Assembly (NCBI RefSeq): GCF_016595155.1
Contig: NZ_JAENGP010000010.1
Location: 62,001 to 126,000 of the forward strand
From: Advenella mandrilli
GTDB lineage: Bacteria; Pseudomonadota; Gammaproteobacteria; Burkholderiales; Burkholderiaceae_B
DNA: 64,000 bases
Reading direction: 5' to 3'
The notes under the pieces are model-generated. The model made no database searches and was not told the DNA's origin. It saw only the letters and a list, made by a program, of their open reading frames with translations. Numbering within the stretch: position 1 is the stretch's first letter; each line of letters starts with the position of its first letter. The translations under genes were made by a program, and so were the position numbers. Positions 1 through 64,000 of the stretch are shown here, one piece after another.

Positions 1-746
1 GCCACGGAAACCCCCAGGGTTGCCGGTCCCATTTGCTTGACAATACGTCGCACGACCGGATCTTGCCAGGCCAGGCTGACGTTAAATGACAGACGCGGTA
101 CCAAACCCAGTTTGGCCAGGGCCAGCCACTGTATGGTTAGCTGGGCAATGCCACCGACCATGACACCTGCCGCAAGGGCATAAATGGGGGTTGAAAAGAA
201 GCCGGTTAAAAACAGGCTGGCCAGAATCATGGCGATATTCAGCAACACGGGCGTAAAGGCCGGGATGGCAAATTTACGCCAGGTATTAAGGACCCCCGAG
301 GCAAAGGCCACCAGTGACATGCATAAAATATAGGGAAACATGACACGGGTCATCCAGGTGGCCGCTTCAAAGGCGGTCTGGTTTTCGGGGCGGGTCATGC
401 CCGAGGCCATCGCTGCGACAATCCAGGGCGTGGCGATCATGCCGAGTAAGGTGACCAGCATAAGGGCAACCGTTAGAAGCGTGGCAACATGATCAAGCAG
501 TACTTTTACTTTTTCTTCGGAGTGATTGTTGCGTGCTTCACCAAGGATGGGTACAAAAGCCTGGGCAAAGGCACCTTCGGCAAACAGGCGACGCAGCAGA
601 TTGGGGATGCGAAAGGCAACCCAGAAAGCATCGGTCATGGCGCTGGCTCCAAATGTTCTTGCAATCAGGACATCTCTGGCCAGCCCGGTGATGCGGGATA
701 AAAGAGTAAGGCCACTGATGGTTGCGGCAGAACGAAGTAAGCTCAT
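1..746 (-). CDS. murJ: MurJ lipid II flippase, 3' end outside window
   Basis: Reading the minus strand from the ATG at 746 gives an open frame to the window edge, about 248 residues. It begins MSLLRSAATISGLTLLSRIT and continues with ARDVLIARTFGASAMTDAF, the N-terminal signature of the MurJ/MviN family. Several hydrophobic segments follow, for example around HVATLLTVALMLVTLLGMIA. MurJ is an inner-membrane protein of the MOP exporter superfamily that flips lipid II to the periplasm for peptidoglycan synthesis. Full-length members have about 500-530 residues and 14 membrane segments, so roughly half is seen here. No damage is visible in the part present. It is the last gene of a minus-strand block and stands alone, with about 90 bases to the SDR gene. 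Confidence 0.93.
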   Translation of the reverse strand, partial: MSLLRSAATISGLTLLSRITGLARDVLIARTFGASAMTDAFWVAFRIPNLLRRLFAEGAFAQAFVPILGEARNNHSEEKVKVLLDHVATLLTVALMLVTLLGMIATPWIVAAMASGMTRPENQTAFEAATWMTRVMFPYILCMSLVAFASGVLNTWRKFAIPAFTPVLLNIAMILASLFLTGFFSTPIYALAAGVMVGGIAQLTIQWLALAKLGLVPRLSFNVSLAWQDPVVRRIVKQMGPATLGVSV

Positions 747-838
747 GATTCAATAAAAAGAAAGGTTAAAAAAATTAGCGCCCGTAAAGCCAATGATAGG
801 ACATTGTAGCGGGCGCTAATTGTGCTTCTTGTAAAAGA

Positions 839-1597
839 TTATTTTGGCTGCAGGCGAATGGCCCCGTCAAGGCGAATGGTTTCACCGTTAATCATTTCAT
901 TGGTAATGATGCTGTAGACCAATTTTGAATAGTCTTCGGGGGTACCCAGGCGCGAAGGAAACGGGATATTTGCAGCCAGGGAGTCCTGGACTTCCTGTGG
1001 CATGCCAAACATCATGGGTGTACCGAAAATGCCAGGGGCAATGGTGTTGCAGCGAATGCCAGAACGGGCCAGATCACGGGCGACAGGCAGTGTCATGCCC
1101 ACCACGCCGCCTTTTGAGGCGGAATAGGCCGCCTGGCCAATTTGGCCTTCGTAGGCAGCTACCGATGCGGTATTGATAATCACACCCCGTTCGCCAGTGG
1201 CTTCGGGAGTGTTTTTTTCCATGGCCGCGGCAGCCAGACGCAACATGTTGAATGAACCAATCAGGTTGATACTAATGACTTTCTGGAATAACTCAAGGGA
1301 ATGGGCACCCTGTTTACCGACGGTACGGGAGGCCGGTGCGATACCGGCGCAATTAACCAGGCCAAACAAGGGGCCCAGCTCGGTGGCTGCCGTAATAACA
1401 GCCTGTGCGTCGGTTTCGTTAGTGACATCGCAATGAACATATTTTTGGTTCAGTTCGGTGGCGATTTGCTGGCCTGCTTCATCTTGCAGGTCGGCAATGA
1501 CAACCTTGGCACCATTTTTAACCAGCATTCTGGCAGTACCGGCACCTAGGCCAGAGGCGCCGCCGGTAACAATGAAAACTTTTCCTTGAATATCCAT
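839..1597 (-). CDS. SDR-family 3-hydroxyacyl-CoA dehydrogenase (type II / HSD17B10-like)
   Basis: This 252-residue protein is a classical short-chain dehydrogenase. The nucleotide-binding loop TGGASGLG lies at about 12-19, the acidic residue after beta-2 (VVIADL) favours NAD, NCAG lies at about 82-85, and the catalytic Ser (NTASVAA) and YSASK follow. The overall pattern, with LARSGIRCNTIAPGIFGTPM and a C-terminal RLDGAIRL, fits the type II 3-hydroxyacyl-CoA dehydrogenases that oxidise short-chain or branched 3-hydroxyacyl-CoA. A ribosome binding site (AGGAGA) stands 7 bases before the ATG. The substrate cannot be fixed from sequence, and a related ketoreductase role is possible. It lies 18 bases downstream of adk on the same strand, so they may share a transcript. 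Confidence 0.85.
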   Translation of the reverse strand: MDIQGKVFIVTGGASGLGAGTARMLVKNGAKVVIADLQDEAGQQIATELNQKYVHCDVTNETDAQAVITAATELGPLFGLVNCAGIAPASRTVGKQGAHSLELFQKVISINLIGSFNMLRLAAAAMEKNTPEATGERGVIINTASVAAYEGQIGQAAYSASKGGVVGMTLPVARDLARSGIRCNTIAPGIFGTPMMFGMPQEVQDSLAANIPFPSRLGTPEDYSKLVYSIITNEMINGETIRLDGAIRLQPK

Positions 1598-1615
1598 ATG
1601 TCTTCTCCTGATTGA

Positions 1616-2272
1616 TTATTTGGACAATGCGTCTTGTATGCGTTTTGTAATTTCGTCTACTTTGCCCAAGCCGGATACCTTGACATATTTTGGTGCTTTG
1701 GGATCATTCTGGGCAGCCCAGCCTGAGTAGTAGTCGACCAGGGGACGCGTTTGGTTCCGGTAGACTTCGAGGCGTTTTTTAACGGTTTCTTCCTGGTCAT
1801 CATCGCGCTGAACCAGGGGCTCACCGGTGATGTCGTCTTTTCCTTCCACTTTGGGCGGATTGAATTTGGTATGGTAAGAACGGCCGCTGGCAGGATGAAT
1901 GCGACGCCCGCTCATGCGCTCGATGATGTCTTCTTCTGGAACATCAATTTCAATCACGTAATCAAGATTGATATTGGCTGATTTCAAGGCATCGGCCTGG
2001 GGAATGGTGCGTGGGAAGCCGTCAAACAAATAGCCATTTTCGCAGTCATTTTCTTGCAGGCGGTCTTTAACCAGCCGGATGATAATGTCATCGGAAACCA
2101 GTCCGCCATTATCCATGATTTGTTTGGCTTCCAGGCCAACGGGAGTTTGGGCCTTAACCGCGGCACGCAACATGTCACCGGTGGAAATTTGGGGAACGGA
2201 ATATTCCTGGGTGATAAAGCTGGCTTGAGTGCCTTTGCCGGCACCAGGTGGCCCTAACAGTATTAAGCGCAT
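1616..2272 (-). CDS. adk: Adenylate kinase
   Basis: At 218 residues this is the long bacterial form of adenylate kinase, which interconverts ATP + AMP and 2 ADP in the cytoplasm. The P-loop GPPGAGKGT lies at 7-15, STGDMLR is the AMP-binding segment, and DGFPRT follows. The LID domain runs from [13 protein letters not shown] through the [13 protein letters not shown] stretch. The LID lacks the four zinc cysteines seen in Gram-positive enzymes, as is usual for proteobacteria. AGGAGGG precedes the ATG at 2272. An AT-rich gap of about 70 bases separates it from kdsB upstream. The gene is complete and ordinary. Confidence 0.97.
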
Positions 2273-2345
2273 GAATCCCTCCTGGGTAAAAAATATATTA
2301 GTATATAAATAAATGAGTGTATTTTATATGATGCATTGCAAAAAG

Positions 2346-3110
2346 TTACCGGTTTTCCAGAAAATTTCTAACTCTTTCCAGATCTTCCGGTGTGTCTACG
2401 CCGGCTAAAGGAGCCTGGCGGGTTTGCAAGACGTAAATTTTGTGTCCATGCTCAAGTGCTCTTAGCTGTTCCAGCGCTTCGGTTGTTTCAAGCGTGCCTT
2501 GCGCAAGCAATGGAAATTGCTTCAGAAAAAATGAACGATAGGCATACATGCCAATATGGTGCAATGCAGAAAAAGAGGGGGGTAACTGTGAGCGATCCTG
2601 GTTGAAAGCATCACGTGCCCAGGGAATGGGCGCTCTTGAAAAATAAATGGCAAAACCCTTGGTATCACGCACCACCTTGACAATATTCGGATTGAAAAAA
2701 TGTTCGCTGCTACTGATAGGGTAAGCGCAGGTGGCAATGGATGCGTCGGGGTGAGTGGCCAGGGCATGGGCAGTCTGATTGATCAGTCCAGGATCAATCA
2801 GGGGCTCGTCTCCTTGGACATTAACGACAATTTGTGCGTGGTCAAAGCCCAGGGTGTTGGCTACCTCTGCCAGCCGGTCGGTGCCCGATGGATGGTCTTC
2901 CCGGGTAAGTAGGGTTTCAAAGCCATGCTGATGTGCGCAATCTGCTATTTGCCGGTCATCGGTTGCAATAATGACACGGCTGGCTTCGGAAGCCCGGGCA
3001 CGTTCTGCAGTATGAATGACAAGGGGTTTGCCAGCGATATCGGCCAGCATTTTGCCGGGCAGACGGGTAGAAGCTGCGCGTGCAGGGATGACAGCAATAA
3101 AGTCGGTCAT
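2346..3110 (-). CDS. kdsB: 3-deoxy-manno-octulosonate cytidylyltransferase (CMP-KDO synthetase)
   Basis: KdsB activates KDO with CTP before it is added to lipid A. The 254-residue protein opens with IPARAASTRLPGKML, the nucleotide-binding loop of the family, and has VNVQGDEPLI and YAYRSFFLKQF further on, all expected. Length is normal (E. coli 248). Its ATG overlaps the stop of the Trm112-like gene by one base (TAATG), so translation is probably coupled. Together with that gene and lpxK it forms a lipopolysaccharide-precursor operon, an order common in beta- and gammaproteobacteria. Confidence 0.96.
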   Translation of the reverse strand: MTDFIAVIPARAASTRLPGKMLADIAGKPLVIHTAERARASEASRVIIATDDRQIADCAHQHGFETLLTREDHPSGTDRLAEVANTLGFDHAQIVVNVQGDEPLIDPGLINQTAHALATHPDASIATCAYPISSSEHFFNPNIVKVVRDTKGFAIYFSRAPIPWARDAFNQDRSQLPPSFSALHHIGMYAYRSFFLKQFPLLAQGTLETTEALEQLRALEHGHKIYVLQTRQAPLAGVDTPEDLERVRNFLENR

Positions 3111-3295
3111 TATGAAGCGGGCTGGTCTGGTTCTGAAAGGGCGCGGGCTTCGCTGGGCAGCATAATGGGTATGCCATCGCGAATCGGGTAAGCCTGTTTA
3201 TCGTTTTCGCAGATGAGTTCCTGCGCTTTAGGGTCGTGCTTCAAGGGCCCCTTGCAAACGGGACAAACCAGTTTATCTAATGGAGATTTTTTCAT
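3110..3295 (-). CDS. Trm112-like zinc-ribbon protein (YcaR family)
   Basis: This 61-residue protein contains [11 protein letters not shown] near the N-terminus and [20 protein letters not shown], the YcaR/Trm112-like pattern. Only the first CxxC pair of cysteines plus one later Cys is present, so zinc binding is not certain. Homologues usually lie between lpxK and kdsB, as here. The bacterial role is not well defined; eukaryotic Trm112 is a methyltransferase partner. It lies 20 bases after lpxK and overlaps kdsB by one base. Confidence 0.88.
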
Positions 3296-3315
3296 TTTAT
3301 TGCTTGAATTATTGG

Positions 3316-4374
3316 TTAATTCGAAGAGTATAACGGCAACTGACGGATTTTTTCTTCAATTAGATCAAAAAAATGTGGATTCGAAAAGTGTGGTTCAACG
3401 TTTACGGTCCATATGCGGCTGTCTGTCAGTACACGGCATTTACTGGCATCTTTGCTGGTCATCAGGATAATCTCTGCATTGATTGCCTTGAAATCATTGG
3501 CCGTATAAGCATAATGATCGGGAAAAGGGATGGTTTGGGAGATTGTTAGCTGAAGCTGCTCCAGTGTGGCAAAAAAACGATCTGGCTGGCCGATTCCTGC
3601 AAGGGCGGCCATGGGTTGGTTTTTATGTTCTTCGATGAATTTTTGGGCCGTAATGGTTTGGCCCGTGACCAGGTGCGTCAGGGATACCGGTTCCAGGGAC
3701 ATGGCAATTTCATGCGCGAATTCAGCCTGAAAGTTGTTCAGGGGCGTGGATTTGAGGTTGGTGATAATAAAATCAACCTGCTTCAGCCGGCTTGTCGGCT
3801 CACGCAAGGGGCCTGCTGGCAAAAGTTTGCCATTACCGGTCCGGCGGTTGTCCTGCACGACAATCTCAATATCTCTTTGCAATTTCAGGTGCTGAAGCCC
3901 ATCGTCAGAAATAACGATATCGGTTGCCGGCCAGGTGGCAAGCAGTTTTTCAACTGCCCGCTGTCTTTGTGGATGTACACTGATAGGGACGTGTCTTGCT
4001 ATCAGACTGGGTTCATCACCCATTTGGCTGGCGCTGGCATCGGCACCAAAAGCCGTGCGGGCTTCGGGGCCAATATTTACCCCATAACCGCGGCTGATAA
4101 CGCCGGGTGTAAAGCCTTTTTTTCTTAAGGCCTGTACCAAGGCGATAACAAGCGGTGTTTTTCCGGTGCCGCCAACATAAATATTGCCTACAATGATAAC
4201 TGGGCAAGGGGCACGGTATACTGTCTTCAGTTTTGTGCGGTACAAATATGACTTTGCGGCAACCCACAAATAAGCCAGCCAGGAAAAAGGCGTAAGCAGG
4301 GTCGAGAGCAGGCCTCCTTGGTGCCATTGTTTTTGCAAGTATTGGGCAAATGCACCGGTGCGGGATTTTTTCAT
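3316..4374 (-). CDS. lpxK: Tetraacyldisaccharide 4'-kinase
   Basis: LpxK phosphorylates the 4' position of the lipid A disaccharide at the inner membrane. The Walker A motif sits in [14 protein letters not shown], and the next conserved block is ISRGYG. A hydrophobic helix near the N-terminus ([18 protein letters not shown]) is the expected membrane anchor. I start at the ATG at 4374 (MKKSRTGAF, 352 residues), which has AGGCA upstream. The frame is open to an ATG at 4431, but the extra 19 residues look unlike the family. It heads the lpxK-Trm112-kdsB operon on the minus strand. Confidence 0.93.
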
Positions 4375-4519
4375 ATAAGTTGCCTGGCTGGGTTTGGTTT
4401 GCATAAAGGGTAGATAGGGTACTGGAAACAAACCGATGATGGGCCAAAATTGTTTTCATGAGAATACGACAGTTTATAATTCCTTTTTTACAAAGGCAAT
4501 TGTAACTACCCACAAAATC

Positions 4520-4540
4520 TGTGGATAATTCTGTTGATAA
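4520..4540. promoter_or_regulatory. Two DnaA-box-like 9-mers between lpxK and xseA
   Basis: TGTGGATAA at 4520-4528 is a perfect match to the DnaA box TTATCCACA read on the other strand. TGTTGATAA at 4532-4540 differs by one base and lies 12 bases on in the same orientation. They sit in a 377-base gap between the divergent lpxK and xseA genes. The rest of the gap is AT-rich, with no gene I can support. Function is unproven: DnaA-mediated control of one of the flanking genes is possible, and chance cannot be excluded. Confidence 0.45.
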
Positions 4541-4751
4541 CCTAAGGAAGGACGTGTTTACACGCGTTGTACGTGGCTTTGCTTAATCATTGTGCAATTT
4601 AACTGAAATATTTAAAATCGTTTTATATCAATAAGTTAGTTGGTTTTCTTAATAATTTGCTTTATATATCAGTGCTAAAAGGCAGAATAATGAGCTAAGT
4701 TATTGATTTTCAAATTTTGTGGAAAGATTGGATCTGAACCACGCGAGAGAT

Positions 4752-6110
4752 ATGAGTTTTTCTGAAAATTTAACAAAATCCGTAACCGAAATTCTGAGCA
4801 TTTCCCAATTGAATCGTAGGGTTGGCATGCTTTTTGAACGGGAGCTTCCGGTGATGTGGATCCGGGGTGAAGTATCCAATTTTGTGCAGGCAACATCCGG
4901 GCATTGGTACTTCACGTTAAAAGATGAGCGTGCTGCCGTCAAAGGTGTCATGTTCAGGGGTAAGGCTGCTTCAACCGGATTCACGCCCCGCAGCGGAGAC
5001 AAGGTCGAGGTCCGGGCCAGGGTTTCTTTATATGAGCCACGCGGGGATTTCCAGCTTCAAGTGGATATGATGCGCAGGGCAGGGCAGGGTGATTTACACG
5101 AGGCTTTTTTGCGTATCAGGCAAAAACTGGAATCCGAGGGGCTGTTTGATCCGGCCCGAAAAAAAGATATCCCCCAGTTTCCCAAGGCTATCGGGGTGAT
5201 CACATCATTATCTGCCGCTGCCTTGCAGGATGTATTAACCGCATTGGCTCGCAGGGCACCTTATGTGCCGGTTATTATCTACCCCAGCCTGGTACAGGGG
5301 CAGGAAGCGCCAGCCTCTCTGATGGCCGCACTTGAACAGGCTGAGCAGCGTCAGGAAGTGGACGTGCTTTTGCTGGTTCGGGGTGGGGGCAGCATAGAAG
5401 ACTTATGGAGCTTTAACGACGAAGGGTTGGCCCGTCTTGTTGCCAGTTGCCGCATTCCCGTTATTAGTGGGGTGGGCCACGAAACAGACTTCACCATTGC
5501 CGATTTTGTGGCCGATTTGCGTGCGCCAACCCCAACGGCGGCTGCCGAGTTGGCCTGTGTGTCAGGGCAAGATCTGTCACGTCGCATCAAGCATGCCGTT
5601 AATGTCCTTAACCGGGTTCAGCAACGCCAGCTTGAAATGGCCGGTATGCGACTTGATAAGGCGGCAGCACGGCTGGTTTCGCCAGAGCAGTTGCTGCTTC
5701 GCTACGGACAGAAAAACAATTATTTGTTGCAGTCACTGGAAAAATCCTTGCGCCGGAAAAAAGAGGCCCTGCAAACCCGTGTCACATTACTGAACAATGC
5801 CTTGCAATACAATAAGCCTGATATTGCCAAAGAAAGGGTCAGGGTTAAGCAATATGCAAGCCGGCTCCAGCAACTCTGGTTGCTTCAAATTGGCAAACGT
5901 GTTGCCAGGCACGAAAAACTGGACAGCAATTTACGCAATATGAACCCGCGTGCCATCTTGGGTCGCGGTTTCTCGATTACCTATGATGAATTTGGTAATA
6001 TAGTAAGAGACCCTGCCAAACTTTGCGCCAATCAGACGTTGCGCCTGGAGTTGGAAAAAGGTATCCAAAATGTTGTGGTCATTAAAGACAATCCCCAGGG
6101 ATTGCTTTAA
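4752..6110 (+). CDS. xseA: Exodeoxyribonuclease VII large subunit
   Basis: XseA is the catalytic subunit of exonuclease VII, which degrades single-stranded DNA from both ends. From the ATG at 4752 it has 452 residues (E. coli 456). The N-terminal OB fold begins at [15 protein letters not shown] and contains [10 protein letters not shown] and FTLKD. The catalytic domain has [29 protein letters not shown] and [16 protein letters not shown], all diagnostic, and a long helical C-terminal part follows. An upstream GTG at 4719 is in frame, but the ATG is preferred because the family begins there. xseB is not adjacent. Confidence 0.96.
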
Positions 6111-6144
6111 GATCATATTTTTTTACAAAAAGGAAGGAAGAAAA

Positions 6145-6723
6145 ATGGCACATACATTACCTGCTTTGCCGTACGCACTAGATGCACTGGCCCCACACAT
6201 TTCCCAGGAAACACTCGAGTTTCACTACGGTAAGCACCATCAGACATACGTGACCAACCTGAACAACTTAATTGCAGGCACCGAGTTTGAAAGCGCAAGC
6301 CTTGAAGATATCATCAAGAAGTCCTCAGGCGGTGTATTTAACAATGCTGCCCAAGTCTGGAATCACACGTTCTACTGGAACAGCCTGTCTCCCAATGGTG
6401 GCGGCGAGCCAACGGGTGCCCTGCTGGAAGCCATCAATGCAAAATGGGGCAGTGTTGCCGCATTCAAAGAAGCCTTTAACAAATCGGCAGCTGGCAACTT
6501 TGGTTCAGGCTGGACATGGCTGGTTAAAAAAGAAGACGGTACGCTGGATATCGTTAATACCAGTAATGCGGCAACCCCATTGACCGGTGCTGACAAGGCC
6601 CTGCTTACCTGTGACGTATGGGAGCATGCGTACTATATTGACTACCGCAATGCCCGTCCCAAGTATCTGGAAACATTCTGGAATATCGTAAACTGGGATT
6701 TTGCGGCAGCCAACCTGGCTTAA
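6145..6723 (+). CDS. sodB: Superoxide dismutase [Fe]
   Basis: This cytoplasmic enzyme dismutates superoxide. The 192-residue protein begins [20 protein letters not shown]. Metal ligands are visible as His27, His74 ([11 protein letters not shown]), Asp157 and His161 ([14 protein letters not shown]). Gln70 in AAQVWNH is the Fe-type second-sphere residue, so iron rather than manganese is expected. AAGGAAG lies 7 bases before the ATG at 6145. The frame is open further upstream into xseA, but that extension is spurious. A rho-independent terminator follows the gene. Confidence 0.96.
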
Positions 6724-6764
6724 ATCCCGTATAGTCATAAAAACCGGTCATACAGGTCGGTCAG

Positions 6765-6808
6765 AAACCCTCAGCCATTGGTTGCGAAACCAGTAACTGG
6801 GGGTTTTT
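6765..6808 (+). terminator. Intrinsic terminator after sodB
   Basis: AAACCCTCAG (6765-6774) pairs with CTGGGGGTTT (6797-6806), and an inner GGTT/AACC stem adds to it. The arm runs into a T-rich tail. It lies about 40 bases past the sodB stop and may also serve the convergent lipoprotein gene. Confidence 0.8.
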
Positions 6809-6828
6809 ATTTATTTAAGGTTTAAAGC

Positions 6829-7170
6829 TTAAATACAGTCTTTGACCATTTGCATAATTTGCGGGTTGGAATCAGGCCTGGCAACAAGCTTGACCTGCGC
6901 AGTAAGCAGGGTACCGGATTCTATATGCGCCTGAGCGATATCAGTGTCGGAGCCCGGAATAGTGACAATATAAAAATTAGTGGTTAGTCGTTGGATTTTT
7001 GCCGCTGGATACATGGACTTCCAGTTTTCATGAATGCAAGTTGCCGCCCGTATGGGGGTTTTGCCAGAACTGTTGTTAATGCCGGTGGGGGCAAGGGAAG
7101 ACGTGTTGCTGGAAACGGTGCAGGCACTTAAAAAAATGCCGGTAAATAAAGCTGCGTAAACCATTTTCAT
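6829..7170 (-). CDS. Small predicted lipoprotein, function unknown
   Basis: This 113-residue protein has a lipoprotein signal peptide: Lys at position 2, a hydrophobic stretch, and the lipobox LSAC with Cys17 as the lipid-modified residue. After a Ser/Asn-rich linker comes a compact domain (TCIHENWKSMYPAAKIQRL, then QVKLVARPDS and MVKDCI at the end). Two later cysteines might form a disulfide. I do not recognise the family. It is convergent with sodB and lies 44 bases downstream of the DUF192 gene on the same strand. Confidence 0.75.
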   Translation of the reverse strand: MKMVYAALFTGIFLSACTVSSNTSSLAPTGINNSSGKTPIRAATCIHENWKSMYPAAKIQRLTTNFYIVTIPGSDTDIAQAHIESGTLLTAQVKLVARPDSNPQIMQMVKDCI

Positions 7171-7214
7171 GGGAAAATCCTTAATGCTTGGCCAATACGG
7201 GATATTAATATTAA

Positions 7215-7706
7215 TTAATAAGGCAAGAAACGTATGATATCCTTTTCCTTGACATTGTACTCTCTGAACCAGTGCCGGTTCATTTCCAGCGCGTATTTTG
7301 CCGGGCCCGCCGAGCAGTGACTGTCCTCGCGCAGCGGCAGCATTTCATGGAAATTCAGAATTTGTCCCTGTTCATCGATAAAGGCAATGGCCAACGGGAT
7401 GTATGTGTTGCGCATCCAGAAACACAGCGGCTGGCTTTCTTCGAATACAAATAACATACCGTGATTGGGTGGCATTTCCTGGCGATACATGAGTCCTTTC
7501 GTGCGTGTTTCAGGTGTATCGGCTATTTCGGCGGTAATGTTAATGTTATTGATGGAAAGGTTGCGCGTTTTCAGGAGCGTGGTATTTTCAGCACGACTGG
7601 CTGAAACTGGCACAAGAAAAGCGCATAGTGCCAAGATAAGGCAAAAATTAGATTTAATAATGGATTTAATGGGACATTGCTGCCCCATTAATTTGAAACG
7701 TTGCAT
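7215..7706 (-). CDS. DUF192 family secreted protein
   Basis: The 163-residue protein has a hydrophobic export signal at about 15-38 (NFCLILALCAFLVPVSASRA), then one DUF192 domain. The family core is clear: TKGLMYRQEMP, HGMLFVFEESQPLCFWMRNTYIPLAIAFID, and the C-terminal ALEMNRHWF. DUF192 proteins are small periplasmic or extracellular beta-barrels of unknown biochemical function. The first ATG (7706) lacks a strong ribosome site, and an internal ATG at 7688 is an alternative. It lies 14 bases after the cold-shock gene on the same strand. Confidence 0.88.
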   Translation of the reverse strand: MQRFKLMGQQCPIKSIIKSNFCLILALCAFLVPVSASRAENTTLLKTRNLSINNINITAEIADTPETRTKGLMYRQEMPPNHGMLFVFEESQPLCFWMRNTYIPLAIAFIDEQGQILNFHEMLPLREDSHCSAGPAKYALEMNRHWFREYNVKEKDIIRFLPY

Positions 7707-7720
7707 TATGCGTGTCCGGG

Positions 7721-7966
7721 TTAGGCTTCAGTAATGCTTAAGGCTTGTTTGCCTTTTGGGCCTTGGGCAATTTCAAAAGAAACTTTTTGGCCTTCTTTAA
7801 GCGTTTTAAACCCATTCATTTGTATGGATGAGAAATGCGCAAAAAGATCTTCTCCACCACCGTCTGGGGTAATGAACCCAAAACCCTTGGCATCATTGAA
7901 CCACTTGACGGTTCCTGTTTGTTTTTGTCCGTCCCCTTGAACGATTGAATCTGTTATTTCTGACAT
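7721..7966 (-). CDS. Cold-shock domain protein (CspA family)
   Basis: From the ATG at 7966 the protein has 81 residues: a short acidic N-terminal tail (about 13 residues) and one cold-shock domain beginning [19 protein letters not shown]1 is KGFGFI and RNP2 is LFAHF, the nucleic-acid-binding strands that let these proteins melt RNA structure. AAAGG is spaced 9 bases before this ATG. The longer frame (ATG at 7996) reads through the leader and is less likely. The leader upstream contains two short hairpins. Confidence 0.92.
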
Positions 7967-8000
7967 ATGCACTGCCTTTGATTGAAAATGATACATATTC

Positions 8001-8045
8001 GGATAATAAATAACCTTATCCTTTGTACACCTAAGCGGGGCTTAG
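8001..8045 (-). promoter_or_regulatory. Structured 5' leader of the cold-shock gene
   Basis: Two inverted repeats lie 35-79 bases before the csp start: GGATAA/TTATCC (8001-8006 and 8016-8021) and CTAAGC-GGG-GCTTAG (8031-8045). Neither has a T-tract, so they look like leader structure rather than terminators. Long folded leaders are known for cspA-type mRNAs. A temperature-sensing role here is inference. Confidence 0.4.
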
Positions 8046-8209
8046 CTATCCATTTACGCTAAAGTGTATCTAAATAATGCTTTTAAAGCGGTAGTCAGTC
8101 AATAGTGGAAATTACCGATTAGGTTCATTATTTGTATATAAGTGAAATAACAGGCAGAATCATGTTTACAATATTATTTTATTTGTACATGTTTTTTCAA
8201 GAGTAGATA

Positions 8210-8518
8210 ATGGGGCAACAATCTGGTCTTGTGACCGAGAAGCAAAAGGCAAAACTGGCACCACCACCTTTTTATCAGGTGCTATTGCTTAATGATGATT
8301 ACACGCCAATGGATTTTGTCATTTTGGTTTTACAAAAATTTTTTTCAAAATCTGAAGAAGATGCTACTTTAATTATGCTGAAAGTGCATCATGAAGGAAA
8401 GGCGGTTTGTGGCGTTTATCCCAAAGATGTCGCGGCAACCAAAGTGGCTATGGTGGCCCAGTATGCCCGTTCCAACCAGCACCCGTTACAGTGCATAATG
8501 GAACCTCTCGAGACATAA
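8210..8518 (+). CDS. clpS: ClpS adaptor of the ClpAP protease
   Basis: ClpS delivers N-degron substrates to ClpAP. The 102-residue protein has the family core [17 protein letters not shown], then the helix with VLQKFF and [15 protein letters not shown], which includes residues of the N-degron pocket. The N-terminal tail is longer and more charged than the core, as usual. It is followed after about 50 bases by clpA, the standard arrangement. Confidence 0.96.
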
Positions 8519-8570
8519 TGGGTCTACAGCTTGTAATGTTTGGCAGTTTAAGGAAGTATCGGAGGATGAT

Positions 8571-10871
8571 GTGATTTCTCAAGAATTGGAAGTAAGCTTA
8601 CATATGGCTTTTGTTGACGCCAGATCATCACGTCACGAGTTCATTACGGTTGAGCATTTATTGCTTGCCCTGCTGGACAATGCCGCAGCCGCTGAGGTGC
8701 TTAAGGCATGTGATGCCGATATTGAGTCCTTACGTGGAAAACTACGTAAATTTGTCAACGAAAATACACCAGTCGTACCGGGCGAAGAAGACGTGGACAC
8801 CCAGCCCACGTTGGGTTTCCAGCGGGTGATCCAGCGTGCAATCATGCATGTGTCATCTAACGGAAACAACAAGAATCCGGCGACGGGCGCCAATGTGCTG
8901 GTGGCCATATTCAGCGAAAAAGATTCTCATGCGGTTTTCTTCCTGCAGGAAGAAAATATTACCCGTCTTGATGTGGTTAATTATATTTCGCATGGCATTT
9001 CCAAATTGCTGCCGCCCAAGCAAGAGCGCCAGGAAGAGTCTATCGTAAGCCAGCGTGAGCCCAGTGATTTTGATAAGTCACCCTTGGCTTTGTATGCCCA
9101 AGACCTTAATGCCAATGCCCAGGAAGGCAAAATAGATCCACTTATCGGGCGCGATCCAGAAATTGAACGGGTTATCCAGATTTTATGCCGTCGCCGTAAA
9201 AATAATCCTTTGCTGGTGGGTGAAGCCGGTGTTGGCAAGACAGCCATTGCCGAAGGTCTGGCATTAAGAATTGAAAACAGTGAAGTGCCCGATATCCTTT
9301 CATCAGCCCGGGTTTATGCCCTTGATATGGGGGCATTGCTGGCCGGAACCAAATACCGCGGAGACTTCGAGCAACGGCTCAAAGCAGTGCTCAAGCAACT
9401 GGAAGAGCACGAAAATGCCGTGCTTTTCATTGACGAAATCCATACCCTTATTGGTGCCGGTTCGGCTTCTGGAGGCACCATGGATGCTTCCAACCTGTTA
9501 AAACCGGCCTTGTCTTCTGGTAAGTTGCGTTGTATGGGCGCGACAACCTATAAAGAGTATCGGGGTATTTTTGAAAAAGACCACGCTTTGTCACGCCGGT
9601 TCCAGAAAGTGGATGTTGTTGAACCTACGGTAGAGCAAACTATTCAGATTTTGCGTGGCCTGAAGTCCAAGTTTGAAGCGCATCATGGCGTACGTTATTC
9701 ATCTCCCGCCCTGGTTGCCGCAGCAGAGCTGTCTGCCCGTCATATTAATGACCGGCACTTGCCCGACAAGGCCATTGATGTGATTGACGAAGCCGGTGCG
9801 GCACAACGATTGCTACCCAAATCACGCCAGAAAAAAGTGATTGGCAAAGCAGAGGTGGAAGCCATTGTTGCAAAAATGGCACGTATTCCGCCACAAAGTG
9901 TTTCTACCGATGACCGGAACAAGCTGGCTACCCTTGAACGGGATTTGAAAACCGTGGTGTTTGGGCAAAACGAAGCCATTACGGCTTTGGCTGCCGCCAT
10001 TAAAATGTCGCGCTCCGGTTTGGGCAAGCCCGATAAACCCATTGGTTCATTCCTGTTTTCCGGCCCTACCGGGGTTGGCAAAACCGAAGTCGCCAAACAG
10101 CTGGCCTTTACTCTGGGGGTTGAACTGGTTCGTTTTGACATGTCCGAATATATGGAGCGTCATGCGGTTTCCCGTCTTATTGGTGCGCCACCCGGTTATG
10201 TCGGGTTTGATCAGGGCGGGCTTTTAACCGAAGCCATTACCAAACAGCCGCACTGTGTCTTGCTGCTGGATGAAATAGAAAAAGCGCATCCGGATATTTT
10301 CAATATCCTGCTGCAGGTCATGGATCACGGCACCTTAACCGACAATAACGGCCGCAAGGCTGATTTCAGGAATGTCGTTCTTATCATGACCACCAATGCA
10401 GGTGCAGAGATGCTAAGTAAACCCACGATCGGGTTTGCCGCCTCGCGTCAGATTGGTGATGAAATGGCTGAAATCAAACGGCTCTTTACCCCTGAATTCC
10501 GCAATCGTCTTGATGCCATAATCCCTTTTGCATCCCTTAATAAGGATATTATTCTGCGTGTGGTCGATAAGTTCCTGATCGAGCTTGAAGAACAGCTGCA
10601 TGCGAAACGGGTGGAAGTCACCTTTACCGATGCGTTGCGTACTTATCTGGCTGATAAAGGGTTTGATCCACTCATGGGTGCAAGGCCCATGCAGCGGCTT
10701 ATCCAGGACGTTATACGCCGGGCTCTGGCCGATGAATTGCTGTTTGGCAAGCTGGCTAACGGAGGTTCTGTTCGGGTGGATGTCAAGGATGATCAGGTTT
10801 CCCTGTCTTTTGAAGAGCCCGGCTCAAAAGCCAATGACCCTGAACATAAGGAAGAGGTGCTGGTTCCCTGA
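8571..10871 (+). CDS. clpA: ClpA ATPase subunit of Clp protease
   Basis: ClpA is an AAA+ unfoldase that feeds ClpP. The 766-residue protein has a Clp N-domain (about 1-145) and two AAA domains. The first has Walker A GEAGVGKT and Walker [15 protein letters not shown]; the second has GPTGVGKT and [13 protein letters not shown]. The D2-small domain contains PEFRNRLD and a typical [14 protein letters not shown] near the end. The start is GTG with GGAGG upstream. Its stop overlaps the pqiA ATG by one base (TGATG), suggesting coupled translation. Confidence 0.97.
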
Positions 10872-12151
10872 TGCTGGATTCGGCAATCAGGCTGGCTTGT
10901 CATCATTGCGGGCAACTTCATGTAAAGCCGCAGCTGCATGAGCGCCAACGTGCCTCATGCGTACGCTGCGGTACCGTTTTGCTGCAAAAGGGAAGGTTTG
11001 ATGTCAGTGCCTGGCTGGCCTTGTCAGTGGCGGCATTATGGGTATTCCTGATTGCCAATATTATGCCGGTTGCCACGCTTTCCTCAACCGGCATGTCTCG
11101 CAGTGCCACCTTTCTTCAATCCATCCAGGTAACCTGGGGGCAGGGCTTCCCATTGGTTGCTTCTATGTGCCTAATGGTGGGCTTTGTGGTTCCGCTACTT
11201 CAATTAAGCCTGCTAACGTGGATCCTGTCTTTTCTGTATAAGAAAAAATATCCGCCTGGTTTGCGCACTTTTTCTCGCCTTACCTGGCTGTGTAAACCAT
11301 GGTCTATGATCCCGGTTTTCATGCTGGGTGTGCTGGTGGCTGTGGTTAAACTGGCAGGCATGGCTTCCCTGGAGCCCGAAGCGGGCTTGTGGGCATTTGC
11401 CGTACTTACCTTTTTATTAACTTTCCTGAATAAACTCAATTCCCGAAAAATTTGGCAGCTGTCGCAAGAGCAAGGAGTAGTCAATGACCTGCCGACTAAT
11501 CCGCAAGCGGGGCAATACGTACTTGACTGTGAGGTTTGTTCTCAGGTTACCATGAGCCACCAAACCACTGGACGCTGTAACCGTTGCAATGCCAGCGTGC
11601 ATTATCGTAAACCCAAATATAAATCCCGAACCCTGGCCCTGCTGGCAGCAGCTATTGTGTTTTATGTGCCGGCCAACCTGTATCCGGTCATGTTTATTGA
11701 TTCCTTGCTAGGCTCCAGCGGACATACTATTTTGGGCGGTGTGCTTCAGCTTTGGCAATTGGGATCATGGGATCTGGCATTAATTGTTTTTGTGGCCAGT
11801 ATCGTGGTACCCATTAGCAAAATTGTTATTATGCTGGTTTTATACCTCAATGATAAATCAGGCAGTCATGCCGTTCAGCAGCAGCATACCCGCCTTTACC
11901 AGATTGTTGAATATATCGGACAATGGTCCATGCTGGATGTTTTTGTGGTGATCTTGCTGGCTGCGCTGGCCAATTTTGGCAACCTGATGAGCGTCATGCC
12001 CGGGCATGGTGCGACTGCTTTTGGACTGGTGGTTGTCTTCACCATGCTGTCCGCCCAAAGTTTTGATATCAGGGAAGGGTGGGATTGCGTTGATGACGGG
12101 ATTGAGCAGGACGATTTTGAGCCGGCAGAAACAGCACCCACATTTCAATAA
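10871..12151 (+). CDS. pqiA: PqiA family integral membrane protein
   Basis: At 426 residues this carries the tandem PqiA architecture: two repeats, each starting with a zinc-ribbon-like CxxC...CxxC motif (Cys10, Cys13, Cys30, Cys33; then CEVC and CNRC near 215-235) and followed by about four membrane segments. PqiA is the inner-membrane partner of the PqiB MCE tunnel in lipid transport across the envelope. It overlaps clpA by one base, and pqiB follows 58 bases on. In E. coli the operon answers to redox stress; no such control can be read here. Confidence 0.93.
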   Translation: MLDSAIRLACHHCGQLHVKPQLHERQRASCVRCGTVLLQKGRFDVSAWLALSVAALWVFLIANIMPVATLSSTGMSRSATFLQSIQVTWGQGFPLVASMCLMVGFVVPLLQLSLLTWILSFLYKKKYPPGLRTFSRLTWLCKPWSMIPVFMLGVLVAVVKLAGMASLEPEAGLWAFAVLTFLLTFLNKLNSRKIWQLSQEQGVVNDLPTNPQAGQYVLDCEVCSQVTMSHQTTGRCNRCNASVHYRKPKYKSRTLALLAAAIVFYVPANLYPVMFIDSLLGSSGHTILGGVLQLWQLGSWDLALIVFVASIVVPISKIVIMLVLYLNDKSGSHAVQQQHTRLYQIVEYIGQWSMLDVFVVILLAALANFGNLMSVMPGHGATAFGLVVVFTMLSAQSFDIREGWDCVDDGIEQDDFEPAETAPTFQ

Positions 12152-12209
12152 AGCAGTTTGTGCCAGCTTACCGGTTTATTTATGGCGTTAATTATGCGGA
12201 AAACAAAAA

Positions 12210-13931
12210 ATGTCTGAATCTGACGACAAACAATTATCCTCCCCAGAGGCGAATAATCCATTGGTGGTAAATGGGGGAAAACCACCTATCGTCAAAGAGC
12301 CGCTTGTTAGTCAAAAAAAAGGGAAAAACATTTCATGGATCTGGCTGGTGCCTTTTATGGCTGCCATCGTCGGCTTGTCATTGCTGGTCCGGGACTATAT
12401 GGAGCAGGGGCCGGAAGCCAGCATCATCTTCCAAACGGCCGAAGGGCTTGAGGTTGGAAAAACACAGGTTCGCTACAAGGATGTGGTGATTGGGCATGTG
12501 AATAAAATTGGCCTTACACAAGACAGGAATGAAGTACAGGTTAATGTCAGCCTTTCCAAGGAAAGCGAATTCCTGATGCAGGAAGGAACCCGCTTTTGGG
12601 TGGTCAGGCCCCGCCTTACCGTTAGCGGGGTATCCGGTTTGGGCACCCTGGTGTCGGGTGCATATATTGGTGTTGATATACCCGATGACTATGAAAAAGA
12701 GCCGGTTTATACTGATGACTTTATTGGTCTGGAACAGCCCCCTGAAATTTCAAGTAATCGGCCGGGCAAAAAATTTGTGCTGAATGCCAGGAATCTGGGG
12801 TCACTGGATCTGGGCTCTCCGGTGTATTATCGACGCATTCCAGTGGGGCAGGTTATCAATTACCAGCTTGAAAAAGAGGGTAAGGCCGTTGATATACTTG
12901 TTTTTATTGATTCCCCTTATGATCAATTCGTGACGGAAAACAGCCGTTTCTGGAATGCCAGTGGTCTGGATTTTTCACTTGGCGCCAGTGGCCTGAATTT
13001 CAAAACCCAATCTCTGGTTTCATTGTTAACGGGTGGTGTGGCTTTTGCCGATCCACCGCTAAAGTATGGGCAAGAAACCAGGCCGGCCCAGGCAAACTCT
13101 GTTTTTTTGCTGGAAACCACCGAAGATAGGGCCATGTCCGATCCGCATGGTCAGGCCTATCCGGTTCGCATGAAATTCAGCAATTCGGTACGTGGTCTGC
13201 AGGCAGGAGCACCGCTTGATTTTAAAGGGATCAATTTAGGCGAGGTGCGTGCCATTAGTCTTGAGTATGATGCGAAAAGCAAGGAAAGCTTTGCGGTGGT
13301 GGACGCCATTGTTTTTGAAAACCGGCTGGGCGTTGTGCTGAACAGTAAAAAACAGGCTGGCAGCAATGTAAAAGAAATTGGGCTTAATGAAATAAAAGCT
13401 TTTTTTGCCAGTGGTTTAAGGGGACAATTGCGTTTTGCCAATCTTTTTACCGGCCAGCTGTATGTGGCGCTTGATTACTTTCCTGATGAACCGCCTTTGC
13501 CTGCGTCGGATTTATCGCAAGACCCGTTCACCATTCCCACAGTGGGCGGCAGTTTTGACCAAATTCAGGATAACCTGAATCAGATTATTCGCAAGCTCAA
13601 GGACCTTCCCCTGGATTCAATTGGCGAATCACTGGATAGCGCCTTGCAAGGGGTGGCCGGGCTGGTTAACAATCTGGACAGCAAAACCATGCCTGAAATA
13701 AACAAAGCCCTGCGTCAGGCAAGCCGCTCATTGAACGGAGCTGATAAGCTGGTGAACAGCATGGATGACACCCTGCGCCCAGATGGTGCTTTAATGTCAG
13801 AGACTCGAACTATGCTCCGGGAACTAACGCGCACCATGCGATCATTTCGTGCAATTAGTGACTTTTTGCAGGTAGAACCTTCTTCGCTCATCAGGGGCAG
13901 GCAGAAAGATCAAATACCGTTTATGGAATAG
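12210..13931 (+). CDS. pqiB: PqiB MCE-domain intermembrane transport protein
   Basis: This 573-residue protein has one N-terminal membrane helix (about 38-62, ISWIWLVPFMAAIVGLSLLV), then three MCE domains beginning near ASIIFQTAEGLEVGKTQVRY, FVLNARNLGSLDLGSPVYYR and MKFSNSVRGLQAGAPLDFKG. A long C-terminal helical region (about 440-570) should form the needle-like channel seen in E. coli PqiB (546 residues). It is expected to span the periplasm between PqiA and the outer-membrane lipoprotein PqiC, encoded 6 bases downstream. Confidence 0.95.
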   Translation: MSESDDKQLSSPEANNPLVVNGGKPPIVKEPLVSQKKGKNISWIWLVPFMAAIVGLSLLVRDYMEQGPEASIIFQTAEGLEVGKTQVRYKDVVIGHVNKIGLTQDRNEVQVNVSLSKESEFLMQEGTRFWVVRPRLTVSGVSGLGTLVSGAYIGVDIPDDYEKEPVYTDDFIGLEQPPEISSNRPGKKFVLNARNLGSLDLGSPVYYRRIPVGQVINYQLEKEGKAVDILVFIDSPYDQFVTENSRFWNASGLDFSLGASGLNFKTQSLVSLLTGGVAFADPPLKYGQETRPAQANSVFLLETTEDRAMSDPHGQAYPVRMKFSNSVRGLQAGAPLDFKGINLGEVRAISLEYDAKSKESFAVVDAIVFENRLGVVLNSKKQAGSNVKEIGLNEIKAFFASGLRGQLRFANLFTGQLYVALDYFPDEPPLPASDLSQDPFTIPTVGGSFDQIQDNLNQIIRKLKDLPLDSIGESLDSALQGVAGLVNNLDSKTMPEINKALRQASRSLNGADKLVNSMDDTLRPDGALMSETRTMLRELTRTMRSFRAISDFLQVEPSSLIRGRQKDQIPFME

Positions 13932-13937
13932 CTCATT

Positions 13938-14618
13938 ATGAAACTTACACAACAACAATATGCCATTTTGAAAAGAATTTGTTATTCTTTGTGCATAGGC
14001 ATTGTTATTTGGCTAATAGTGGGCTGCGCTTCAGCACCGCCAGTCAGGTATTATTCTTTGCAGCCACAAATACAGTCTTCTGCAGTGACGGGCAATACGC
14101 CCATAGGACTGAAAATTGCTTTGCCGCAAATTCCCGAATCAGTCGACAAGCCCCAGTTGATGGTACGCAACGCTGCCGAGCCACAGGTTATTTATGCCCT
14201 GAATGCCGCGCGCTGGGCGGGCTCCCTGTCAGATGAAATTGGCCAGTCCCTGTCATTTTATCTGGCTGGTCAGTTGGGCGCCATTAATGTGCAGAACTTG
14301 CCCGTTGTACCGGGCTCGTTACCGGTCTGGAACGTTCAAACTAATGTGCTGCAGTTTGAACTGATGCCCGGCGATAGCGCACTGCTTGATGTAGTATGGA
14401 CGCTTAAGCCACCAGCTGGCACCAGCACCGCCTGGATTTGCCAAACACGAATCAGCGTTCCAGTTATTCAAAAAGAGGCTGCTTCCGTGGTAAATGGGCA
14501 ACAGCAGGCCATTCGTTTGCTGGCCAATGAAATGGCCAAAAAAATTAATCCAGGTGTTATGTCGGCCGATAATACAGTACAGGCTTCGGTGCAAACCCGT
14601 TCTTGTCGCCAATCGTAA
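13938..14618 (+). CDS. pqiC: PqiC outer-membrane lipoprotein
   Basis: The 226-residue protein has a signal peptide ending in a lipobox (IVGCAS, Cys near 30), followed by PPVRYYSLQP, the conserved start of the PqiC/ABC-type transport auxiliary domain. ALNAARWAGSLSDEIGQSL is also typical. It should anchor the PqiB tube at the outer membrane. It ends the pqiABC unit. A GC hairpin (GGGGC/GCCCC, about 14622-14638) follows the stop but lacks a T-tract. Confidence 0.88.
   Translation: MKLTQQQYAILKRICYSLCIGIVIWLIVGCASAPPVRYYSLQPQIQSSAVTGNTPIGLKIALPQIPESVDKPQLMVRNAAEPQVIYALNAARWAGSLSDEIGQSLSFYLAGQLGAINVQNLPVVPGSLPVWNVQTNVLQFELMPGDSALLDVVWTLKPPAGTSTAWICQTRISVPVIQKEAASVVNGQQQAIRLLANEMAKKINPGVMSADNTVQASVQTRSCRQS
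14546..14572 (+). promoter_or_regulatory. Sigma-28-like promoter inside pqiC, before the binding-protein gene
   Basis: TAAT, 15 bases, then GCCGATAA matches the sigma-28 consensus TAAA-N15-GCCGATAA at 11 of 12 positions. It reads toward the binding-protein gene that starts at 14678. It overlaps the pqiC coding sequence, so chance is possible. See the finding on this site. Confidence 0.35.
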
Positions 14619-14677
14619 ACAAGGGGCAGCAAAGCCCCGCACATCAGTAATTTGTAAAACTTAGGATAATATTTGCA

Positions 14678-15829
14678 ATGAAGAAGAAAATTCTATTCTC
14701 TGGAATAATGCTTGCCTTTACCTCTGTCAGCCAGGCTGAAGTGGTGGTGGGGGTTGATGTATCGGCAACCGGTCCTGCTGCCGCCATTGGCATACAGTCC
14801 CAAAACGCCATGACGCTGTGGCCAGAGACACTGGGCGGAGAAAAAGCCAAATATATTATTCTTGATGATGGTACCGATGTTAGCAAGGCAGTAAGAAATG
14901 TACGCAAGCTGACTTCGGAAGACAAAGTGGATATTATTATTGGTCCTAATACAACGGCGGCTACCCTGGCCTTGCTGGATGTCCTGAAAGAGACCCAAAC
15001 ACCCCTGATCGCATTGGCGGCCTCCAGTTCTATTGTAGAGCCGGCCGATGATCCTGGCCGTCGCTGGGTGTTCAAAATGCCCCAGAATGATGGCCTGATG
15101 GCTGATGTCCTGATTGATGAAATGGTCAAGAAAGGACATAAAACCGTTGGGTTTATCGGTTTTGCCGATTCCTATGGTGAAAACTGGTGGAAAGAGTTTA
15201 CCTCGCGCCTTGACGGCAGGCTTGAAGTCGTTGCCCGCGAATCTTTTCAGCGTACTGATTCATCGGTGGTTGGCCAGGCCCTGAAGCTGATTTCAGCCAA
15301 ACCCGATGCCATTTTGGTGGCTGGTGCCGGCACGCCCGCCGTATTGCCCGAAAAAACCCTGAAAGACCGTGGCTACAAAAATCCGATTTACCAAACCCAT
15401 GGCATTGGCACGCTTGAGTTCCTGCAGGTGGGTGGCAAGTCTGTTGAAGGAACGCTGTTTCCAACCGGCCCGGGAGTGGTTGCCCGTGGTTTGCCAGACA
15501 GTAATCCGGTTAAAGAAGTTGCCATGGACTTTACCGAACGCTATGAAGCCAAATATGGCCCGAATACGGCTACCCAGTTTGCCGGTGATGCCTGGGGTGC
15601 CTGGATTGTGGCCGACAAGGCGGTGTCACGGGTAATTAAAAAGGGCATCAAGCCAGGAACGGTTGAATTCAGGAACGCGCTGCGTGATGAAATTGAAAAC
15701 ACCAAAGACCTGATTGTTCCCAATGGTGTGTTAAATATTACACCTAATGATCACCAGGGTTTTGATGCCCGTGCCGCGGTAATGGGTACCATTAAAGATG
15801 GCAAGTTTGTTTATGCCGGTGAACAATAA
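14678..15829 (+). CDS. ABC transporter substrate-binding protein, branched-chain amino acid type
   Basis: The 383-residue protein starts with a signal peptide (MKKKILFSGIMLAFTSVSQA), and the mature part fits Peripla_BP_6/LivK-type receptors: VVVGVDVSATGPAAAIG, then DDGTDVSKAVRNVRKL, GPNTTAATLALLDVL, GFADSYGENWW and YEAKYGPNTATQF. The lobes bind the ligand in the periplasm. No permease or ATPase gene is adjacent, so it either serves a transporter encoded elsewhere or acts as a sensor. It is convergent with the Bug receptor. The ligand cannot be predicted. Confidence 0.87.
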   Translation: MKKKILFSGIMLAFTSVSQAEVVVGVDVSATGPAAAIGIQSQNAMTLWPETLGGEKAKYIILDDGTDVSKAVRNVRKLTSEDKVDIIIGPNTTAATLALLDVLKETQTPLIALAASSSIVEPADDPGRRWVFKMPQNDGLMADVLIDEMVKKGHKTVGFIGFADSYGENWWKEFTSRLDGRLEVVARESFQRTDSSVVGQALKLISAKPDAILVAGAGTPAVLPEKTLKDRGYKNPIYQTHGIGTLEFLQVGGKSVEGTLFPTGPGVVARGLPDSNPVKEVAMDFTERYEAKYGPNTATQFAGDAWGAWIVADKAVSRVIKKGIKPGTVEFRNALRDEIENTKDLIVPNGVLNITPNDHQGFDARAAVMGTIKDGKFVYAGEQ

Positions 15830-15897
15830 TACGGGCTGTATGGCTCAGTGATTAAAACAGCTTTGGCTGCTTGTCAGTGAGCCAGTTTTGTGGCCGA

Positions 15898-16908
15898 TTA
15901 GTTAATGGTGGCACCCGAAATTTCAACAATTTCCTTGTACTTTTTATGCTCTGAATTGACGAAATCGGCAAATTCCTGTGCAGTACCGGGTTTGGTATCA
16001 GAGCCCATGGTTTTAAGCTGCTTTTGCACGGCCGGGTCATTCATGGCATTGCTATAGGCTGTGTTCAGCTTGTTAATAACCGGCTCGGGTGTGCCACCGG
16101 TAGCAAATACACCAAACCAGGTACCAATATCAAAGTCTTTAATGCCAGCAGCTTCCATAGTGGGGGTGTTTGGCAGAAAAGGTGTGGCCTCTTTGGTGGT
16201 AACGGCCAATGCTTTCACTTGTCCTTCAGTAATCAGGGGTAATGATGAGGCCAGGTTGTCAAACATGAACTGGGTCTGGTTGGACAATAAAGACAGTTTT
16301 GCCGGATTGGCACCGCCATAAGGCACGTGTACGGCGTCAATGCCGGTACGGGCTTTCATGAGCTCACCGGCCAGGTGACCGGCGCTGCCACTGCCACCAG
16401 AGGCGTAGTTAAGCTTGCCTACATTGTTGTTGGCATAGTCAATTAAGTCTTGCAGGGTATTGATATTGTTGGTTTCGGCAAAATCTTTGTTTATGATTAA
16501 AACATTAGGTACCGAAGACACCATAATGACCGGCGCGAAATCCTTGATGGGATCAAACGTAATGTTTTTATATAACCATGGGTTAATGGCCTGGATAGCC
16601 ACGGCACCCATGACCAGCGTATAGCCATCGGGCTGGGCCTTGGCGACCGAAGCGGCACCAATATTGCCACCGGCACCGGCTTTGTTCTCGACAATAACGG
16701 TTTGCTTGAGTTCTTGCTGTACCTTTTCACCCAAGAGGCGGGCGATGGTGTCAAGCGGGCCACCGGCAGCATAAGGAACCACAAAATTAATGGGCTTTTC
16801 GGGCCAGGCGGTGGTGGTATCCTGTGCCATCGCCAGGGTGGAACCCAGTATGCCAGAGGCCAGCAGGGCGCCTGTGCTTTTCAAAATCATTCTACGTGTT
16901 AGTGTCAT
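15898..16908 (-). CDS. Bug-type tripartite tricarboxylate transporter receptor
   Basis: The 336-residue protein has an export signal with paired arginines (MTLTRRMILKSTGALLASG, ending near AMA). It then shows WPEKPINFVVPYAAGGPLDTIAR, the hallmark of Bug/TctC receptors, followed by VENKAGAGGNIGAASVAKA and GYTLVMG. These are periplasmic binding proteins, mostly for carboxylates. As is typical of Bordetella and relatives, there are no tctA/tctB genes beside it, so it is an orphan receptor. The ligand is unknown. Confidence 0.93.
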   Translation of the reverse strand: MTLTRRMILKSTGALLASGILGSTLAMAQDTTTAWPEKPINFVVPYAAGGPLDTIARLLGEKVQQELKQTVIVENKAGAGGNIGAASVAKAQPDGYTLVMGAVAIQAINPWLYKNITFDPIKDFAPVIMVSSVPNVLIINKDFAETNNINTLQDLIDYANNNVGKLNYASGGSGSAGHLAGELMKARTGIDAVHVPYGGANPAKLSLLSNQTQFMFDNLASSLPLITEGQVKALAVTTKEATPFLPNTPTMEAAGIKDFDIGTWFGVFATGGTPEPVINKLNTAYSNAMNDPAVQKQLKTMGSDTKPGTAQEFADFVNSEHKKYKEIVEISGATIN

Positions 16909-16929
16909 TATTAAGTCCTTGTAAAAAAA

Positions 16930-17376
16930 TTAACGGCGGCCGGTACTGCCAAAACCATCGGTGCCGCGATCACTGTCTTCAAACTCATCGACAATATTGA
17001 ATTCTACTTGCTGGACAGGCACCACCACTAATTGGGCAATGCGCTCCATGGGGGAAATAATAAAATCGGTTTGGCCACGATTCCAGGTTGAAACCATGAG
17101 TTGCCCCTGGTAGTCGGAATCAATAAGGCCAACCAGATTGCCAAGCACGATGCCATGTTTATGGCCAAGCCCGGAGCGTGGCAAGATAACGGCGGCATAG
17201 TTCGGGTTATTGATATAAATGGATAAACCCGTGGGGATCAAAGTGGTCTGGCCCGGTGCCAGGGTAATAGCTTCATCAAGACAGGCACGCAGATCAAGGC
17301 CGGCAGAGCCACCGGTTGCATAGGCGGGCAATTGTGAACGGATTCGTTCATCAAGAATTTTCAGGTCTATTTTCAT
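16930..17376 (-). CDS. dut: dUTP diphosphatase
   Basis: Dut hydrolyses dUTP to dUMP, preventing uracil incorporation and supplying dTMP synthesis. The 148-residue protein shows the trimeric dUTPase motifs in order: [42 protein letters not shown] and the C-terminal [11 protein letters not shown] arm. Length is standard. Its ATG overlaps the stop of the upstream membrane-protein gene by 4 bases (ATGA). Confidence 0.96.
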
Positions 17377-17798
17377 TTTTTCCTGTTGGATTTAGTGGAT
17401 TTGAAAACGGATGCCATGAACCGGAACAGGGCAATGGCAACAATGATAAGTAATACAATTGCCCCTTGACCATCGGACTTGGCAAGAATGGAGCCCAGAA
17501 AAGCCATCAGAAAAATCAGGAAGAAAAATCTTCTGATATTTTTATTGAAAGCAGAGGCTGTGTAGGTGGCTGAACGCTTTTTATCCGCTGTTTTTTCGGT
17601 GGGCGGCAAAGTATAGGTGCTGGGTTTTACCGGTATGTCTGACGGGAAAGTGTCATCATCGGGGAAATTGCCAGGGGAACTCTGGAAAATGTCATCAGCC
17701 TTGTTTTGTGTGGCGGAAGACATGGAAGATTGCTTTACCAGCGCTTCAATGTAGGAGACATAGTCTCCATTTTTGGGGCTATCATAGCTTTTCAACAT
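17373..17798 (-). CDS. Small membrane protein, function unknown
   Basis: This 141-residue protein has a Ser/Pro/Thr-rich hydrophilic N-terminal half and two closely spaced membrane segments at about 90-106 ([16 protein letters not shown]) and 112-129 ([17 protein letters not shown]), ending in a basic tail (KSTKSNRKK). AAGGAAG precedes the ATG. It overlaps dut by 4 bases, so expression is probably coupled, but no functional link is evident. I do not recognise the family. Confidence 0.7.
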
Positions 17799-17826
17799 GA
17801 TGCTTCCTTTGCCTTGTTAATGTAAG

Positions 17827-18483
17827 CTAGCTGTTTTGGTTCTTTCCTTTTTTGATTTTTTCAGGTGGTTTTTTCATGAGTGAATAAACCAGCCAAACAC
17901 CGGCAACCACTGATAATAGTGTACCAATTAACAAGGTGGTTCCGCCGCCTGCACCATGAGAGTCTGAAATGGCCTCGGCACCTTTGGCACCCAGATACCC
18001 GGGCATGACCATAATTGGCATCCAGATGATGGCAGAGGTAACATTGGCGATTTGAAATCGCAGATGCGACATGTTCATGATACCTGCAACCGCAGGGATC
18101 GTAGATCGTATAGGCCCCATGAAGCGACCCAGAAAAACCGATAAGACGCCATATTTATAAAAAAACAGTCTTGTACGGGCAATCATTTTCCGGTGCTGGT
18201 TCAGGGGCCACTTACGGGTGATATCCATGCCAAACCAGCGTCCGATCCAGTAGGAAAGGGCGTCACCCAATATGGCGCCCGCTATTCCCCAGATTATGAT
18301 GGGCCAGGGTGATAGTACCTCTGAACCGATCAGGGTGCCGGTTGCCAGCAAAATGGCTGTGGCCGGAATGACCAGGCCAATAATAAGCATGGACTCGCCA
18401 AAGGTTAGCAAGGCAATAATGGGGCCTGCCCAGACCTGGTTGTCCTGGATGAATGTAATGACCTGTTGAAGCAGCTGATCCAT
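17827..18483 (-). CDS. DedA family membrane protein
   Basis: The 218-residue protein fits the DedA/SNARE-associated family: GPIIALLTFGESMLIIGLVIPA, GDALSYWIGRWFG, RTRLFFYKYGVLSVFLGRFMGPIRSTIP and AIIWMPIMVMPGYLGAK. The conserved acidic and arginine residues (FGES, GRFxGPxR) are present. DedA proteins are inner-membrane proteins implicated in undecaprenyl-phosphate or phospholipid translocation. The last 60 residues include a further membrane helix and a basic tail. It lies 33 bases after coaBC. Confidence 0.9.
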   Translation of the reverse strand: MDQLLQQVITFIQDNQVWAGPIIALLTFGESMLIIGLVIPATAILLATGTLIGSEVLSPWPIIIWGIAGAILGDALSYWIGRWFGMDITRKWPLNQHRKMIARTRLFFYKYGVLSVFLGRFMGPIRSTIPAVAGIMNMSHLRFQIANVTSAIIWMPIMVMPGYLGAKGAEAISDSHGAGGGTTLLIGTLLSVVAGVWLVYSLMKKPPEKIKKGKNQNS

Positions 18484-18516
18484 GAAAATTTACCGGTTGA
18501 TCCTGAAAAAGGGCCT

Positions 18517-19713
18517 TTATGCCGACAGTTTCAGGGCAATATGTTTAACCAACTGGCGTGAAGCAGCCAGTTTGGGCAGGGTGGGCAATTGTTGATGGCC
18601 GCTTTCTTCAAACAGAACCATAGTGGTGGAATCGGCATCCATGACATCCTGCGCCAGATTGCCTACCAGCAAGGGTATGTTTTTACGTTGTCGTTTGCTT
18701 TCGGCATATTCCAGCAGGTTTTCTGTTTCTGCCGCAAAACCAACGCACCATGGGCCATTTTCAAGGGCGGCAACCAAGGCAAGAATGTCTGGGTTGGGGG
18801 CAAATTCAAGATCCATACCGGTATTGTCGGTTTTCTTGATTTTGTTTTCCTGGAAGTTGCTGACATGCCAGTCGGCAACAGCGGCGACCGAGATGAAAAT
18901 GTCGGCATCATGGGCATGTTGCATAACCTGTTCATGCATTTGCCGGGCGGTGGTAACGGATATGCGCTGCACATCATAGGGGGATTCAAGCGCGGTTGGG
19001 CCGGAAACCAGGATAACCCGCGCACCGGCTTCGCGTGCCGCACGGGCAATGGCGTAACCCATTTTGCCGGAGGAGCGGTTGGTAATCATGCGAACCGGAT
19101 CAATGGGCTCGGCCGTGGGGCCAGCGGTAATTAACACGCATTTGCCACGTAACAGCTTTTCCTGAAAAAATGAGATGGTTTCATTCACGATTTCATGGGG
19201 TTCAAGCATGCGGCCACTGCCAGTTTCGCCGCAAGCCTGTGAGCCACTGCCAGGCCCCCAAACAGCAGTGTTGTCGTGCAACAGCTGTTGTATATTGCGC
19301 TGGGTTGCCGGGTGCGCCCACATTTCCCGGTTCATGGCCGGCACCACAATAAGGGGGCAATTGCCTTTAGCCAGACACAGGGTGGAAAGCAGGTCATCGG
19401 CCAGGCCATGACTGAGTTTTGCAATGAAGTCGGCACTGGCCGGTATGATAATAATGGCATCGGCTTGGCGGCTTAAATTAATATGCGCCATGCTATTGGC
19501 CATGCGGGCGTCCAGCGTTTCGGTATATACCGGGTTTCCCGACAGGGCCTGAAAGGTGGTGGGGGTGACGAATTGCGTAGCGGCATCAGTCATGACCACG
19601 GTAATATGGGCACCGTGATCCATTAGCCGGCGGGTAAGCTCTGCCGCCTTGTAGCAGGCAATGCCACCTGTAATACCCAATACGATGCGTTTGCCGGAAA
19701 GGTCTGGATTCAT
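18517..19713 (-). CDS. coaBC: Bifunctional phosphopantothenoylcysteine decarboxylase / phosphopantothenate-cysteine ligase
   Basis: CoaBC makes 4'-phosphopantetheine for coenzyme A. In this 398-residue protein the N-terminal flavoprotein decarboxylase (about 1-185) has [23 protein letters not shown] and the active-site Cys in [13 protein letters not shown]. The C-terminal CTP-dependent synthetase has [26 protein letters not shown] and FAAETENLL. Length matches E. coli (406). Its start overlaps the lspA stop by 4 bases. Confidence 0.96.
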
Positions 19714-20222
19714 GCTTGCTCTTGTTTGGTACGACGAATACGAAGGATCTCATCAAGAATGAGAAAGACAGCCCCTATGGTAATACAAATATCCGCGACA
19801 TTGAAGGCGGGGAAATAGGCATTACCCCAATAAAACAAAAGAAAATCAATAACATGGCCGTAGGCTACGCGATCGATGACATTGCCCAGCGCACCGGCCA
19901 TGATAAGGGTAAGGGAAAAACAAAAGAACGTTTGTGCTTTATGTTTTTTTAACAAATACAGAATAAACCCGGTAGCGCCCAGACCTAGAACCAGGAAGAA
20001 CCAACGTTGCCAGCCGCCGCCATCGGCAAACAGGCTGAAAGCAGCGCCCTGGTTGTAAACCAGAATGAAATCAAAGAAAGGCAGGATATTCTGTCTTTCC
20101 AGATAGTCAAAATTGTGTTCAAAATACAGTTTGCTGGCCTGGTCTATAATAATCAGGAAAAAGGCACAGGCAACCCATATGCCATAGGCAACAGGTTGCT
20201 TGTTGTCATGCGGGTCAGGCAT
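19710..20222 (-). CDS. lspA: Lipoprotein signal peptidase (signal peptidase II)
   Basis: LspA cleaves prolipoproteins after lipidation in the inner membrane. From the ATG at 20222 it has 170 residues with four membrane helices. Catalytic aspartates are visible in [18 protein letters not shown] and [11 protein letters not shown]. The ATG at 20222 lies inside the end of ileS (8-base overlap); longer in-frame starts back to 20261 are less likely. ileS-lspA is a common bacterial pair. Confidence 0.95.
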
Positions 20223-23076
20223 ACTCACGGGCCTCGCCATCACCATGCAGGTTGTCAACACAGCGGGAACAAATACCAGGGTGCTCCGGGTGGCTGTTTA
20301 CATCTTCACGGTAGTGCCAGCAACGCTCACACTTCTCATGCTCAGACGGTGCAATTTCAAAACGGAGTTCTCCGTTTGCCGCATGCACGGTTGCCCGGGA
20401 AACAATGAAAATGAAGCGCAGGTCATCGTCCAGGCTTTGCAACCAGGCCAGGTCCTGTTCACTGGCATATATATCTACCTCGGCCTGCAGGGCGGAGCCA
20501 ATCTGGCCGGCACTGCGCAAGTCTTCAAGCTGTTTGTTCAGGTCGGCCCTGATTTCAAGCAGGCGAGACCATTTGGCGTTTAATGAATCACTGTCTGCCG
20601 GTACTGGAATATCATGGTAAACCTCGGTAAAGATGGTCATGCCATTGGCCAGGTCGGTGTTTTTCAGGGTGGATTCGCGCAGAACTGCCCAGGCTTCTTC
20701 TGCCGTAAACGACAGGATAGGAGCCATTAGTTTAAGCAGGCTGTAGGTAATATGCAGCAGGGCGGTTTGTGCAGAACGACGTGCCAGGCTGTCTTTGCCG
20801 CTGGTGTATAAACGGTCTTTCAGGGTATCTAGGTAAAATGCACCCAGGTCTTCCGAACAGAAAATCTGCAACCTTGCCACTGCAGGGTGAAAATTAAGCG
20901 CTTGGTAATTCGCCAGTACCTCATCTTGCATGGTTTTGGTAAAAGCCAGCGCATAGCGGTCTACCTCAAACATTTGCTCAAGGCTGACCATATCTTTGGC
21001 GGCGTCAAAATCATTCAGGTTGCCCAGCAGGAAGCACAGGGTATTGCGAATGCGACGATAGCTTTCAACCACGCGCTTGAGAATCTGGTCAGAGATGGAC
21101 AGTTCTCCGGAATAGTCGGTGGCGGCCGTCCACAGGCGGATGATTTCAGCACCTAAAGAGTCGGAAACTTTTTGTGGGGCAATCACGTTACCGACTGATT
21201 TGCTCATCTTCCGGCCCTGGCCATCGACCACAAAGCCATGGGTTAGCAAGCCCTTGTAGGGGGGCTGGCCAAACATCATTGAAGATGTTAGCAAGGAAGA
21301 GTGAAACCAGCCACGGTGTTGGTCGGAGCCTTCAAGATATAAGTCTGCCGGCCAGCGCAGGGTATCTGCATGAGAACCGTTGCAAACGTGATTTTTGCCA
21401 CCCATGACGGTAAAGTGCGTAGTGCCCGAATCAAACCAGACGTCAAGGGTATCACGATTTTTTTCGTATTGATCGGCTTCTTCACCCAGCAGTTCTTTGG
21501 GGTCCAGCGATTGCCAGGCTTCGATGCCTTCTTTTTCAACCCGTTGGGCCACCAGCTCCAGTAACTCTACACTGCGTGGATGGAGTTCGCCGGTTTCCTT
21601 GTGGACGAAGAAGGCCATGGGCACACCCCATTGGCGTTGACGTGACAAGGTCCAGTCGGGGCGGTTGGCAATCATGGCGTGCAGGCGTGCACGACCCCAT
21701 GCCGGATAAAAACTGGTGGCCTCAACGCCAGCCAGGGCTTTTTCACGCAGGGTAGCCGAGCCGTCGTTAGGCTGGCGGTCCATGCCGGCAAACCATTGGC
21801 TGGTGGCGCGGTAAATAACTGGGGTTTTGTGACGCCAGCAATGCATGTAGCTATGCTTCAGGGGCTCGACTTTAATAAGTGCGCCAGCCTGTTTCATGGT
21901 TTCTACAATTTTCGGGTTGGCATCCCAAATGGACAGGCCGCCAAACAAAGGCAGACTGCTGGCGTATTTGCCATCGGCCATGACCGGACCGATAATGTCA
22001 TCGTCTTTAATGCCATTGGCTTTGCAGGAGATAAAGTCTTCAATACCGTAAGCAGGGGCAGAGTGAACAATACCGGTACCGGCATCTACGGTAACGTAGT
22101 CACCCAGATACATGGGAGACAGGCGGTCATAACCGGCGTCGACCTGGTACAGGGGGTGATGAAAAGCAATGTGATCAAGTGCTGCACCCAGGCAGCTGGC
22201 TTCAATGGAGCCTTCCAGTTCCCAGGCGGCAAGGCAGGCTTCTACGCGGTCTGTGGCCAGCAGCAGCAACGGCCCTGTGGGCAGGGATGGCGTAACACGC
22301 ACCAGCGAGTATTCTAGCTCGGGGTGGATGTTAAGTGCCATGTTGGACGGAATCGTCCAGGGCGTGGTGGTCCAGATAACCACGGCACCGTCGTCAATAC
22401 GGTCCAGATTGAAGGCTTTAGCCAGTTTGTCTTTTTCAGCAAACGGGAAGGCAACATCAATCGCCGGATCTTTGCGATCCTGGTATTCAACCTCGGCTTC
22501 GGCCAGGGCAGAGCCACAGTCAAAGCACCAGTTGACGGGCTTGAGTCCACGGAAAATATAACCTTTGTCCAGAATATCGGCCAGGGCACGGATTTCATTG
22601 GCCTCGTTGGCAAAATTCATGGTGAGGTAAGGGTTGTCCCACTCGCCCAGCACGCCCAGGCGTTTGAAATCTTTACGCTGGCGGTCTATTTGTTCATAAG
22701 CATAGGCACGGGCCTTGGCTTGCACTTCGGCCACAGGCAGGTGTTTGCCGAATTTTTTCTCGATCTGGATCTCGATGGGCATGCCATGGCAGTCCCAGCC
22801 GGGGACGTAAGGGGCATCGTAACCAGCCATGTTGCGGCTTTTTAGAATGATGTCTTTAAGGATTTTGTTAACCGCGTGGCCAATATGAATATCACCGTTG
22901 GCATACGGCGGGCCGTCATGCAAAATAAACGTTGGACGGCCTTTGCTGGCCTCGCGAATAGCTTCGTAAACTTTATTTTCTTCCCATTGTTTAACCCATT
23001 CAGGTTCGCGTTTAGGCAGATTTCCACGCATAGGGAAAGATGTTTCGGGCAAATTTAAAGTGTTTTTATAGTCCAT
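20215..23076 (-). CDS. ileS: Isoleucyl-tRNA synthetase
   Basis: This class I synthetase charges tRNA-Ile in the cytoplasm. From the ATG at 23076 ([20 protein letters not shown]) it has 953 residues (E. coli 938). HIGH occurs in [11 protein letters not shown] and the KMSKS loop in [11 protein letters not shown]. The CP1 editing domain and the C-terminal zinc site ([18 protein letters not shown]) are complete. The chosen ATG overlaps the ribF end by 11 bases; a further 16 upstream codons are open but unlike the family. No T-box or other leader is visible. Confidence 0.97.
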
Positions 23077-24031
23077 GGACAGCAAAATAGTTACGAGCGA
23101 TGCGCTCATCGTTACGGATGGCATCGATCATTGTGGGTAAATTGGGAAATTTTTCTTCGTCCCGCACATAGTGCAGGAATGAGACAGTAATAAGTTTACC
23201 GTATGCCGATACGGTTTTATCCAGAATATGCACTTCGAGCAATACTTTGCCGTCGGATTCGACGGTAGGCCGTACGCCCAGGCTTGCAATCCCGGGTAAC
23301 AGTTGCCCGTCAAGGCCCTTGACGGAAACCACATAAATGCCCGAACGTAAGGCACAACGCGGCATGGCACGCAGGTTTAGGGTTGGGTAGCCGATAGTGC
23401 GGCCCAGTTTTTTGCCGTGAATGACATGACCACTGATTTCATACGGACGCCCCAGATAACTGTTGGCGCGATCAAGATCGCCAAAAGCCAGTGCATTGCG
23501 CAGCTCGGTGCTTGAATAGCGCTGGTTTTGTTTATCCAGTACATCTTCAAGTGTTTCCACTTCAAAACCGAAGTGGGAAGAGGCATCGCGCAATAGTGCA
23601 ATATTACCGCTGCGTTTTTTGCCAAAACGAAAGTCAACGCCTACGTACAGCCATTTTGTTTTCAATCGGCGTACCAGAATATCTTCAATGAACTGTTCGG
23701 CACTAAGGGTGGCAAATTGTTGATTGAAACGGTTCAGGAAAACCTGTTCTATGCCGGCATCGGCCAGTGCGGTAATTTTATCGCGCAGGGGTGAAATGCG
23801 TGTGGGGGCCAGTTCGGGGCGCTGTTCGCGAAAGGCAAAGTATTCCCTGGGGTGTGGCAAAAATGTCATGACCGAGGGAACCAGTTTTTTTTGCTCGGCT
23901 ACCTGGACGACGCGCTCAAGCAGGCGCTGGTGCCCCAGATGGACCCCATCGAAGTTGCCAATGGTGAGCGCGCTTTCCCGTTGTTGGGAAGCGGGGAAAG
24001 CATTACGATAAAGATTAATAGTATTTTTCAC
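23066..24031 (-). CDS. ribF: Bifunctional riboflavin kinase / FAD synthetase
   Basis: RibF converts riboflavin to FMN and FAD. The 321-residue protein has the N-terminal nucleotidyltransferase motif [16 protein letters not shown] and the ISPLRDK and [13 protein letters not shown] blocks. The C-terminal kinase has [11 protein letters not shown] and SGIYVV. Size is normal. It is the first gene of ribF-ileS-lspA-coaBC on the minus strand, divergent from purN with a 47-base gap. Confidence 0.96.
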
Positions 24032-24078
24032 GAATAACAGTTTACAATTTTACGCTTCATTAAGAAGGAAGTTATGCT

Positions 24079-24741
24079 GTGACTGTTGTAAATCAATCAC
24101 CCAAACGTTTTGTTCTGCTGATTTCGGGCCGTGGTTCGAATATGCAGGCTATTGTTACTATGGCCAAAAACCGGCCTGATATTCATGTTGCGGCTGTTAT
24201 TTCCCACTCAAGGAACAGCAAGGGCCTTGAATGGGCCAAAGAGCAGGGTATTAATGTACACGAAATCCTGAACAAGGATTATGATTCGCGCGAATCATTT
24301 GATCAAGCCCTGCAGGAAATTATTGACACCCATCAGCCTGATTATGTATTGCTGGCCGGTTTCATGCGCATCCTTACCGAAAAATTCGTGCGTCATTACC
24401 ACGGTCGACTGATTAATATCCATCCCTCCCTGTTGCCATCCTTTCCCGGACTGGATACGCACCAGCAAGCCCTGGATGCCGGCGTATTGTTACACGGGTG
24501 CACGATTCATTTTGTGACGCCCGTACTGGATCATGGTCCTATTATTGCCCAGTCGGCAGTGCCGGTGCTGAAAACAGATAGCGCGGATGCGCTGGCGCAA
24601 CGGGTTCTGGGTATGGAGCACATAATGTTTCCTGCCGTGGTGGGCTATTTGGCAGAAGATATCGTAGAACTGGGCGATAATGGCAAGGTTATTTATAAAC
24701 GTGAAGTGCCCTCACTGTTCATGTTTTCAGAAAAAGGATAA
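24079..24741 (+). CDS. purN: Phosphoribosylglycinamide formyltransferase 1
   Basis: PurN transfers a formyl group from 10-formyl-THF to GAR in purine synthesis. The 220-residue protein shows LISGRGSNMQAI, LLAGFMRIL, NIHPSLLPSFPGLDTHQQAL and the HGCTIHFVTPVLDHGPIIAQ block that holds the catalytic His and Asp. The start is GTG with AAGGAAG spaced about 8 bases upstream. The only nearby ATG (24074) reads into an immediate stop. Six bases separate it from the next gene. Confidence 0.95.
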   Translation: MTVVNQSPKRFVLLISGRGSNMQAIVTMAKNRPDIHVAAVISHSRNSKGLEWAKEQGINVHEILNKDYDSRESFDQALQEIIDTHQPDYVLLAGFMRILTEKFVRHYHGRLINIHPSLLPSFPGLDTHQQALDAGVLLHGCTIHFVTPVLDHGPIIAQSAVPVLKTDSADALAQRVLGMEHIMFPAVVGYLAEDIVELGDNGKVIYKREVPSLFMFSEKG

Positions 24742-24746
24742 TTAAA

Positions 24747-26321
24747 ATGAGATCAAGTGCCACCTCACGCAACCGGCAGGGTTCTGCCGGCAGAAAAAAA
24801 GGCCCTGAAAAACCGTTTGTTAAAACGCCGGTTTATGCCGTACGCATAGAACAGGTTAAAACGGTTTTTGCCGAAGTGCAAAAATGGAAGTTCCCGGCAG
24901 ATTCGGTATTGTCTGCCTGGTTTCGAATGAACAAGTCGCTGGGTAGTCGTGATCGTGCCGAAGTGGCCGAAGCCGTCTATGACATTCTTCGCAACCTGCG
25001 CCGTTATCGGCAATTTTCCGAAAGTGGCGTTGGTTCATCGTTGCAACGTTTGGCTATTCTGGGACTGTCTTCAACCCTGGGGCACGACGCCATCCGGGCT
25101 GTCATTACCGAAGATGAAAATGCCTGGCTTGAGCATTTGCAAACCATAGACCAGAATGCCTTGTCACCTGCCGTTCGGGGCAGCCTGCCTGATTGGTTAT
25201 ATGAGTACTTCAGCAAGCTTGACAATGCCGAGTCCCTGATTGCCGCCCTTAATGAAAAGGCGCCCCTTGATTTGCGCGTTAATAGTTTCAAGACCGACCG
25301 TGAAACGGTGCTGGCCGCTTTCAAAGATTCACCGGCAGAGCCGTTCGAGCCACAGCCCACCCCGTATTCCCCATGGGGTATACGCCTGAAAGGGAAGCCG
25401 GCCATTAATCGCTGGCCTTTGTTTGAAAACGGCTCACTGGAAGTGCAGGATGAAGGTAGCCAAATCCTGGGGATGCTGGTTAGCCCGCGTCGGGGCGAGA
25501 TGGTGATCGATTTTTGTGCGGGGGCGGGTGGTAAAACCCTTCTGTTGGGTGCGCTTATGCGTTCAACCGGTCGCCTTTACGCTTTTGATGTGTCAGCGGG
25601 GCGTTTGGCAAAAGCCAAGCCACGCGTTGCCCGCAGTGGCCTGTCCAATGTTACCCCGGTTGTGATTACCAGTGAAAACGATGCCCGCGTTAAACGTTTG
25701 GCTGGTAAGGCGCATCGTGTGCTGGTCGATGCACCGTGTACCGGGATGGGTACTTTGCGTCGCAACCCAGACCTGAAGTGGCGGCAGTCACCCAAAGATG
25801 TGGCTGAATTGACGGCCATGCAGGCAAGTATTTTGGTCAGCGCTTCGCGTTGCGTTGCGCCCGGTGGACGCCTGGTTTATTCAACCTGCAGTGTTCTGCC
25901 CGAGGAAAACGAGCAGCAGATTGAGCAGTTCTTGCAAAACCACCCGGACTTTACACTGCTTCATGTGAATGAGGTGCTGGGAGATCGTTGCCCCAATCTG
26001 GTCATGGAAAATGAATACCTTCACCTGCGTCCGGATGTTCACGGTACAGACGGCTTTTTTGCTGCAGTGCTTGAACGCCGGAAAAAAGACGAGGTAGCTG
26101 TAAAAAAAGAGGCCGCTGAAAAGGTTTCTGTTGCGAAAGCGTCAAGCGAAGATGTGGCGGCTGTCTCTAATGAAACGGCGGAAACGGAAGAAGCTGTGGC
26201 AAGTAGTGAAATTGCAGAAACGGCAACCGAAGCAACCTCACCAGAAGCAACTGTGACAGAAGCAACTGAAACAATAAGCGCAAACAAAGACAAGTCTGTA
26301 AAAGATAAGCTGTCGTCGTAA
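24747..26321 (+). CDS. RsmB/NOP family RNA m5C methyltransferase with acidic C-terminal tail
   Basis: The 524-residue protein contains a NusB-like N-terminal helical part and an SAM methyltransferase core: DEGSQILGML, DFCAGAGGKTLLLGALM (SAM loop), VDAPCTGMGTLRRNPDLKW with one catalytic Cys, and YSTCSVLPEENE with the nucleophile Cys. This is the RsmB/NOP2 class, which methylates cytosine-5 in rRNA. The core ends at about 445. The last 75 or so residues are a low-complexity Ala/Glu/Thr/Val/Ser tail, not part of the usual fold. A good terminator follows. Confidence 0.88.
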   Translation: MRSSATSRNRQGSAGRKKGPEKPFVKTPVYAVRIEQVKTVFAEVQKWKFPADSVLSAWFRMNKSLGSRDRAEVAEAVYDILRNLRRYRQFSESGVGSSLQRLAILGLSSTLGHDAIRAVITEDENAWLEHLQTIDQNALSPAVRGSLPDWLYEYFSKLDNAESLIAALNEKAPLDLRVNSFKTDRETVLAAFKDSPAEPFEPQPTPYSPWGIRLKGKPAINRWPLFENGSLEVQDEGSQILGMLVSPRRGEMVIDFCAGAGGKTLLLGALMRSTGRLYAFDVSAGRLAKAKPRVARSGLSNVTPVVITSENDARVKRLAGKAHRVLVDAPCTGMGTLRRNPDLKWRQSPKDVAELTAMQASILVSASRCVAPGGRLVYSTCSVLPEENEQQIEQFLQNHPDFTLLHVNEVLGDRCPNLVMENEYLHLRPDVHGTDGFFAAVLERRKKDEVAVKKEAAEKVSVAKASSEDVAAVSNETAETEEAVASSEIAETATEATSPEATVTEATETISANKDKSVKDKLSS

Positions 26322-26330
26322 GTAATTTAA

Positions 26331-26377
26331 AATGGCTGATTTCCATCTCGACAGAATGGAAATTAGTCATTTTTTTT
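26331..26377 (+). terminator. Intrinsic terminator after the RsmB-type gene
   Basis: AATGGCTGATTTCCAT (26331-26346) pairs with ATGGAAATTAGTCATT (26356-26371) with a G-T pair and one mismatch, followed by a run of eight T. The rest of the gap to 26593 is AT-rich and holds no gene I can support. Confidence 0.85.
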
Positions 26378-26593
26378 GCGTTGCATTTATAAACATGCAA
26401 TAATGATTCATTAATCAAATCAATCTGTTATTAGGTTTTTTAATTCTTTTAATAGATTTGTACAATCATATTTTTTCAGCATGATGGTAATCATCTGAAG
26501 CAAGTAACCAGGGCTGGAACAGAACTTTTTTTCTGTATGTCATTCCAATCCTGAACACTGAAGCAAACGTTTTTAGGAGACCTGGTAAGGTTT

Positions 26594-27799
26594 ATGGATA
26601 ATATTCTTAATTTTGTGGCGGGTGGTTTATTGCAACTGTCCTGGTGGCAAGTTATTCTTGTCACGCTGGTTCTTACGCATATCACCATTGTTGCAGTCAC
26701 TGTTTTTCTGCATCGCAACCAGACTCATCGTGGTCTGGATCTTCATCCCATTATTTCTCATTTTTTCCGCTTGTGGTTGTGGCTTACCACCGGTATGGTT
26801 ACCAAGGAATGGGTGGCCATTCATCGCAAACACCATGCAAAATGCGAGAAAGAAGGTGATCCGCATTCGCCTGTTGTGTATGGCATAGAAAAAGTAATGT
26901 GGCAAGGGGCAGAGCTGTACCGTGAAGAATCTGCCAATGAGGAAACCCTCAAACGTTACGGTCACGGAACCCCCGATGACTGGCTTGAGCGTAATATCTA
27001 CACTCGTCATTCCGGCTTGGGTATTATTTTGACCTTGATTGTAGACGTGTTGTTATTTGGGGCTGCCGGTTTGGCGGTCTGGGCCGTGCAAATGGCCTGG
27101 ATCCCATTCTGGGCGGCCGGTGTGGTAAACGGCCTGGGCCACTATATTGGTTATCGTAATTTTTCCAGCCCGGATACCAGTACAAACCTGTTCCCGATTG
27201 GCATTATTATTGGGGGCGAAGAACTGCACAATAACCACCATGCTTATGGTACATCGGCCAAGTTTTCCAGCAAGTGGTATGAGTTTGACATTGGCTGGCT
27301 GTATATCAAGCTAATGAGTTATGTGGGCCTGGCCAAAGTGCGTAAAGTGGCCCCTAAATTAAAACTTGAACAAAAGCCTGATCTGGTCACTGAAAAAACC
27401 CTGCAAGGCGTGATCACTCACCGTTATGAAATCATGACCCGCTATGCAGATTTGCTTAAACAGGCGGCCCAGGCAGAAATTGAGCGCCTTAAAGGTGTAA
27501 AGGACAGCCTTAGTATCCAGCAGGCAGCCTTGCTGAAATCGGTTGCAGATCGCATTACCCAGGCAGAGCAGTCCCTGAAGCCAACTGAAAAAGAAGAGCT
27601 TGAGAACGCGCTGTCCCAGAATAAAGTCCTGGCAACCCTGGTGACTATGCGTGATGATCTTACGCGTGTTTGGGCAAGCTCTACGGCAAGCAGTGAACAA
27701 CTGTTGCAAGACTTGCAGGCCTGGTGTCAGCAAGCCCAGCAAAGTGGTATTCAGGGTCTTGAGCAATTCGCATTGCGCCTGAAACGTTACGCGGCATGA
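26594..27799 (+). CDS. Membrane acyl-CoA/fatty acid desaturase (DesB-like)
   Basis: This 401-residue protein has the three histidine boxes of membrane di-iron desaturases: HRNQTH, HRKHH and HNNHH, set among hydrophobic segments (ILVTLVLTHITIVAVTVFLH, FFRLWLWLTTGM, LGIILTLIVDVLLFG). The sequence around IHRKHHAKCEKEGDPHSPV resembles the Pseudomonas DesB type, which introduces a double bond into acyl-CoA. The C-terminal 140 residues are a helical, probably coiled extension, also seen in that type. AAGG lies 5 bases before the ATG. Its stop overlaps the uvrD start by 4 bases. Confidence 0.88.
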   Translation: MDNILNFVAGGLLQLSWWQVILVTLVLTHITIVAVTVFLHRNQTHRGLDLHPIISHFFRLWLWLTTGMVTKEWVAIHRKHHAKCEKEGDPHSPVVYGIEKVMWQGAELYREESANEETLKRYGHGTPDDWLERNIYTRHSGLGIILTLIVDVLLFGAAGLAVWAVQMAWIPFWAAGVVNGLGHYIGYRNFSSPDTSTNLFPIGIIIGGEELHNNHHAYGTSAKFSSKWYEFDIGWLYIKLMSYVGLAKVRKVAPKLKLEQKPDLVTEKTLQGVITHRYEIMTRYADLLKQAAQAEIERLKGVKDSLSIQQAALLKSVADRITQAEQSLKPTEKEELENALSQNKVLATLVTMRDDLTRVWASSTASSEQLLQDLQAWCQQAQQSGIQGLEQFALRLKRYAA

Positions 27800-30063
27800 T
27801 TGATCAGCTCAATCCCGAACAGCGTACTGCGGTAACGTCATCAGCGCGGTACGCGCTGGTTCTGGCAGGCGCCGGAAGTGGTAAAACCAAGGTTCTCACT
27901 ACTCGCATGGCCTGGCTCATTCAAACGGGCCAGGTTTCACCTTATGGCTTGCTGGCCGTCACATTTACCAATAAAGCCGCCAAGGAAATGCTTGCCCGTT
28001 TAACGGGCATGTTGCCCATTGATGCCCGGGGCATGTGGATAGGCACTTTTCATGGCTTGTGCAACCGCCTTTTGCGTACCCATTACCGTGATGCCGGCTT
28101 GCCTCAGGGGTTTCAAATTCTTGATACGGCAGACCAGCTGTCGGCCATCAAACGCCTGATTAAAACCGGCAATATCGATGATGAGAAATTTCCGGCCAAA
28201 GAGATGCAGCGTTTTATCAATGCGGCCAAGGAAAAGGGTGAGCGTCCTGAAACCATGGAAGTATGGGATGCGCATCGCCAGCGGATGGTGGATATTTATC
28301 AGCTATACCAGGAACAATGTCAGCGTGAAGGGGTGGTTGATTTTGCCGAACTGCTGTTGCGTGCCTATGAATTGCTGGCCAGAAATGCGCCGGTTCGTGA
28401 ACACTACCAGCGCCGCTTCAAACATATCCTGGTAGACGAATTTCAGGACACCAATGACCTGCAGTACAAGTGGCTTTGTCTGCTTGCCGGTCAAGAGGCC
28501 TCAATGTTTGCCGTGGGTGATGATGACCAGTCCATCTACGCATTTCGTGGTGCCAATGTGGGTAATATGACCGCTTTCGAGCGTGATTACGCCAAAGGTA
28601 ATATTATCCGGCTTGAGCAAAACTACCGTTCTTATGGCAATATCCTGGATGCAGCCAATGCCTTGATTGAACATAACAATGATCGCATGGGTAAAAACCT
28701 GTGGACCGACCGTGGTGCCGGTGAACCCTTGCGCATCATAGAGCAACCCACCGATTTGCAAGAATCGCAATGGCTGATGGAAGAGATCAAGGCACTGCTT
28801 AATGACGGGCGAGCAAGACGTGATATTGCCATCCTGTACCGCAGCAACGCACAGTCGCGCACGATAGAGCATGCCCTGTTCTCAGCCCGGATTCCTTACA
28901 AGGTTTATGGTGGCCTGCGCTTTTTCGAGCGTCAGGAAGTCAAGCATGTGCTGGCTTACCTGCGCCTGGTGGCCAATTTGGGTGACGATACCTCTTTCAT
29001 GCGGGTGGTTAATTTTCCCACTCGGGGTATTGGTGCCCGTACCCTTGAAAACCTGACCGATGCCTCACGTCAAATTGGTTGCAGCATGGCGCATGCCATT
29101 GGTGCGGTTTCAGGAAAAGGGGGGGGCAATCTTGCCTCGTTTGTGCAACTTATCAAGCAAATGGCCGAGGTGGGGCAAACCGTTACCTTACCCGAACTGG
29201 TGCAGCACGTTATTGAAATCTCAGGATTAAAAGAGCATTACGAAAAAGAGCGCGAGGGAGCGGAACGCCTTGAGAACTTAAGTGAGTTGATTAATGCGGC
29301 AACCGTGTTTTCTCTTGAAGAAAACTACGAGGGGATGCCCGCCAGCAAGGCGGTAGAACCCCCTGTTCCCGTTGACCCGGATATCATGTTTCAGGAAGCC
29401 ATTTCCCCGCTGGCCGCGTTTTTATCTCATGCTTCACTGGAAGCGGGCGATAACCAGGCCAAGGCAGGAGAAGATGCCATCCAGCTAATGACCATTCATG
29501 CCGCCAAAGGTCTTGAGTTTGAAGTGGTATTTATTACCGGCGTTGAAGAAGGGCTGTTTCCGCATGAGAACAGCCTGATGGCTGATGGCGGGCTTGAAGA
29601 AGAGCGCCGTCTTATGTACGTAGCCATTACCCGTGCCCGCGAGCGCCTGTATATTAGCATGGCGCAAAGTCGAATGTTGCATGGTCAAACCCGTTATTCC
29701 ATTCGCTCACGTTTTCTGGATGAGCTCCCTGAAGCCTGCATTAAATGGTTAACACCCAAGGTTGCCACTTATGGTGCAAGCCAAAATAGCTGGGGAAGCG
29801 GTACGTCCCACCCGCGTGATGCCTTTGGGCGTCCCCAAAGCGGAATCATGGCACCGCGTGCGTCACGTACTGTAAGCAGTGGTGTGCAGGTTGGGCAGCA
29901 ACAATTCAAAATTGGCCAAGGTGTGCGTCATGCCAAGTTTGGTGATGGAACCATTATTAATTTAAGTGGTCAAGGTAACGATGCTCAGGCACAAATTATT
30001 TTCCAGAATGCCGGTGCCAAAACCCTGGCATTGGGTATTGCCAAGCTGGAAGTGATTGCCTGA
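27796..30063 (+). CDS. uvrD: DNA helicase II, UvrD
   Basis: UvrD is the SF1A 3'-5' helicase of nucleotide-excision and mismatch repair. The 755-residue protein has the Q-motif LNPEQRTAVT, motif I LAGAGSGKTKVL, II VDEFQDTN, III GDDDQSIYAFRGA, IV LEQNYRS, V MTIHAAKGLEFE and VI YVAITRARERLY. The last 50 residues (FKIGQGVRHAKFGDGTIINL) form the Tudor-like domain typical of UvrD/PcrA and absent from Rep. It overlaps the desaturase gene by 4 bases, so they are probably co-transcribed. Confidence 0.96.
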   Translation: MIDQLNPEQRTAVTSSARYALVLAGAGSGKTKVLTTRMAWLIQTGQVSPYGLLAVTFTNKAAKEMLARLTGMLPIDARGMWIGTFHGLCNRLLRTHYRDAGLPQGFQILDTADQLSAIKRLIKTGNIDDEKFPAKEMQRFINAAKEKGERPETMEVWDAHRQRMVDIYQLYQEQCQREGVVDFAELLLRAYELLARNAPVREHYQRRFKHILVDEFQDTNDLQYKWLCLLAGQEASMFAVGDDDQSIYAFRGANVGNMTAFERDYAKGNIIRLEQNYRSYGNILDAANALIEHNNDRMGKNLWTDRGAGEPLRIIEQPTDLQESQWLMEEIKALLNDGRARRDIAILYRSNAQSRTIEHALFSARIPYKVYGGLRFFERQEVKHVLAYLRLVANLGDDTSFMRVVNFPTRGIGARTLENLTDASRQIGCSMAHAIGAVSGKGGGNLASFVQLIKQMAEVGQTVTLPELVQHVIEISGLKEHYEKEREGAERLENLSELINAATVFSLEENYEGMPASKAVEPPVPVDPDIMFQEAISPLAAFLSHASLEAGDNQAKAGEDAIQLMTIHAAKGLEFEVVFITGVEEGLFPHENSLMADGGLEEERRLMYVAITRARERLYISMAQSRMLHGQTRYSIRSRFLDELPEACIKWLTPKVATYGASQNSWGSGTSHPRDAFGRPQSGIMAPRASRTVSSGVQVGQQQFKIGQGVRHAKFGDGTIINLSGQGNDAQAQIIFQNAGAKTLALGIAKLEVIA

Positions 30064-30081
30064 TTCGCGTGCCAATTAACG

Positions 30082-30102
30082 GGGGGGCTTTATGAGCCCC
30101 CT
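30082..30102 (+). terminator. GC hairpin after uvrD
   Basis: GGGGGCT-TTATG-AGCCCCC is a perfect 7-bp stem starting about 20 bases after the uvrD stop. There is no T-tract after it, so it is either a weak terminator or a 3' stabilising structure upstream of the small lipoprotein gene. Confidence 0.4.
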
Positions 30103-30119
30103 ATGAAACGAGGTGGAAA

Positions 30120-30281
30120 ATGAAGAGAACACTGTTGCTGTCATGCTGTTTGTTAGGGCTTTTGGCGGGTTGCACAGCCGGCTCCGAAAATGCTTCATTA
30201 AGCGGTTCCAAAGTAGAGATGTACGGCATTATGGATATTGGTGTTGGTTATACTAACCAAAAAACAACATTTTCCAAATAA
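30120..30281 (+). CDS. 53-residue lipoprotein with a porin-N-terminus-like segment
   Basis: The ATG at 30120, preceded by GAGG, opens a 53-codon frame. Residues 1-18 are a lipoprotein signal (MKRTLLLSCC, lipobox LAGC, Cys18). After a short linker the protein reads VEMYGIMDIGVGYTNQK. That resembles the first beta strand of Burkholderiales general porins, which start with a (V/T)xLYGxxDxGxxY pattern. Nothing further of a porin follows: the frame ends and the tRNA promoter begins 35 bases later. It is either a genuine small outer-membrane lipoprotein or a decayed porin. Codon use looks normal. Confidence 0.6.
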   Translation: MKRTLLLSCCLLGLLAGCTAGSENASLSGSKVEMYGIMDIGVGYTNQKTTFSK

Positions 30282-30315
30282 ACTGCCTGATTTTTAATTG
30301 TTTTGGCACGAAGTG

Positions 30316-30344
30316 TTGACGGAGTTATAGTTGATGCATATAAT
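30316..30344 (+). promoter_or_regulatory. Consensus sigma-70 promoter of tRNA-Val
   Basis: TTGACG (30316-30321), a 17-base spacer, then TATAAT (30339-30344) lie just before the tRNA at 30360. This is nearly perfect sigma-70 consensus with correct spacing, as expected for a stable RNA gene. Confidence 0.85.
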
Positions 30345-30359
30345 TATATTCTTTCCTGA

Positions 30360-30436
30360 AGGCGGTTAGCTCAGTTGGTTAGAGCGCTACGTTGACATCG
30401 TAGAGGTCGCTGGTTCGACTCCAGTACCGCCTACCA
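30360..30436 (+). tRNA. tRNA-Val(GAC)
   Basis: The cloverleaf folds fully: acceptor AGGCGGT/ACCGCCT, D stem GCTC/GAGC, anticodon stem CTACG/CGTAG with loop TTGACAT (anticodon GAC, reading GUC and GUU), and T arm GCTGG-TTCGACT-CCAGT. The 3' CCA is encoded (30434-30436). Total 77 bases. The 3' side is followed by a terminator and then by an integrase remnant, which marks the gene as a past integration site. Confidence 0.97.
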
Positions 30437-30472
30437 AATGCTTAAAGACAAGCTAGGAAATAATAAGACAAG

Positions 30473-30505
30473 ACCCCGATAAATCAAGCATTTACGGGGT
30501 TTTTT
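30473..30505 (+). terminator. Intrinsic terminator after tRNA-Val
   Basis: ACCCCG-A-TAAA pairs with TTTACGGGGT and is followed by six T (stem 30473-30500, tail to 30505). It lies 37 bases after the CCA end of the tRNA. Confidence 0.85.
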
Positions 30506-30550
30506 GTTGTCTGGACGGGGTATAAGTTAAGACAAAAGGGGACTTGAAGA

Positions 30551-30609
30551 TACCCCCATTAGGGGGTACATTTGGGGGTATAACTTGATACCCCTAATGG
30601 AGATACCCC
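30551..30609. repeat. Cluster of TACCCC/GGGGTA inverted repeats
   Basis: Five TACCCC or GGGGTA units occur within 60 bases: TACCCCC at 30551, GGGGGTA at 30562 and 30574, TACCCC at 30589 and 30604. The first pair makes a perfect palindrome around ATTA. CCATTAGGG (30556-30564) is also inverted as CCCTAATGG. They lie directly before the integrase remnant, where an intact element would have its integrase promoter and operator. Confidence 0.7.
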
Positions 30610-30610
30610 A

Positions 30611-30780
30611 ATGGCACTGACCCCGGCTACCAGAAGAAGGTGGAAAAGCGGGTAAAAGAGATTGAGGCCGAAAACAGCTTTAAAGCCATCGGTACAGAAT
30701 GGTTTGAGACCAGAAGCAAAGGATTGAAGTAGCTGGTAACCACAATATAAGGCAGGTTACGCACGCACTGGCAAGTATAG
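30611..30780 (+). pseudogene. Relic of a P4-type tyrosine integrase beside tRNA-Val
   Basis: ATGGCACTGACC at 30611 looks like the family start (MALT). A second frame then reads NGTDPGYQKKVEKRVKE from about 30610, followed by IEAENSFKAIGTEWFETRS and KGLK to a stop at 30730. The same frame, past the stop, reads LVTTI, a stop, and GRLRTHWQV to 30777. This is the segment after the DUF4102 domain of P4-type integrases (GxDP..., then NSFxAIxxEWF, then RLR-H). The N-terminal domain appears deleted and the catalytic domain is missing. Only about 170 bases survive. It marks an old integration at the tRNA 3' end, now lost. Confidence 0.72.
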
Positions 30781-30869
30781 TAAAGCCACCCGAAAAAAAG
30801 ACGGGTTAAGTATTTTAGTTGTCCTATGCCTACGTTAAATGAAAATTTACATCACTTTTTAAAGTCAGA

Positions 30870-31109
30870 ATGATGCCTATTCAAAATTTGTACCGAATTG
30901 CCTCCATATTGGTTTTTGCCACGCTTGTGTCGGGCTGTTTTTCAACAAACCGGGTATCTTCAAATCTCGTGAGTGAATGTGGATGGTGGGGGAATTGCTC
31001 CTATGAAGGCTCATACGAAGCCGGAGAGGAAGCATTTGCTGAACGTGAAGCGGCGCGTTTGAATCGGGCTCAATCCGTAAGGATGAGAAGTAGCTACAGA
31101 AGGTTCTGA
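30870..31109 (+). CDS. Small lipoprotein, function unknown
   Basis: The 79-residue protein has a signal peptide with the lipobox LVSGC (Cys23), then a short mature part containing VSECGWWGNCSYEGSYEAGEE, an acidic helix (EEAFAEREAARLNRAQ) and a basic end. A second ATG at 30873 is an equal start choice. The ribosome site is weak. Two mature cysteines in ECGWWGNC could form a disulfide. I do not recognise the family. It stands alone after the integrase relic and before a strong terminator. Confidence 0.68.
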   Translation: MMPIQNLYRIASILVFATLVSGCFSTNRVSSNLVSECGWWGNCSYEGSYEAGEEAFAEREAARLNRAQSVRMRSSYRRF

Positions 31110-31144
31110 TGGCGTAGCAGACGACGTTAGGGGCGAAAGGCAGA

Positions 31145-31180
31145 AAAAAGGCTTGCCCATTTTGCATGCAAGCCTTTTTT
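31145..31180 (+). terminator. Intrinsic terminator after the small lipoprotein gene
   Basis: AAAAAGGCTTGC pairs with GCAAGCCTTTTTT around an 11-base loop. The A-run and T-run on both sides make it usable in either direction, so it may also end the minus-strand cysI unit. Confidence 0.88.
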
Positions 31181-31254
31181 ATTTAGGCAGGACGGTTGAC
31201 AATTAAGCCCAACATCCGCCTGCTTAATGAGAATTTCCCTTATGCAGCCTTATC

Positions 31255-31740
31255 CTATGAACCATAAACACCAACCAGCCTGTTCAATAAGCTGCCTGGT
31301 GCCGTGCTGGTTTTATGTGATTCGGCAAGCTGGGCGGCTTCAAGCCAGCGCTCTTCAGGAAAGGTTTTGGAGACTTTTGCGCTACTGAACCCACAAGTAA
31401 TCATGGCGGTAAACTGGTCTGGTAATACATGGCCACCGGCCCGTATTTCACCTTTAAACTGATGCCGTTCACGAATCAGCTTGGCCTGTGTAAATCCCCG
31501 GCCATCCCTGAATTTCGGGAAATCAATCAGAACCAGCTCTACCTGTGGCAACAGTCCGGCAATGTCGGCCACATTATCGCCAGGGTTTAACCATATTCCT
31601 TTGCGAACTGGCAGGTTTTCAATTTCTGCCCATCTGTCTACCGTAATGGCAATGCTGCCATCACCGGGAAGCGCATCTTCAGCACCCACATATTGCCATT
31701 GATCCTGGGCGGGTTTTCCAAATTTATTTACCAGCAACAT
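31255..31740 (-). CDS. DUF934 protein, sulfite-reduction partner
   Basis: From the ATG at 31740 the protein has 161 residues. It contains VDRWAEIENLPVRKGIWLNPGDNV, LVLIDFPKFRDGRGFTQAKLIRERHQFKGEIRAGGHVLPDQF, the conserved core of DUF934. These proteins accompany CysI-type sulfite reductases and are presumed to help electron delivery or assembly. AAGGAGG stands 7 bases before this ATG, and the start lies inside the end of cysI (17-base overlap), so the longer frame to 31815 is rejected. It is the last gene of the cysI operon. Confidence 0.92.
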   Translation of the reverse strand: MLLVNKFGKPAQDQWQYVGAEDALPGDGSIAITVDRWAEIENLPVRKGIWLNPGDNVADIAGLLPQVELVLIDFPKFRDGRGFTQAKLIRERHQFKGEIRAGGHVLPDQFTAMITCGFSSAKVSKTFPEERWLEAAQLAESHKTSTAPGSLLNRLVGVYGS

Positions 31741-33751
31741 TAAGTGCCTCCTTGAAGGGTGCAGCGCCAATGCGGTGATAGGTCTGCAGGAAAGTTTCAT
31801 CGTTGGTGCGGTCACGAAGATAAATATTCATGATTTCTTCTACCACCACAGGAACGTCTTCAAACGTAACGGAAGACCCCAGGATTTTGCCAACCACCGC
31901 GTTTTCATCGGCAGAGCCGCCAAGCGTGATTTGATAGAATTCCTGGCCGTTTTTATCTACGCCCAGAATGCCAATATTGGCAATGTGGTGATGGGCGCAC
32001 GCATTAATACAACCCGAAATGTTCAGGGTAAGTTTGCCCAGATCATGTTCAATTTTCTTTTTATGAACCATGATCGCAATCTCTTGGGCGACAGGAATAG
32101 AGCGGGCATTGGCCAGGCTGCAGTAGTCCATGCCAGGGCAGGCAATCATGTCGGTGACCAGACCGATGTTGTCGGTTGCCAAACTGGCGTTGGTCAGTGT
32201 TTGCCAAACCTCGAAAAGGTCTTCTTTTTTCACGTGTGGCAGAACCAGGTTTTGTTCGTGCGTGACCCTGATTTCATTCAGGGAATACTTTTCAGCCAGC
32301 CCGGCCACCAGATCCATTTCATCGGCACTCATATCACCGGGAATCCCACCTTGCGGTTTCAGGGAAATGACGGCGCTGATATAAGCGGCTTGCTTATGCG
32401 GGTAAGTATTTTGTTTAACCCAGCGGGCAAAGGCAGGATTGTTTGCCAGTGACGCTTCAAATGCGGGAAATTTGCCGCTGCCTGCCTCGAAGGATGCCGT
32501 CACAAAGCGGGCATTAAAGTGCTCAACCAGTTCATTGCTAACCAGCGGGCGGTCATCGGGCAGGGCGTCAAATTCTTCCTCTATCATGCGGATAAAGTTT
32601 TCTGGCTTCAGTTCCCGGACCAGGATTTTGATGCGTGCCTTATACAGGTTGTCACGACGTCCGAGCGCATTGTAAACACGGACAATGGCTTCAACATATT
32701 TAAGCAGATCTTGCTGTGGTAACCATGACCTTACCTTGGTGGCTACAATAGGCGTCCTGCCAAGGCCGCCACCAGCGTGTACTTCAAAACCTGTTTCGCC
32801 AGCTTCGTTTTTCAGAACCCGCAAGCCAATATCATGCAGCCGGATGGCAGCCCTGTCATTGGCACTGCCGGTAATGGCAATCTTGAATTTGCGAGGTAAA
32901 TAGGTAAATTCAGGATGGTCGGTAGACCACTGGCGCAGGATTTCCGCATAAACACGAGGGTCAATATCTTCATCAAAAGCTGCACCGGCAAACTGGTCGG
33001 TGGTCACGTTGCGTATGCAATTGCCGCTGGTCTGGATGGCGTGCAAGTCGACATCGGCCAGGGCGGATAAGGCATCGGCAGCCTGGTCCAGCCGTATCCA
33101 GTTGAACTGTATGTTCTGGCGCGTGGTGAAATGGCCGTAACCCTTGTCATAAGTGCGTGCTACATAGGCCAGCTGTTTTAATTGTTCGGCGCTAAGTGTG
33201 CCATAAGGAATGGCTACCCTAAGCATATAGGCATGCAATTGCAAATATAGGCCGTTCATTAAACGGTAGGTCTTGAACTCATCCTCGGTAAGCTCTCCGC
33301 TTAAACGGCGTTGCACCTGCTCACCAAAAAAACGGGCGCGGTTTTTCAGGAACGCGTGCTCATTGTCATCATATTGGTAAATGCCGGCCTTGCTGTTGGC
33401 CTGGCGCGGTTGCAGGGTCTGGCTGAAGGCAGGGTTGCCGTTTTCGCCATCTCCGGACTGTTTGCCCAGATCGGGGCGCACGGATGGGCCTTTGCTGCGG
33501 ATGCGCTCTTTGTAATCACAGGGCACGGGAATATTGTTTTCCCGGATGGCCGGCAATTCTTGAACACCGACAACAAAATTATGGTCGCTGGCCTGCTGTG
33601 CGATGTCACGTGCCGCTTCGATGTTTTCTTGATTGAATAATGAGGCTGACTGCAATTCTTGCACCCACTCATTGTTTTCTCCCAGCCAGACTACAATTCC
33701 GTCATGCAGGCGGTTTGCCGAGAAAAGTGTCAATTCAGCCGTATTGCTCAT
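31724..33751 (-). CDS. cysI: Siroheme sulfite/nitrite reductase with N-terminal DUF2849-like extension
   Basis: The 675-residue protein matches the CysI hemoprotein, which reduces sulfite to sulfide with six electrons. The [4Fe-4S]-siroheme ligands are Cys538 and Cys544 (CPGMDYC) and Cys581 and Cys585 (GCINAC). Substrate-binding basic residues lie in TTRQNIQF and SGNCIRNVTTDQFAG. The first 70 or so residues (LFSANRLHDGIVVWLGE...) do not belong to the reductase; they resemble the small DUF2849 proteins that in alphaproteobacteria are encoded next to cysI. AAGGAG precedes the ATG at 33751. Upstream is an AT-rich 460-base gap. Confidence 0.92.
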   Translation of the reverse strand: MSNTAELTLFSANRLHDGIVVWLGENNEWVQELQSASLFNQENIEAARDIAQQASDHNFVVGVQELPAIRENNIPVPCDYKERIRSKGPSVRPDLGKQSGDGENGNPAFSQTLQPRQANSKAGIYQYDDNEHAFLKNRARFFGEQVQRRLSGELTEDEFKTYRLMNGLYLQLHAYMLRVAIPYGTLSAEQLKQLAYVARTYDKGYGHFTTRQNIQFNWIRLDQAADALSALADVDLHAIQTSGNCIRNVTTDQFAGAAFDEDIDPRVYAEILRQWSTDHPEFTYLPRKFKIAITGSANDRAAIRLHDIGLRVLKNEAGETGFEVHAGGGLGRTPIVATKVRSWLPQQDLLKYVEAIVRVYNALGRRDNLYKARIKILVRELKPENFIRMIEEEFDALPDDRPLVSNELVEHFNARFVTASFEAGSGKFPAFEASLANNPAFARWVKQNTYPHKQAAYISAVISLKPQGGIPGDMSADEMDLVAGLAEKYSLNEIRVTHEQNLVLPHVKKEDLFEVWQTLTNASLATDNIGLVTDMIACPGMDYCSLANARSIPVAQEIAIMVHKKKIEHDLGKLTLNISGCINACAHHHIANIGILGVDKNGQEFYQITLGGSADENAVVGKILGSSVTFEDVPVVVEEIMNIYLRDRTNDETFLQTYHRIGAAPFKEALNVAGK

Positions 33752-34129
33752 TTATAAACTCCTTGAGCACTACATATCATTGCAATACCCATATTCATCA
33801 TAAAAAAATATAAAAATAAGCATATATGCATATAATTAAAATTCATATGATGCTGTAAAAGATAAAAATTTATTTATACTCTATACATTTTTCCTGCCTT
33901 TCTCTATACCCTTGATATATAAAGAAGTTATAAAGAAAGACTTTTTTGATATAAATAAGTATTAACGGGCTTTGCGGCGGGGTGGGTATTTCAGGATAGG
34001 GGTTACGGTGACGATGTAAGGCTGCAGATTGTTGTTTTTCATGCAGTATATGCAAGCGTGAAAGGCTGGGTAAAAAGAGATGTAGCACATGCGGGCGTGC
34101 CAGGGGAATGCTTTTTTAGAAACAAAGGT

Positions 34130-34162
34130 GGATAATGGCAATACTAAAGGCTGCCATTATCC
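34130..34162 (-). terminator. Inverted repeat after the gene at 34214
   Basis: GGATAATGGCA (34130-34140) is perfectly inverted as TGCCATTATCC (34152-34162). It lies about 50 bases past the stop of the minus-strand gene. Read in that direction it is followed by ACCTTTGTTTCT, a modest T-rich tail, so it is probably a terminator. The remainder of 33752-34129 is AT-rich leader DNA of cysI, without a gene I can support. Confidence 0.55.
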
Positions 34163-34213
34163 AGGTGTTATTAAGCCAGAAAAGGAACGGGCGGGTTGAA
34201 ACCGCTACTTGGC

Positions 34214-34450
34214 TTAATTAATAACCAGTTTGATGGTAGATATTGGAATATTAGCGTTATCCAAGGCTTCATCAATGAGTTCTTCAGGGGTTTTGGGAGA
34301 TTCCGGGGTTTGGTCGGTGGGATCAATATCCAGTTTTTGCATTAACAGTTTTTTGATTTCAACAATATTTTCCGGCACGGAATCATTGGGGTCCAAGGTA
34401 AGCTTTTCTGTGATGCCGTCCATGTTTTCGTAAGAAATATAGCGTGACAT
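34214..34450 (-). CDS. Hypothetical acidic protein, 78 residues
   Basis: The protein is soluble and acidic. It has no signal or membrane segment and contains ENIVEIKKLLMQKLDIDPTD, a Pro-rich bend (QTPESPKTPEELIDEAL) and ISTIKLVIN at the end. AAAGAGG lies about 7 bases before the ATG, and a hairpin follows the stop, which supports it as a real gene. I do not recognise the family. It lies in an islet of small genes. Confidence 0.6.
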   Translation of the reverse strand: MSRYISYENMDGITEKLTLDPNDSVPENIVEIKKLLMQKLDIDPTDQTPESPKTPEELIDEALDNANIPISTIKLVIN

Positions 34451-34544
34451 AAGTGCCTCTTTAAAAAAGTGAAATCTGCCTGGATGATGGCAGGATAAAA
34501 AATATGGAGTGTTATAAGCTTAACATTAAAAGGCAGCAGGCCTG

Positions 34545-34787
34545 TTACTGCTCATTGGCTTTAGTGACTTGATAATGTTGGCGATAAAATTCCCATTCTT
34601 CAATTTGTGTGCCATCGGGGAATTGGCAAATCCCATATTGGCCATTTTTTCCTTGCATGATAATAACTTTGCCGCCTTTTTGCTGGCAAAGCATTGACGC
34701 CGGGTTGGCCATTTCAATAGGTGCAGTAGCGGCACATGCTGAAAGCAGCAATACGCTAAAAACAGGATACCGTGTAAATTTCATCAT
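34545..34787 (-). CDS. DUF333 family lipoprotein
   Basis: The 80-residue protein has a lipoprotein signal (lipobox LLSAC, Cys18), then the DUF333 pattern: NPASMLCQQKGGKVIIMQGKNGQYGICQFPDGTQIEEWEFY. The domain has conserved Cys residues and a PDG turn. The family is common in proteobacteria, sometimes labelled putative hemolysin without good reason; its function is unknown. GGGAA precedes the ATG. Confidence 0.88.
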   Translation of the reverse strand: MMKFTRYPVFSVLLLSACAATAPIEMANPASMLCQQKGGKVIIMQGKNGQYGICQFPDGTQIEEWEFYRQHYQVTKANEQ

Positions 34788-34980
34788 AAATTCCCAATGC
34801 AGGCTTGCCTGATGTACGGTTAAATACCGGGCTTTCTGAACAAGCTGGGGGATGAAAAGATGCGATGTTCAGAAAGAAAAACGGTTATGCGGAAAAAAAG
34901 CTGATATATGAAAATAATAGGGAAGTTTTAACGGCAAGTAAAGAGAGCGGAATAAAGAATAGGCAGGATAAAGCAGGATA

Positions 34981-35015
34981 AAAAAAACGGACACATGGAA
35001 AGTCATGGTCCGTTT
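34981..35015 (-). terminator. Strong minus-strand terminator with no gene upstream
   Basis: Read on the minus strand, AAACGGAC at 35015-35008 is the reverse of GTCCGTTT at 34992-34985, with an inner CATG palindrome and then a run of T. No minus-strand ORF of note lies before it. It is interpreted as the end of the small RNA described at 34984-35045. Confidence 0.82.
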
Positions 35016-35045
35016 AAAAATCGGTGTTAGCCGACTACGGTGTAG
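34984..35045 (-). ncRNA. Candidate FNR-dependent small RNA
   Basis: On the minus strand a -10 hexamer TACAAT (35056-35051) lies 23 bases after a perfect FNR box, the class-II arrangement, predicting a start near 35045. The transcript would be about 60 bases. It has a short stem TCGG/CCGA around CTAACA, a T-rich linker, then the intrinsic terminator. The only start codon gives a five-codon ORF. This is a prediction from geometry; no known sRNA family is recognised. Confidence 0.5.
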
Positions 35046-35079
35046 ATTTCATTGTAAGGGTGTTTGTGGTTTTTTTATG

Positions 35080-35093
35080 TTGATATAAATCAA
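35080..35093. promoter_or_regulatory. Perfect FNR/ANR box
   Basis: TTGATATAAATCAA matches TTGAT-N4-ATCAA at every position. It centres about 42 bases before the predicted start of the minus-strand small RNA. A diverged copy of the same stretch lies about 80 bases to the right (35152-35183). Apart from these two elements and the terminator, 34788-35312 holds no gene I can support. Confidence 0.75.
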
Positions 35094-35312
35094 GGTCTTA
35101 TGGATGGTTTTAAATAAAACGGCAAATAGATATCAAGTTTTGTTTTGGGGTTGTTTTATGTTGAAATTATTAAGGTCTTTATGTTTTTATTTCAGGCAAG
35201 ATTGAAAATAGGGAAGATTAAAACAGGTATGATAATGCCCGAAAGACTCACACTCACTGCTTAAGCGTGTTTTGTGATAATAATAAATTATTCAGCAAAA
35301 TGGAATTTGAAA

Positions 35313-35684
35313 ATGATTGATGGATTGATTGCCGGCAAAATATTTGGGCAACCCAAGCAAGGCCAGGGTAAAAACGGCTCTTATGTCACGGCCAAGGTAC
35401 GGGCGGCTACAGAGCAGGACACTATATTTGTAAATGTTATCTGTTTTAACCAGCAGGCTTGCACGCAGTTACTTGCCTTGCAGGATGGTGACAGTGTCTC
35501 GGTTGCAGGGTCGCTTACACCCAGGGTATGGGACTCTCAAGATGGTCCCCGGCCGGTTCTGGATATGGTTGCGCATGCGGTGCTCTCGGCCTATCACGTA
35601 AAAAGAAAGCGTGATGAAGTTCAGGGCATGAGAAACCATGGCAGGCAGGAAGATTTTAATGATGACTTTGAAGGTGATCATTAA
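35313..35684 (+). CDS. SSB-like OB-fold protein
   Basis: From the ATG at 35313 the protein has 123 residues. It fits the single-stranded-DNA-binding OB fold: MIDGLIAGKIFGQPKQ, GSYVTAKVRAAT, IFVNVICFNQQACTQLLAL, GDSVSVAGSLTPRVW and LDMVAHAVLSAY. It is shorter than the replicative Ssb and lacks the usual acidic DDDIPF tip, though it ends in an acidic NDDFEGDH stretch. Such paralogues occur in Burkholderiales and on mobile elements. The longer frame to 35274 lacks a ribosome site; GGA before 35313 is modest. Confidence 0.8.
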   Translation: MIDGLIAGKIFGQPKQGQGKNGSYVTAKVRAATEQDTIFVNVICFNQQACTQLLALQDGDSVSVAGSLTPRVWDSQDGPRPVLDMVAHAVLSAYHVKRKRDEVQGMRNHGRQEDFNDDFEGDH

Positions 35685-35807
35685 ATGTCATGACATTTTT
35701 CTTCTAAAGAAAGAATGGTGTCATGTTCTATGGCTAAAATACGTGCTTTAATGAATAAGTCTTTGCTGTTTGAGAGGCTCTTTTAGGTTAATGAAGAGGG
35801 GAAATCA

Positions 35808-36065
35808 ATGGCAGTAACTTTTTTTTTGGCATTTGATCTAAGTAGTGGTAATGCAGACAAACATTTGGCGCTGTACGATGAGCTTGATCGCCTGGGGGCC
35901 CAACGGGCCTTGAAATCATTTTGGTGGGTAAGGCTGGACGATTTTACCAGTACGACTTTCCGGACTTACATTAAGCAGTTTTTAGATGAACAGGATCGCG
36001 TTTTTATTATTAAAAATGGTGGTTGGGCTGCATTCCGCCCAGAAACGAATCCGCTGGATGATTAA
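35808..36065 (+). CDS. Orphan Cas2-like small protein
   Basis: The 85-residue protein reads TFFLAFDLSSGNADKHLALY, then DELDRLGAQRALKSFWWVRL, then TYIKQFLDEQDRVFIIKN. This is the order of a Cas2-type ferredoxin fold: a first strand ending in an aspartate, a helix, a strand with aromatic residues, then a helix leading to an RVxII strand. There is no CRISPR array, cas1 or other cas gene in the window. AGGGG lies upstream of the ATG. VapD- or Cas2-like stand-alone nucleases exist, but activity here is not shown. Confidence 0.6.
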   Translation: MAVTFFLAFDLSSGNADKHLALYDELDRLGAQRALKSFWWVRLDDFTSTTFRTYIKQFLDEQDRVFIIKNGGWAAFRPETNPLDD

Positions 36066-36095
36066 TCAAACTTGCGGTTTCCATTTTTCATATTT

Positions 36096-36113
36096 GGCAG
36101 GCAGGCAGGCAGG
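36096..36113. repeat. Short tetranucleotide repeat (GGCA)4
   Basis: Four GGCA units plus GG lie between the Cas2-like gene and the convergent hypothetical gene. It is short and intergenic, so no phase-variable gene is indicated. Confidence 0.5.
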
Positions 36114-36125
36114 TCTGTCTGGCCG

Positions 36126-36377
36126 TTATCCAATTTTCAGTAAACTGTCTTCGGGTGCGAGATCCATTGACTCAATAACGCCCAGCGTCAGAAACTCCAT
36201 AAGCTGGTTGGTAAGCAGGTTGGGCACCCACGATGTTGTGGATGCATTCCATGTTGGTTTATTGAGATAAGCATATAAGGTGCCATTTTTGTCTATGGCA
36301 AGATACTTGTACCCTTCAGGAACATTTATTTTTAAATTGAAGTAGGTAATCGTATGTTCTAGGGGGGTGAATTTCAT
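36126..36377 (-). CDS. Hypothetical protein, 83 residues
   Basis: The protein is soluble, with a beta-rich start (HTITYFNLKINVPEGYKYLA, IDKNGTLYAYLNKPTWN) and a helical C-terminal half. AAGG is placed before the ATG at 36377. No family is recognised. It is convergent with the Cas2-like gene, and only about 60 bases separate their ends. Confidence 0.55.
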   Translation of the reverse strand: MKFTPLEHTITYFNLKINVPEGYKYLAIDKNGTLYAYLNKPTWNASTTSWVPNLLTNQLMEFLTLGVIESMDLAPEDSLLKIG

Positions 36378-36560
36378 CGTTGACCTTATGAATTATATTG
36401 ATTCACTAATGAGTGATGAGGCCTTGCAATTGCCTGCAAAAATCCTCAAATCCTGATTTATGTTAATAAGCAAGAATGTAAATCAAATTTTCAGAACTGC
36501 ATTGTTTACGTCATAAAATTAATAATATTTGACGTTTTGCAGAGATCATTTTTTGTCAAG

Positions 36561-36588
36561 TTGGCTTTTTTGTCAAAAACAATATAAT
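36561..36588 (+). promoter_or_regulatory. Sigma-70-type promoter candidate
   Basis: TTGGCT (36561-36566), a 16-base spacer and a perfect TATAAT (36583-36588). A TGTCAA motif is repeated around the -35 region (36553 and 36571). It would start a transcript near 36595 that meets a terminator at 36734. Confidence 0.55.
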
Positions 36589-36594
36589 TAGGGC

Positions 36595-36734
36595 AAGAAT
36601 CTTGATCTATCTTATGTTTATTAAATGGCGGGATTTACACAAATAATGGCAAGTCCTACACTACAGGCTCAGTGATTCGTTTCATTGTTAGCGTAAATTT
36701 TGCCAGGGCTTATATAAGTCCTGGTTTTTTTTTG
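36595..36734 (+). ncRNA. Candidate sRNA or attenuated leader before the thioesterase gene
   Basis: A transcript from the promoter at 36561-36588 would end at an intrinsic terminator: CCAGGGCTTATATAAGTCCTGG (a near-perfect palindrome starting at 36703) followed by nine T. About 140 bases lie between. Only tiny frames exist, a 10-codon ORF reading MFIKWRDLHK at about 36615 and a 9-codon one at 36648. It could be a stand-alone RNA or a leader-type attenuator for the next gene, which also has its own weak promoter (TATAAA near 36783). Confidence 0.42.
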
Positions 36735-36806
36735 TCAAAATTTTTCCTGCAAGTCGAATTTGGGGTACAGTCTAGATCAATCTATAAAAATACAGGAGAT
36801 CTTGGC

Positions 36807-37238
36807 GTGGCTTCAAAAGTAGAAATTATCACTTTCCTGAAAAAGGATTTTCCCCAGAATAAATGCATAGTGGAAAGCGTTGGAGAAAAGTTTTCCAGAG
36901 TAAGATGGCCGGTAAGCCATGAAGACCTGCGGCCAGGAGGAAGCGTATCGGGACCTTCGCTAATGACGGCAGCCGATGTTGCTTTATATGTTGCCATTCT
37001 GGGCGAAATCGGGATTGTGCCTTTGGCCGTTACCACTAATCTTAATATGTCATTTTTAAGAAAGCCCGCTTCAGACAAAGATCTTATTGCTGAATGCAGG
37101 CTTATCAAGCTGGGTAGAACCCTTGCCGTTGGAGATGTTTTTATTTACTCCGAAGGGGACGGGCAGGCAGTGGCGCATGCAGTGGGCACCTATGCCATTC
37201 CGGCTCAGAATCAATCAGGCCAGGTAAATGTTGTTTAA
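36807..37238 (+). CDS. PaaI-type hotdog-fold thioesterase
   Basis: I start at the GTG at 36807, which has AGGAGA spaced 8 bases upstream; the open frame reaches back to 36672 but crosses the terminator. The 143-residue protein shows the PaaI/YbgC hotdog pattern: LRPGGSVSGPSLMTAADVALYVAIL, LAVTTNLNMSFLRKPASDKDLIAECRLIKLGRTLAVGDVFIY. These enzymes hydrolyse acyl-CoA thioesters in the cytoplasm. The substrate is unknown. Its stop overlaps the convergent gene's stop by 4 bases. Confidence 0.85.
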   Translation: MASKVEIITFLKKDFPQNKCIVESVGEKFSRVRWPVSHEDLRPGGSVSGPSLMTAADVALYVAILGEIGIVPLAVTTNLNMSFLRKPASDKDLIAECRLIKLGRTLAVGDVFIYSEGDGQAVAHAVGTYAIPAQNQSGQVNVV

Positions 37239-37990
37239 TCCCGGTGGGTAAAGTCTGGTGTGGATGATGAGTCGCTCAGATTGTCAGTTTCATTAACTCC
37301 AAGCAGCGCTTTAATGGCTGTTTGGGTTTTTATGGCAAGCCCCAGGGTATGGGCGTAATAATCGCAAACGGCATGGTAGCTCAGGTCACTGATGTTTTGC
37401 TGATTGCTGATTTCTTCTGGCAATAGCATGAGTTGCTCATGAACCTCACAGGCTTGTGCAACCGAACATGCTGAATGAAGAAAGGGATATTCATCTTTCT
37501 CCCAATGCCAGAAGTCGGAAATCTGTTCGATGCCGGTTAGTTGCTGGAAATAATGATTCAGCTGCCTGGTGCCAGGAGGATAGGTATTGAATATTTGGTT
37601 GGACGCATCGTAATTGAAGTGGTTGGCAACATGGTCACGCCATTGTTTATCTGCCAGTGACCAGACGGCCAGTTCATCTTTATTGTTTAATATATCCAGT
37701 GCAACGGTCTTTTTTATGGGCAGGGGGAGTTGTGTGGCTGAGGGTAGCGTGTCTACAAGTTGGTAAAAGGCCTCTTGACCCAGGTTAAAACAAAAGGCTT
37801 TCCAATAGCTGCAAAGTAAAACGGTAATGGATTTCAGCAAAGGAGTCGCTGTGGCGTCCGGTTCATTGGAAGCGAGCTCCAGCAAAGGATAAATATCATC
37901 ACTAATGTTTTTTATAAAAGTAGTGGTGGCTACCGGACAAAATAAGGCTTCGTTTTCCATATCTTCGACTTCTGTGATGGTTGACTTCAT
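37235..37990 (-). CDS. Hypothetical protein, 251 residues
   Basis: From the ATG at 37990 (MKSTITEVEDMENE), which has AAAGGA before it, the protein has 251 residues. It has no signal peptide or clear membrane helix and is rich in helices and aromatic residues (FWHWEKDEYPFLH, LLCSYWKAFCFNLGQEAFYQL). The last 15 residues are polar and disordered. I recognise no motif. It is monocistronic and convergent with the thioesterase, overlapping it by 4 bases at the stops. Confidence 0.65.
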   Translation of the reverse strand: MKSTITEVEDMENEALFCPVATTTFIKNISDDIYPLLELASNEPDATATPLLKSITVLLCSYWKAFCFNLGQEAFYQLVDTLPSATQLPLPIKKTVALDILNNKDELAVWSLADKQWRDHVANHFNYDASNQIFNTYPPGTRQLNHYFQQLTGIEQISDFWHWEKDEYPFLHSACSVAQACEVHEQLMLLPEEISNQQNISDLSYHAVCDYYAHTLGLAIKTQTAIKALLGVNETDNLSDSSSTPDFTHRD

Positions 37991-38120
37991 CAGTATCCTT
38001 TCTGTTAATGCGGCAATTATACAAGTATGTCGATGACACATACGCCGGTTTCATCATTCTTTGGGGCAATTGCCGCCTTTTGGTATCGCATGCGATTTAA
38101 TCATGTTGAGCAGGGGGCGT

Positions 38121-38160
38121 ACAATAATAAATACCGCCATTTGGCGGTATTTATTATTGT
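38121..38160 (-). terminator. Perfect 18-bp inverted repeat, terminator of the TRAP operon
   Basis: ACAATAATAAATACCGCC is perfectly inverted on the other side of an ATTT loop. The GC core flanked by A/T runs makes a bidirectional intrinsic terminator. It stands 75 bases past the dctM stop. Confidence 0.88.
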
Positions 38161-38234
38161 TTGATCGGGTTTGTGAGGTAAGTCTCGCTGTTTAGCGGCA
38201 TTTGCTTCACGGAGGGACGCCAACCGTTGATTGA

Positions 38235-40160
38235 TTATTTATATAAAACCTCGGGTAGCCACAAACCAATCTGTGGGAAGACATAAAGCAGGATCAGGGC
38301 AAATATCTGGATGCCCATAAAGGGCAGCATGCCCAGGAAGATCTGGTTCAGGGTAACGTGTGGTGGCGCCACTCCTTTTAAATAGAAGGCGGACATGGCC
38401 ACGGGGGGTGAAAGGAAAGCAGTTTGCAGGTTAAGGGCGACCAGGATGCCAAAAAACAGGGGATCAATATTATAGTGACCTAGTAAGGGCAGGAAAATGG
38501 GCATGAAAATGACAATGATTTCCGTCCATTCAAGTGGCCAGCCTAGCAGGAAAATTACAATTTGAGCCATGATCATGAATTCAACAGGCGTCAAGTCCAT
38601 TGATAAAACCCAGGCGTTAATAATTTCCTGTCCACCCAATAAGGCAAAAGCGGCAGAGAAGATACTGGAACCGACAAATAGCCAGCACACCATGGCGCTG
38701 GTTTTGGCTGCCAGGTACATGGACTCCTTGAGCATGGCCATATTCAGGCGTCGATAGGCAAATGCCAGTAATAGCCCGCCAAATGCCCCCATGGCAGCGG
38801 CTTCTGATGGAGTGGCAAAACCAAATACAATACTACCCAGTACGGCCAGGATCAGAATGGCCAGCGGGAAGAAGGAGGCCAGAAGCATTTTGAAAATTTC
38901 CAGCCGGGCAAAGGTAAAAAATGTATAAAAGATGAGCAACAGGGCCAGACCTGTAAAGAAAATAATCCAGAATGTCATGGGGGCATTGGTTCTGCCCGCT
39001 TCATCAGCGATGACGGTTTCTGTAGCGGTGACTTCTTCAACGGCGGCTTGTGCCATAGGCTCGGCCCCGGGAGGTTCGTTCAAGGTGCCCGGAGGTTCAG
39101 CCAATCCGCCGGCTCCGGGGGGCTCTGCCAGGCCGCTGCTGTAACTGTCAGACGGGGTGTCAAATGAGCCGAATCCCATTTCTTGCAATTCATAGGTTTG
39201 TTGGGGAGCAGGGGCGGTAACAATCCCGTAGGTAATGCCCATGGCACCAAAGAAAACGATGGCTGGCAATAAGGTAATAAAAAGTTGATAAAGCAGGGTT
39301 TTTGCGGGCATGCTGGCATTGCGTTTGCCTTTCAGGGCAGTTAACAGGCCTGGTAAGGCTTTGTTACTGATGGCGTTTTTTATGTTTTCCGCAAATTCGG
39401 GTAGGGTAATGCGTTTATCTTCTTCAGACAGGGGGGGCGCCATCTTTGGTTTGAGTTTGGCCAGGATAATGACGTAAACTACATAAAGCGTGGCCAGCAT
39501 GAGGCCAGGGAAAAAGGCGGCTGCATATAGTTTGACCACCGAGACACCCGCTACGGCACCATATACAATTAACAGTACGGAAGGTGGGATCATGATGCCC
39601 AAGCATCCGCCTGCGGTAATAGAACCAGCAGAAAGCTTAACATCGTAACCTGCTTTAAGCATGGCGGGTAGTGCAAGCAATCCCATCAACGTGACCACAG
39701 CACCAACAATACCGGTTGCCGTGGCAAAAACGGCACAGGTAATAATCGTCGCAACTGCCAAAGAGCCTGGGATGCGTGCCATCACCAGGTGCAGGCTATT
39801 GAACAATTTTTCAATCAGGTTGGCGCGCTCAACCAGATAGCCCATGAAAATGAATAAAGGAACCGCAATAAGTACATCATTAGTCATGACGGCGTAGGTA
39901 CGCAGAACCATCAGGTCAAGGGTTTGTTCCACAGCTAGCCGCGTACCCATATCCTGGTAAGCATATAAGGTAAAACCTACACCCATGCCCATTAGCGTAA
40001 AGGCAGTGGGAAACCCCAGCATGATGGCCGCAACAATTAAGGCCAGCATGAGCAGGCCCATATGACCATTCGTGATGTCAGCCGGAGCAGGCATGAAAAT
40101 AAACAGGGTAATAATAATGCCGAATAATATAGTAAGTCCGAACCAGGCTTCTTTTTTCAT
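38235..40160 (-). CDS. dctM: TRAP transporter large permease (DctM, long form)
   Basis: DctM is the ion-coupled carrier subunit. The 641-residue protein has the DctM core split in two hydrophobic halves: LMLALIVAAIMLGFPTAFTL through GGCLGIMIPPSVLLIVYG, then FGFATPSEAAAMGAFGGLLL to LNQIFLGMLPFMGIQIFALI. The usual length is about 430, so it carries an insert of about 200 residues with an extra membrane segment and a Pro/Gly-rich stretch of EPPG repeats (about 345-375). Long DctM forms occur in 2-oxoacid and halobenzoate TRAP systems. It overlaps dctQ by 4 bases (ATGA). Confidence 0.93.
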   Translation of the reverse strand: MKKEAWFGLTILFGIIITLFIFMPAPADITNGHMGLLMLALIVAAIMLGFPTAFTLMGMGVGFTLYAYQDMGTRLAVEQTLDLMVLRTYAVMTNDVLIAVPLFIFMGYLVERANLIEKLFNSLHLVMARIPGSLAVATIITCAVFATATGIVGAVVTLMGLLALPAMLKAGYDVKLSAGSITAGGCLGIMIPPSVLLIVYGAVAGVSVVKLYAAAFFPGLMLATLYVVYVIILAKLKPKMAPPLSEEDKRITLPEFAENIKNAISNKALPGLLTALKGKRNASMPAKTLLYQLFITLLPAIVFFGAMGITYGIVTAPAPQQTYELQEMGFGSFDTPSDSYSSGLAEPPGAGGLAEPPGTLNEPPGAEPMAQAAVEEVTATETVIADEAGRTNAPMTFWIIFFTGLALLLIFYTFFTFARLEIFKMLLASFFPLAILILAVLGSIVFGFATPSEAAAMGAFGGLLLAFAYRRLNMAMLKESMYLAAKTSAMVCWLFVGSSIFSAAFALLGGQEIINAWVLSMDLTPVEFMIMAQIVIFLLGWPLEWTEIIVIFMPIFLPLLGHYNIDPLFFGILVALNLQTAFLSPPVAMSAFYLKGVAPPHVTLNQIFLGMLPFMGIQIFALILLYVFPQIGLWLPEVLYK

Positions 40161-40783
40161 GACTTATTCCTGTTTTTATCTGTTATATATTCATCTGCTT
40201 GAATGATGTCTTCAGTTGAAACATGGACCATATCTTTCAATTTATCAACGTCCACTTCTTCAACATCAATATCGCGTGACGGCCATTCGCCCTTTTTCAG
40301 GCACGCAATGCATCTGACCACTTCAACGAATCCCTGTAAAAGCAGGGCAAAACCGGCAATCGGAATGATGGCCTTGAATGGGTAAATGGGCGGACCATCG
40401 GCGGTAATGGTAGAGTGCTCATTGATGATCCAGGATTCAGAGGCGTAGTTGTAACCTGCCCATACCAAGGCAATAATCCCTGGAAAGAAAAAAATAAAAT
40501 AAAGGATAAAATCCAGGCTGGCTTGTAAGCGAGCAGGAAAAAAACCATAAAGCACGTCACCGCGAACATGGCCGTTTTTCCCCAGGGTATAAGCACCGGC
40601 CATCATGAAGAGTGCACCATAAAGCATATTCATGACATCAAATGCCCAGGCATGAGGTTGATGCAATGCATAACGGGAGAAAACTTCATAGGTTACAAAC
40701 AAGGTGAGTATGAGTGCACACCAACTGAATATTTGTCCGATCAGCGTATTAACTTTATCAATAAAGCGCAATATTTTTTGCAT
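40157..40783 (-). CDS. dctQ: TRAP transporter small permease (DctQ)
   Basis: The ATG at 40783 (MQKILRFIDKVNTLIGQ) gives 208 residues. The protein has four membrane segments and the DctQ signature FVTYEVFSRYALHQPHAWAFDVMNMLY. The C-terminal 50 residues are acidic and cytoplasmic. An upstream ATG at 40843 adds 20 residues, but it lies within a hairpin and looks unlike the family. dctQ overlaps dctM by 4 bases and follows dctP by about 120 bases containing two hairpins. Confidence 0.92.
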   Translation of the reverse strand: MQKILRFIDKVNTLIGQIFSWCALILTLFVTYEVFSRYALHQPHAWAFDVMNMLYGALFMMAGAYTLGKNGHVRGDVLYGFFPARLQASLDFILYFIFFFPGIIALVWAGYNYASESWIINEHSTITADGPPIYPFKAIIPIAGFALLLQGFVEVVRCIACLKKGEWPSRDIDVEEVDVDKLKDMVHVSTEDIIQADEYITDKNRNKS

Positions 40784-40819
40784 AAAGAGTCGCCTGGCAG
40801 TATTGATTGATACAAAGAG

Positions 40820-40885
40820 GTCATTTTCATCCCTGATAGGCATGAAAATGACAGGAAGGTCTGTAAACCAGTTATTGGTTTACAG
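40820..40885 (-). repeat. Two perfect hairpins between dctP and dctQ
   Basis: CTGTAAACCA/TGGTTTACAG (40861-40885, loop 5) lies right after the dctP stop. GTCATTTTCAT/ATGAAAATGAC (40820-40852, loop 11) lies nearer dctQ. Neither is followed by a T-run on the minus strand. They may stabilise the dctP part of the transcript or limit read-through, as in operons where the binding protein must be in excess. Confidence 0.7.
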
Positions 40886-40902
40886 ACGCGAGTACCAGCG
40901 TT

Positions 40903-42069
40903 TTAGGACTTTTTGGCAGCGGGCCGGGCAAAATAATGGTTGTAAGCCATACGACGGTTATTGTTGGTATCCATATCCCATGCCAGGGCACGTTCAGCAA
41001 AAGCACGTTGCGACTGTTCAATTTCCTTAAACAGGGCATTGCTTTCCGCTTTTTTGGCAATAATATCGTCCCAGGTCGTCAATTGTTGTTGAAGGATGGA
41101 GTCAGGTGTTTTGTAGAATTTGACATTGTCTTCGGTTTTCAGTTTGACGTAATCTTGTGAATAGCGGTCTATGGCTTTCCATGACATATCAGCCGAGGCG
41201 GCTTCAACGGCATTTTCAATGATCGCTTTCATTTTGTCTGGCAGTGCATTGTATTTATCTTTATTGAAGGTAATTTCAAAGGTTTCTGAAGACTGGTGAA
41301 AACTTTGTAGCATGCACACTTTGGAAACATCAGGAAAACCAAGCAGGCGGTCTGATGAGGCGTTGTTAAATTCCGCGCCGTCCAGGAGGCCACGATCAAG
41401 GGCGGGGACGATTTCACCGCCAGGCAGAGCATTAACGGCAGCGCCCATGGCGGTAAACAGGTCAATGGCCAGTCCGTTGGTACGGAATTTCAGGCCTTTC
41501 AGGTCTTCTGCTTTGGCAATAGGTTTTTTGAACCAGCCCAAGGGTTGGGTAGGCATTGGGCCGCTAAGGAAAGAAATCACATTGCCGCCAATAGAGTCAT
41601 ATAATTTGACCAGCAATTCATTGCCACCGCCGTATTTAAACCAGGCAAGCAACATATTGGCATCCATGCCATAGGCTGGGCCGGAAGAAAACAGGGCAAG
41701 TGCATTCTGTTTTCCATAACTATAACCAAGTACGCCATGGCCACCGTCAAGGGTTCCTTTTGAAACGGCATCCAGCAAGGCAAAGGCGGGTACCACAGCA
41801 CCGGCTGGAAGGACCTCAATTTTAAGTTCTCCGCCGGTCATGTCATTGACTTTTTTAGCAAAATCAAGGGCGTATTCGTGAAAAATATCTACGGTTGGCC
41901 AAGTGCTTTGAAAGCGGAAACTGACCGGGGTTTGGGCGCTGACAATGGCCGGAAAACCCATGCCTACCGCGGCGGCTGTACCGGCCGCTGCGGTGCCAAG
42001 GAACTTACGGCGTGATTCTGTTGGGGGTGGGGTGGTGGACGCTTTTTTTGCAGGACTGTGATTAGCCAT
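40903..42069 (-). CDS. dctP: TRAP transporter solute-binding protein (DctP family)
   Basis: From the ATG at 42069 with AGGAGA upstream, the protein has 388 residues. A twin-arginine signal is visible (SRRKFLGTAAAGTAAA, cleavage near VSA), suggesting Tat export. The mature part fits the DctP/TakP family: FRFQSTWPTVDIFHEYALDFAKKV, KIEVLPAGAVVPAF, DLKGLKFRTNGLAIDLFTAMGAAVNALPGGEIVPAL. The Arg in KFRTNG is the usual carboxylate ligand. Similarity to the 2-oxoacid/aromatic-acid subgroup is my reading; the ligand is not certain. First gene of the TRAP operon. Confidence 0.93.
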   Translation of the reverse strand: MANHSPAKKASTTPPPTESRRKFLGTAAAGTAAAVGMGFPAIVSAQTPVSFRFQSTWPTVDIFHEYALDFAKKVNDMTGGELKIEVLPAGAVVPAFALLDAVSKGTLDGGHGVLGYSYGKQNALALFSSGPAYGMDANMLLAWFKYGGGNELLVKLYDSIGGNVISFLSGPMPTQPLGWFKKPIAKAEDLKGLKFRTNGLAIDLFTAMGAAVNALPGGEIVPALDRGLLDGAEFNNASSDRLLGFPDVSKVCMLQSFHQSSETFEITFNKDKYNALPDKMKAIIENAVEAASADMSWKAIDRYSQDYVKLKTEDNVKFYKTPDSILQQQLTTWDDIIAKKAESNALFKEIEQSQRAFAERALAWDMDTNNNRRMAYNHYFARPAAKKS

Positions 42070-42397
42070 GGTGTGTCTCCTGGGTGGCTGATACAACTAG
42101 TGATAATTAATAATGATTTAGTTTTTGTGCTACAGACTGCGACTCCAAGTAAATTTATACGCACTCTGATATTCATTGTCAAGATTAATGGAGTTAGTGT
42201 AAGTGCCTATATTTAAATGTAATTTGAAGGGCGGCCATTTCATTTTGCCGGTCTCGAAAAGCCTGATAAATGGTTGTAATTAGGGGAAGTTCACACGCAG
42301 GCGCGTGGGAAAAGTGATCCCATTGATAGAGAATATGAATTTTTCAGCTTGATAAAAATTTACATTTTGTGTACTATTTTATTTACAATTTTTTGCT

Positions 42398-42411
42398 TTG
42401 ATATAAATCAA
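42398..42411. promoter_or_regulatory. FNR/ANR box in the dctP-flhD intergenic region
   Basis: TTGATATAAATCAA is identical to the site at 35080. It lies 330 bases before dctP and 720 before flhD, in a 1065-base gap (42070-43134). On either strand the class-II position offers only a fair -10, so the target is unclear. The rest of the gap is extremely AT-rich (notably 42500-42760) and contains no gene I can support. Confidence 0.6.
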
Positions 42412-43134
42412 GAAAAATCAATTTTGTGCAGAATTGAAATATTTTGCAATAAATTAGCAATGTGGATTTTCAGGCATGTCTGTGTAGGTTGGTAAGTGCG
42501 GTTTTAATGGCAGGTGTAAATAAAAATATTGAGTTATTTTTTAAGAAAATTTTTAATTAAATAGTTTTAATTAAAAATTTTAAATTTTAAAACAACAAAT
42601 CAGCCTTAATTTTGAAACTCAATGTAACTACAGATCTTTAAGGAATGTAAATTTTGAGGGTTTTCATTTTTATGAAAAAAATTTTCATTTTCAGTGTATT
42701 TTTGTTTGCTAATACTTTTGTTTGTAAAAAAATTTAATTTTCAATGATTTTGGCTTTTTATTATTGGAATAATTGTTATTAATTGTGGTGGTTTTTGGGG
42801 GTGAGAAGGGGGGGCTTAAGTGGCTATAACAAAGTGGTTTGTATACGGCTATTCTTGTTTTTTTATATCAAGTAGGCATAATTCATGCATTCAAGCAATT
42901 AATAAAACATAAAACCATGACTTTGTCATTAAGGGTTTACGGTAGGATTCATAAGAATTTAATATATTTTTTTTATGATGACAGCTTTGTTAATAAATTT
43001 TTTATTTAACAAGTTTGTGAACAATAGTTTCAGGAACGTATTGAAATTTTACCCTGGGTGTTTTTTGCTGAGGCAGCTTTTTGTTGCCATAACTTTTACT
43101 TGTGTTTCCGAATAAATTTAATAAGTGATCAAGA

Positions 43135-43494
43135 ATGATGAGTATTAGCCAATCTCCCTTTATGCAGGACAGTAACCTGGTGAATGAGTTAAGAGAAGTT
43201 AACTTGTCTTATTTGCTATTGGCTCAACGTATGTTGCGGGATGATTTTTCCAAAGGCATGTACCGTTTAGGGCTTGGCAAGGATGTTGCCGGGTTGTTGG
43301 TAGAGTTAAGTACTTCGCAGGTATTATCGCTGGCTTCCTCAAACTCCCTTATTTGTGGGTTTCGCCTTAACGATATCGCATTGCTTGGCGCCCTGACCAA
43401 AGATGGCATGAATGGTACGCTTAAACAGGTCCATGCTTCAATGATGCTTGCCCAGCAAGAGCCTGATCAGGTCATGCAAGAGGTTTCGCAGTGA
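43135..43494 (+). CDS. flhD: Flagellar master regulator FlhD
   Basis: FlhD forms the FlhD4C2 complex that activates class-II flagellar promoters. The 119-residue protein has LREVNLSYLLLAQRMLRDD, the dimer helix, and LRLND-like FRLNDIALLGALTK. Length matches E. coli (116). The first two codons are both ATG, and either may be the start. Its stop overlaps the flhC GTG by 4 bases (GTGA). A long AT-rich leader upstream suggests heavy regulation. Confidence 0.95.
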   Translation: MMSISQSPFMQDSNLVNELREVNLSYLLLAQRMLRDDFSKGMYRLGLGKDVAGLLVELSTSQVLSLASSNSLICGFRLNDIALLGALTKDGMNGTLKQVHASMMLAQQEPDQVMQEVSQ

Positions 43495-44081
43495 GCGAAA
43501 AGGTGAAAGCCAGGGCAAAACAAAAAAGTGTTCTTAAAGATGGTATGGATATTTCGCTGGCAAGCCAGATGATACAACTGGGTGCCCGCTTGCAGGTTCT
43601 TGAAGCAGAAACCGATTTAAGCAGTGACCGGCTTTCCCGGCTTTATCATGAGATCCATCACCGTTCTCCGCCCAAGGGTATGCTGCCTTATTCCACCGAC
43701 TGGTTTATGTCGTTTTACCAGAATATACATGCGACCCTGTTTTACAGCATTTACCTTAATCTGGTTAATAACACTGAAACACAGGGGATTCAGGCGGTTA
43801 TTGATGCTTACACGCTTTATCTTGAGCATGATGAAGTCAAACGTGCCTGGGACGAAAAAAGCAATGAGCCGGTATTAAGTTTTACCCGTGCCTGGATGCT
43901 GGTTCGGTTCTTTAAAAGCGAATTATTGCAAATGTCCATCTGTTCGCAATGCAATACTGCATTTGTGACCCACAAACACGAACTTGAAAACGGTTTTGTT
44001 TGTGTTATGTGTAAGCCCCCAGCCCGAATAGTAGGCATGCTTAACAAGCAGGCTGCCAGCTCTTATTACGGCAAATTTTAA
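43491..44081 (+). CDS. flhC: Flagellar master regulator FlhC
   Basis: At 196 residues (E. coli 192) FlhC carries the DNA-contacting part of FlhD4C2. The zinc site is Cys151, Cys154, Cys171 and Cys174 (CSQC, CVMC). LYHEIHHRSPPKGMLPYSTDWF is also diagnostic. The start is GTG, overlapping flhD by 4 bases, so the two are coupled. A 228-base gap holding a sigma-28-like promoter follows. Confidence 0.96.
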   Translation: MSEKVKARAKQKSVLKDGMDISLASQMIQLGARLQVLEAETDLSSDRLSRLYHEIHHRSPPKGMLPYSTDWFMSFYQNIHATLFYSIYLNLVNNTETQGIQAVIDAYTLYLEHDEVKRAWDEKSNEPVLSFTRAWMLVRFFKSELLQMSICSQCNTAFVTHKHELENGFVCVMCKPPARIVGMLNKQAASSYYGKF

Positions 44082-44204
44082 ACAGTTTCCCAAGAGCCGC
44101 TCTTGTTATAGATGATCGGCTTGCGCTGTGTTTGCTGACTTCTTTTATGTTTGTGCTGCAACCCGTTTTTGGCTGCTTCAATGGTCGTCTCATACGTTGA
44201 AAAT

Positions 44205-44231
44205 TAAATAAATGTAATTTATTGACGTTAA
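44205..44231 (+). promoter_or_regulatory. Sigma-28-like promoter before the Aer-type gene
   Basis: TAAA (44205-44208), 15 bases, then GACGTTAA (44224-44231) matches TAAA-N15-GCCGATAA at 10 of 12 positions. It lies 79 bases before the receptor start. The -10 ends in CGTTAA like the flgM promoter. A sigma-70 reading (TTGACG at 44223) has a poor -10. Confidence 0.5.
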
Positions 44232-44309
44232 GAAGTAATAGTAATACTGCACTGAAAACTATTAACAATTATTGGCTGACGTAAATAGCCTGGATGGATT
44301 GCCTGAATC

Positions 44310-45893
44310 ATGCGTAAGAATTTGCCTGTTAACGATATTGAAACCCTGGTCCAGGATGACCAGTACCTCATCTCCAAGACGGATCTCAAGGGGCGGATTA
44401 CTTACTGTAATCCGGCTTTTGTGGAAATTAGCGGCTTCGCCAGGGAAGAGTTGATCGGCAAGCCCCATAATATTATTCGGCATCCTGATATGCCAGAACT
44501 TGCGTTCCGGGATTTATGGGAAAGTGCGCAAAACAGGAAACCCTGGATCGGTCTGGTTAAAAACCGTCGCAAAGATGGCGGTTTTTATTGGGTATTAGCC
44601 AACGTGACACCTATCTTTCAGAATAATGAAGTGAGTGGTTATGCCTCAGTCAGGGTCAAGGCCGATCCTGAAAGTATCGCCAAGGCCGAGACCTTTTACA
44701 GGCAGATTAATAATGGCGAGAAAATTCCTTATACGATCAAGCAAGGCCAGAAAGTGCCTTTGGGGATTCGTCGGGTATTTGCCCGCGTTAGCCGTATTTT
44801 TCAAAAAGGATTCGCGCCTGGTCTGATGAGGCTGGGATTGCTGTCGGTAGTGGGCATGGTGTTTCCGGTATGGGTGGCGGTTACACAAACGCAATTGCCG
44901 GGTGGTAACACAACGCTGTTTGGGATTATGGCTTTGTTTGTTTTGGCCATCGTGCTGCTGTCCATGAAGCTGGCCAGTCAGATCAAGCGGCCTATCGTTG
45001 GTGCGGCAGATATTATTCGCCAGATTTCAGCGGGCAACCTGAATAATAGCGTGGATTCAATTCCGAAAAACGAGATGGGTGAGTTGTATTACTTTCTGGA
45101 TATGATGCGAAAGGCGCTGATCGGCATTAGTGGAGAGGTTATGTCCGGTGCGGATGCCAACTCTATGATTGTAACGACATTGCAGAAAAACAGCCAGACG
45201 CTGGCCATGCAAACGGAAGATCAGGCGGCATCGCTGCAGGAAACGGCAGCCAGCCTTGAAGAGTTAACCGTCACCGTCAGGCAAAATGCCGAGAATGCGC
45301 GTTCAGCCAACACGATTGCCCTGGATGGATTGCGGGTGGCCGAAAATGGCAGTGACAAGGTCAATCAGGTGGTTCGCTCCATGGAAGAGATGAACGACAG
45401 TTCAAGAAAAATTGAAAGCATTGTCAAAATTATTGAGGATATTGCCTTCCAGACCAACCTGCTGGCGATTAATGCCAGTGTGGAATCAGCCCGTGCGGGT
45501 GAGGCCGGGCGCGGGTTTGGTGTGGTGGCCGCTGAGGTACGTAATTTATCTCAAAAAAGCTCTGAGGCCGCCAAGGAAATCAAGGCTTTGGTGCTTGCTT
45601 CGGTAGAGGACGTGACGCAAAGTTCGCGCCTGGCAGAAGAAGCGGGCAGTGTCATGAAAGAGATTATGGATTCGGTGCAGGGCATGGTGAATATCATGGC
45701 TGAAATTTCCACCGCATCGGTTGAGCAATCAAGTGGTTTGCAACAAATCAACCTGGCGGTTAATCAGATGGATAACGCCGTCCATCAGAACTCGGCGATG
45801 GTGCAAAACCTGTCACAAACCTCTGTCGAACTTGGGCAGCAGGCGCAAGAGCTCAAGCAATCCATTGGTGTGCTTAATAATATGCAGGGTTAA
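44310..45893 (+). CDS. aer: Aer-type PAS-domain methyl-accepting chemotaxis protein
   Basis: The 527-residue protein has an N-terminal PAS domain (about 12-115), a membrane hairpin (about 171-192 and 203-220), a HAMP segment and an MCP signalling domain with the tip near [20 protein letters not shown]. Arg57, His58 and Asp60 in IIRHPDMP fall at the positions of the FAD-binding residues in E. coli Aer, so it is probably an aerotaxis or redox sensor. The C-terminus (IGVLNNMQG) lacks the NWETF-type pentapeptide for CheR. It is the only receptor gene in the locus. Confidence 0.92.
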
Positions 45894-46017
45894 GCCAGGC
45901 TAAATGCAGAAGTAAGGCGGTTTTAGTTGGCTATTCTATTCAATGGCTGGGGCGCCCTGCCAGTAAAATGATATTTTGGTCAGTTTTGGTGCCTTCGGGT
46001 GCGGGTAAGGGGCTAGC

Positions 46018-46881
46018 GTGTTAGTCGTCATTGGATACAGTATTGTATTAGTTTGTGTTTTTGGGGCCTATGTTGGTATGGGCGGGCACCTTAGTGCCCT
46101 TTTTCAGCCTCTTGAGCTGGTTCTTATTGGTGGTGCTGCACTGGGTGCCTACGTGGCTGCCAATAATATGCGTTCAGTCAAACAGTTGGGTAACAGCCTG
46201 GCGCGGCTTTTCAGAAAGAATAAATATGACAAGGCGCTCTATCTGGAAATTCTTTCCTGCCTTTTTGTCCTGACCCGAAAAGCCAAAAGTGAAGGCAAGA
46301 ATGTGATTGAAGCGCATATTGAAGCGCCCCATGAAAGTGATGTTTTTAGCCAGTTCCCCATGGTGCTTAATGATCCAAGAGTGCTGAATTTTATCTGTGA
46401 TTATTTCCGAATGATTATCACCAGTAACATGAGCGCTTTTGAGCTTGAGCAGCTCATGGATGAGGAAATTGATACCTATCGCCACGAAATGAACGTGCCG
46501 GTAAAAGGCCTCAAGGCAGTGGGTGACGGTCTTCCGGCTTTTGGGATTGTGGCCGCCGTTCTGGGGGTCGTTAAGGCACTGGCATCAATTGACCAGCCAC
46601 CGGCTATTTTAGGAGACCTGATTTCCAAAGCAATGGTGGGGACTTTTCTGGGAATTTTAATGGCATACGGCTTTGTCTATCCCGTCGCCGATGCCATCGA
46701 GCGACGAAATAACGAAAGCTATAAGACATTGGAATGCATCAAGGTCACTTTGCTTGCCTATATGCACGGCTATTTGCCTGCTGTTGCAGTTGAATTTGGT
46801 CGTAAAGTCCTGTTTTCTTCGGTTCGCCCTTCATTTACGGAGCTTGATGAACAGGTCCAATTGTCCAAATCTTCCAAGTAA
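46018..46881 (+). CDS. motA: Flagellar stator protein MotA
   Basis: MotA with MotB forms the proton channel that drives the rotor. The 287-residue protein (E. coli 295) has four membrane segments: GYSIVLVCVFGAYVGMGG, LVLIGGAALGAYVAA, then PAFGIVAAVLGVVKALA and VGTFLGILMAYGFVYPVA, the last two carrying the conserved prolines. The cytoplasmic loop has the charged residues that contact FliG. The start is GTG with AAGGGG before it. motB follows 9 bases on. Confidence 0.96.
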   Translation: MLVVIGYSIVLVCVFGAYVGMGGHLSALFQPLELVLIGGAALGAYVAANNMRSVKQLGNSLARLFRKNKYDKALYLEILSCLFVLTRKAKSEGKNVIEAHIEAPHESDVFSQFPMVLNDPRVLNFICDYFRMIITSNMSAFELEQLMDEEIDTYRHEMNVPVKGLKAVGDGLPAFGIVAAVLGVVKALASIDQPPAILGDLISKAMVGTFLGILMAYGFVYPVADAIERRNNESYKTLECIKVTLLAYMHGYLPAVAVEFGRKVLFSSVRPSFTELDEQVQLSKSSK

Positions 46882-46890
46882 ACATAAAGT

Positions 46891-48675
46891 ATGTCAGGTA
46901 ATGCGCCCCGTATAGTTATCCGGAAAAAACGCACTTCTCACGAAGAGGGGCATTCAAGTGGTTCATGGAAAATTGCTTATGCAGACTTCATGACGGCCAT
47001 GATGGCTTTTTTTCTGGTGATGTGGATTTTGTCGCTGGTGCCAAAAAGCGAGCTTAAAGATCTGGCGGATTATTTCAGGCGACCGCTTATTTCAGCTGTA
47101 ACCGGTGATCCTTATGTGCCAGCCAGTCGAAACGTGATTCCTGGCGGAGGTACGCCATCTCCCATTCCCACTAAAAGTGCCTTACAAGAAATTACTTCCC
47201 TGATTCCGCAAGTCAGTCGAAGTGAGCAGAGTGAAGATAGCGAGCGTCTGGAAAACCTGAAACGCAATGTCGATTTGCAAATAGAAAACAATCCGACTCT
47301 GAAGAATTTCAAGCCACAAATGGTCATGGACATGACGCCAGAGGGATTGCGTATTCAAATTCTGGATAATCAGCAGCAACCCATGTTTGCCACGGGTAGC
47401 GCGCAGCTTAACCCGGAAATGATTTACATCCTTAAAGAACTCGCGCCCTTGCTTAATGACATGCCCAACGGGATTTCCATTGGCGGCCATACCGATGCCA
47501 CCCAATATGTAACCGGTGAGCATGCATATAGTAATTGGGAGCTGTCAGCCGACCGGGCCAATTCTGCCCGGCAGGCGTTGGTGAATAACGGTCTGTCTGA
47601 AAGCAAGATAAGACGCATACTGGGCTTGTCGTCAACGATTAACCTGGTTAAGGATGATCCCTATTCACCGATTAACCGGCGCATCAGCATCGTGGTGCTG
47701 AATCATAAAGCCGAACAAGTGCTTGAGAAAATGAATGCTTCGCCTGGTTTGAAGCAGGAAGATCTGGATGCAAGATTGCAACATGCAAAAGACAGGCACG
47801 AGACTCCCTCCGTTTCTTCGTTAAGTAGCGTACACCCCCCCCTTTCTTCCTCGATTAATTCTGCAACCCTTGCCCAGGTTCCCAAAGCCCAGTCTGATTC
47901 ATCTGCCCGTCAGGTGTTTATCCCGTTACCGGGTATGGTTTCGGTGGTGAATAAGGTGCTTGCCGATCCTGTTGTTGCGGGGCAGGCGGATAGTGAGCAG
48001 GCAGACAGTGAAAAGGCGGTTCAGTTGGTTCAGGGCCTGGGTGACAGTGGGTATGACATTGAAAAGATAATGCCTTCTCCTTCTATAGGCAAGCAGGAAA
48101 ATATTTTGTGGCAGACAGCCGATACAGTTGTGGGCTCCCTGCTGGGAACCGCAACGGCAGCGATTCCTCCCTCATCGGGGGCAGGGCAGGTTTCAACCAC
48201 CTCGCTGGTTTCACAAAATAAAAACCGGAATCTGATTGAACCAGTAAAGAAAATTGAAAACCCTGCCGTTAATGTAAGCAGGAGGGTTGAAAACTCGCCT
48301 GCGACTGATGTAACGGGCAAGGATCCGGTATTTGTGAAGAAGGCGAATCCAGCGAAGACAGCGGAGCCAGTGAAAAAAGTAGCGCCTGCGAAAAAAGCAG
48401 AGCCAGTGAGGAAAACCGCTTCCGGGAAGAAACCCGCATCAACGACGAAAGCGTCTCCAGCCAAGAGCGCCAGTTCAGAGATGAGCGTCGCTGCAGAGAA
48501 GAAGGGCATCGTCGCAAAGCAGGGAGTGCCTCCACCCAAGGCAAGTACGGTGTCGTCTGTAAGTAAAAGCGGCTCCGGGAGTAATTCCGGCATGGCCAAA
48601 ACGGGCCCATCGACCAGAGCGGTTGATACGGAAATTGATCTCAGGAGCATTCTTCTTAACAATTTTTATCAGTGA
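46891..48675 (+). CDS. motB: Flagellar stator protein MotB with long C-terminal tail
   Basis: The first 270 residues are normal MotB: a membrane helix with the proton-carrying Asp32 (YADFMTAMMAFFLVMWI), the plug, and the OmpA-like peptidoglycan-binding domain (GGHTDATQY, ELSADRANSARQAL, INRRISIVVL). The protein then continues to 594 residues against 308 in E. coli. The extra part (about 275-594) is Ser/Ala/Pro-rich. From about 480 it becomes Lys-rich with repeats such as AEPVKK and AEPVRK. It would lie in the periplasm. The stop overlaps the cheA GTG by 4 bases. Confidence 0.93.
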   Translation: MSGNAPRIVIRKKRTSHEEGHSSGSWKIAYADFMTAMMAFFLVMWILSLVPKSELKDLADYFRRPLISAVTGDPYVPASRNVIPGGGTPSPIPTKSALQEITSLIPQVSRSEQSEDSERLENLKRNVDLQIENNPTLKNFKPQMVMDMTPEGLRIQILDNQQQPMFATGSAQLNPEMIYILKELAPLLNDMPNGISIGGHTDATQYVTGEHAYSNWELSADRANSARQALVNNGLSESKIRRILGLSSTINLVKDDPYSPINRRISIVVLNHKAEQVLEKMNASPGLKQEDLDARLQHAKDRHETPSVSSLSSVHPPLSSSINSATLAQVPKAQSDSSARQVFIPLPGMVSVVNKVLADPVVAGQADSEQADSEKAVQLVQGLGDSGYDIEKIMPSPSIGKQENILWQTADTVVGSLLGTATAAIPPSSGAGQVSTTSLVSQNKNRNLIEPVKKIENPAVNVSRRVENSPATDVTGKDPVFVKKANPAKTAEPVKKVAPAKKAEPVRKTASGKKPASTTKASPAKSASSEMSVAAEKKGIVAKQGVPPPKASTVSSVSKSGSGSNSGMAKTGPSTRAVDTEIDLRSILLNNFYQ

Positions 48676-50915
48676 CAGACAAGTATATGAGCAGCCCAGA
48701 TTTAAGTGAGTTTCATGATACGTTTTTTGATGAGGCCCAAGAGCTTCTCCAGGGTATGGAGCAGACCTTGCTGTCGCTGGATCCCGAGTCGCCTGATCAC
48801 GAATCACTGAATGCGATTTTTCGCTGCGCCCATTCCATCAAGGGTGGGGCGGCGGCTTTTGGTGTTTTTGATGACCTGGTTAGCACCACGCATAAACTGG
48901 AAAATATTCTTGATCTGGTCCGCAATGGAAAAATGCCCCTGACGCATGAGGCGATTAGTGTTTTTTTAAAAGCCAAAGATGTGTTGTGGGACTTGGTACA
49001 GGCTTACCGGGAGCAGCAGGTGCCAAGCAGTGAAAGTGCCCAGGCGCTGCTGGTCATGTTGCAGCAACTGGGTGAGGCAAAGCAGCCAGAAACAAAACCT
49101 GTTGTTACTGCAGTACAAGAAGCAAATCAGGTGATTGAAGCGGCTAAGGCGCATAAAAATAAGCCAGAAGAGAAAGCTGAAGAAATACCGGAAGTTGAGA
49201 TTCCTGAAGGCGAAAAGCGGTTAAAAGTCACCTTGATCGACGTATTGGAAAAAGACCGTTTGTCCTTGCATAATGAATTGGGCATCATGGGGACGCATAT
49301 CCGGCAATCAAATTCGGGCAATGAATATTACTATTGGATAAGCTCTGCCTTGCCGCCCGAAGATATTATTGCCGTGTGCTGTTTTGTGATTGATGAAGCA
49401 CAAATTAAAGTGGAAGAAGACGTATTGGCGGCACCAGAGCCCGCTACGCAGTCTTCGGTCGCTACACCGGTAACGTCCGCACCAACGCAAGAGGCTTCAC
49501 TTGTAGCTCAGGCACAAGCCAAGCCGGCATCAGGCGCGAACAATAGCCAAAATGAACCAATCCCGTCATTAGCGGCAGGCAATGCCGTTGCTGCAACCAC
49601 GCCTGCAGCGACCCCTGAAACCACGCTCACGGCAAAAACCGTCAGTGAGGCATCGGTAAAACAGCCGCAGCCCAAAACTGCAGCCGCGAATAAAGAAAGC
49701 GGCACAATCCGGGTGCCTATTCAGAAAGTGGATCAACTGGTTAACCAGGTGGGTGAAATGGTGATCAACCAATCTATCCTGATGCAGGCCAATCAGTCAC
49801 TGGACCCAATTGAGCACGCTTCGCTAATACAGGATATTGAGCATATGGGCAGTGCCTTACGTACCATGCAAGAGGCGATCATGACCTTGCGCATGATGCC
49901 CATGGATTACGCTTTCGGACGCTTTCCCCGACTGGTGCGGGAAACGGCGGGAAAACTGGGCAAGCAGATTGAACTGGTTACCAAGGGTGGAGGAACCGAA
50001 CTGGACAAGGGCTTGATCGAGCGCATGATAGACCCTTTGACCCATCTGATTCGTAACAGTATTGATCATGGTATTGAAATGCCCGACCTGCGCATGGCGG
50101 CAGATAAAGACCCATTGGGCAAAATTACCATTAGTGCGCAACATCAGGGCGGACGTATTATTATCGAGGTCATTGACGATGGCGCAGGGATGGATCGTGA
50201 AAAACTGATTAATAAAGCGATTGAAAAAGGACTGCCTGCCTCGCACAATATGACCGATGATCAGGCCTTCATGCTTATTTTCGAAGCCGGGTTTTCTACC
50301 GCAGAAAAAGTGACGGATGTATCCGGCCGTGGTGTCGGCATGGATGTCGTCAAGCGCAATATCCAGGAGCTGGGCGGACTCACGCAGATTGAATCCGAAA
50401 AGGGCAAGGGCACCACCATCCGGATCTCATTGCCACTTACGCTAGCTATTATGGATGGTATGACGGTGCAGTCCGGGAATGAACGATTTGTCCTTTCTTT
50501 AAGCCATATTGTTGAATGCCTGCAACCGACGGCTGATCAACTGCGCATGCTTGAGGAAAACAAAGCCTTGCTGTTATTGCGCGGAGAGCATTTGCCCATT
50601 ATTAATTTATGGGAAATTTTTTCTATTCCCGATACAGAACGAGATCTGGAAAAATCTATTATTGCCGTTTTACAGGTCGGCAAAAGCCGCTATGCCTTGG
50701 CGGTAGATCAGCTGTTGGGGCAGCATCAGGTGGTTGTCAAAAACCTTGAAACACATTTCAAGCGGGTACCGTGCGTGTCCGGAGCCACCATTTTGGGTGA
50801 TGGCAGTGTAGCCCTGATTCTGGACGCGGCTGCCATTCTTGAGCAAAACAAGGTCGGATTGGCGGCTTACGGTTCGGGATTCAATACCCCTGTACTACAA
50901 CAAGAGAGAGTTTAA
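48672..50915 (+). CDS. cheA: Chemotaxis histidine kinase CheA
   Basis: CheA phosphorylates CheY and CheB under receptor control. The 747-residue protein has P1 Hpt with His54 (CAHSIKGGAA), P2 at about 182-250 (response-regulator docking, ending DIIAVCCFVIDEAQIKVEED), an Ala/Pro/Thr-rich linker (about 250-340), P3 dimerisation (GTIRVPIQKVDQLVNQVGEM), the P4 ATPase (HLIRNSIDHGIE, DDGAGMDRE, GRGVGMDVV) and the P5 CheW-like domain. The start is GTG at 48672, overlapping motB; ATG at 48687 is an alternative. Confidence 0.96.
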   Translation: MTDKYMSSPDLSEFHDTFFDEAQELLQGMEQTLLSLDPESPDHESLNAIFRCAHSIKGGAAAFGVFDDLVSTTHKLENILDLVRNGKMPLTHEAISVFLKAKDVLWDLVQAYREQQVPSSESAQALLVMLQQLGEAKQPETKPVVTAVQEANQVIEAAKAHKNKPEEKAEEIPEVEIPEGEKRLKVTLIDVLEKDRLSLHNELGIMGTHIRQSNSGNEYYYWISSALPPEDIIAVCCFVIDEAQIKVEEDVLAAPEPATQSSVATPVTSAPTQEASLVAQAQAKPASGANNSQNEPIPSLAAGNAVAATTPAATPETTLTAKTVSEASVKQPQPKTAAANKESGTIRVPIQKVDQLVNQVGEMVINQSILMQANQSLDPIEHASLIQDIEHMGSALRTMQEAIMTLRMMPMDYAFGRFPRLVRETAGKLGKQIELVTKGGGTELDKGLIERMIDPLTHLIRNSIDHGIEMPDLRMAADKDPLGKITISAQHQGGRIIIEVIDDGAGMDREKLINKAIEKGLPASHNMTDDQAFMLIFEAGFSTAEKVTDVSGRGVGMDVVKRNIQELGGLTQIESEKGKGTTIRISLPLTLAIMDGMTVQSGNERFVLSLSHIVECLQPTADQLRMLEENKALLLLRGEHLPIINLWEIFSIPDTERDLEKSIIAVLQVGKSRYALAVDQLLGQHQVVVKNLETHFKRVPCVSGATILGDGSVALILDAAAILEQNKVGLAAYGSGFNTPVLQQERV

Positions 50916-50917
50916 GC

Positions 50918-51397
50918 ATGAGCCAGGAAAAAAAAGATGCGCTGAATTATCACTGTCTGGTGTTTTGTGTCGATGGACAGGAATTTGCCATTGATATTCT
51001 GAAAGTTCAGGAAATCAGGGAATATCAGCCAGTTAACGTGACACGCGTGGCGCATATGCCACCGTATATCCAGGGGCTGATTAACCTGCGTGGACAAATC
51101 ATTCCTATTATTGACCTTCGCATAAAACTAAGGGTTAGCGAAGTGGCGTACACCTCGCAAACCGTGGTGATTATTCTGGGTTTGTCGGACCGTATTGTGG
51201 GGATTGTGGTGGACAGCGTGTCAAATGTGGAGCTGATTGCTAAAAATACAATTGAGCCTCCTCCTAATGTTAATAATCCTGCCGCCTATTTAATTGGGCT
51301 TACCACTTACAAAGACCAATTGTTGCAAATTGTAGATGTTGAAAAACTGATTGATCATGAACACTGGACACTTAGTGACATTAGTCAGGAGGCTTGA
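50918..51397 (+). CDS. cheW: Chemotaxis coupling protein CheW
   Basis: CheW links receptors to CheA. At 159 residues (E. coli 167) it has one CheW domain: VFCVDGQEFAIDILKVQEIR, MPPYIQGLINLRGQIIPIIDLR and IVGIVVDSVSNV. The gene begins 2 bases after cheA. Its TGA shares one base with the cheR ATG. Confidence 0.96.
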   Translation: MSQEKKDALNYHCLVFCVDGQEFAIDILKVQEIREYQPVNVTRVAHMPPYIQGLINLRGQIIPIIDLRIKLRVSEVAYTSQTVVIILGLSDRIVGIVVDSVSNVELIAKNTIEPPPNVNNPAAYLIGLTTYKDQLLQIVDVEKLIDHEHWTLSDISQEA

Positions 51398-52218
51398 TGG
51401 ATACCCTGACAAGATCGATATGGACGGATGCCAATTATAAACATGCCTTGAAAATGCTTCATGATCGAAGCGGTATTATCGTGGGCGAGCACAAAATGAA
51501 ATCAAGCGAAAGGTTGCTTGAGGGCTTGCGCAAAGAGTTCGGTTTTGCATCTATTGATGATTTTCTCAATGCACTGGAAAAAGACAATGATCACGCAGGA
51601 TGGCCAGCGTTTATTAACAGTTTTACCATTAACCATACGGCCTTTTTCAGGGAACCGCATCACTTTGATATCCTGACCAAGTATATAGAAAAACACCGGA
51701 CTGATTGCGCCATGTGGTGTGCTTCCTGCTCTACCGGAGAAGAACCTTATTCCATGGCCATGGTGTTGAATGAAATAGTCGGAGAGCAGGCGGCTTGCTC
51801 CAAGATTGTTGCCACCGATATAGACAGCCAGGCGCTTAAAAGAGCCAAAGCAGGCATCTACAGCCTTGATAAATTATCAGGTATTTCCGAGGAACGCCTG
51901 CGCCGGCATTTTCTGAAAGGAAACAACCGTTTTGAGGGCAAGGCCAAAGTCAGGCCGGCATTAAGCGCCCGGGTAGAATTTTCTGAATTGAACCTGATGT
52001 CATTTTCATGGCCAAAACCGGCCATGTTTGATGTGATTTTCTGTCGCAATACCATGATCTATTTTGATCGTGACACGCAGGTGCGTTTGGTGGCTGATTT
52101 TGCCCGTGCCCTGAAGCCGGGGGGCTTGCTGTTTATCGGGCACTCCGAAACGCTGGCAACCACCACAGACCAATTTACCTTATTAGGTCAAACGGTATAT
52201 AAACGCAATAATCGTTAG
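51397..52218 (+). CDS. cheR: Chemoreceptor methyltransferase CheR
   Basis: CheR methylates receptor glutamates with SAM. The ATG at 51397 (AGGAGG upstream) gives 273 residues. An N-terminal helical domain is followed by the methyltransferase: INHTAFFREPHHFDIL, WCASCSTGEEPYSMAM (SAM loop), KIVATDIDSQAL, FDVIFCRNTMIYFD and GLLFIGHSE. The ATG shares a base with the cheW stop (TGATG). A TTG one codon earlier is less likely. Confidence 0.96.
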   Translation: MDTLTRSIWTDANYKHALKMLHDRSGIIVGEHKMKSSERLLEGLRKEFGFASIDDFLNALEKDNDHAGWPAFINSFTINHTAFFREPHHFDILTKYIEKHRTDCAMWCASCSTGEEPYSMAMVLNEIVGEQAACSKIVATDIDSQALKRAKAGIYSLDKLSGISEERLRRHFLKGNNRFEGKAKVRPALSARVEFSELNLMSFSWPKPAMFDVIFCRNTMIYFDRDTQVRLVADFARALKPGGLLFIGHSETLATTTDQFTLLGQTVYKRNNR

Positions 52219-52235
52219 TTTTAGCAAGAAGAAAT

Positions 52236-53318
52236 ATGACTGAGTTGAAAAAAGGATTGATCCGGGTGTTGTGTGTTGATGATTCAGCATTAATGCGCCG
52301 GATTATGACTGAAGTGATTAATGCGGAACCGGATATGGAGGTGGTGGGAACCGCCCCTGATCCGCTGGTGGCCCGGGATATGATCAAGCAATTGAATCCC
52401 GATGTGATTACGCTGGACGTGGAAATGCCCAAAATGGACGGGCTGGATTTTCTGGAACGCTTAATGCGCTTGCGTCCGATGCCGGTAGTTATGGTTTCTT
52501 CCCTGACCCAGAAAAATTCGGCTATTTCCTTGCGGGCTCTTGAATTGGGTGCGGTTGAAATTGTCGCCAAGCCCAATGCGCAGTCTGGTAAAACCCTTGA
52601 AGCCTATCAGCATGAAGTGGCTGATAAAATCCGTGCGGCCAGCCGGGCCAGGTTGAAGAAATATGTGGCACCCGGTCAAGAAGCACCGGTTATTAAAACA
52701 GCGGGAATCGCACATAATGTCAGGAATGACTGGGTGGTGGCGATTGGTTCATCAACAGGCGGTACTGAAGCATTGTCCAGGGTGTTAACTGGCTTGCCGC
52801 GTGAATGTCCGCCCATTGTCATTACCCAGCACATGCCGGCAGGGTTTACCGCTTCATTTGTAGAAAGACTTGATCGCACTTGCGCGCTAACCGTGCATGA
52901 GGCAAAAGGCGATGAGGTGCTTGAAAGCGGCCATGTTTACCTGGCACCAGGCAGTGTGGCGCATTTGGCCATTCGCAAGTCGGGGGGTGTTTACCGGACG
53001 GTGTTGATAGATTCTGAACCCGTCAACCGTCACCGGCCCTCGGTCGATGTCCTGTTTTCCAGTGTGGCCAAAGAGGCCGGCAAAAAAGCTACCGGGATTA
53101 TATTAACCGGGATGGGCAAGGATGGTGCGCAGGGTTTGCTGGAAATGCGCCAGGCCGGTGCCGATACGTTTGTGCAAAATGAAGCCACTTGCGTGGTGTA
53201 CGGTATGCCCGGAGAGGCCATGAATATTGGCGCTACCGATGAAGCGGTGGCCCTTGACCGGATAGGCGAACGTCTTTTCAAGGGGCTTGCCAAAGCACAG
53301 TTACCACTTAAGCGATAA
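52236..53318 (+). CDS. cheB: Chemotaxis methylesterase CheB
   Basis: CheB removes methyl groups and deamidates receptors when phosphorylated. In the 360-residue protein the receiver domain has Asp61 (ITLDVEMPKMDG), and the esterase triad is Ser173 (GSSTGGTEAL), His199 (TQHMPAGFT) and Asp296 (GMGKDGAQGL). The length is normal. It follows cheR by 17 bases. The usual order cheR-cheD-cheB lacks cheD here. Confidence 0.96.
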   Translation: MTELKKGLIRVLCVDDSALMRRIMTEVINAEPDMEVVGTAPDPLVARDMIKQLNPDVITLDVEMPKMDGLDFLERLMRLRPMPVVMVSSLTQKNSAISLRALELGAVEIVAKPNAQSGKTLEAYQHEVADKIRAASRARLKKYVAPGQEAPVIKTAGIAHNVRNDWVVAIGSSTGGTEALSRVLTGLPRECPPIVITQHMPAGFTASFVERLDRTCALTVHEAKGDEVLESGHVYLAPGSVAHLAIRKSGGVYRTVLIDSEPVNRHRPSVDVLFSSVAKEAGKKATGIILTGMGKDGAQGLLEMRQAGADTFVQNEATCVVYGMPGEAMNIGATDEAVALDRIGERLFKGLAKAQLPLKR

Positions 53319-53357
53319 TAAATAATGTTGAACATTTAAAATTAGGATAAACGTTGT

Positions 53358-53762
53358 ATGAATAAAGATATCAGGATTCTGATTGTTGACGATTTCCCGA
53401 CAATGCGCCGTATTGTTAAAAACCTGTTGAAAGACCTGGGGTTTGAAAGTGTTGATGAGGCCGAAGACGGTGCACAGGCACTGGCTAAATTGCGTAATGG
53501 CGTGTCTGGTTACGATTTGGTGGTTTCCGACTGGAACATGCCGGTCATGGATGGCCTGACCATGCTTAAGGAAATCCGGGCCGATGAAAAGCTCAAACAG
53601 ATTGCCATCCTGATGGTGACGGCGGAAGCCAAAAGTGAAAATATTGTTAGTGCTGCCAAGGCGGGCGCCGACGGTTATGTGGTTAAGCCCTTTACGGCAG
53701 CTACGCTGGAAGAAAACCTGCATAAGGTGTTTGAAAAAGCCAAACGCCGCATGAGTGCTTAA
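53358..53762 (+). CDS. cheY: Chemotaxis response regulator CheY
   Basis: A single receiver domain of 134 residues (E. coli 129). The acidic pair is Asp11-Asp12, the phosphorylation site Asp58 ([11 protein letters not shown]), with Thr88 and Lys110 (VVKPF). It binds the motor switch to change rotation. The sequence near the start ([19 protein letters not shown]) is typical of flagellar CheY. Confidence 0.97.
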
Positions 53763-53819
53763 GCTTAAGCATGCCCAACACCGGATGGACCGCCATACAT
53801 CCTGACAAGGACTAAAATA

Positions 53820-54494
53820 ATGAAAAATTTAACACAACCTTTGCCGGAAGACGGAAAAACCAATGCAGAAGCACCGGTTTATGACCGGATTGCCCATGTT
53901 ACCCGTTTGCTGCGTGACAGCTTGCGCGAGCTGGGTCTTGAGCCTAGTGTGCAATCTGCCGCCAAAGCCATGCCAGATGCCCAGTCACGTATTCGTTACA
54001 TTACCTCCTTAACCGAGAAGGCTGCCAATGATGTGCTGAACAGCGCGGAACTGGCCCAATCGGAACTGGGTCACCTGAAAGCACATGCTGCCGGCCTGTC
54101 CGAAGAACTGAAACAAGTCATGCAGTCTGGCCCCCATGATCAGGTGTTGCTATCCCGAGAGCAGGCTAAAAATGTCCAGTCTTTCCTGGCGGGCGTGAAA
54201 GATGAACTGCGGCCGGTTGATACCGCTTTGATTGATATCATTACGGCTCAGGCATTTCAGGATCTGACAGGGCAGGTGGCCAGCAAGCTGACCGTGTTGC
54301 TTGATCGCATCGAGCAGGAACTGGTACAGGTGCTAATTGAATACATGCCCGAAAAATACAGCCAGGAAATGGAAAAAGAAGCCCAGGCTGAAGAGGCCCT
54401 GTTAAATGGTCCGGTGGTTGAGCATGAAGAAAACGGTGGAACCGTAAAAAACCAGCAACAGGTAGATGATTTGCTGGCCCAACTGGGTTTTTAA
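53820..54494 (+). CDS. cheZ: CheY-P phosphatase CheZ
   Basis: CheZ speeds dephosphorylation of CheY. At 224 residues (E. coli 214) it has the catalytic Gln147 in AFQDLTGQV, at the same number as in E. coli, within the long four-helix bundle. The C-terminal peptide QQVDDLLAQLGF is the CheY-binding tail. It is the last gene before a terminator. Confidence 0.96.
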   Translation: MKNLTQPLPEDGKTNAEAPVYDRIAHVTRLLRDSLRELGLEPSVQSAAKAMPDAQSRIRYITSLTEKAANDVLNSAELAQSELGHLKAHAAGLSEELKQVMQSGPHDQVLLSREQAKNVQSFLAGVKDELRPVDTALIDIITAQAFQDLTGQVASKLTVLLDRIEQELVQVLIEYMPEKYSQEMEKEAQAEEALLNGPVVEHEENGGTVKNQQQVDDLLAQLGF

Positions 54495-54521
54495 TCGCAT
54501 TGATGCAGGTTTATCTGTCAT

Positions 54522-54545
54522 AACCGGCATTAAGGCCGGTTTTTC
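54522..54545 (+). terminator. Intrinsic terminator after cheZ
   Basis: AACCGGC (54522-54528) pairs with GCCGGTT (54535-54541) and runs into T's. It separates the mot-che unit from flhBA. Confidence 0.85.
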
Positions 54546-54646
54546 ATCCCTTACTCACCCAATTGCCGTGCTGGCAAAATAGGTAAACTGGTGGCAATTT
54601 ACCATGCGCTCATTCCGGATAGCGCCCTTTAACCTTACCTCTCAGC

Positions 54647-55816
54647 ATGGCAGAAGACAGCGACCTTGAAAAAACCGAAGCCGCTTCCCCGCAACGATTA
54701 ACCAAAGCGCGGGAAGAGGGGCAGGTTGCGCGCTCGCGAGAGCTCAATACCTGCCTTATTCTGCTGGCCGGTGCCATGACGCTTTGGGCTAGTGGCGGTT
54801 TTTTGTATGACCGCCTGGTGTATGTCATGCGCACCACCATGCATTTTGATTGGGAACCCAAGAGTGCGGTAGAAAGTCTGGCGCCAGGCATGCTGGATAA
54901 TTTCCTGCATGTGCTGGTGGGATTGTCTCCGCTGTTTGTGATATTGATTGTTATTGCGATTGGTTCATCGGTTGCCCTGGGTGGCCTGGTTTTTTCAAGC
55001 AAGGCGCTGGCCCCCAATTTTGGGCGCATGAATCTGTTCAAGGGACTGGGGCGCATGGTAAGCGCATCAACCTGGGTTGAGTTACTCAAGACATTGCTTA
55101 AAGCCGCCGTGATTGGCGGTGTTGGGGTAATGGTGATTAAATCGTATTTACCGCAAATGCTTGCCTTGTCACATCTTTCTTTGCCCAGGGCATTGGCCCT
55201 GGGTATGGAAATGGTGATGTTTTGCTGTGCAAGCATTATTGCTTCACTATTACTGATTGCCCTTATAGACGTGCCTTGGCAGCTGTTTTCCCATGCTAAA
55301 AAAATGCGGATGAGTAAAGAAGAGGTTAAGCGTGAACACAAGGAAAACGAAGGTGATCCGCACCTTAAGGGACGGATTCGCCAGCAACAGCGTGAAATGG
55401 CGCGCAATCGCATGATGAGTAGTATTCCTGACGCTGATGTGGTGGTAACCAACCCCACCCATTATGCCGTGGCGCTTAAATATGAACCGGAGGGCGACCG
55501 CGCACCGCTCGTGATTGCCAAGGGAACCGGTGAAATTGCCCGTAAAATTCGTGAGATTGCGGCAGAACATCATGTGGCGCAACTGGAAGCACCGGCATTG
55601 GCCCGTGCCCTGTATGCCAATGTCGAGCTGGATCAGCCTATTCCCGAAGCGCTGTTTAGCGCTGTCGCCCAGGTGCTGGCCTGGGTGTACCAGGTGCAGC
55701 AGTATCAGCAGGGAATGGCCGAAGAGCCAGGCCAGCCTGTGAATTTATTGGTGCCGCCTGAGCTTGATCCGCAATCCCGCGAAGCGCAGGGACCGGCACC
55801 AGAGCCGGTTCCATGA
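54647..55816 (+). CDS. flhB: Flagellar export gate protein FlhB
   Basis: FlhB sets substrate specificity of the flagellar type III export gate. The 389-residue protein (E. coli 382) begins SDLEKTEAASPQRLTKAREEG, has four membrane segments and the self-cleaving motif Asn269-Pro270-Thr271-His272 (VVTNPTHYAVALKY). The C-terminal tail is Pro-rich. flhA follows 37 bases later. Confidence 0.96.
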   Translation: MAEDSDLEKTEAASPQRLTKAREEGQVARSRELNTCLILLAGAMTLWASGGFLYDRLVYVMRTTMHFDWEPKSAVESLAPGMLDNFLHVLVGLSPLFVILIVIAIGSSVALGGLVFSSKALAPNFGRMNLFKGLGRMVSASTWVELLKTLLKAAVIGGVGVMVIKSYLPQMLALSHLSLPRALALGMEMVMFCCASIIASLLLIALIDVPWQLFSHAKKMRMSKEEVKREHKENEGDPHLKGRIRQQQREMARNRMMSSIPDADVVVTNPTHYAVALKYEPEGDRAPLVIAKGTGEIARKIREIAAEHHVAQLEAPALARALYANVELDQPIPEALFSAVAQVLAWVYQVQQYQQGMAEEPGQPVNLLVPPELDPQSREAQGPAPEPVP

Positions 55817-55853
55817 TTTTTCCATGGCCTGAATTAGATTAATCAAAGAGTAT

Positions 55854-57956
55854 ATGAACCGTTTTTTTTCCTCACTGAAATTGCATGCGGCAGACTCCAG
55901 GGTACTGGTTGGTCCTGTGCTGATTGTCATGGTGCTGGCCATGATGGTCTTGCCCTTGCCGCCGTTTTTGCTGGATCTGTTTTTTACCTTTAATATCGCC
56001 CTGTCCATCATGATCCTGCTGGTGGCCATGTTTACCAAAAAACCGCTGGATTTTGCCGCTTTCCCGTCGGTACTGCTATTTGCCACGCTGCTGCGTTTGT
56101 CCCTTAACGTGGCATCTACCCGTGTGGTCTTGCTGCATGGCCATACCGGACCCGATGCGGCCGGTCAGGTTATTGAGGCATTTGGCCACTTTCTGGTGGG
56201 CGGCAATTTTGCCGTGGGGATTGTTGTTTTCGCCATCCTGGTGTTGATTAACTTTGTGGTGATTACCAAAGGGGCCGGCCGGATTGCCGAAGTGGGCGCC
56301 CGTTTTACCCTTGACGCGATGCCGGGTAAGCAAATGGCCATTGATGCCGACTTGAACGCGGGGCTGATTGCCGAAGATGAGGCGCGCAAAAGAAGGGCTG
56401 AGGTCTCCCAGGAAGCCGAGTTTTACGGTGCCATGGATGGGGCCAGCAAGTTTGTGCGTGGGGATGCCGTTGCCGGCCTGATCATCATGGTGGTGAGTAT
56501 TGTGGGTGGCCTGCTGGTGGGCGTTTTGCAACATGACCTGAGTTTTTCAGAGGCGGGTGAGGTTTATACCTTGCTGACCATTGGTGACGGCCTGGTTGCC
56601 CAGATTCCTGCCTTGATTATTTCAACGGCCGCCGGTGTGGTGGTGTCGCGCGTGGCCAATAACCAGGATGTTGGCCAGCAAATGATGGGTCAGCTGTTTT
56701 CCAACCCGATGGTGCTTTATATTACGGCAAGCATTATTGGCATTATGGGCCTGATTCCCAATATGCCGCATATTGCCTTTTTATCGCTGGCGGCTTTGTT
56801 TGCTTATATTGGTTATAAAATCCAGAAAAACAATGAAGCACTTGCCTTGCAAGGGCCAGAGCAGGAAATAGACGCTACACCGGTTGATAGCGCTTCTAAA
56901 GAAGCACGCTGGGATGACGTCACCATGGTAGAGCCCTTTGCCATGGAAGTGGGTTATCGGCTTATTAGCCTGGTAGACCAGGAGCAGGGCGCTGAATTGA
57001 TTTCCCGTATTCGCAGCCTGCGTAAACAGTTCGCCCAAAATATGGGTTTTTTGCCGCCAGTGGTGCATATCCGCGACAATCTTGAATTGCACCCCAGTGA
57101 ATATCGCATTTTACTGTCGGGCGTGGAAATTGCCAAAGGCCAGGTTCAGCCGGGTAAATGGCTGGCGATAGACCCAGGCGGGGTAGAGTTTGAATTGACT
57201 GAAGGCGAGAAAACCGTTGATCCGACCTTTGGTCTGACCGCTTACTGGGTGAGTGAGGACGTGCGTGAGCGGGCTCAGGTCATGGGGTATACCGTGGTTG
57301 ATGCCAGCACGGTGATTGCCACTCATATTAACCACTTGCTAACCCGGCATGCCGCGCATTTGCTGGGGCGCCAGGAAGTGCAGCAATTGCTGGAGCATAT
57401 CGGCCGGGAAGAGCCCAAGCTGGTAGAGGACTTTGTGCCCAAAGCGGTATCCCTGACCACCTTGCATAATGTATTGCGTGGCCTGCTGGCCGAAGGGGTG
57501 TCTATTCGCGATATGCGTACCATTGTTGAAGTCCTGACCGAGTGGGGCCCTATTCTAAGTGGCCAGACCCAGCCCGGCATGATGATTAATATAGAAGAGC
57601 TGATTGCCCGGGTACGCACGGCGTTGGGCAGGTCTATAACACAGCAATGTTTTGGTGATGTTCCCGAGTGCAATGTGATTGGCCTGGCACCCCAATTGAC
57701 CCAGGTGTTAACGCAGGCGCTTACCACCAGTGGTTCGCTGGAGCCCGGTCTGGCCGATAACCTGCATACCGAAACCGAACTGGCCCTGCAAAAACAAACG
57801 GTTCACAATTTTCCGCCGGTACTCGTGGTGCCACCGGTATTGCGGTCTTCATTGGCCAGATTGTTCAGGCACGGGTTTCCCCAATTAACCGTCTTGTCCA
57901 ATACGGAAATTCCTGAAGAACGGTATTTAAAAGTCACGTCGGTGATTGGCGGTTAA
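55854..57956 (+). CDS. flhA: Flagellar export gate protein FlhA
   Basis: FlhA is the ring-forming export gate. The 700-residue protein (E. coli 692) has eight N-terminal membrane segments, the FHIPEP-type block FPSVLLFATLLRLSLNVASTR, ARFTLDAMPGKQMAID, and a large C-terminal cytoplasmic domain. It ends the flhBA unit; flhE, flhF and fleN are absent, and it is convergent with flgN. Confidence 0.97.
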   Translation: MNRFFSSLKLHAADSRVLVGPVLIVMVLAMMVLPLPPFLLDLFFTFNIALSIMILLVAMFTKKPLDFAAFPSVLLFATLLRLSLNVASTRVVLLHGHTGPDAAGQVIEAFGHFLVGGNFAVGIVVFAILVLINFVVITKGAGRIAEVGARFTLDAMPGKQMAIDADLNAGLIAEDEARKRRAEVSQEAEFYGAMDGASKFVRGDAVAGLIIMVVSIVGGLLVGVLQHDLSFSEAGEVYTLLTIGDGLVAQIPALIISTAAGVVVSRVANNQDVGQQMMGQLFSNPMVLYITASIIGIMGLIPNMPHIAFLSLAALFAYIGYKIQKNNEALALQGPEQEIDATPVDSASKEARWDDVTMVEPFAMEVGYRLISLVDQEQGAELISRIRSLRKQFAQNMGFLPPVVHIRDNLELHPSEYRILLSGVEIAKGQVQPGKWLAIDPGGVEFELTEGEKTVDPTFGLTAYWVSEDVRERAQVMGYTVVDASTVIATHINHLLTRHAAHLLGRQEVQQLLEHIGREEPKLVEDFVPKAVSLTTLHNVLRGLLAEGVSIRDMRTIVEVLTEWGPILSGQTQPGMMINIEELIARVRTALGRSITQQCFGDVPECNVIGLAPQLTQVLTQALTTSGSLEPGLADNLHTETELALQKQTVHNFPPVLVVPPVLRSSLARLFRHGFPQLTVLSNTEIPEERYLKVTSVIGG

Positions 57957-58035
57957 TGTAAACCAGGCAATGACCAGCGTGTAATGTAAATATACATGCT
58001 GCTCATCAAAGGCGGTCTGAAAATGCAGATTTAGT

Positions 58036-58548
58036 TTAAGCGCTGGCCAGGGGTTTGCCAGTGTTAACCGGTTTGCGCATGCCTTTGCCATCGTAGGTGT
58101 GTTGCACGCCAGCGGCGCGGTTAAGGGAATCAAGGGCGTCCTGGTTGTATTTCAGGTAACTGTGAATCATGATGGCGTTGTTTTCATTCAGGTTTTTTGC
58201 CTGTGAAACAAGCGCATTATAGTGGTGCCATTGTTTGGCAAGGTCGCCCTGCTGCTGGGGATCCAGCTTTTCAAGGGTGGCCGTCAGGCTGCTTTGTGTT
58301 TCTGAAACCGGAAAGCGTGATTGAACCAGCTGCATTCTTTCTTTATAGGCCGCTTCCAGTTGCTGGCCAATTTGCCATTTTTTTTGCGCCAACTCATGCA
58401 AAGGTTCGGGCGAGCTAAAGGCCATGAGTTCTGCGGATTCATCATTCAGTACTTGCAGAAACTGTTTGGCAATTTCTGTTTCCAATACAAGCTGTTCCAG
58501 GATTTGGCGGGGCAGGGAAGCTGGCGATGAATCGTGATGAGTGGTCAT
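58036..58548 (-). CDS. flgN: Flagellar export chaperone FlgN
   Basis: The 170-residue, strongly helical protein fits FlgN, chaperone of the hook-filament junction proteins FlgK and FlgL. The N-terminal part has LPRQILEQLVLETEIAKQFLQVL, and the C-terminal helix ends in a Gly-rich basic tail (TYDGKGMRKPVNTGKP). Sequence is weakly conserved in the family, so the call rests on context: 13 bases after flgM, in the order flgA-flgM-flgN known from enterobacteria. Confidence 0.85.
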   Translation of the reverse strand: MTTHHDSSPASLPRQILEQLVLETEIAKQFLQVLNDESAELMAFSSPEPLHELAQKKWQIGQQLEAAYKERMQLVQSRFPVSETQSSLTATLEKLDPQQQGDLAKQWHHYNALVSQAKNLNENNAIMIHSYLKYNQDALDSLNRAAGVQHTYDGKGMRKPVNTGKPLASA

Positions 58549-58561
58549 GGTTAAGGTGTTA

Positions 58562-58858
58562 TTAATTCAGTATGTCCAGGGCATCTTGCAAAATGCCCTC
58601 GGCGATACGTGCGGGGTTGATATTAAGGGTGCCATCGGCCAGAGCCTGGCGAATAGCCTGGACGCGTTCCAGGTTAACGTCGTTTTCCGGGCTGGTAAGG
58701 TCGCGGGCTACCGGGCTTAAATCCACCTTGGTACTGCTGTCTGGCTGTGCCGGAGCAGGTGTGGCGGTGGCAGCGGCAGGCGTACCGTTACGGGAGGCCG
58801 GTTTGGTCGTAACCGCCGTGGTTTGGTAAAGCGAAGTGGGAGAAATTTTTATCGTCAT
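58562..58858 (-). CDS. flgM: Anti-sigma-28 factor FlgM
   Basis: FlgM holds sigma-28 inactive until it is exported through the finished hook. The 98-residue protein begins MTIKISPTSL and has a disordered Ala/Pro/Thr-rich middle. The C-terminal sigma-binding part contains VDLSPVARDL and VQAIRQALADGTLNINPARIAEGIL. A sigma-28-type promoter lies 73 bases upstream, giving the usual feedback. Confidence 0.94.
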   Translation of the reverse strand: MTIKISPTSLYQTTAVTTKPASRNGTPAAATATPAPAQPDSSTKVDLSPVARDLTSPENDVNLERVQAIRQALADGTLNINPARIAEGILQDALDILN

Positions 58859-58930
58859 GATTTTTGGGGCTGCCTGACGGATACATGATAAACCCCGCTT
58901 GGCAGCATTAAAACAGTTGGCTTACCGGTA

Positions 58931-58957
58931 TTAACGGACGAATTGGTAAAAACTTTA
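58931..58957 (-). promoter_or_regulatory. Sigma-28 promoter of flgM
   Basis: On the minus strand TAAAGTTT (58957-58950), 11 bases, then TCCGTTAA (58938-58931). The extended consensus TAAAGTTT-N11-GCCGATAA is matched at 14 of 16 positions. It lies in the flgA-flgM gap and reads into flgM. Confidence 0.75.
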
Positions 58958-59021
58958 GTCCAAAGCCTGTTTTTTTTGCTGTTAATGCGTTGATTATAAG
59001 CCAGGGCAGTCATGGTGGCGC

Positions 59022-59756
59022 CTAAAACAGGACATTAACCGTATTGGCATTAATAACCGTTCCCATAATGACCTTGCCGGTGCCGGTTTTAACCTGGATG
59101 CTGCCGCCCACGTCTGCCGTGCTAAGGGCCTCTCCTTGTTGGGTAACCGTTAGGGCACCATGGCTTACCTGAAGCCGTACCGGCTGTCCCTTGCTAATGG
59201 ATTGCGGGCTGCGGATCATATTCAGTTTGATGGGGCGGCCTGCCGGGATACGGCTATTGGCAATATGGCCTAATAATTGCTTGGGTGTTGTGCGGGCGCT
59301 GGCCTGCAACTTGAGCAGGTCACCCTGTTTTTCTTCAAGGTGGGCGGGCATAATAGCCTGCCCCATTTCTATGGTTTGGGCCGCAACGTAATAATGGCCG
59401 GTGACTGAAAGCGCTGCGCGCAGGTATTCGGTTTTACCGGAATCCATGCAACGAATGCCCACCGACATTGAGGCGCGAAGCGTGCCTTTGTTGGGCAGGA
59501 AGTATACCCGGTCATGACAGGTTTCAAAGGATTGTGCCTTGGGCACACTGACATGAATGGTGGGCGTGCCATCAAGCGAGGCGGCTTGTTCGGCAAGGTA
59601 GTCTTCGGTTTCTTGCATAATGGCCTGTTGCAGGCCGGATATTTCAGTGGCCTTGGCCGGGTTGTAAAAAGTGGCCAGGCAAAGCAGGGCAAAGCCCAGC
59701 GTTTTTAAACGGGTGCCGGACAAATCTGTGCGAGTCAAAGACAGTATCCTGTTCAT
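59022..59756 (-). CDS. flgA: Flagellar P-ring assembly protein FlgA
   Basis: FlgA is the periplasmic chaperone for the P-ring. The 244-residue protein has a signal peptide (TLGFALLCLATFYNPAKA), an N-terminal domain with two cysteines (FETCHDRV, GIRCMDSG), and the SAF domain ending VRLQVSHGALTVTQQGEAL and VKTGTGKVIMGTVINANTVNVLF. It is divergent from flgB and first of flgA-flgM-flgN. Confidence 0.94.
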   Translation of the reverse strand: MNRILSLTRTDLSGTRLKTLGFALLCLATFYNPAKATEISGLQQAIMQETEDYLAEQAASLDGTPTIHVSVPKAQSFETCHDRVYFLPNKGTLRASMSVGIRCMDSGKTEYLRAALSVTGHYYVAAQTIEMGQAIMPAHLEEKQGDLLKLQASARTTPKQLLGHIANSRIPAGRPIKLNMIRSPQSISKGQPVRLQVSHGALTVTQQGEALSTADVGGSIQVKTGTGKVIMGTVINANTVNVLF

Positions 59757-59909
59757 AATGTGAATTATATCCGCGGGCTGCTATTCCAATTAGCCTGAAT
59801 TAAGCAAGAAAACCCCCGTTTACCGTTCCTTTGTATTGCCACGGCATGGCTTACCATATTAACTGTAATGGCTTAATAGTATGTTGTGAATGCAACAGGA
59901 ACAGGCACT

Positions 59910-60317
59910 ATGGACAGGATCGGTAACGACTTCAAATTTTTGCAAACCGCTGTTGGTTTGCGCCAGCAACGGATGGAATTGCTTTCCACCAATATTGCCA
60001 ACGCAGATACGCCTAACTACAAGGCGCGTGATTTCAGTTTTAAAGAAGTACTTGCGCAGGCAACCGGTGGGCCAAAGGGCCTGGCAGATACGCAGCTTGC
60101 CCTGACCTCGGCCCGGCATATTCCGGCAGCGGCAATGGGGCCAATGCATTTTTCACCGCAATACCGCTTGCCAACGCAAAACAGCCTGGATGGCAATACG
60201 GTTGAAATGGATGTGGAACGGGTGGCTTTTGCTGATAACACCATGCAATACCAGGCCAGTTTGACGCTGTTGAATGGCAAGATCAAATCCATGCTGTCGG
60301 CCTTGCAGCCTAATTAA
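59910..60317 (+). CDS. flgB: Flagellar proximal rod protein FlgB
   Basis: From the ATG at 59910 (AGG upstream) the protein has 135 residues. It has the rod signature LRQQRMELLSTNIANADTPNYKARD and ends MQYQASLTLLNGKIKSMLSAL. An in-frame GTG at 59886 adds 8 residues without a better ribosome site. First gene of the rod/hook operon flgBCDEFG. Confidence 0.95.
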   Translation: MDRIGNDFKFLQTAVGLRQQRMELLSTNIANADTPNYKARDFSFKEVLAQATGGPKGLADTQLALTSARHIPAAAMGPMHFSPQYRLPTQNSLDGNTVEMDVERVAFADNTMQYQASLTLLNGKIKSMLSALQPN

Positions 60318-60332
60318 TGAAAAGGAAACAGA

Positions 60333-60752
60333 ATGTCTGACATGATGAGTATTTTCAGCATTTCCGGTTCGGCATTGAATGCGGGTTCACAGCGCATGAA
60401 CGTAACGGCCAGCAATATTGCCAATGCCGACAGTGTGGCCGGGCCCGATGGCCAGCCTTATAAAGCCAAGCAGGTGGTTTTCAAAATGGCGCCGTTGGGC
60501 AATGCCATTAACCCGTCCCCGATTGGTGGCGTACAGGTTAGCAATGTGGTGGAAAGCCAGGCACCCATGCGGCTGCAGTATGACCCGCAAAGCCCTTATG
60601 CCAATAACGAGGGTTACGTGACGCTGCCCAACGTTGATGTAGTGGGTGAAACCGTAAACATGATTGCGGCGGCCCGTTCTTACCAGGCCAACGTTGAGGT
60701 GATCAATACGGCCAAGTCAATCATGATGAAAACACTGACACTTGGCCAGTAA
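60333..60752 (+). CDS. flgC: Flagellar proximal rod protein FlgC
   Basis: At 139 residues (E. coli 134) it has [25 protein letters not shown] and the C-terminal [37 protein letters not shown], the standard rod protein ends. It lies 15 bases after flgB. Confidence 0.96.
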
Positions 60753-60768
60753 AAGCGAAAGGTAATTT

Positions 60769-61443
60769 ATGACAACCATCAATCCAGCCGGTAGTGCCAG
60801 CTCTCTTGCCGGAAGTGCGGGTAGCCTGGGCGCCGGCAGTATTGCCGAAACACAAGAGCAGTTCCTGACTTTGCTGGTTACCCAGCTGCGTAACCAGGAT
60901 CCGCTTAATCCCATGGACAATGCCGGGATTACTTCGCAGCTGGCCCAGCTCTCTACCGTTAGCGGTATAGAAAAACTCAACCAGACCGTCTTGGCCCTTA
61001 CCGGCCAATTGGATGTGTCGCAGTCCATGCAGGCCTCTAACCTGATCGGCCGTCATGTGTTGGTGCCCGGTGAAATCATTAAGTTGGGTGAAAGCGGTGT
61101 GGCCACGCCTTTTGGGGTAGACCTGATGAGTGAAGCTGCCAGCCTGAAAGTGGAAGTTATTGATGCCGCCGGTAATCCGGTGCGGACCTATGAGATGGGC
61201 GCGCAACGGGTTGATGTTATTTCCATGCAGTGGGATGGCCTTGGCGATAACGGCACGCAGGCTGCGGCCGGAAAATACACGGTTCGGGTGACCGCGCTGG
61301 ATGCGGCCAACAGTGCCGTACCGGCAGAAGCGTTGCAATACGGGCAGGTACAAAGTGTTTCTTATAGCACCGAAGGCATGAAAATGGACCTGGGGCTAAC
61401 CGGACGTTACGCGCTGACTGATTTGCGCAAAGTAATGAACTGA
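60769..61443 (+). CDS. flgD: Hook-capping protein FlgD
   Basis: FlgD caps the growing hook and is not in the finished flagellum. The 224-residue protein has TQEQFLTLLVTQLRNQDPLNPMDN near the start, then the FlgD Ig-like and Tudor-like part (SLKVEVIDAAGNPVRTYEMGAQ, WDGLGDNGTQAAAGKYTVRV). It lies 16 bases after flgC. Confidence 0.96.
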   Translation: MTTINPAGSASSLAGSAGSLGAGSIAETQEQFLTLLVTQLRNQDPLNPMDNAGITSQLAQLSTVSGIEKLNQTVLALTGQLDVSQSMQASNLIGRHVLVPGEIIKLGESGVATPFGVDLMSEAASLKVEVIDAAGNPVRTYEMGAQRVDVISMQWDGLGDNGTQAAAGKYTVRVTALDAANSAVPAEALQYGQVQSVSYSTEGMKMDLGLTGRYALTDLRKVMN

Positions 61444-61473
61444 AGATTAATTTTTTATAAGTGATTTTTTATC

Positions 61474-62928
61474 ATGGCATTTGGACAAGGTTTATCAGGC
61501 TTGAACGCCTCGGCACAGAATCTGGACGTGATTGGTAACAACATTGCCAACTCGGCCACAGTAGGTTTCAAGGCATCAACGGTAGCATTTGCCGATGTTT
61601 ATGCATCATCACGGGTAGGTATGGGCGTGCAGGTGGCCGCTATTAATCAGCGATTTACCCTGGGTACCGTGAGCTCCACCGGAAATTCGCTTGATTTGGC
61701 GATTGACGGAGACAAAGGTTTGTTCCGTTTAACGGACACTAGCGGCAATGTGTCTTATACACGCAATGGCCAGTTTCAGGCAGACCGCAATAACTATATT
61801 GTGAACAACAGCGGGCAGCGTCTTACCGGCTATATTGGTGAAAACAGTACCTTGTTGCAGGAACTGAAAATCCCGGTGGGTAATATTGCGCCCAGCGCCA
61901 CCCAGGATGCCAGTGTCGTGAGCAACCTGGATGCCAATGCCCCCATCATTTCAATTACCGGTTCGGCCGAAGTGCTGGGGCAGGTTGATCTGGAATCAGG
62001 CGGCACCACTACGACTTACCATTACCGGGTCAGCAGTACCGGTGGCCTGACCTGGACCGATGCCAGCGGTGCAGGTGTACCGGCGCCAGCAGATGGTACT
62101 TATGGCAGCGGCTCATCAAGTGTAATCCTGGCGGGTGGACAGGTGGTAAGTGGTGCTCTGGAACCCACGGCTGAATACGCAGCGGCACAGCAGGCAAGGC
62201 CATTCTCGCCCGCTGATCCGGCCAGTTTTACCCATTCGCTCAACATGAACGTGTACGACTCTTTGGGCAATGCCCATGAGTTGACCCAGTACTTTGTTAA
62301 GCGTGCCGGCACCAGTGGCACCGAAAGCCAGTGGGATGTTTACTACTATATGGATGGCGCTTCAGTGGATTCTCCTGCTGCCGGTGGCCCGTTACCCATG
62401 ACCTTTGACAGCATTGGCCGTTTAACCAGTAGCAATACCTTAACGGTAACGGTTAACCAGCCGGGTACCGCCGGTGCACCCGCCGAGGCGCTGGTCATGA
62501 CAATGGATTACACCGGCAGCACCCAGTTTGCCGGTGCCTTCTCCTATGACTTTATTCAGAATGGCTATGCCACCGGTGAGTATTCCGGTTTGGCTATTTC
62601 TTCTGACGGCGCCATTGTGGCCAGTTACACCAATGGTGAATCGCAGGTTATGGGCTATGTGGCCCTGGCCAACTTCAATAACCTGAGTGGTTTGCAACCC
62701 GTGGGTGGCAATGCCTGGCAGGAAACCCGCGATTCTGGCCAGCCTATTGTTGGCAAACCGGGCACTAACAGCCTGGCACTGCTTAAAGGGCAGGCGGTTG
62801 AAGAATCCAACGTGGATATGAGTGCCGAGCTGGTGAACATGATTATTGCCCAGCGCAATTACCAGGCCAATGCCCAAACCATTAAAACTCAGGACCAGAT
62901 CTTGCAAACCCTGATCTCGATGCGTTAA
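61474..62928 (+). CDS. flgE: Flagellar hook protein FlgE
   Basis: FlgE is the hook subunit. The 484-residue protein begins MAFGQGLSGLNASAQNLDVI and has NNIANSATVGFKAS, then a large Gly/Ser/Thr-rich middle. The C-terminal signature is VDMSAELVNMIIAQRNYQANAQTIKTQDQIL. It is longer than Salmonella FlgE (403), the extra lying in the exposed middle domains, which vary between species. Confidence 0.95.
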   Translation: MAFGQGLSGLNASAQNLDVIGNNIANSATVGFKASTVAFADVYASSRVGMGVQVAAINQRFTLGTVSSTGNSLDLAIDGDKGLFRLTDTSGNVSYTRNGQFQADRNNYIVNNSGQRLTGYIGENSTLLQELKIPVGNIAPSATQDASVVSNLDANAPIISITGSAEVLGQVDLESGGTTTTYHYRVSSTGGLTWTDASGAGVPAPADGTYGSGSSSVILAGGQVVSGALEPTAEYAAAQQARPFSPADPASFTHSLNMNVYDSLGNAHELTQYFVKRAGTSGTESQWDVYYYMDGASVDSPAAGGPLPMTFDSIGRLTSSNTLTVTVNQPGTAGAPAEALVMTMDYTGSTQFAGAFSYDFIQNGYATGEYSGLAISSDGAIVASYTNGESQVMGYVALANFNNLSGLQPVGGNAWQETRDSGQPIVGKPGTNSLALLKGQAVEESNVDMSAELVNMIIAQRNYQANAQTIKTQDQILQTLISMR

Positions 62929-62946
62929 TTGGCAGGAGTGACATAA

Positions 62947-63717
62947 ATGGATCGCGCAATCTATACCGCCAGCAACGGGGCTGCCAGAATCCTGGAGCAG
63001 CAGTCGGTCCTGTCCAATAATCTGGCTAACGTGAACACACCGGGCTTTCGGGCCCAAATGTCGCAATACCGTTCCACGCCGGTGGTTAGTCCGCTCATTA
63101 ATAGCGCCGACACCACCCGGGTACTGACGGTTGCCACTACGGCAGACAGCAATATGGAGCAGGGCCCCTTCATGACCACCGGCCGTGACCTGGATGTGGC
63201 TATCCAGGGGGATGGCTGGTTTGCGGTACGGGCACTTGACGGCGCTGAAGCCTATACACGCAGCGGGAATTTACAGCGTAATGCCGACGGTTTGCTAGTG
63301 ACCTCGGGTGGCTTGATGGTGCTGTCTGAAGATGGCCAGCCCATTGAAATTCCCGATGCGGCCGCCATTGGCATTGAGCGCTCGGGCGGTATTAACGTAC
63401 TGGCCGATGGTGACGCCGCTACCGAAGTGCAGCGGGTGGCCAAACTTAAAATTGGCGACCCGGCCGATGCCCGGATGGTGCGTGGTGATGATGGCCTGTT
63501 TCGTGCCGTCAATGCCCAGGGTCAGCCGGTTGATTTGCCTGATACGGCACTGCTAACCGTTGTAAGCGGAACCCTGGAGGGCAGCAATGTTAGCGCCGCT
63601 GGCAATATGGTGGGGCTTATCCAGAATGCCCGCCGCTTTGAAATGCAAATGAAAATTATCCAGGAACTGAGCAGTAAAGAACAAAATGCCAACAGCCTGC
63701 TTTCATCGGCCGGTTAA
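62947..63717 (+). CDS. flgF: Flagellar proximal rod protein FlgF
   Basis: The 256-residue protein (E. coli 251) begins MDRAIYTASNGAARILEQQ with LSNNLANVNTPGFRAQ, and ends LEGSNVSAAGNMVGLIQNARRFEMQMKI. It lies 18 bases after flgE, in the standard order. Confidence 0.95.
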   Translation: MDRAIYTASNGAARILEQQSVLSNNLANVNTPGFRAQMSQYRSTPVVSPLINSADTTRVLTVATTADSNMEQGPFMTTGRDLDVAIQGDGWFAVRALDGAEAYTRSGNLQRNADGLLVTSGGLMVLSEDGQPIEIPDAAAIGIERSGGINVLADGDAATEVQRVAKLKIGDPADARMVRGDDGLFRAVNAQGQPVDLPDTALLTVVSGTLEGSNVSAAGNMVGLIQNARRFEMQMKIIQELSSKEQNANSLLSSAG

Positions 63718-63775
63718 ACGCATCTTGCTGGAATGTGTAGTTACTTATTTATTGTTGATTTGATCAGGAACCAAT

Positions 63776-64000
63776 ATGATACGCTCGCTGTGGATTGCCA
63801 AAACAGGCCTTGAGGCCCAGCAAACCAATATGGATGTTATTTCCAATAATATTGCCAACGTGAACACCGATGGCTTCAAGCGCAACCGTGCCATTTTTGA
63901 AGACCTGATGTACCAGACCGTACGCCAGCCCGGTGCCCAGGTAGGCGATGCCAACCAGTTGCCAACGGGACTGCAAGTGGGTATGGGGGTGCGTACCGTG
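63776..64000 (+). CDS. flgG: Flagellar distal rod protein FlgG, cut by the window edge
   Basis: From the ATG at 63776 (AGGAA upstream) 75 codons are open to the window end. They read [20 protein letters not shown], then [35 protein letters not shown], the FlgG N-terminus. Full-length FlgG has about 260 residues. The remaining genes (flgH onward) would lie outside. Confidence 0.96.

Follow-up and report, generated by a model that had tools for sequence, protein, structure and literature searches.

In the region between a DUF333 lipoprotein gene and a divergently oriented SSB-like gene of Advenella mandrilli, the minus strand likely carries a stand-alone small RNA gene that is activated by FNR and whose product acts with Hfq by pairing with mRNAs (Table 1). 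Judging from its sequence, it is probably a genuine FNR-activated sRNA of the Hfq type and represents a new sequence family. The region belongs to a stretch of 64,000 nucleotides, which was analysed as a whole and is referred to as the window. On the minus strand, the elements of the unit follow each other in the order FNR-type box, spacer, TACAAT hexamer, 5' region with a weak hairpin, U-rich linker, bulged hairpin and eight T residues.

According to the mechanism proposed here, FNR carrying its iron-sulphur cluster would bind to the box at about -42 when oxygen is low, and would activate transcription from the TACAAT promoter in the manner of a class II activator. Transcription would yield an RNA of roughly 64 nt that has the bulged hairpin and the U-run at its end. 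The U-rich linker and the U tail of this RNA would bind Hfq, and mRNAs would be recognized through base pairing with the conserved 5' region UCUACACCGUAGUCGG, which would change their translation or stability.

Table 1. Features of the predicted sRNA unit and its surroundings (positions in the window).
Feature	Position	Strand	Remarks
DUF333 lipoprotein gene (PF03891)	34545-34787	-	ATG at 34787; downstream of the RNA
Promoter-like pair	34942-34914	-	9/12; between sRNA terminator and DUF333 gene
Predicted small RNA, ~64 nt	34980-35044	-	start at 35044 to within a few bases, as placed by the -10
Terminator hairpin with one-base bulge	34985-35015	-	U-rich linker ahead of it; G+C part at 34988-35012, run of eight T at 34987-34980
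Invariant 15-nt core CTACACCGTAGTCGG at the RNA 5' end	35031-35045	-	candidate base-pairing region, partly unpaired in folds
-10 hexamer TACAAT	35051-35056	-	TAGAAT in A. alkanexedens, TACAAT in the MAG
Spacer between box and -10	35057-35079	-	23 bases, equal length in three genomes; without -35 hexamer
FNR-type box	35080-35093	-	TTGATTTATATCAA as read on the minus strand; 10/10 in comparison to the consensus
Promoter stretch repeated in degenerate form	35144-35183	-	75% identical, spacing 81 bases, without good box
SSB-like gene (PF00436)	35313-35684	divergent from RNA	ATG at 35313; 28.6 bits, just above the cut-off of 26

Predicted promoter, RNA and terminator

The box TTGATATAAATCAA at positions 35080-35093 agrees in 10/10 positions with the FNR box consensus TTGAT-N4-ATCAA. 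Its centre lies at -42.5 if transcription starts at position 35044, the canonical start inferred from the -10, and at -41.5 if it starts at 35045; an earlier note on this DNA had placed it 41 to 43 bases before the predicted start, which agrees with these values. With the box centred at about -42 relative to this inferred start, and with 23 bases between box and -10 in all three genomes that possess the unit, the arrangement corresponds to a class II FNR promoter. The same note had described a perfect box, TACAAT after 23 bases and a strong terminator near 34981, all of which were recovered when the sequence was read again and folded. The automated scans of the window list neither the sRNA promoter, which has no -35 hexamer, nor the bulged hairpin; the rule of the terminator scan names no bulge.

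The RNA from 35044 to 34981 folds with -21.0 kcal/mol in comparison to -9.28 ± 2.54 kcal/mol for 200 shuffled sequences (z -4.61), and ORFs across the predicted RNA comprise at most 45 aa in the window. At the level of the sequence, it has the properties of a short untranslated RNA with an intrinsic terminator. An RNA of about 60 bases with a short stem and a terminator hairpin had been expected; the predicted length of about 64 nt fits this description, with a weak 5' hairpin and a bulge in the terminator. Upstream of the box, the degenerate copy of the promoter stretch is perhaps the remnant of a tandem duplication, whose box has decayed. A similar stretch is visible by eye in A. alkanexedens.

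Boxes with at most one mismatch occur in the window at chance level (3 vs. 3.44 expected). Perfect boxes are present at two places, in comparison to about 0.14-0.16 expected from the simulation of 400 sequences of 64 kb, 200 with the local intergenic composition and 200 with the composition of the window (54 and 62 counts over both strands in the two sets of 200). A perfect box followed after 21-24 bases by a -10 with 5/6 or more matches occurred once in the 400 simulated sequences, and the combination of box, -10 and terminator never occurred; the window contains one. Since the candidate was singled out among all that had been noticed in this DNA, conservation is a stronger test than these counts.

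Conservation of the unit in two relatives

A DNA search of 61 genomes yielded two strong matches besides the window, Advenella alkanexedens LAM0050 (E 3.0e-37) and the Alcaligenaceae MAG AS09scLD_384 (JAAYHN010000141; E 1.9e-13), which belongs to the same genus. Common to all three is the order of the DUF333 lipoprotein gene on the strand of the RNA, the RNA and the divergent SSB-like gene. The box matches the consensus in 10/10 positions in the window and in A. alkanexedens and in 8/10 positions in the MAG, always at the same position. In the MAG, only 13/23 bases of the spacer and 11/19 bases of the box with its flank are identical, yet box and -10 keep their places; the chance of a box with at least 8/10 matches at exactly this position is 0.0012 for the local composition.

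With the bounds of the segments chosen after the alignment had been seen, the 28 nt from base 35045 are identical in 28/28 positions in A. alkanexedens and in 26/28 in the MAG, and linker and terminator in 38/42 and 35/42 positions, respectively. This near-invariant 5' part of the RNA stands against flanks which are 55-74% identical overall (downstream 126/188 and 104/188; upstream 108/145 and 82/145). Between the -10 and the start, A. alkanexedens shares 5/10 and the MAG 8/10 bases with the window. The RNAs of both relatives also fold better than shuffled sequences (z -4.06 in A. alkanexedens and -4.94 in the MAG), and when the RNA of the MAG is folded by itself, its terminator persists although the arms are altered. 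In single-sequence folds the 5' hairpin differs, as two of the RNAs favour one stem and that of A. alkanexedens favours another. Counting of pairs in the three sequences revealed no covariation (0/18 pairs changed on both sides).

Because box, spacing, -10, core and terminator are kept while the surroundings drift, the FNR-controlled sRNA gene claimed in the earlier note is well supported, as far as sequences can tell, by the syntenic unit in two more genomes of the genus.

Alternative explanations

It is unlikely that the RNA is the 5' leader or attenuator of the DUF333 lipoprotein gene, with the hairpin as a conditional terminator. Although all three genomes have this gene downstream of the RNA and in the same orientation, the terminator is separated from its start codon by about 190 nt, and the promoter-like pair at 34942-34914 intervenes, which can also be recognized by eye in A. 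alkanexedens; chance alone produces many such pairs (9.9 expected, 16 found). On the strand of the RNA, the MAG shows by eye another terminator-like hairpin, also with a T-run, in the interval from the sRNA to the DUF333 gene (L003:1394-1423). Furthermore, another genome of the genus (G002) retains the DUF333 gene without the sRNA unit, and no antiterminator is suggested by the preferred single-sequence folds.

Somewhat less probable still is the explanation that the box belongs to the divergent SSB-like gene, or has no role, and that the hairpin is merely an intergenic terminator. The box is palindromic, and the SSB-like gene begins 220 bases from it; however, the plus strand has no good -10 at 20-26 bases, and G002 retains the SSB-like gene without the box. 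There is also no credible minus-strand gene upstream which the hairpin could terminate, and the best conserved part is the RNA core between box and hairpin.

A very small protein as the product of the stretch is highly improbable, although an ATG that by eye opens the frame MKSTP followed by a stop shares bases with the -10, a 45-aa ORF overlaps the 3' part of the RNA and longer ORFs extend across it in the relatives (L002: 84 and 87 aa; L003, the MAG: 76 and 103 aa), since this ATG is missing from both relatives, insertions in both of them shift the frame inside the RNA, and the overlapping ORFs of the different genomes are dissimilar to one another as judged by eye. The region had been described as free of any credible ORF, and this still applies, with 45 aa as the longest ORF in the window and no reading frame conserved in the relatives.

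Distribution of the predicted sRNA unit

The sRNA unit occurs in 3/10 genomes of the genus and in 3/268 genomes of the family. In the family genomes, the covariance model R1 gave 11 matches with E ≤ 0.1, three of which are the real unit; the other eight were rejected, as the core is absent (by eye). Among 399 genomes drawn evenly from the order, five matches with E ≤ 0.01 were obtained, of which one is the window itself and four, again without the core, were rejected. Both of these large searches were run with stricter filters that lose weak matches. A second SSB-like copy with 74% identity is located elsewhere in G002 and in the MAG. When R1 was applied without filters to 11 loci around DUF333 and SSB-like genes (G002, six other genomes of the genus and the second SSB-like copies of G002 and the MAG), no unit was detected, and two weak matches (E 0.27 and 3.4) were rejected for lack of the core. 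The exact core pattern was found in two records of genome contigs, both being the known relatives. It was additionally found in two viral contigs, in an apparent phage coding stretch with a model score of 20.3 bits, which was rejected as chance; the only record from the plasmid search is a DUF333 gene and was rejected as well.

In G002, both neighbouring genes are kept and about 400 bp including the sRNA unit are absent. With 93% identity, the SSB-like protein of this genome is closer than any other, and its DUF333 protein is 82% identical. As G002 falls among the carriers by these protein identities, a loss in G002 appears to be the simpler reading. The earlier note had stated that loss of box, -10 or hairpin in close relatives that keep the surrounding genes would speak against the sRNA. 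These elements are indeed absent from G002; however, the whole segment of about 400 bp is missing and not a single element, which points to gain or loss of the unit and not to decay of one element.

No family of Rfam was found over the sRNA stretch, either at the gathering score or with E values up to 10. The 4227 models searched presumably include enterobacterial FnrS. We give an even chance to the view that the unit is a lineage-restricted new family of FNR-activated sRNAs, which originated within the Advenella group with small genomes and separately from FnrS and AniS, so that this kind of regulation would have come about once more, and in which the exceptionally fixed 15-nt 5' core is the pairing site.

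FNR, Hfq and further boxes in the genome

An FNR-type regulator with the motif CxxCx5C is encoded in all four genomes read (A. mandrilli, A. alkanexedens, G002 and the MAG), and the regulator needed for an FNR-activated sRNA is thus present in them. The protein reached 225.7 bits with the NCBIfam Fnr model NF008365, just below the cut-off of 228. A gene for Hfq was likewise found in 4/4 genomes searched. Together with the U-rich linker and the U tail, to which binding is predicted, this corresponds to an sRNA of the Hfq type.

In the 3.28 Mb of the genome, 22 perfect boxes were counted, in comparison to 0 for the reversed pattern and to about 7 expected by scaling of the simulation, in which each palindrome was counted twice. 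Seven of the 22 fall inside ORFs of at least 100 aa. Nine proteins encoded next to boxes were scanned: azurin scored above its cut-off, five matched below the cut-off (OmpW-like, a partial copper-type P-type ATPase, a partial haem receptor, P450 and FabK-like), and three showed no family match. The gene of the P-type ATPase has TACTAT 22 bases from its box. Among the 44 box orientations, only the sRNA promoter and L066 (plus strand) have, 20-26 bases away, a -10 that matches in 5/6 positions. Part of this set of boxes looks like an FNR regulon; another part may not belong to it.

A second copy of the identical box is located in the window at 42398-42411, about 720 bases before two ORFs which we take to be FlhD and FlhC. 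These are followed by a chemoreceptor-like ORF at 44310. This box might suggest oxygen control of motility.

Search for target mRNAs

A pattern complementary to the core, with wobble pairs allowed, matched 7, 10 and 8 sites in the genomes of A. mandrilli, A. alkanexedens and the MAG, in comparison to 11, 14 and 9 sites for the reversed control. One site each in A. mandrilli and the MAG is the sRNA gene itself, and three orthologous pairs of sites exist besides the sRNA locus. An orthologous site 14 bases before a GTG was rejected, as it lies antisense inside a conserved frame of 374 residues, presumably one resembling a polysaccharide-export lipoprotein. A second pattern with one mismatch gave 73, 77 and 75 sites vs. 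79, 82 and 65, a slight excess in the MAG only.

Pairing with four sod leaders (shuffle fractions 0.42-0.88) and with the sdhC leaders of the three genomes (0.71, 0.21 and 0.67) was no better than that of shuffled RNA. From 128 crude ORF starts in the window, eight of the top 12 were tested against shuffles, with fractions of 0.068-0.32; this test left out the strongest of the top 12 (31775, antisense to a nitrite/sulphite reductase gene) and three others. In these limited searches of patterns, sod and sdhC leaders and ORF starts of the window, which cover a small part of the transcriptome and therefore carry little weight as evidence, no convincing mRNA target was found. An FnrS-like repression of mRNAs at low oxygen, as suggested in the earlier note, gains no support from them.

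Comparison with known oxygen-responsive sRNAs

In open-licence full texts of PMC, no literature was found on an FNR-controlled sRNA in Alcaligenaceae or on an anaerobic Fnr/Hfq sRNA in Burkholderiales, and the titles on small RNAs of Advenella in the same source indicate none about this RNA. If expressed as predicted, the RNA would therefore be the first FNR-controlled sRNA found in Alcaligenaceae, measured against this literature. It would also suggest that oxygen-responsive sRNAs evolve repeatedly under one promoter design, and would offer a small system for the finding of targets, including a natural relative without the unit.

Enterobacterial FnrS has a length of about 120 nt, and PhrS of Pseudomonas is under the control of Anr. 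Meningococcal AniS is reportedly Hfq-dependent and under FNR control (Fantappie 2011).

PaiI of Pseudomonas is an anaerobic, NarXL-dependent sRNA according to an excerpt of the respective paper (PMC5703892). Likened by description, PhrS and PaiI are, like the Advenella unit, sRNAs of oxygen limitation, and the regulator of PaiI differs. In E. coli, the class II FNR site of FnrS is centred at -41.5 (excerpt of PMC3032703). As far as these excerpts describe it, enterobacterial FnrS shares with the Advenella RNA the class II FNR site and the nature of an untranslated sRNA; it is longer than the Advenella RNA, and no Rfam family matches the Advenella unit. Superoxide dismutase is a named target of FnrS (excerpt of PMC8595263), whereas the Advenella RNA pairs with sod no better than shuffled RNA.

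Gonococcal FnrS is described as having a 5' stem-loop and a 3' intrinsic terminator behind a -10 and a predicted class II FNR site, the construct with the whole RNA reaches +111, and anaerobic induction was measured (excerpt of PMC3032703). AniS is the meningococcal homologue of this RNA and is made under oxygen limitation (excerpt of PMC4176332). Like the Advenella unit, FnrS/AniS of Neisseria are betaproteobacterial and, in the excerpts, combine a class II site and a -10 with a short RNA that has a 5' stem-loop and a 3' terminator. Set side by side by description, they are alike in design; Neisseria FnrS runs to +111, whereas about 64 nt are predicted for Advenella. The Advenella unit shares the design of FnrS and AniS, a likeness of predicted function and of the layout of the elements.
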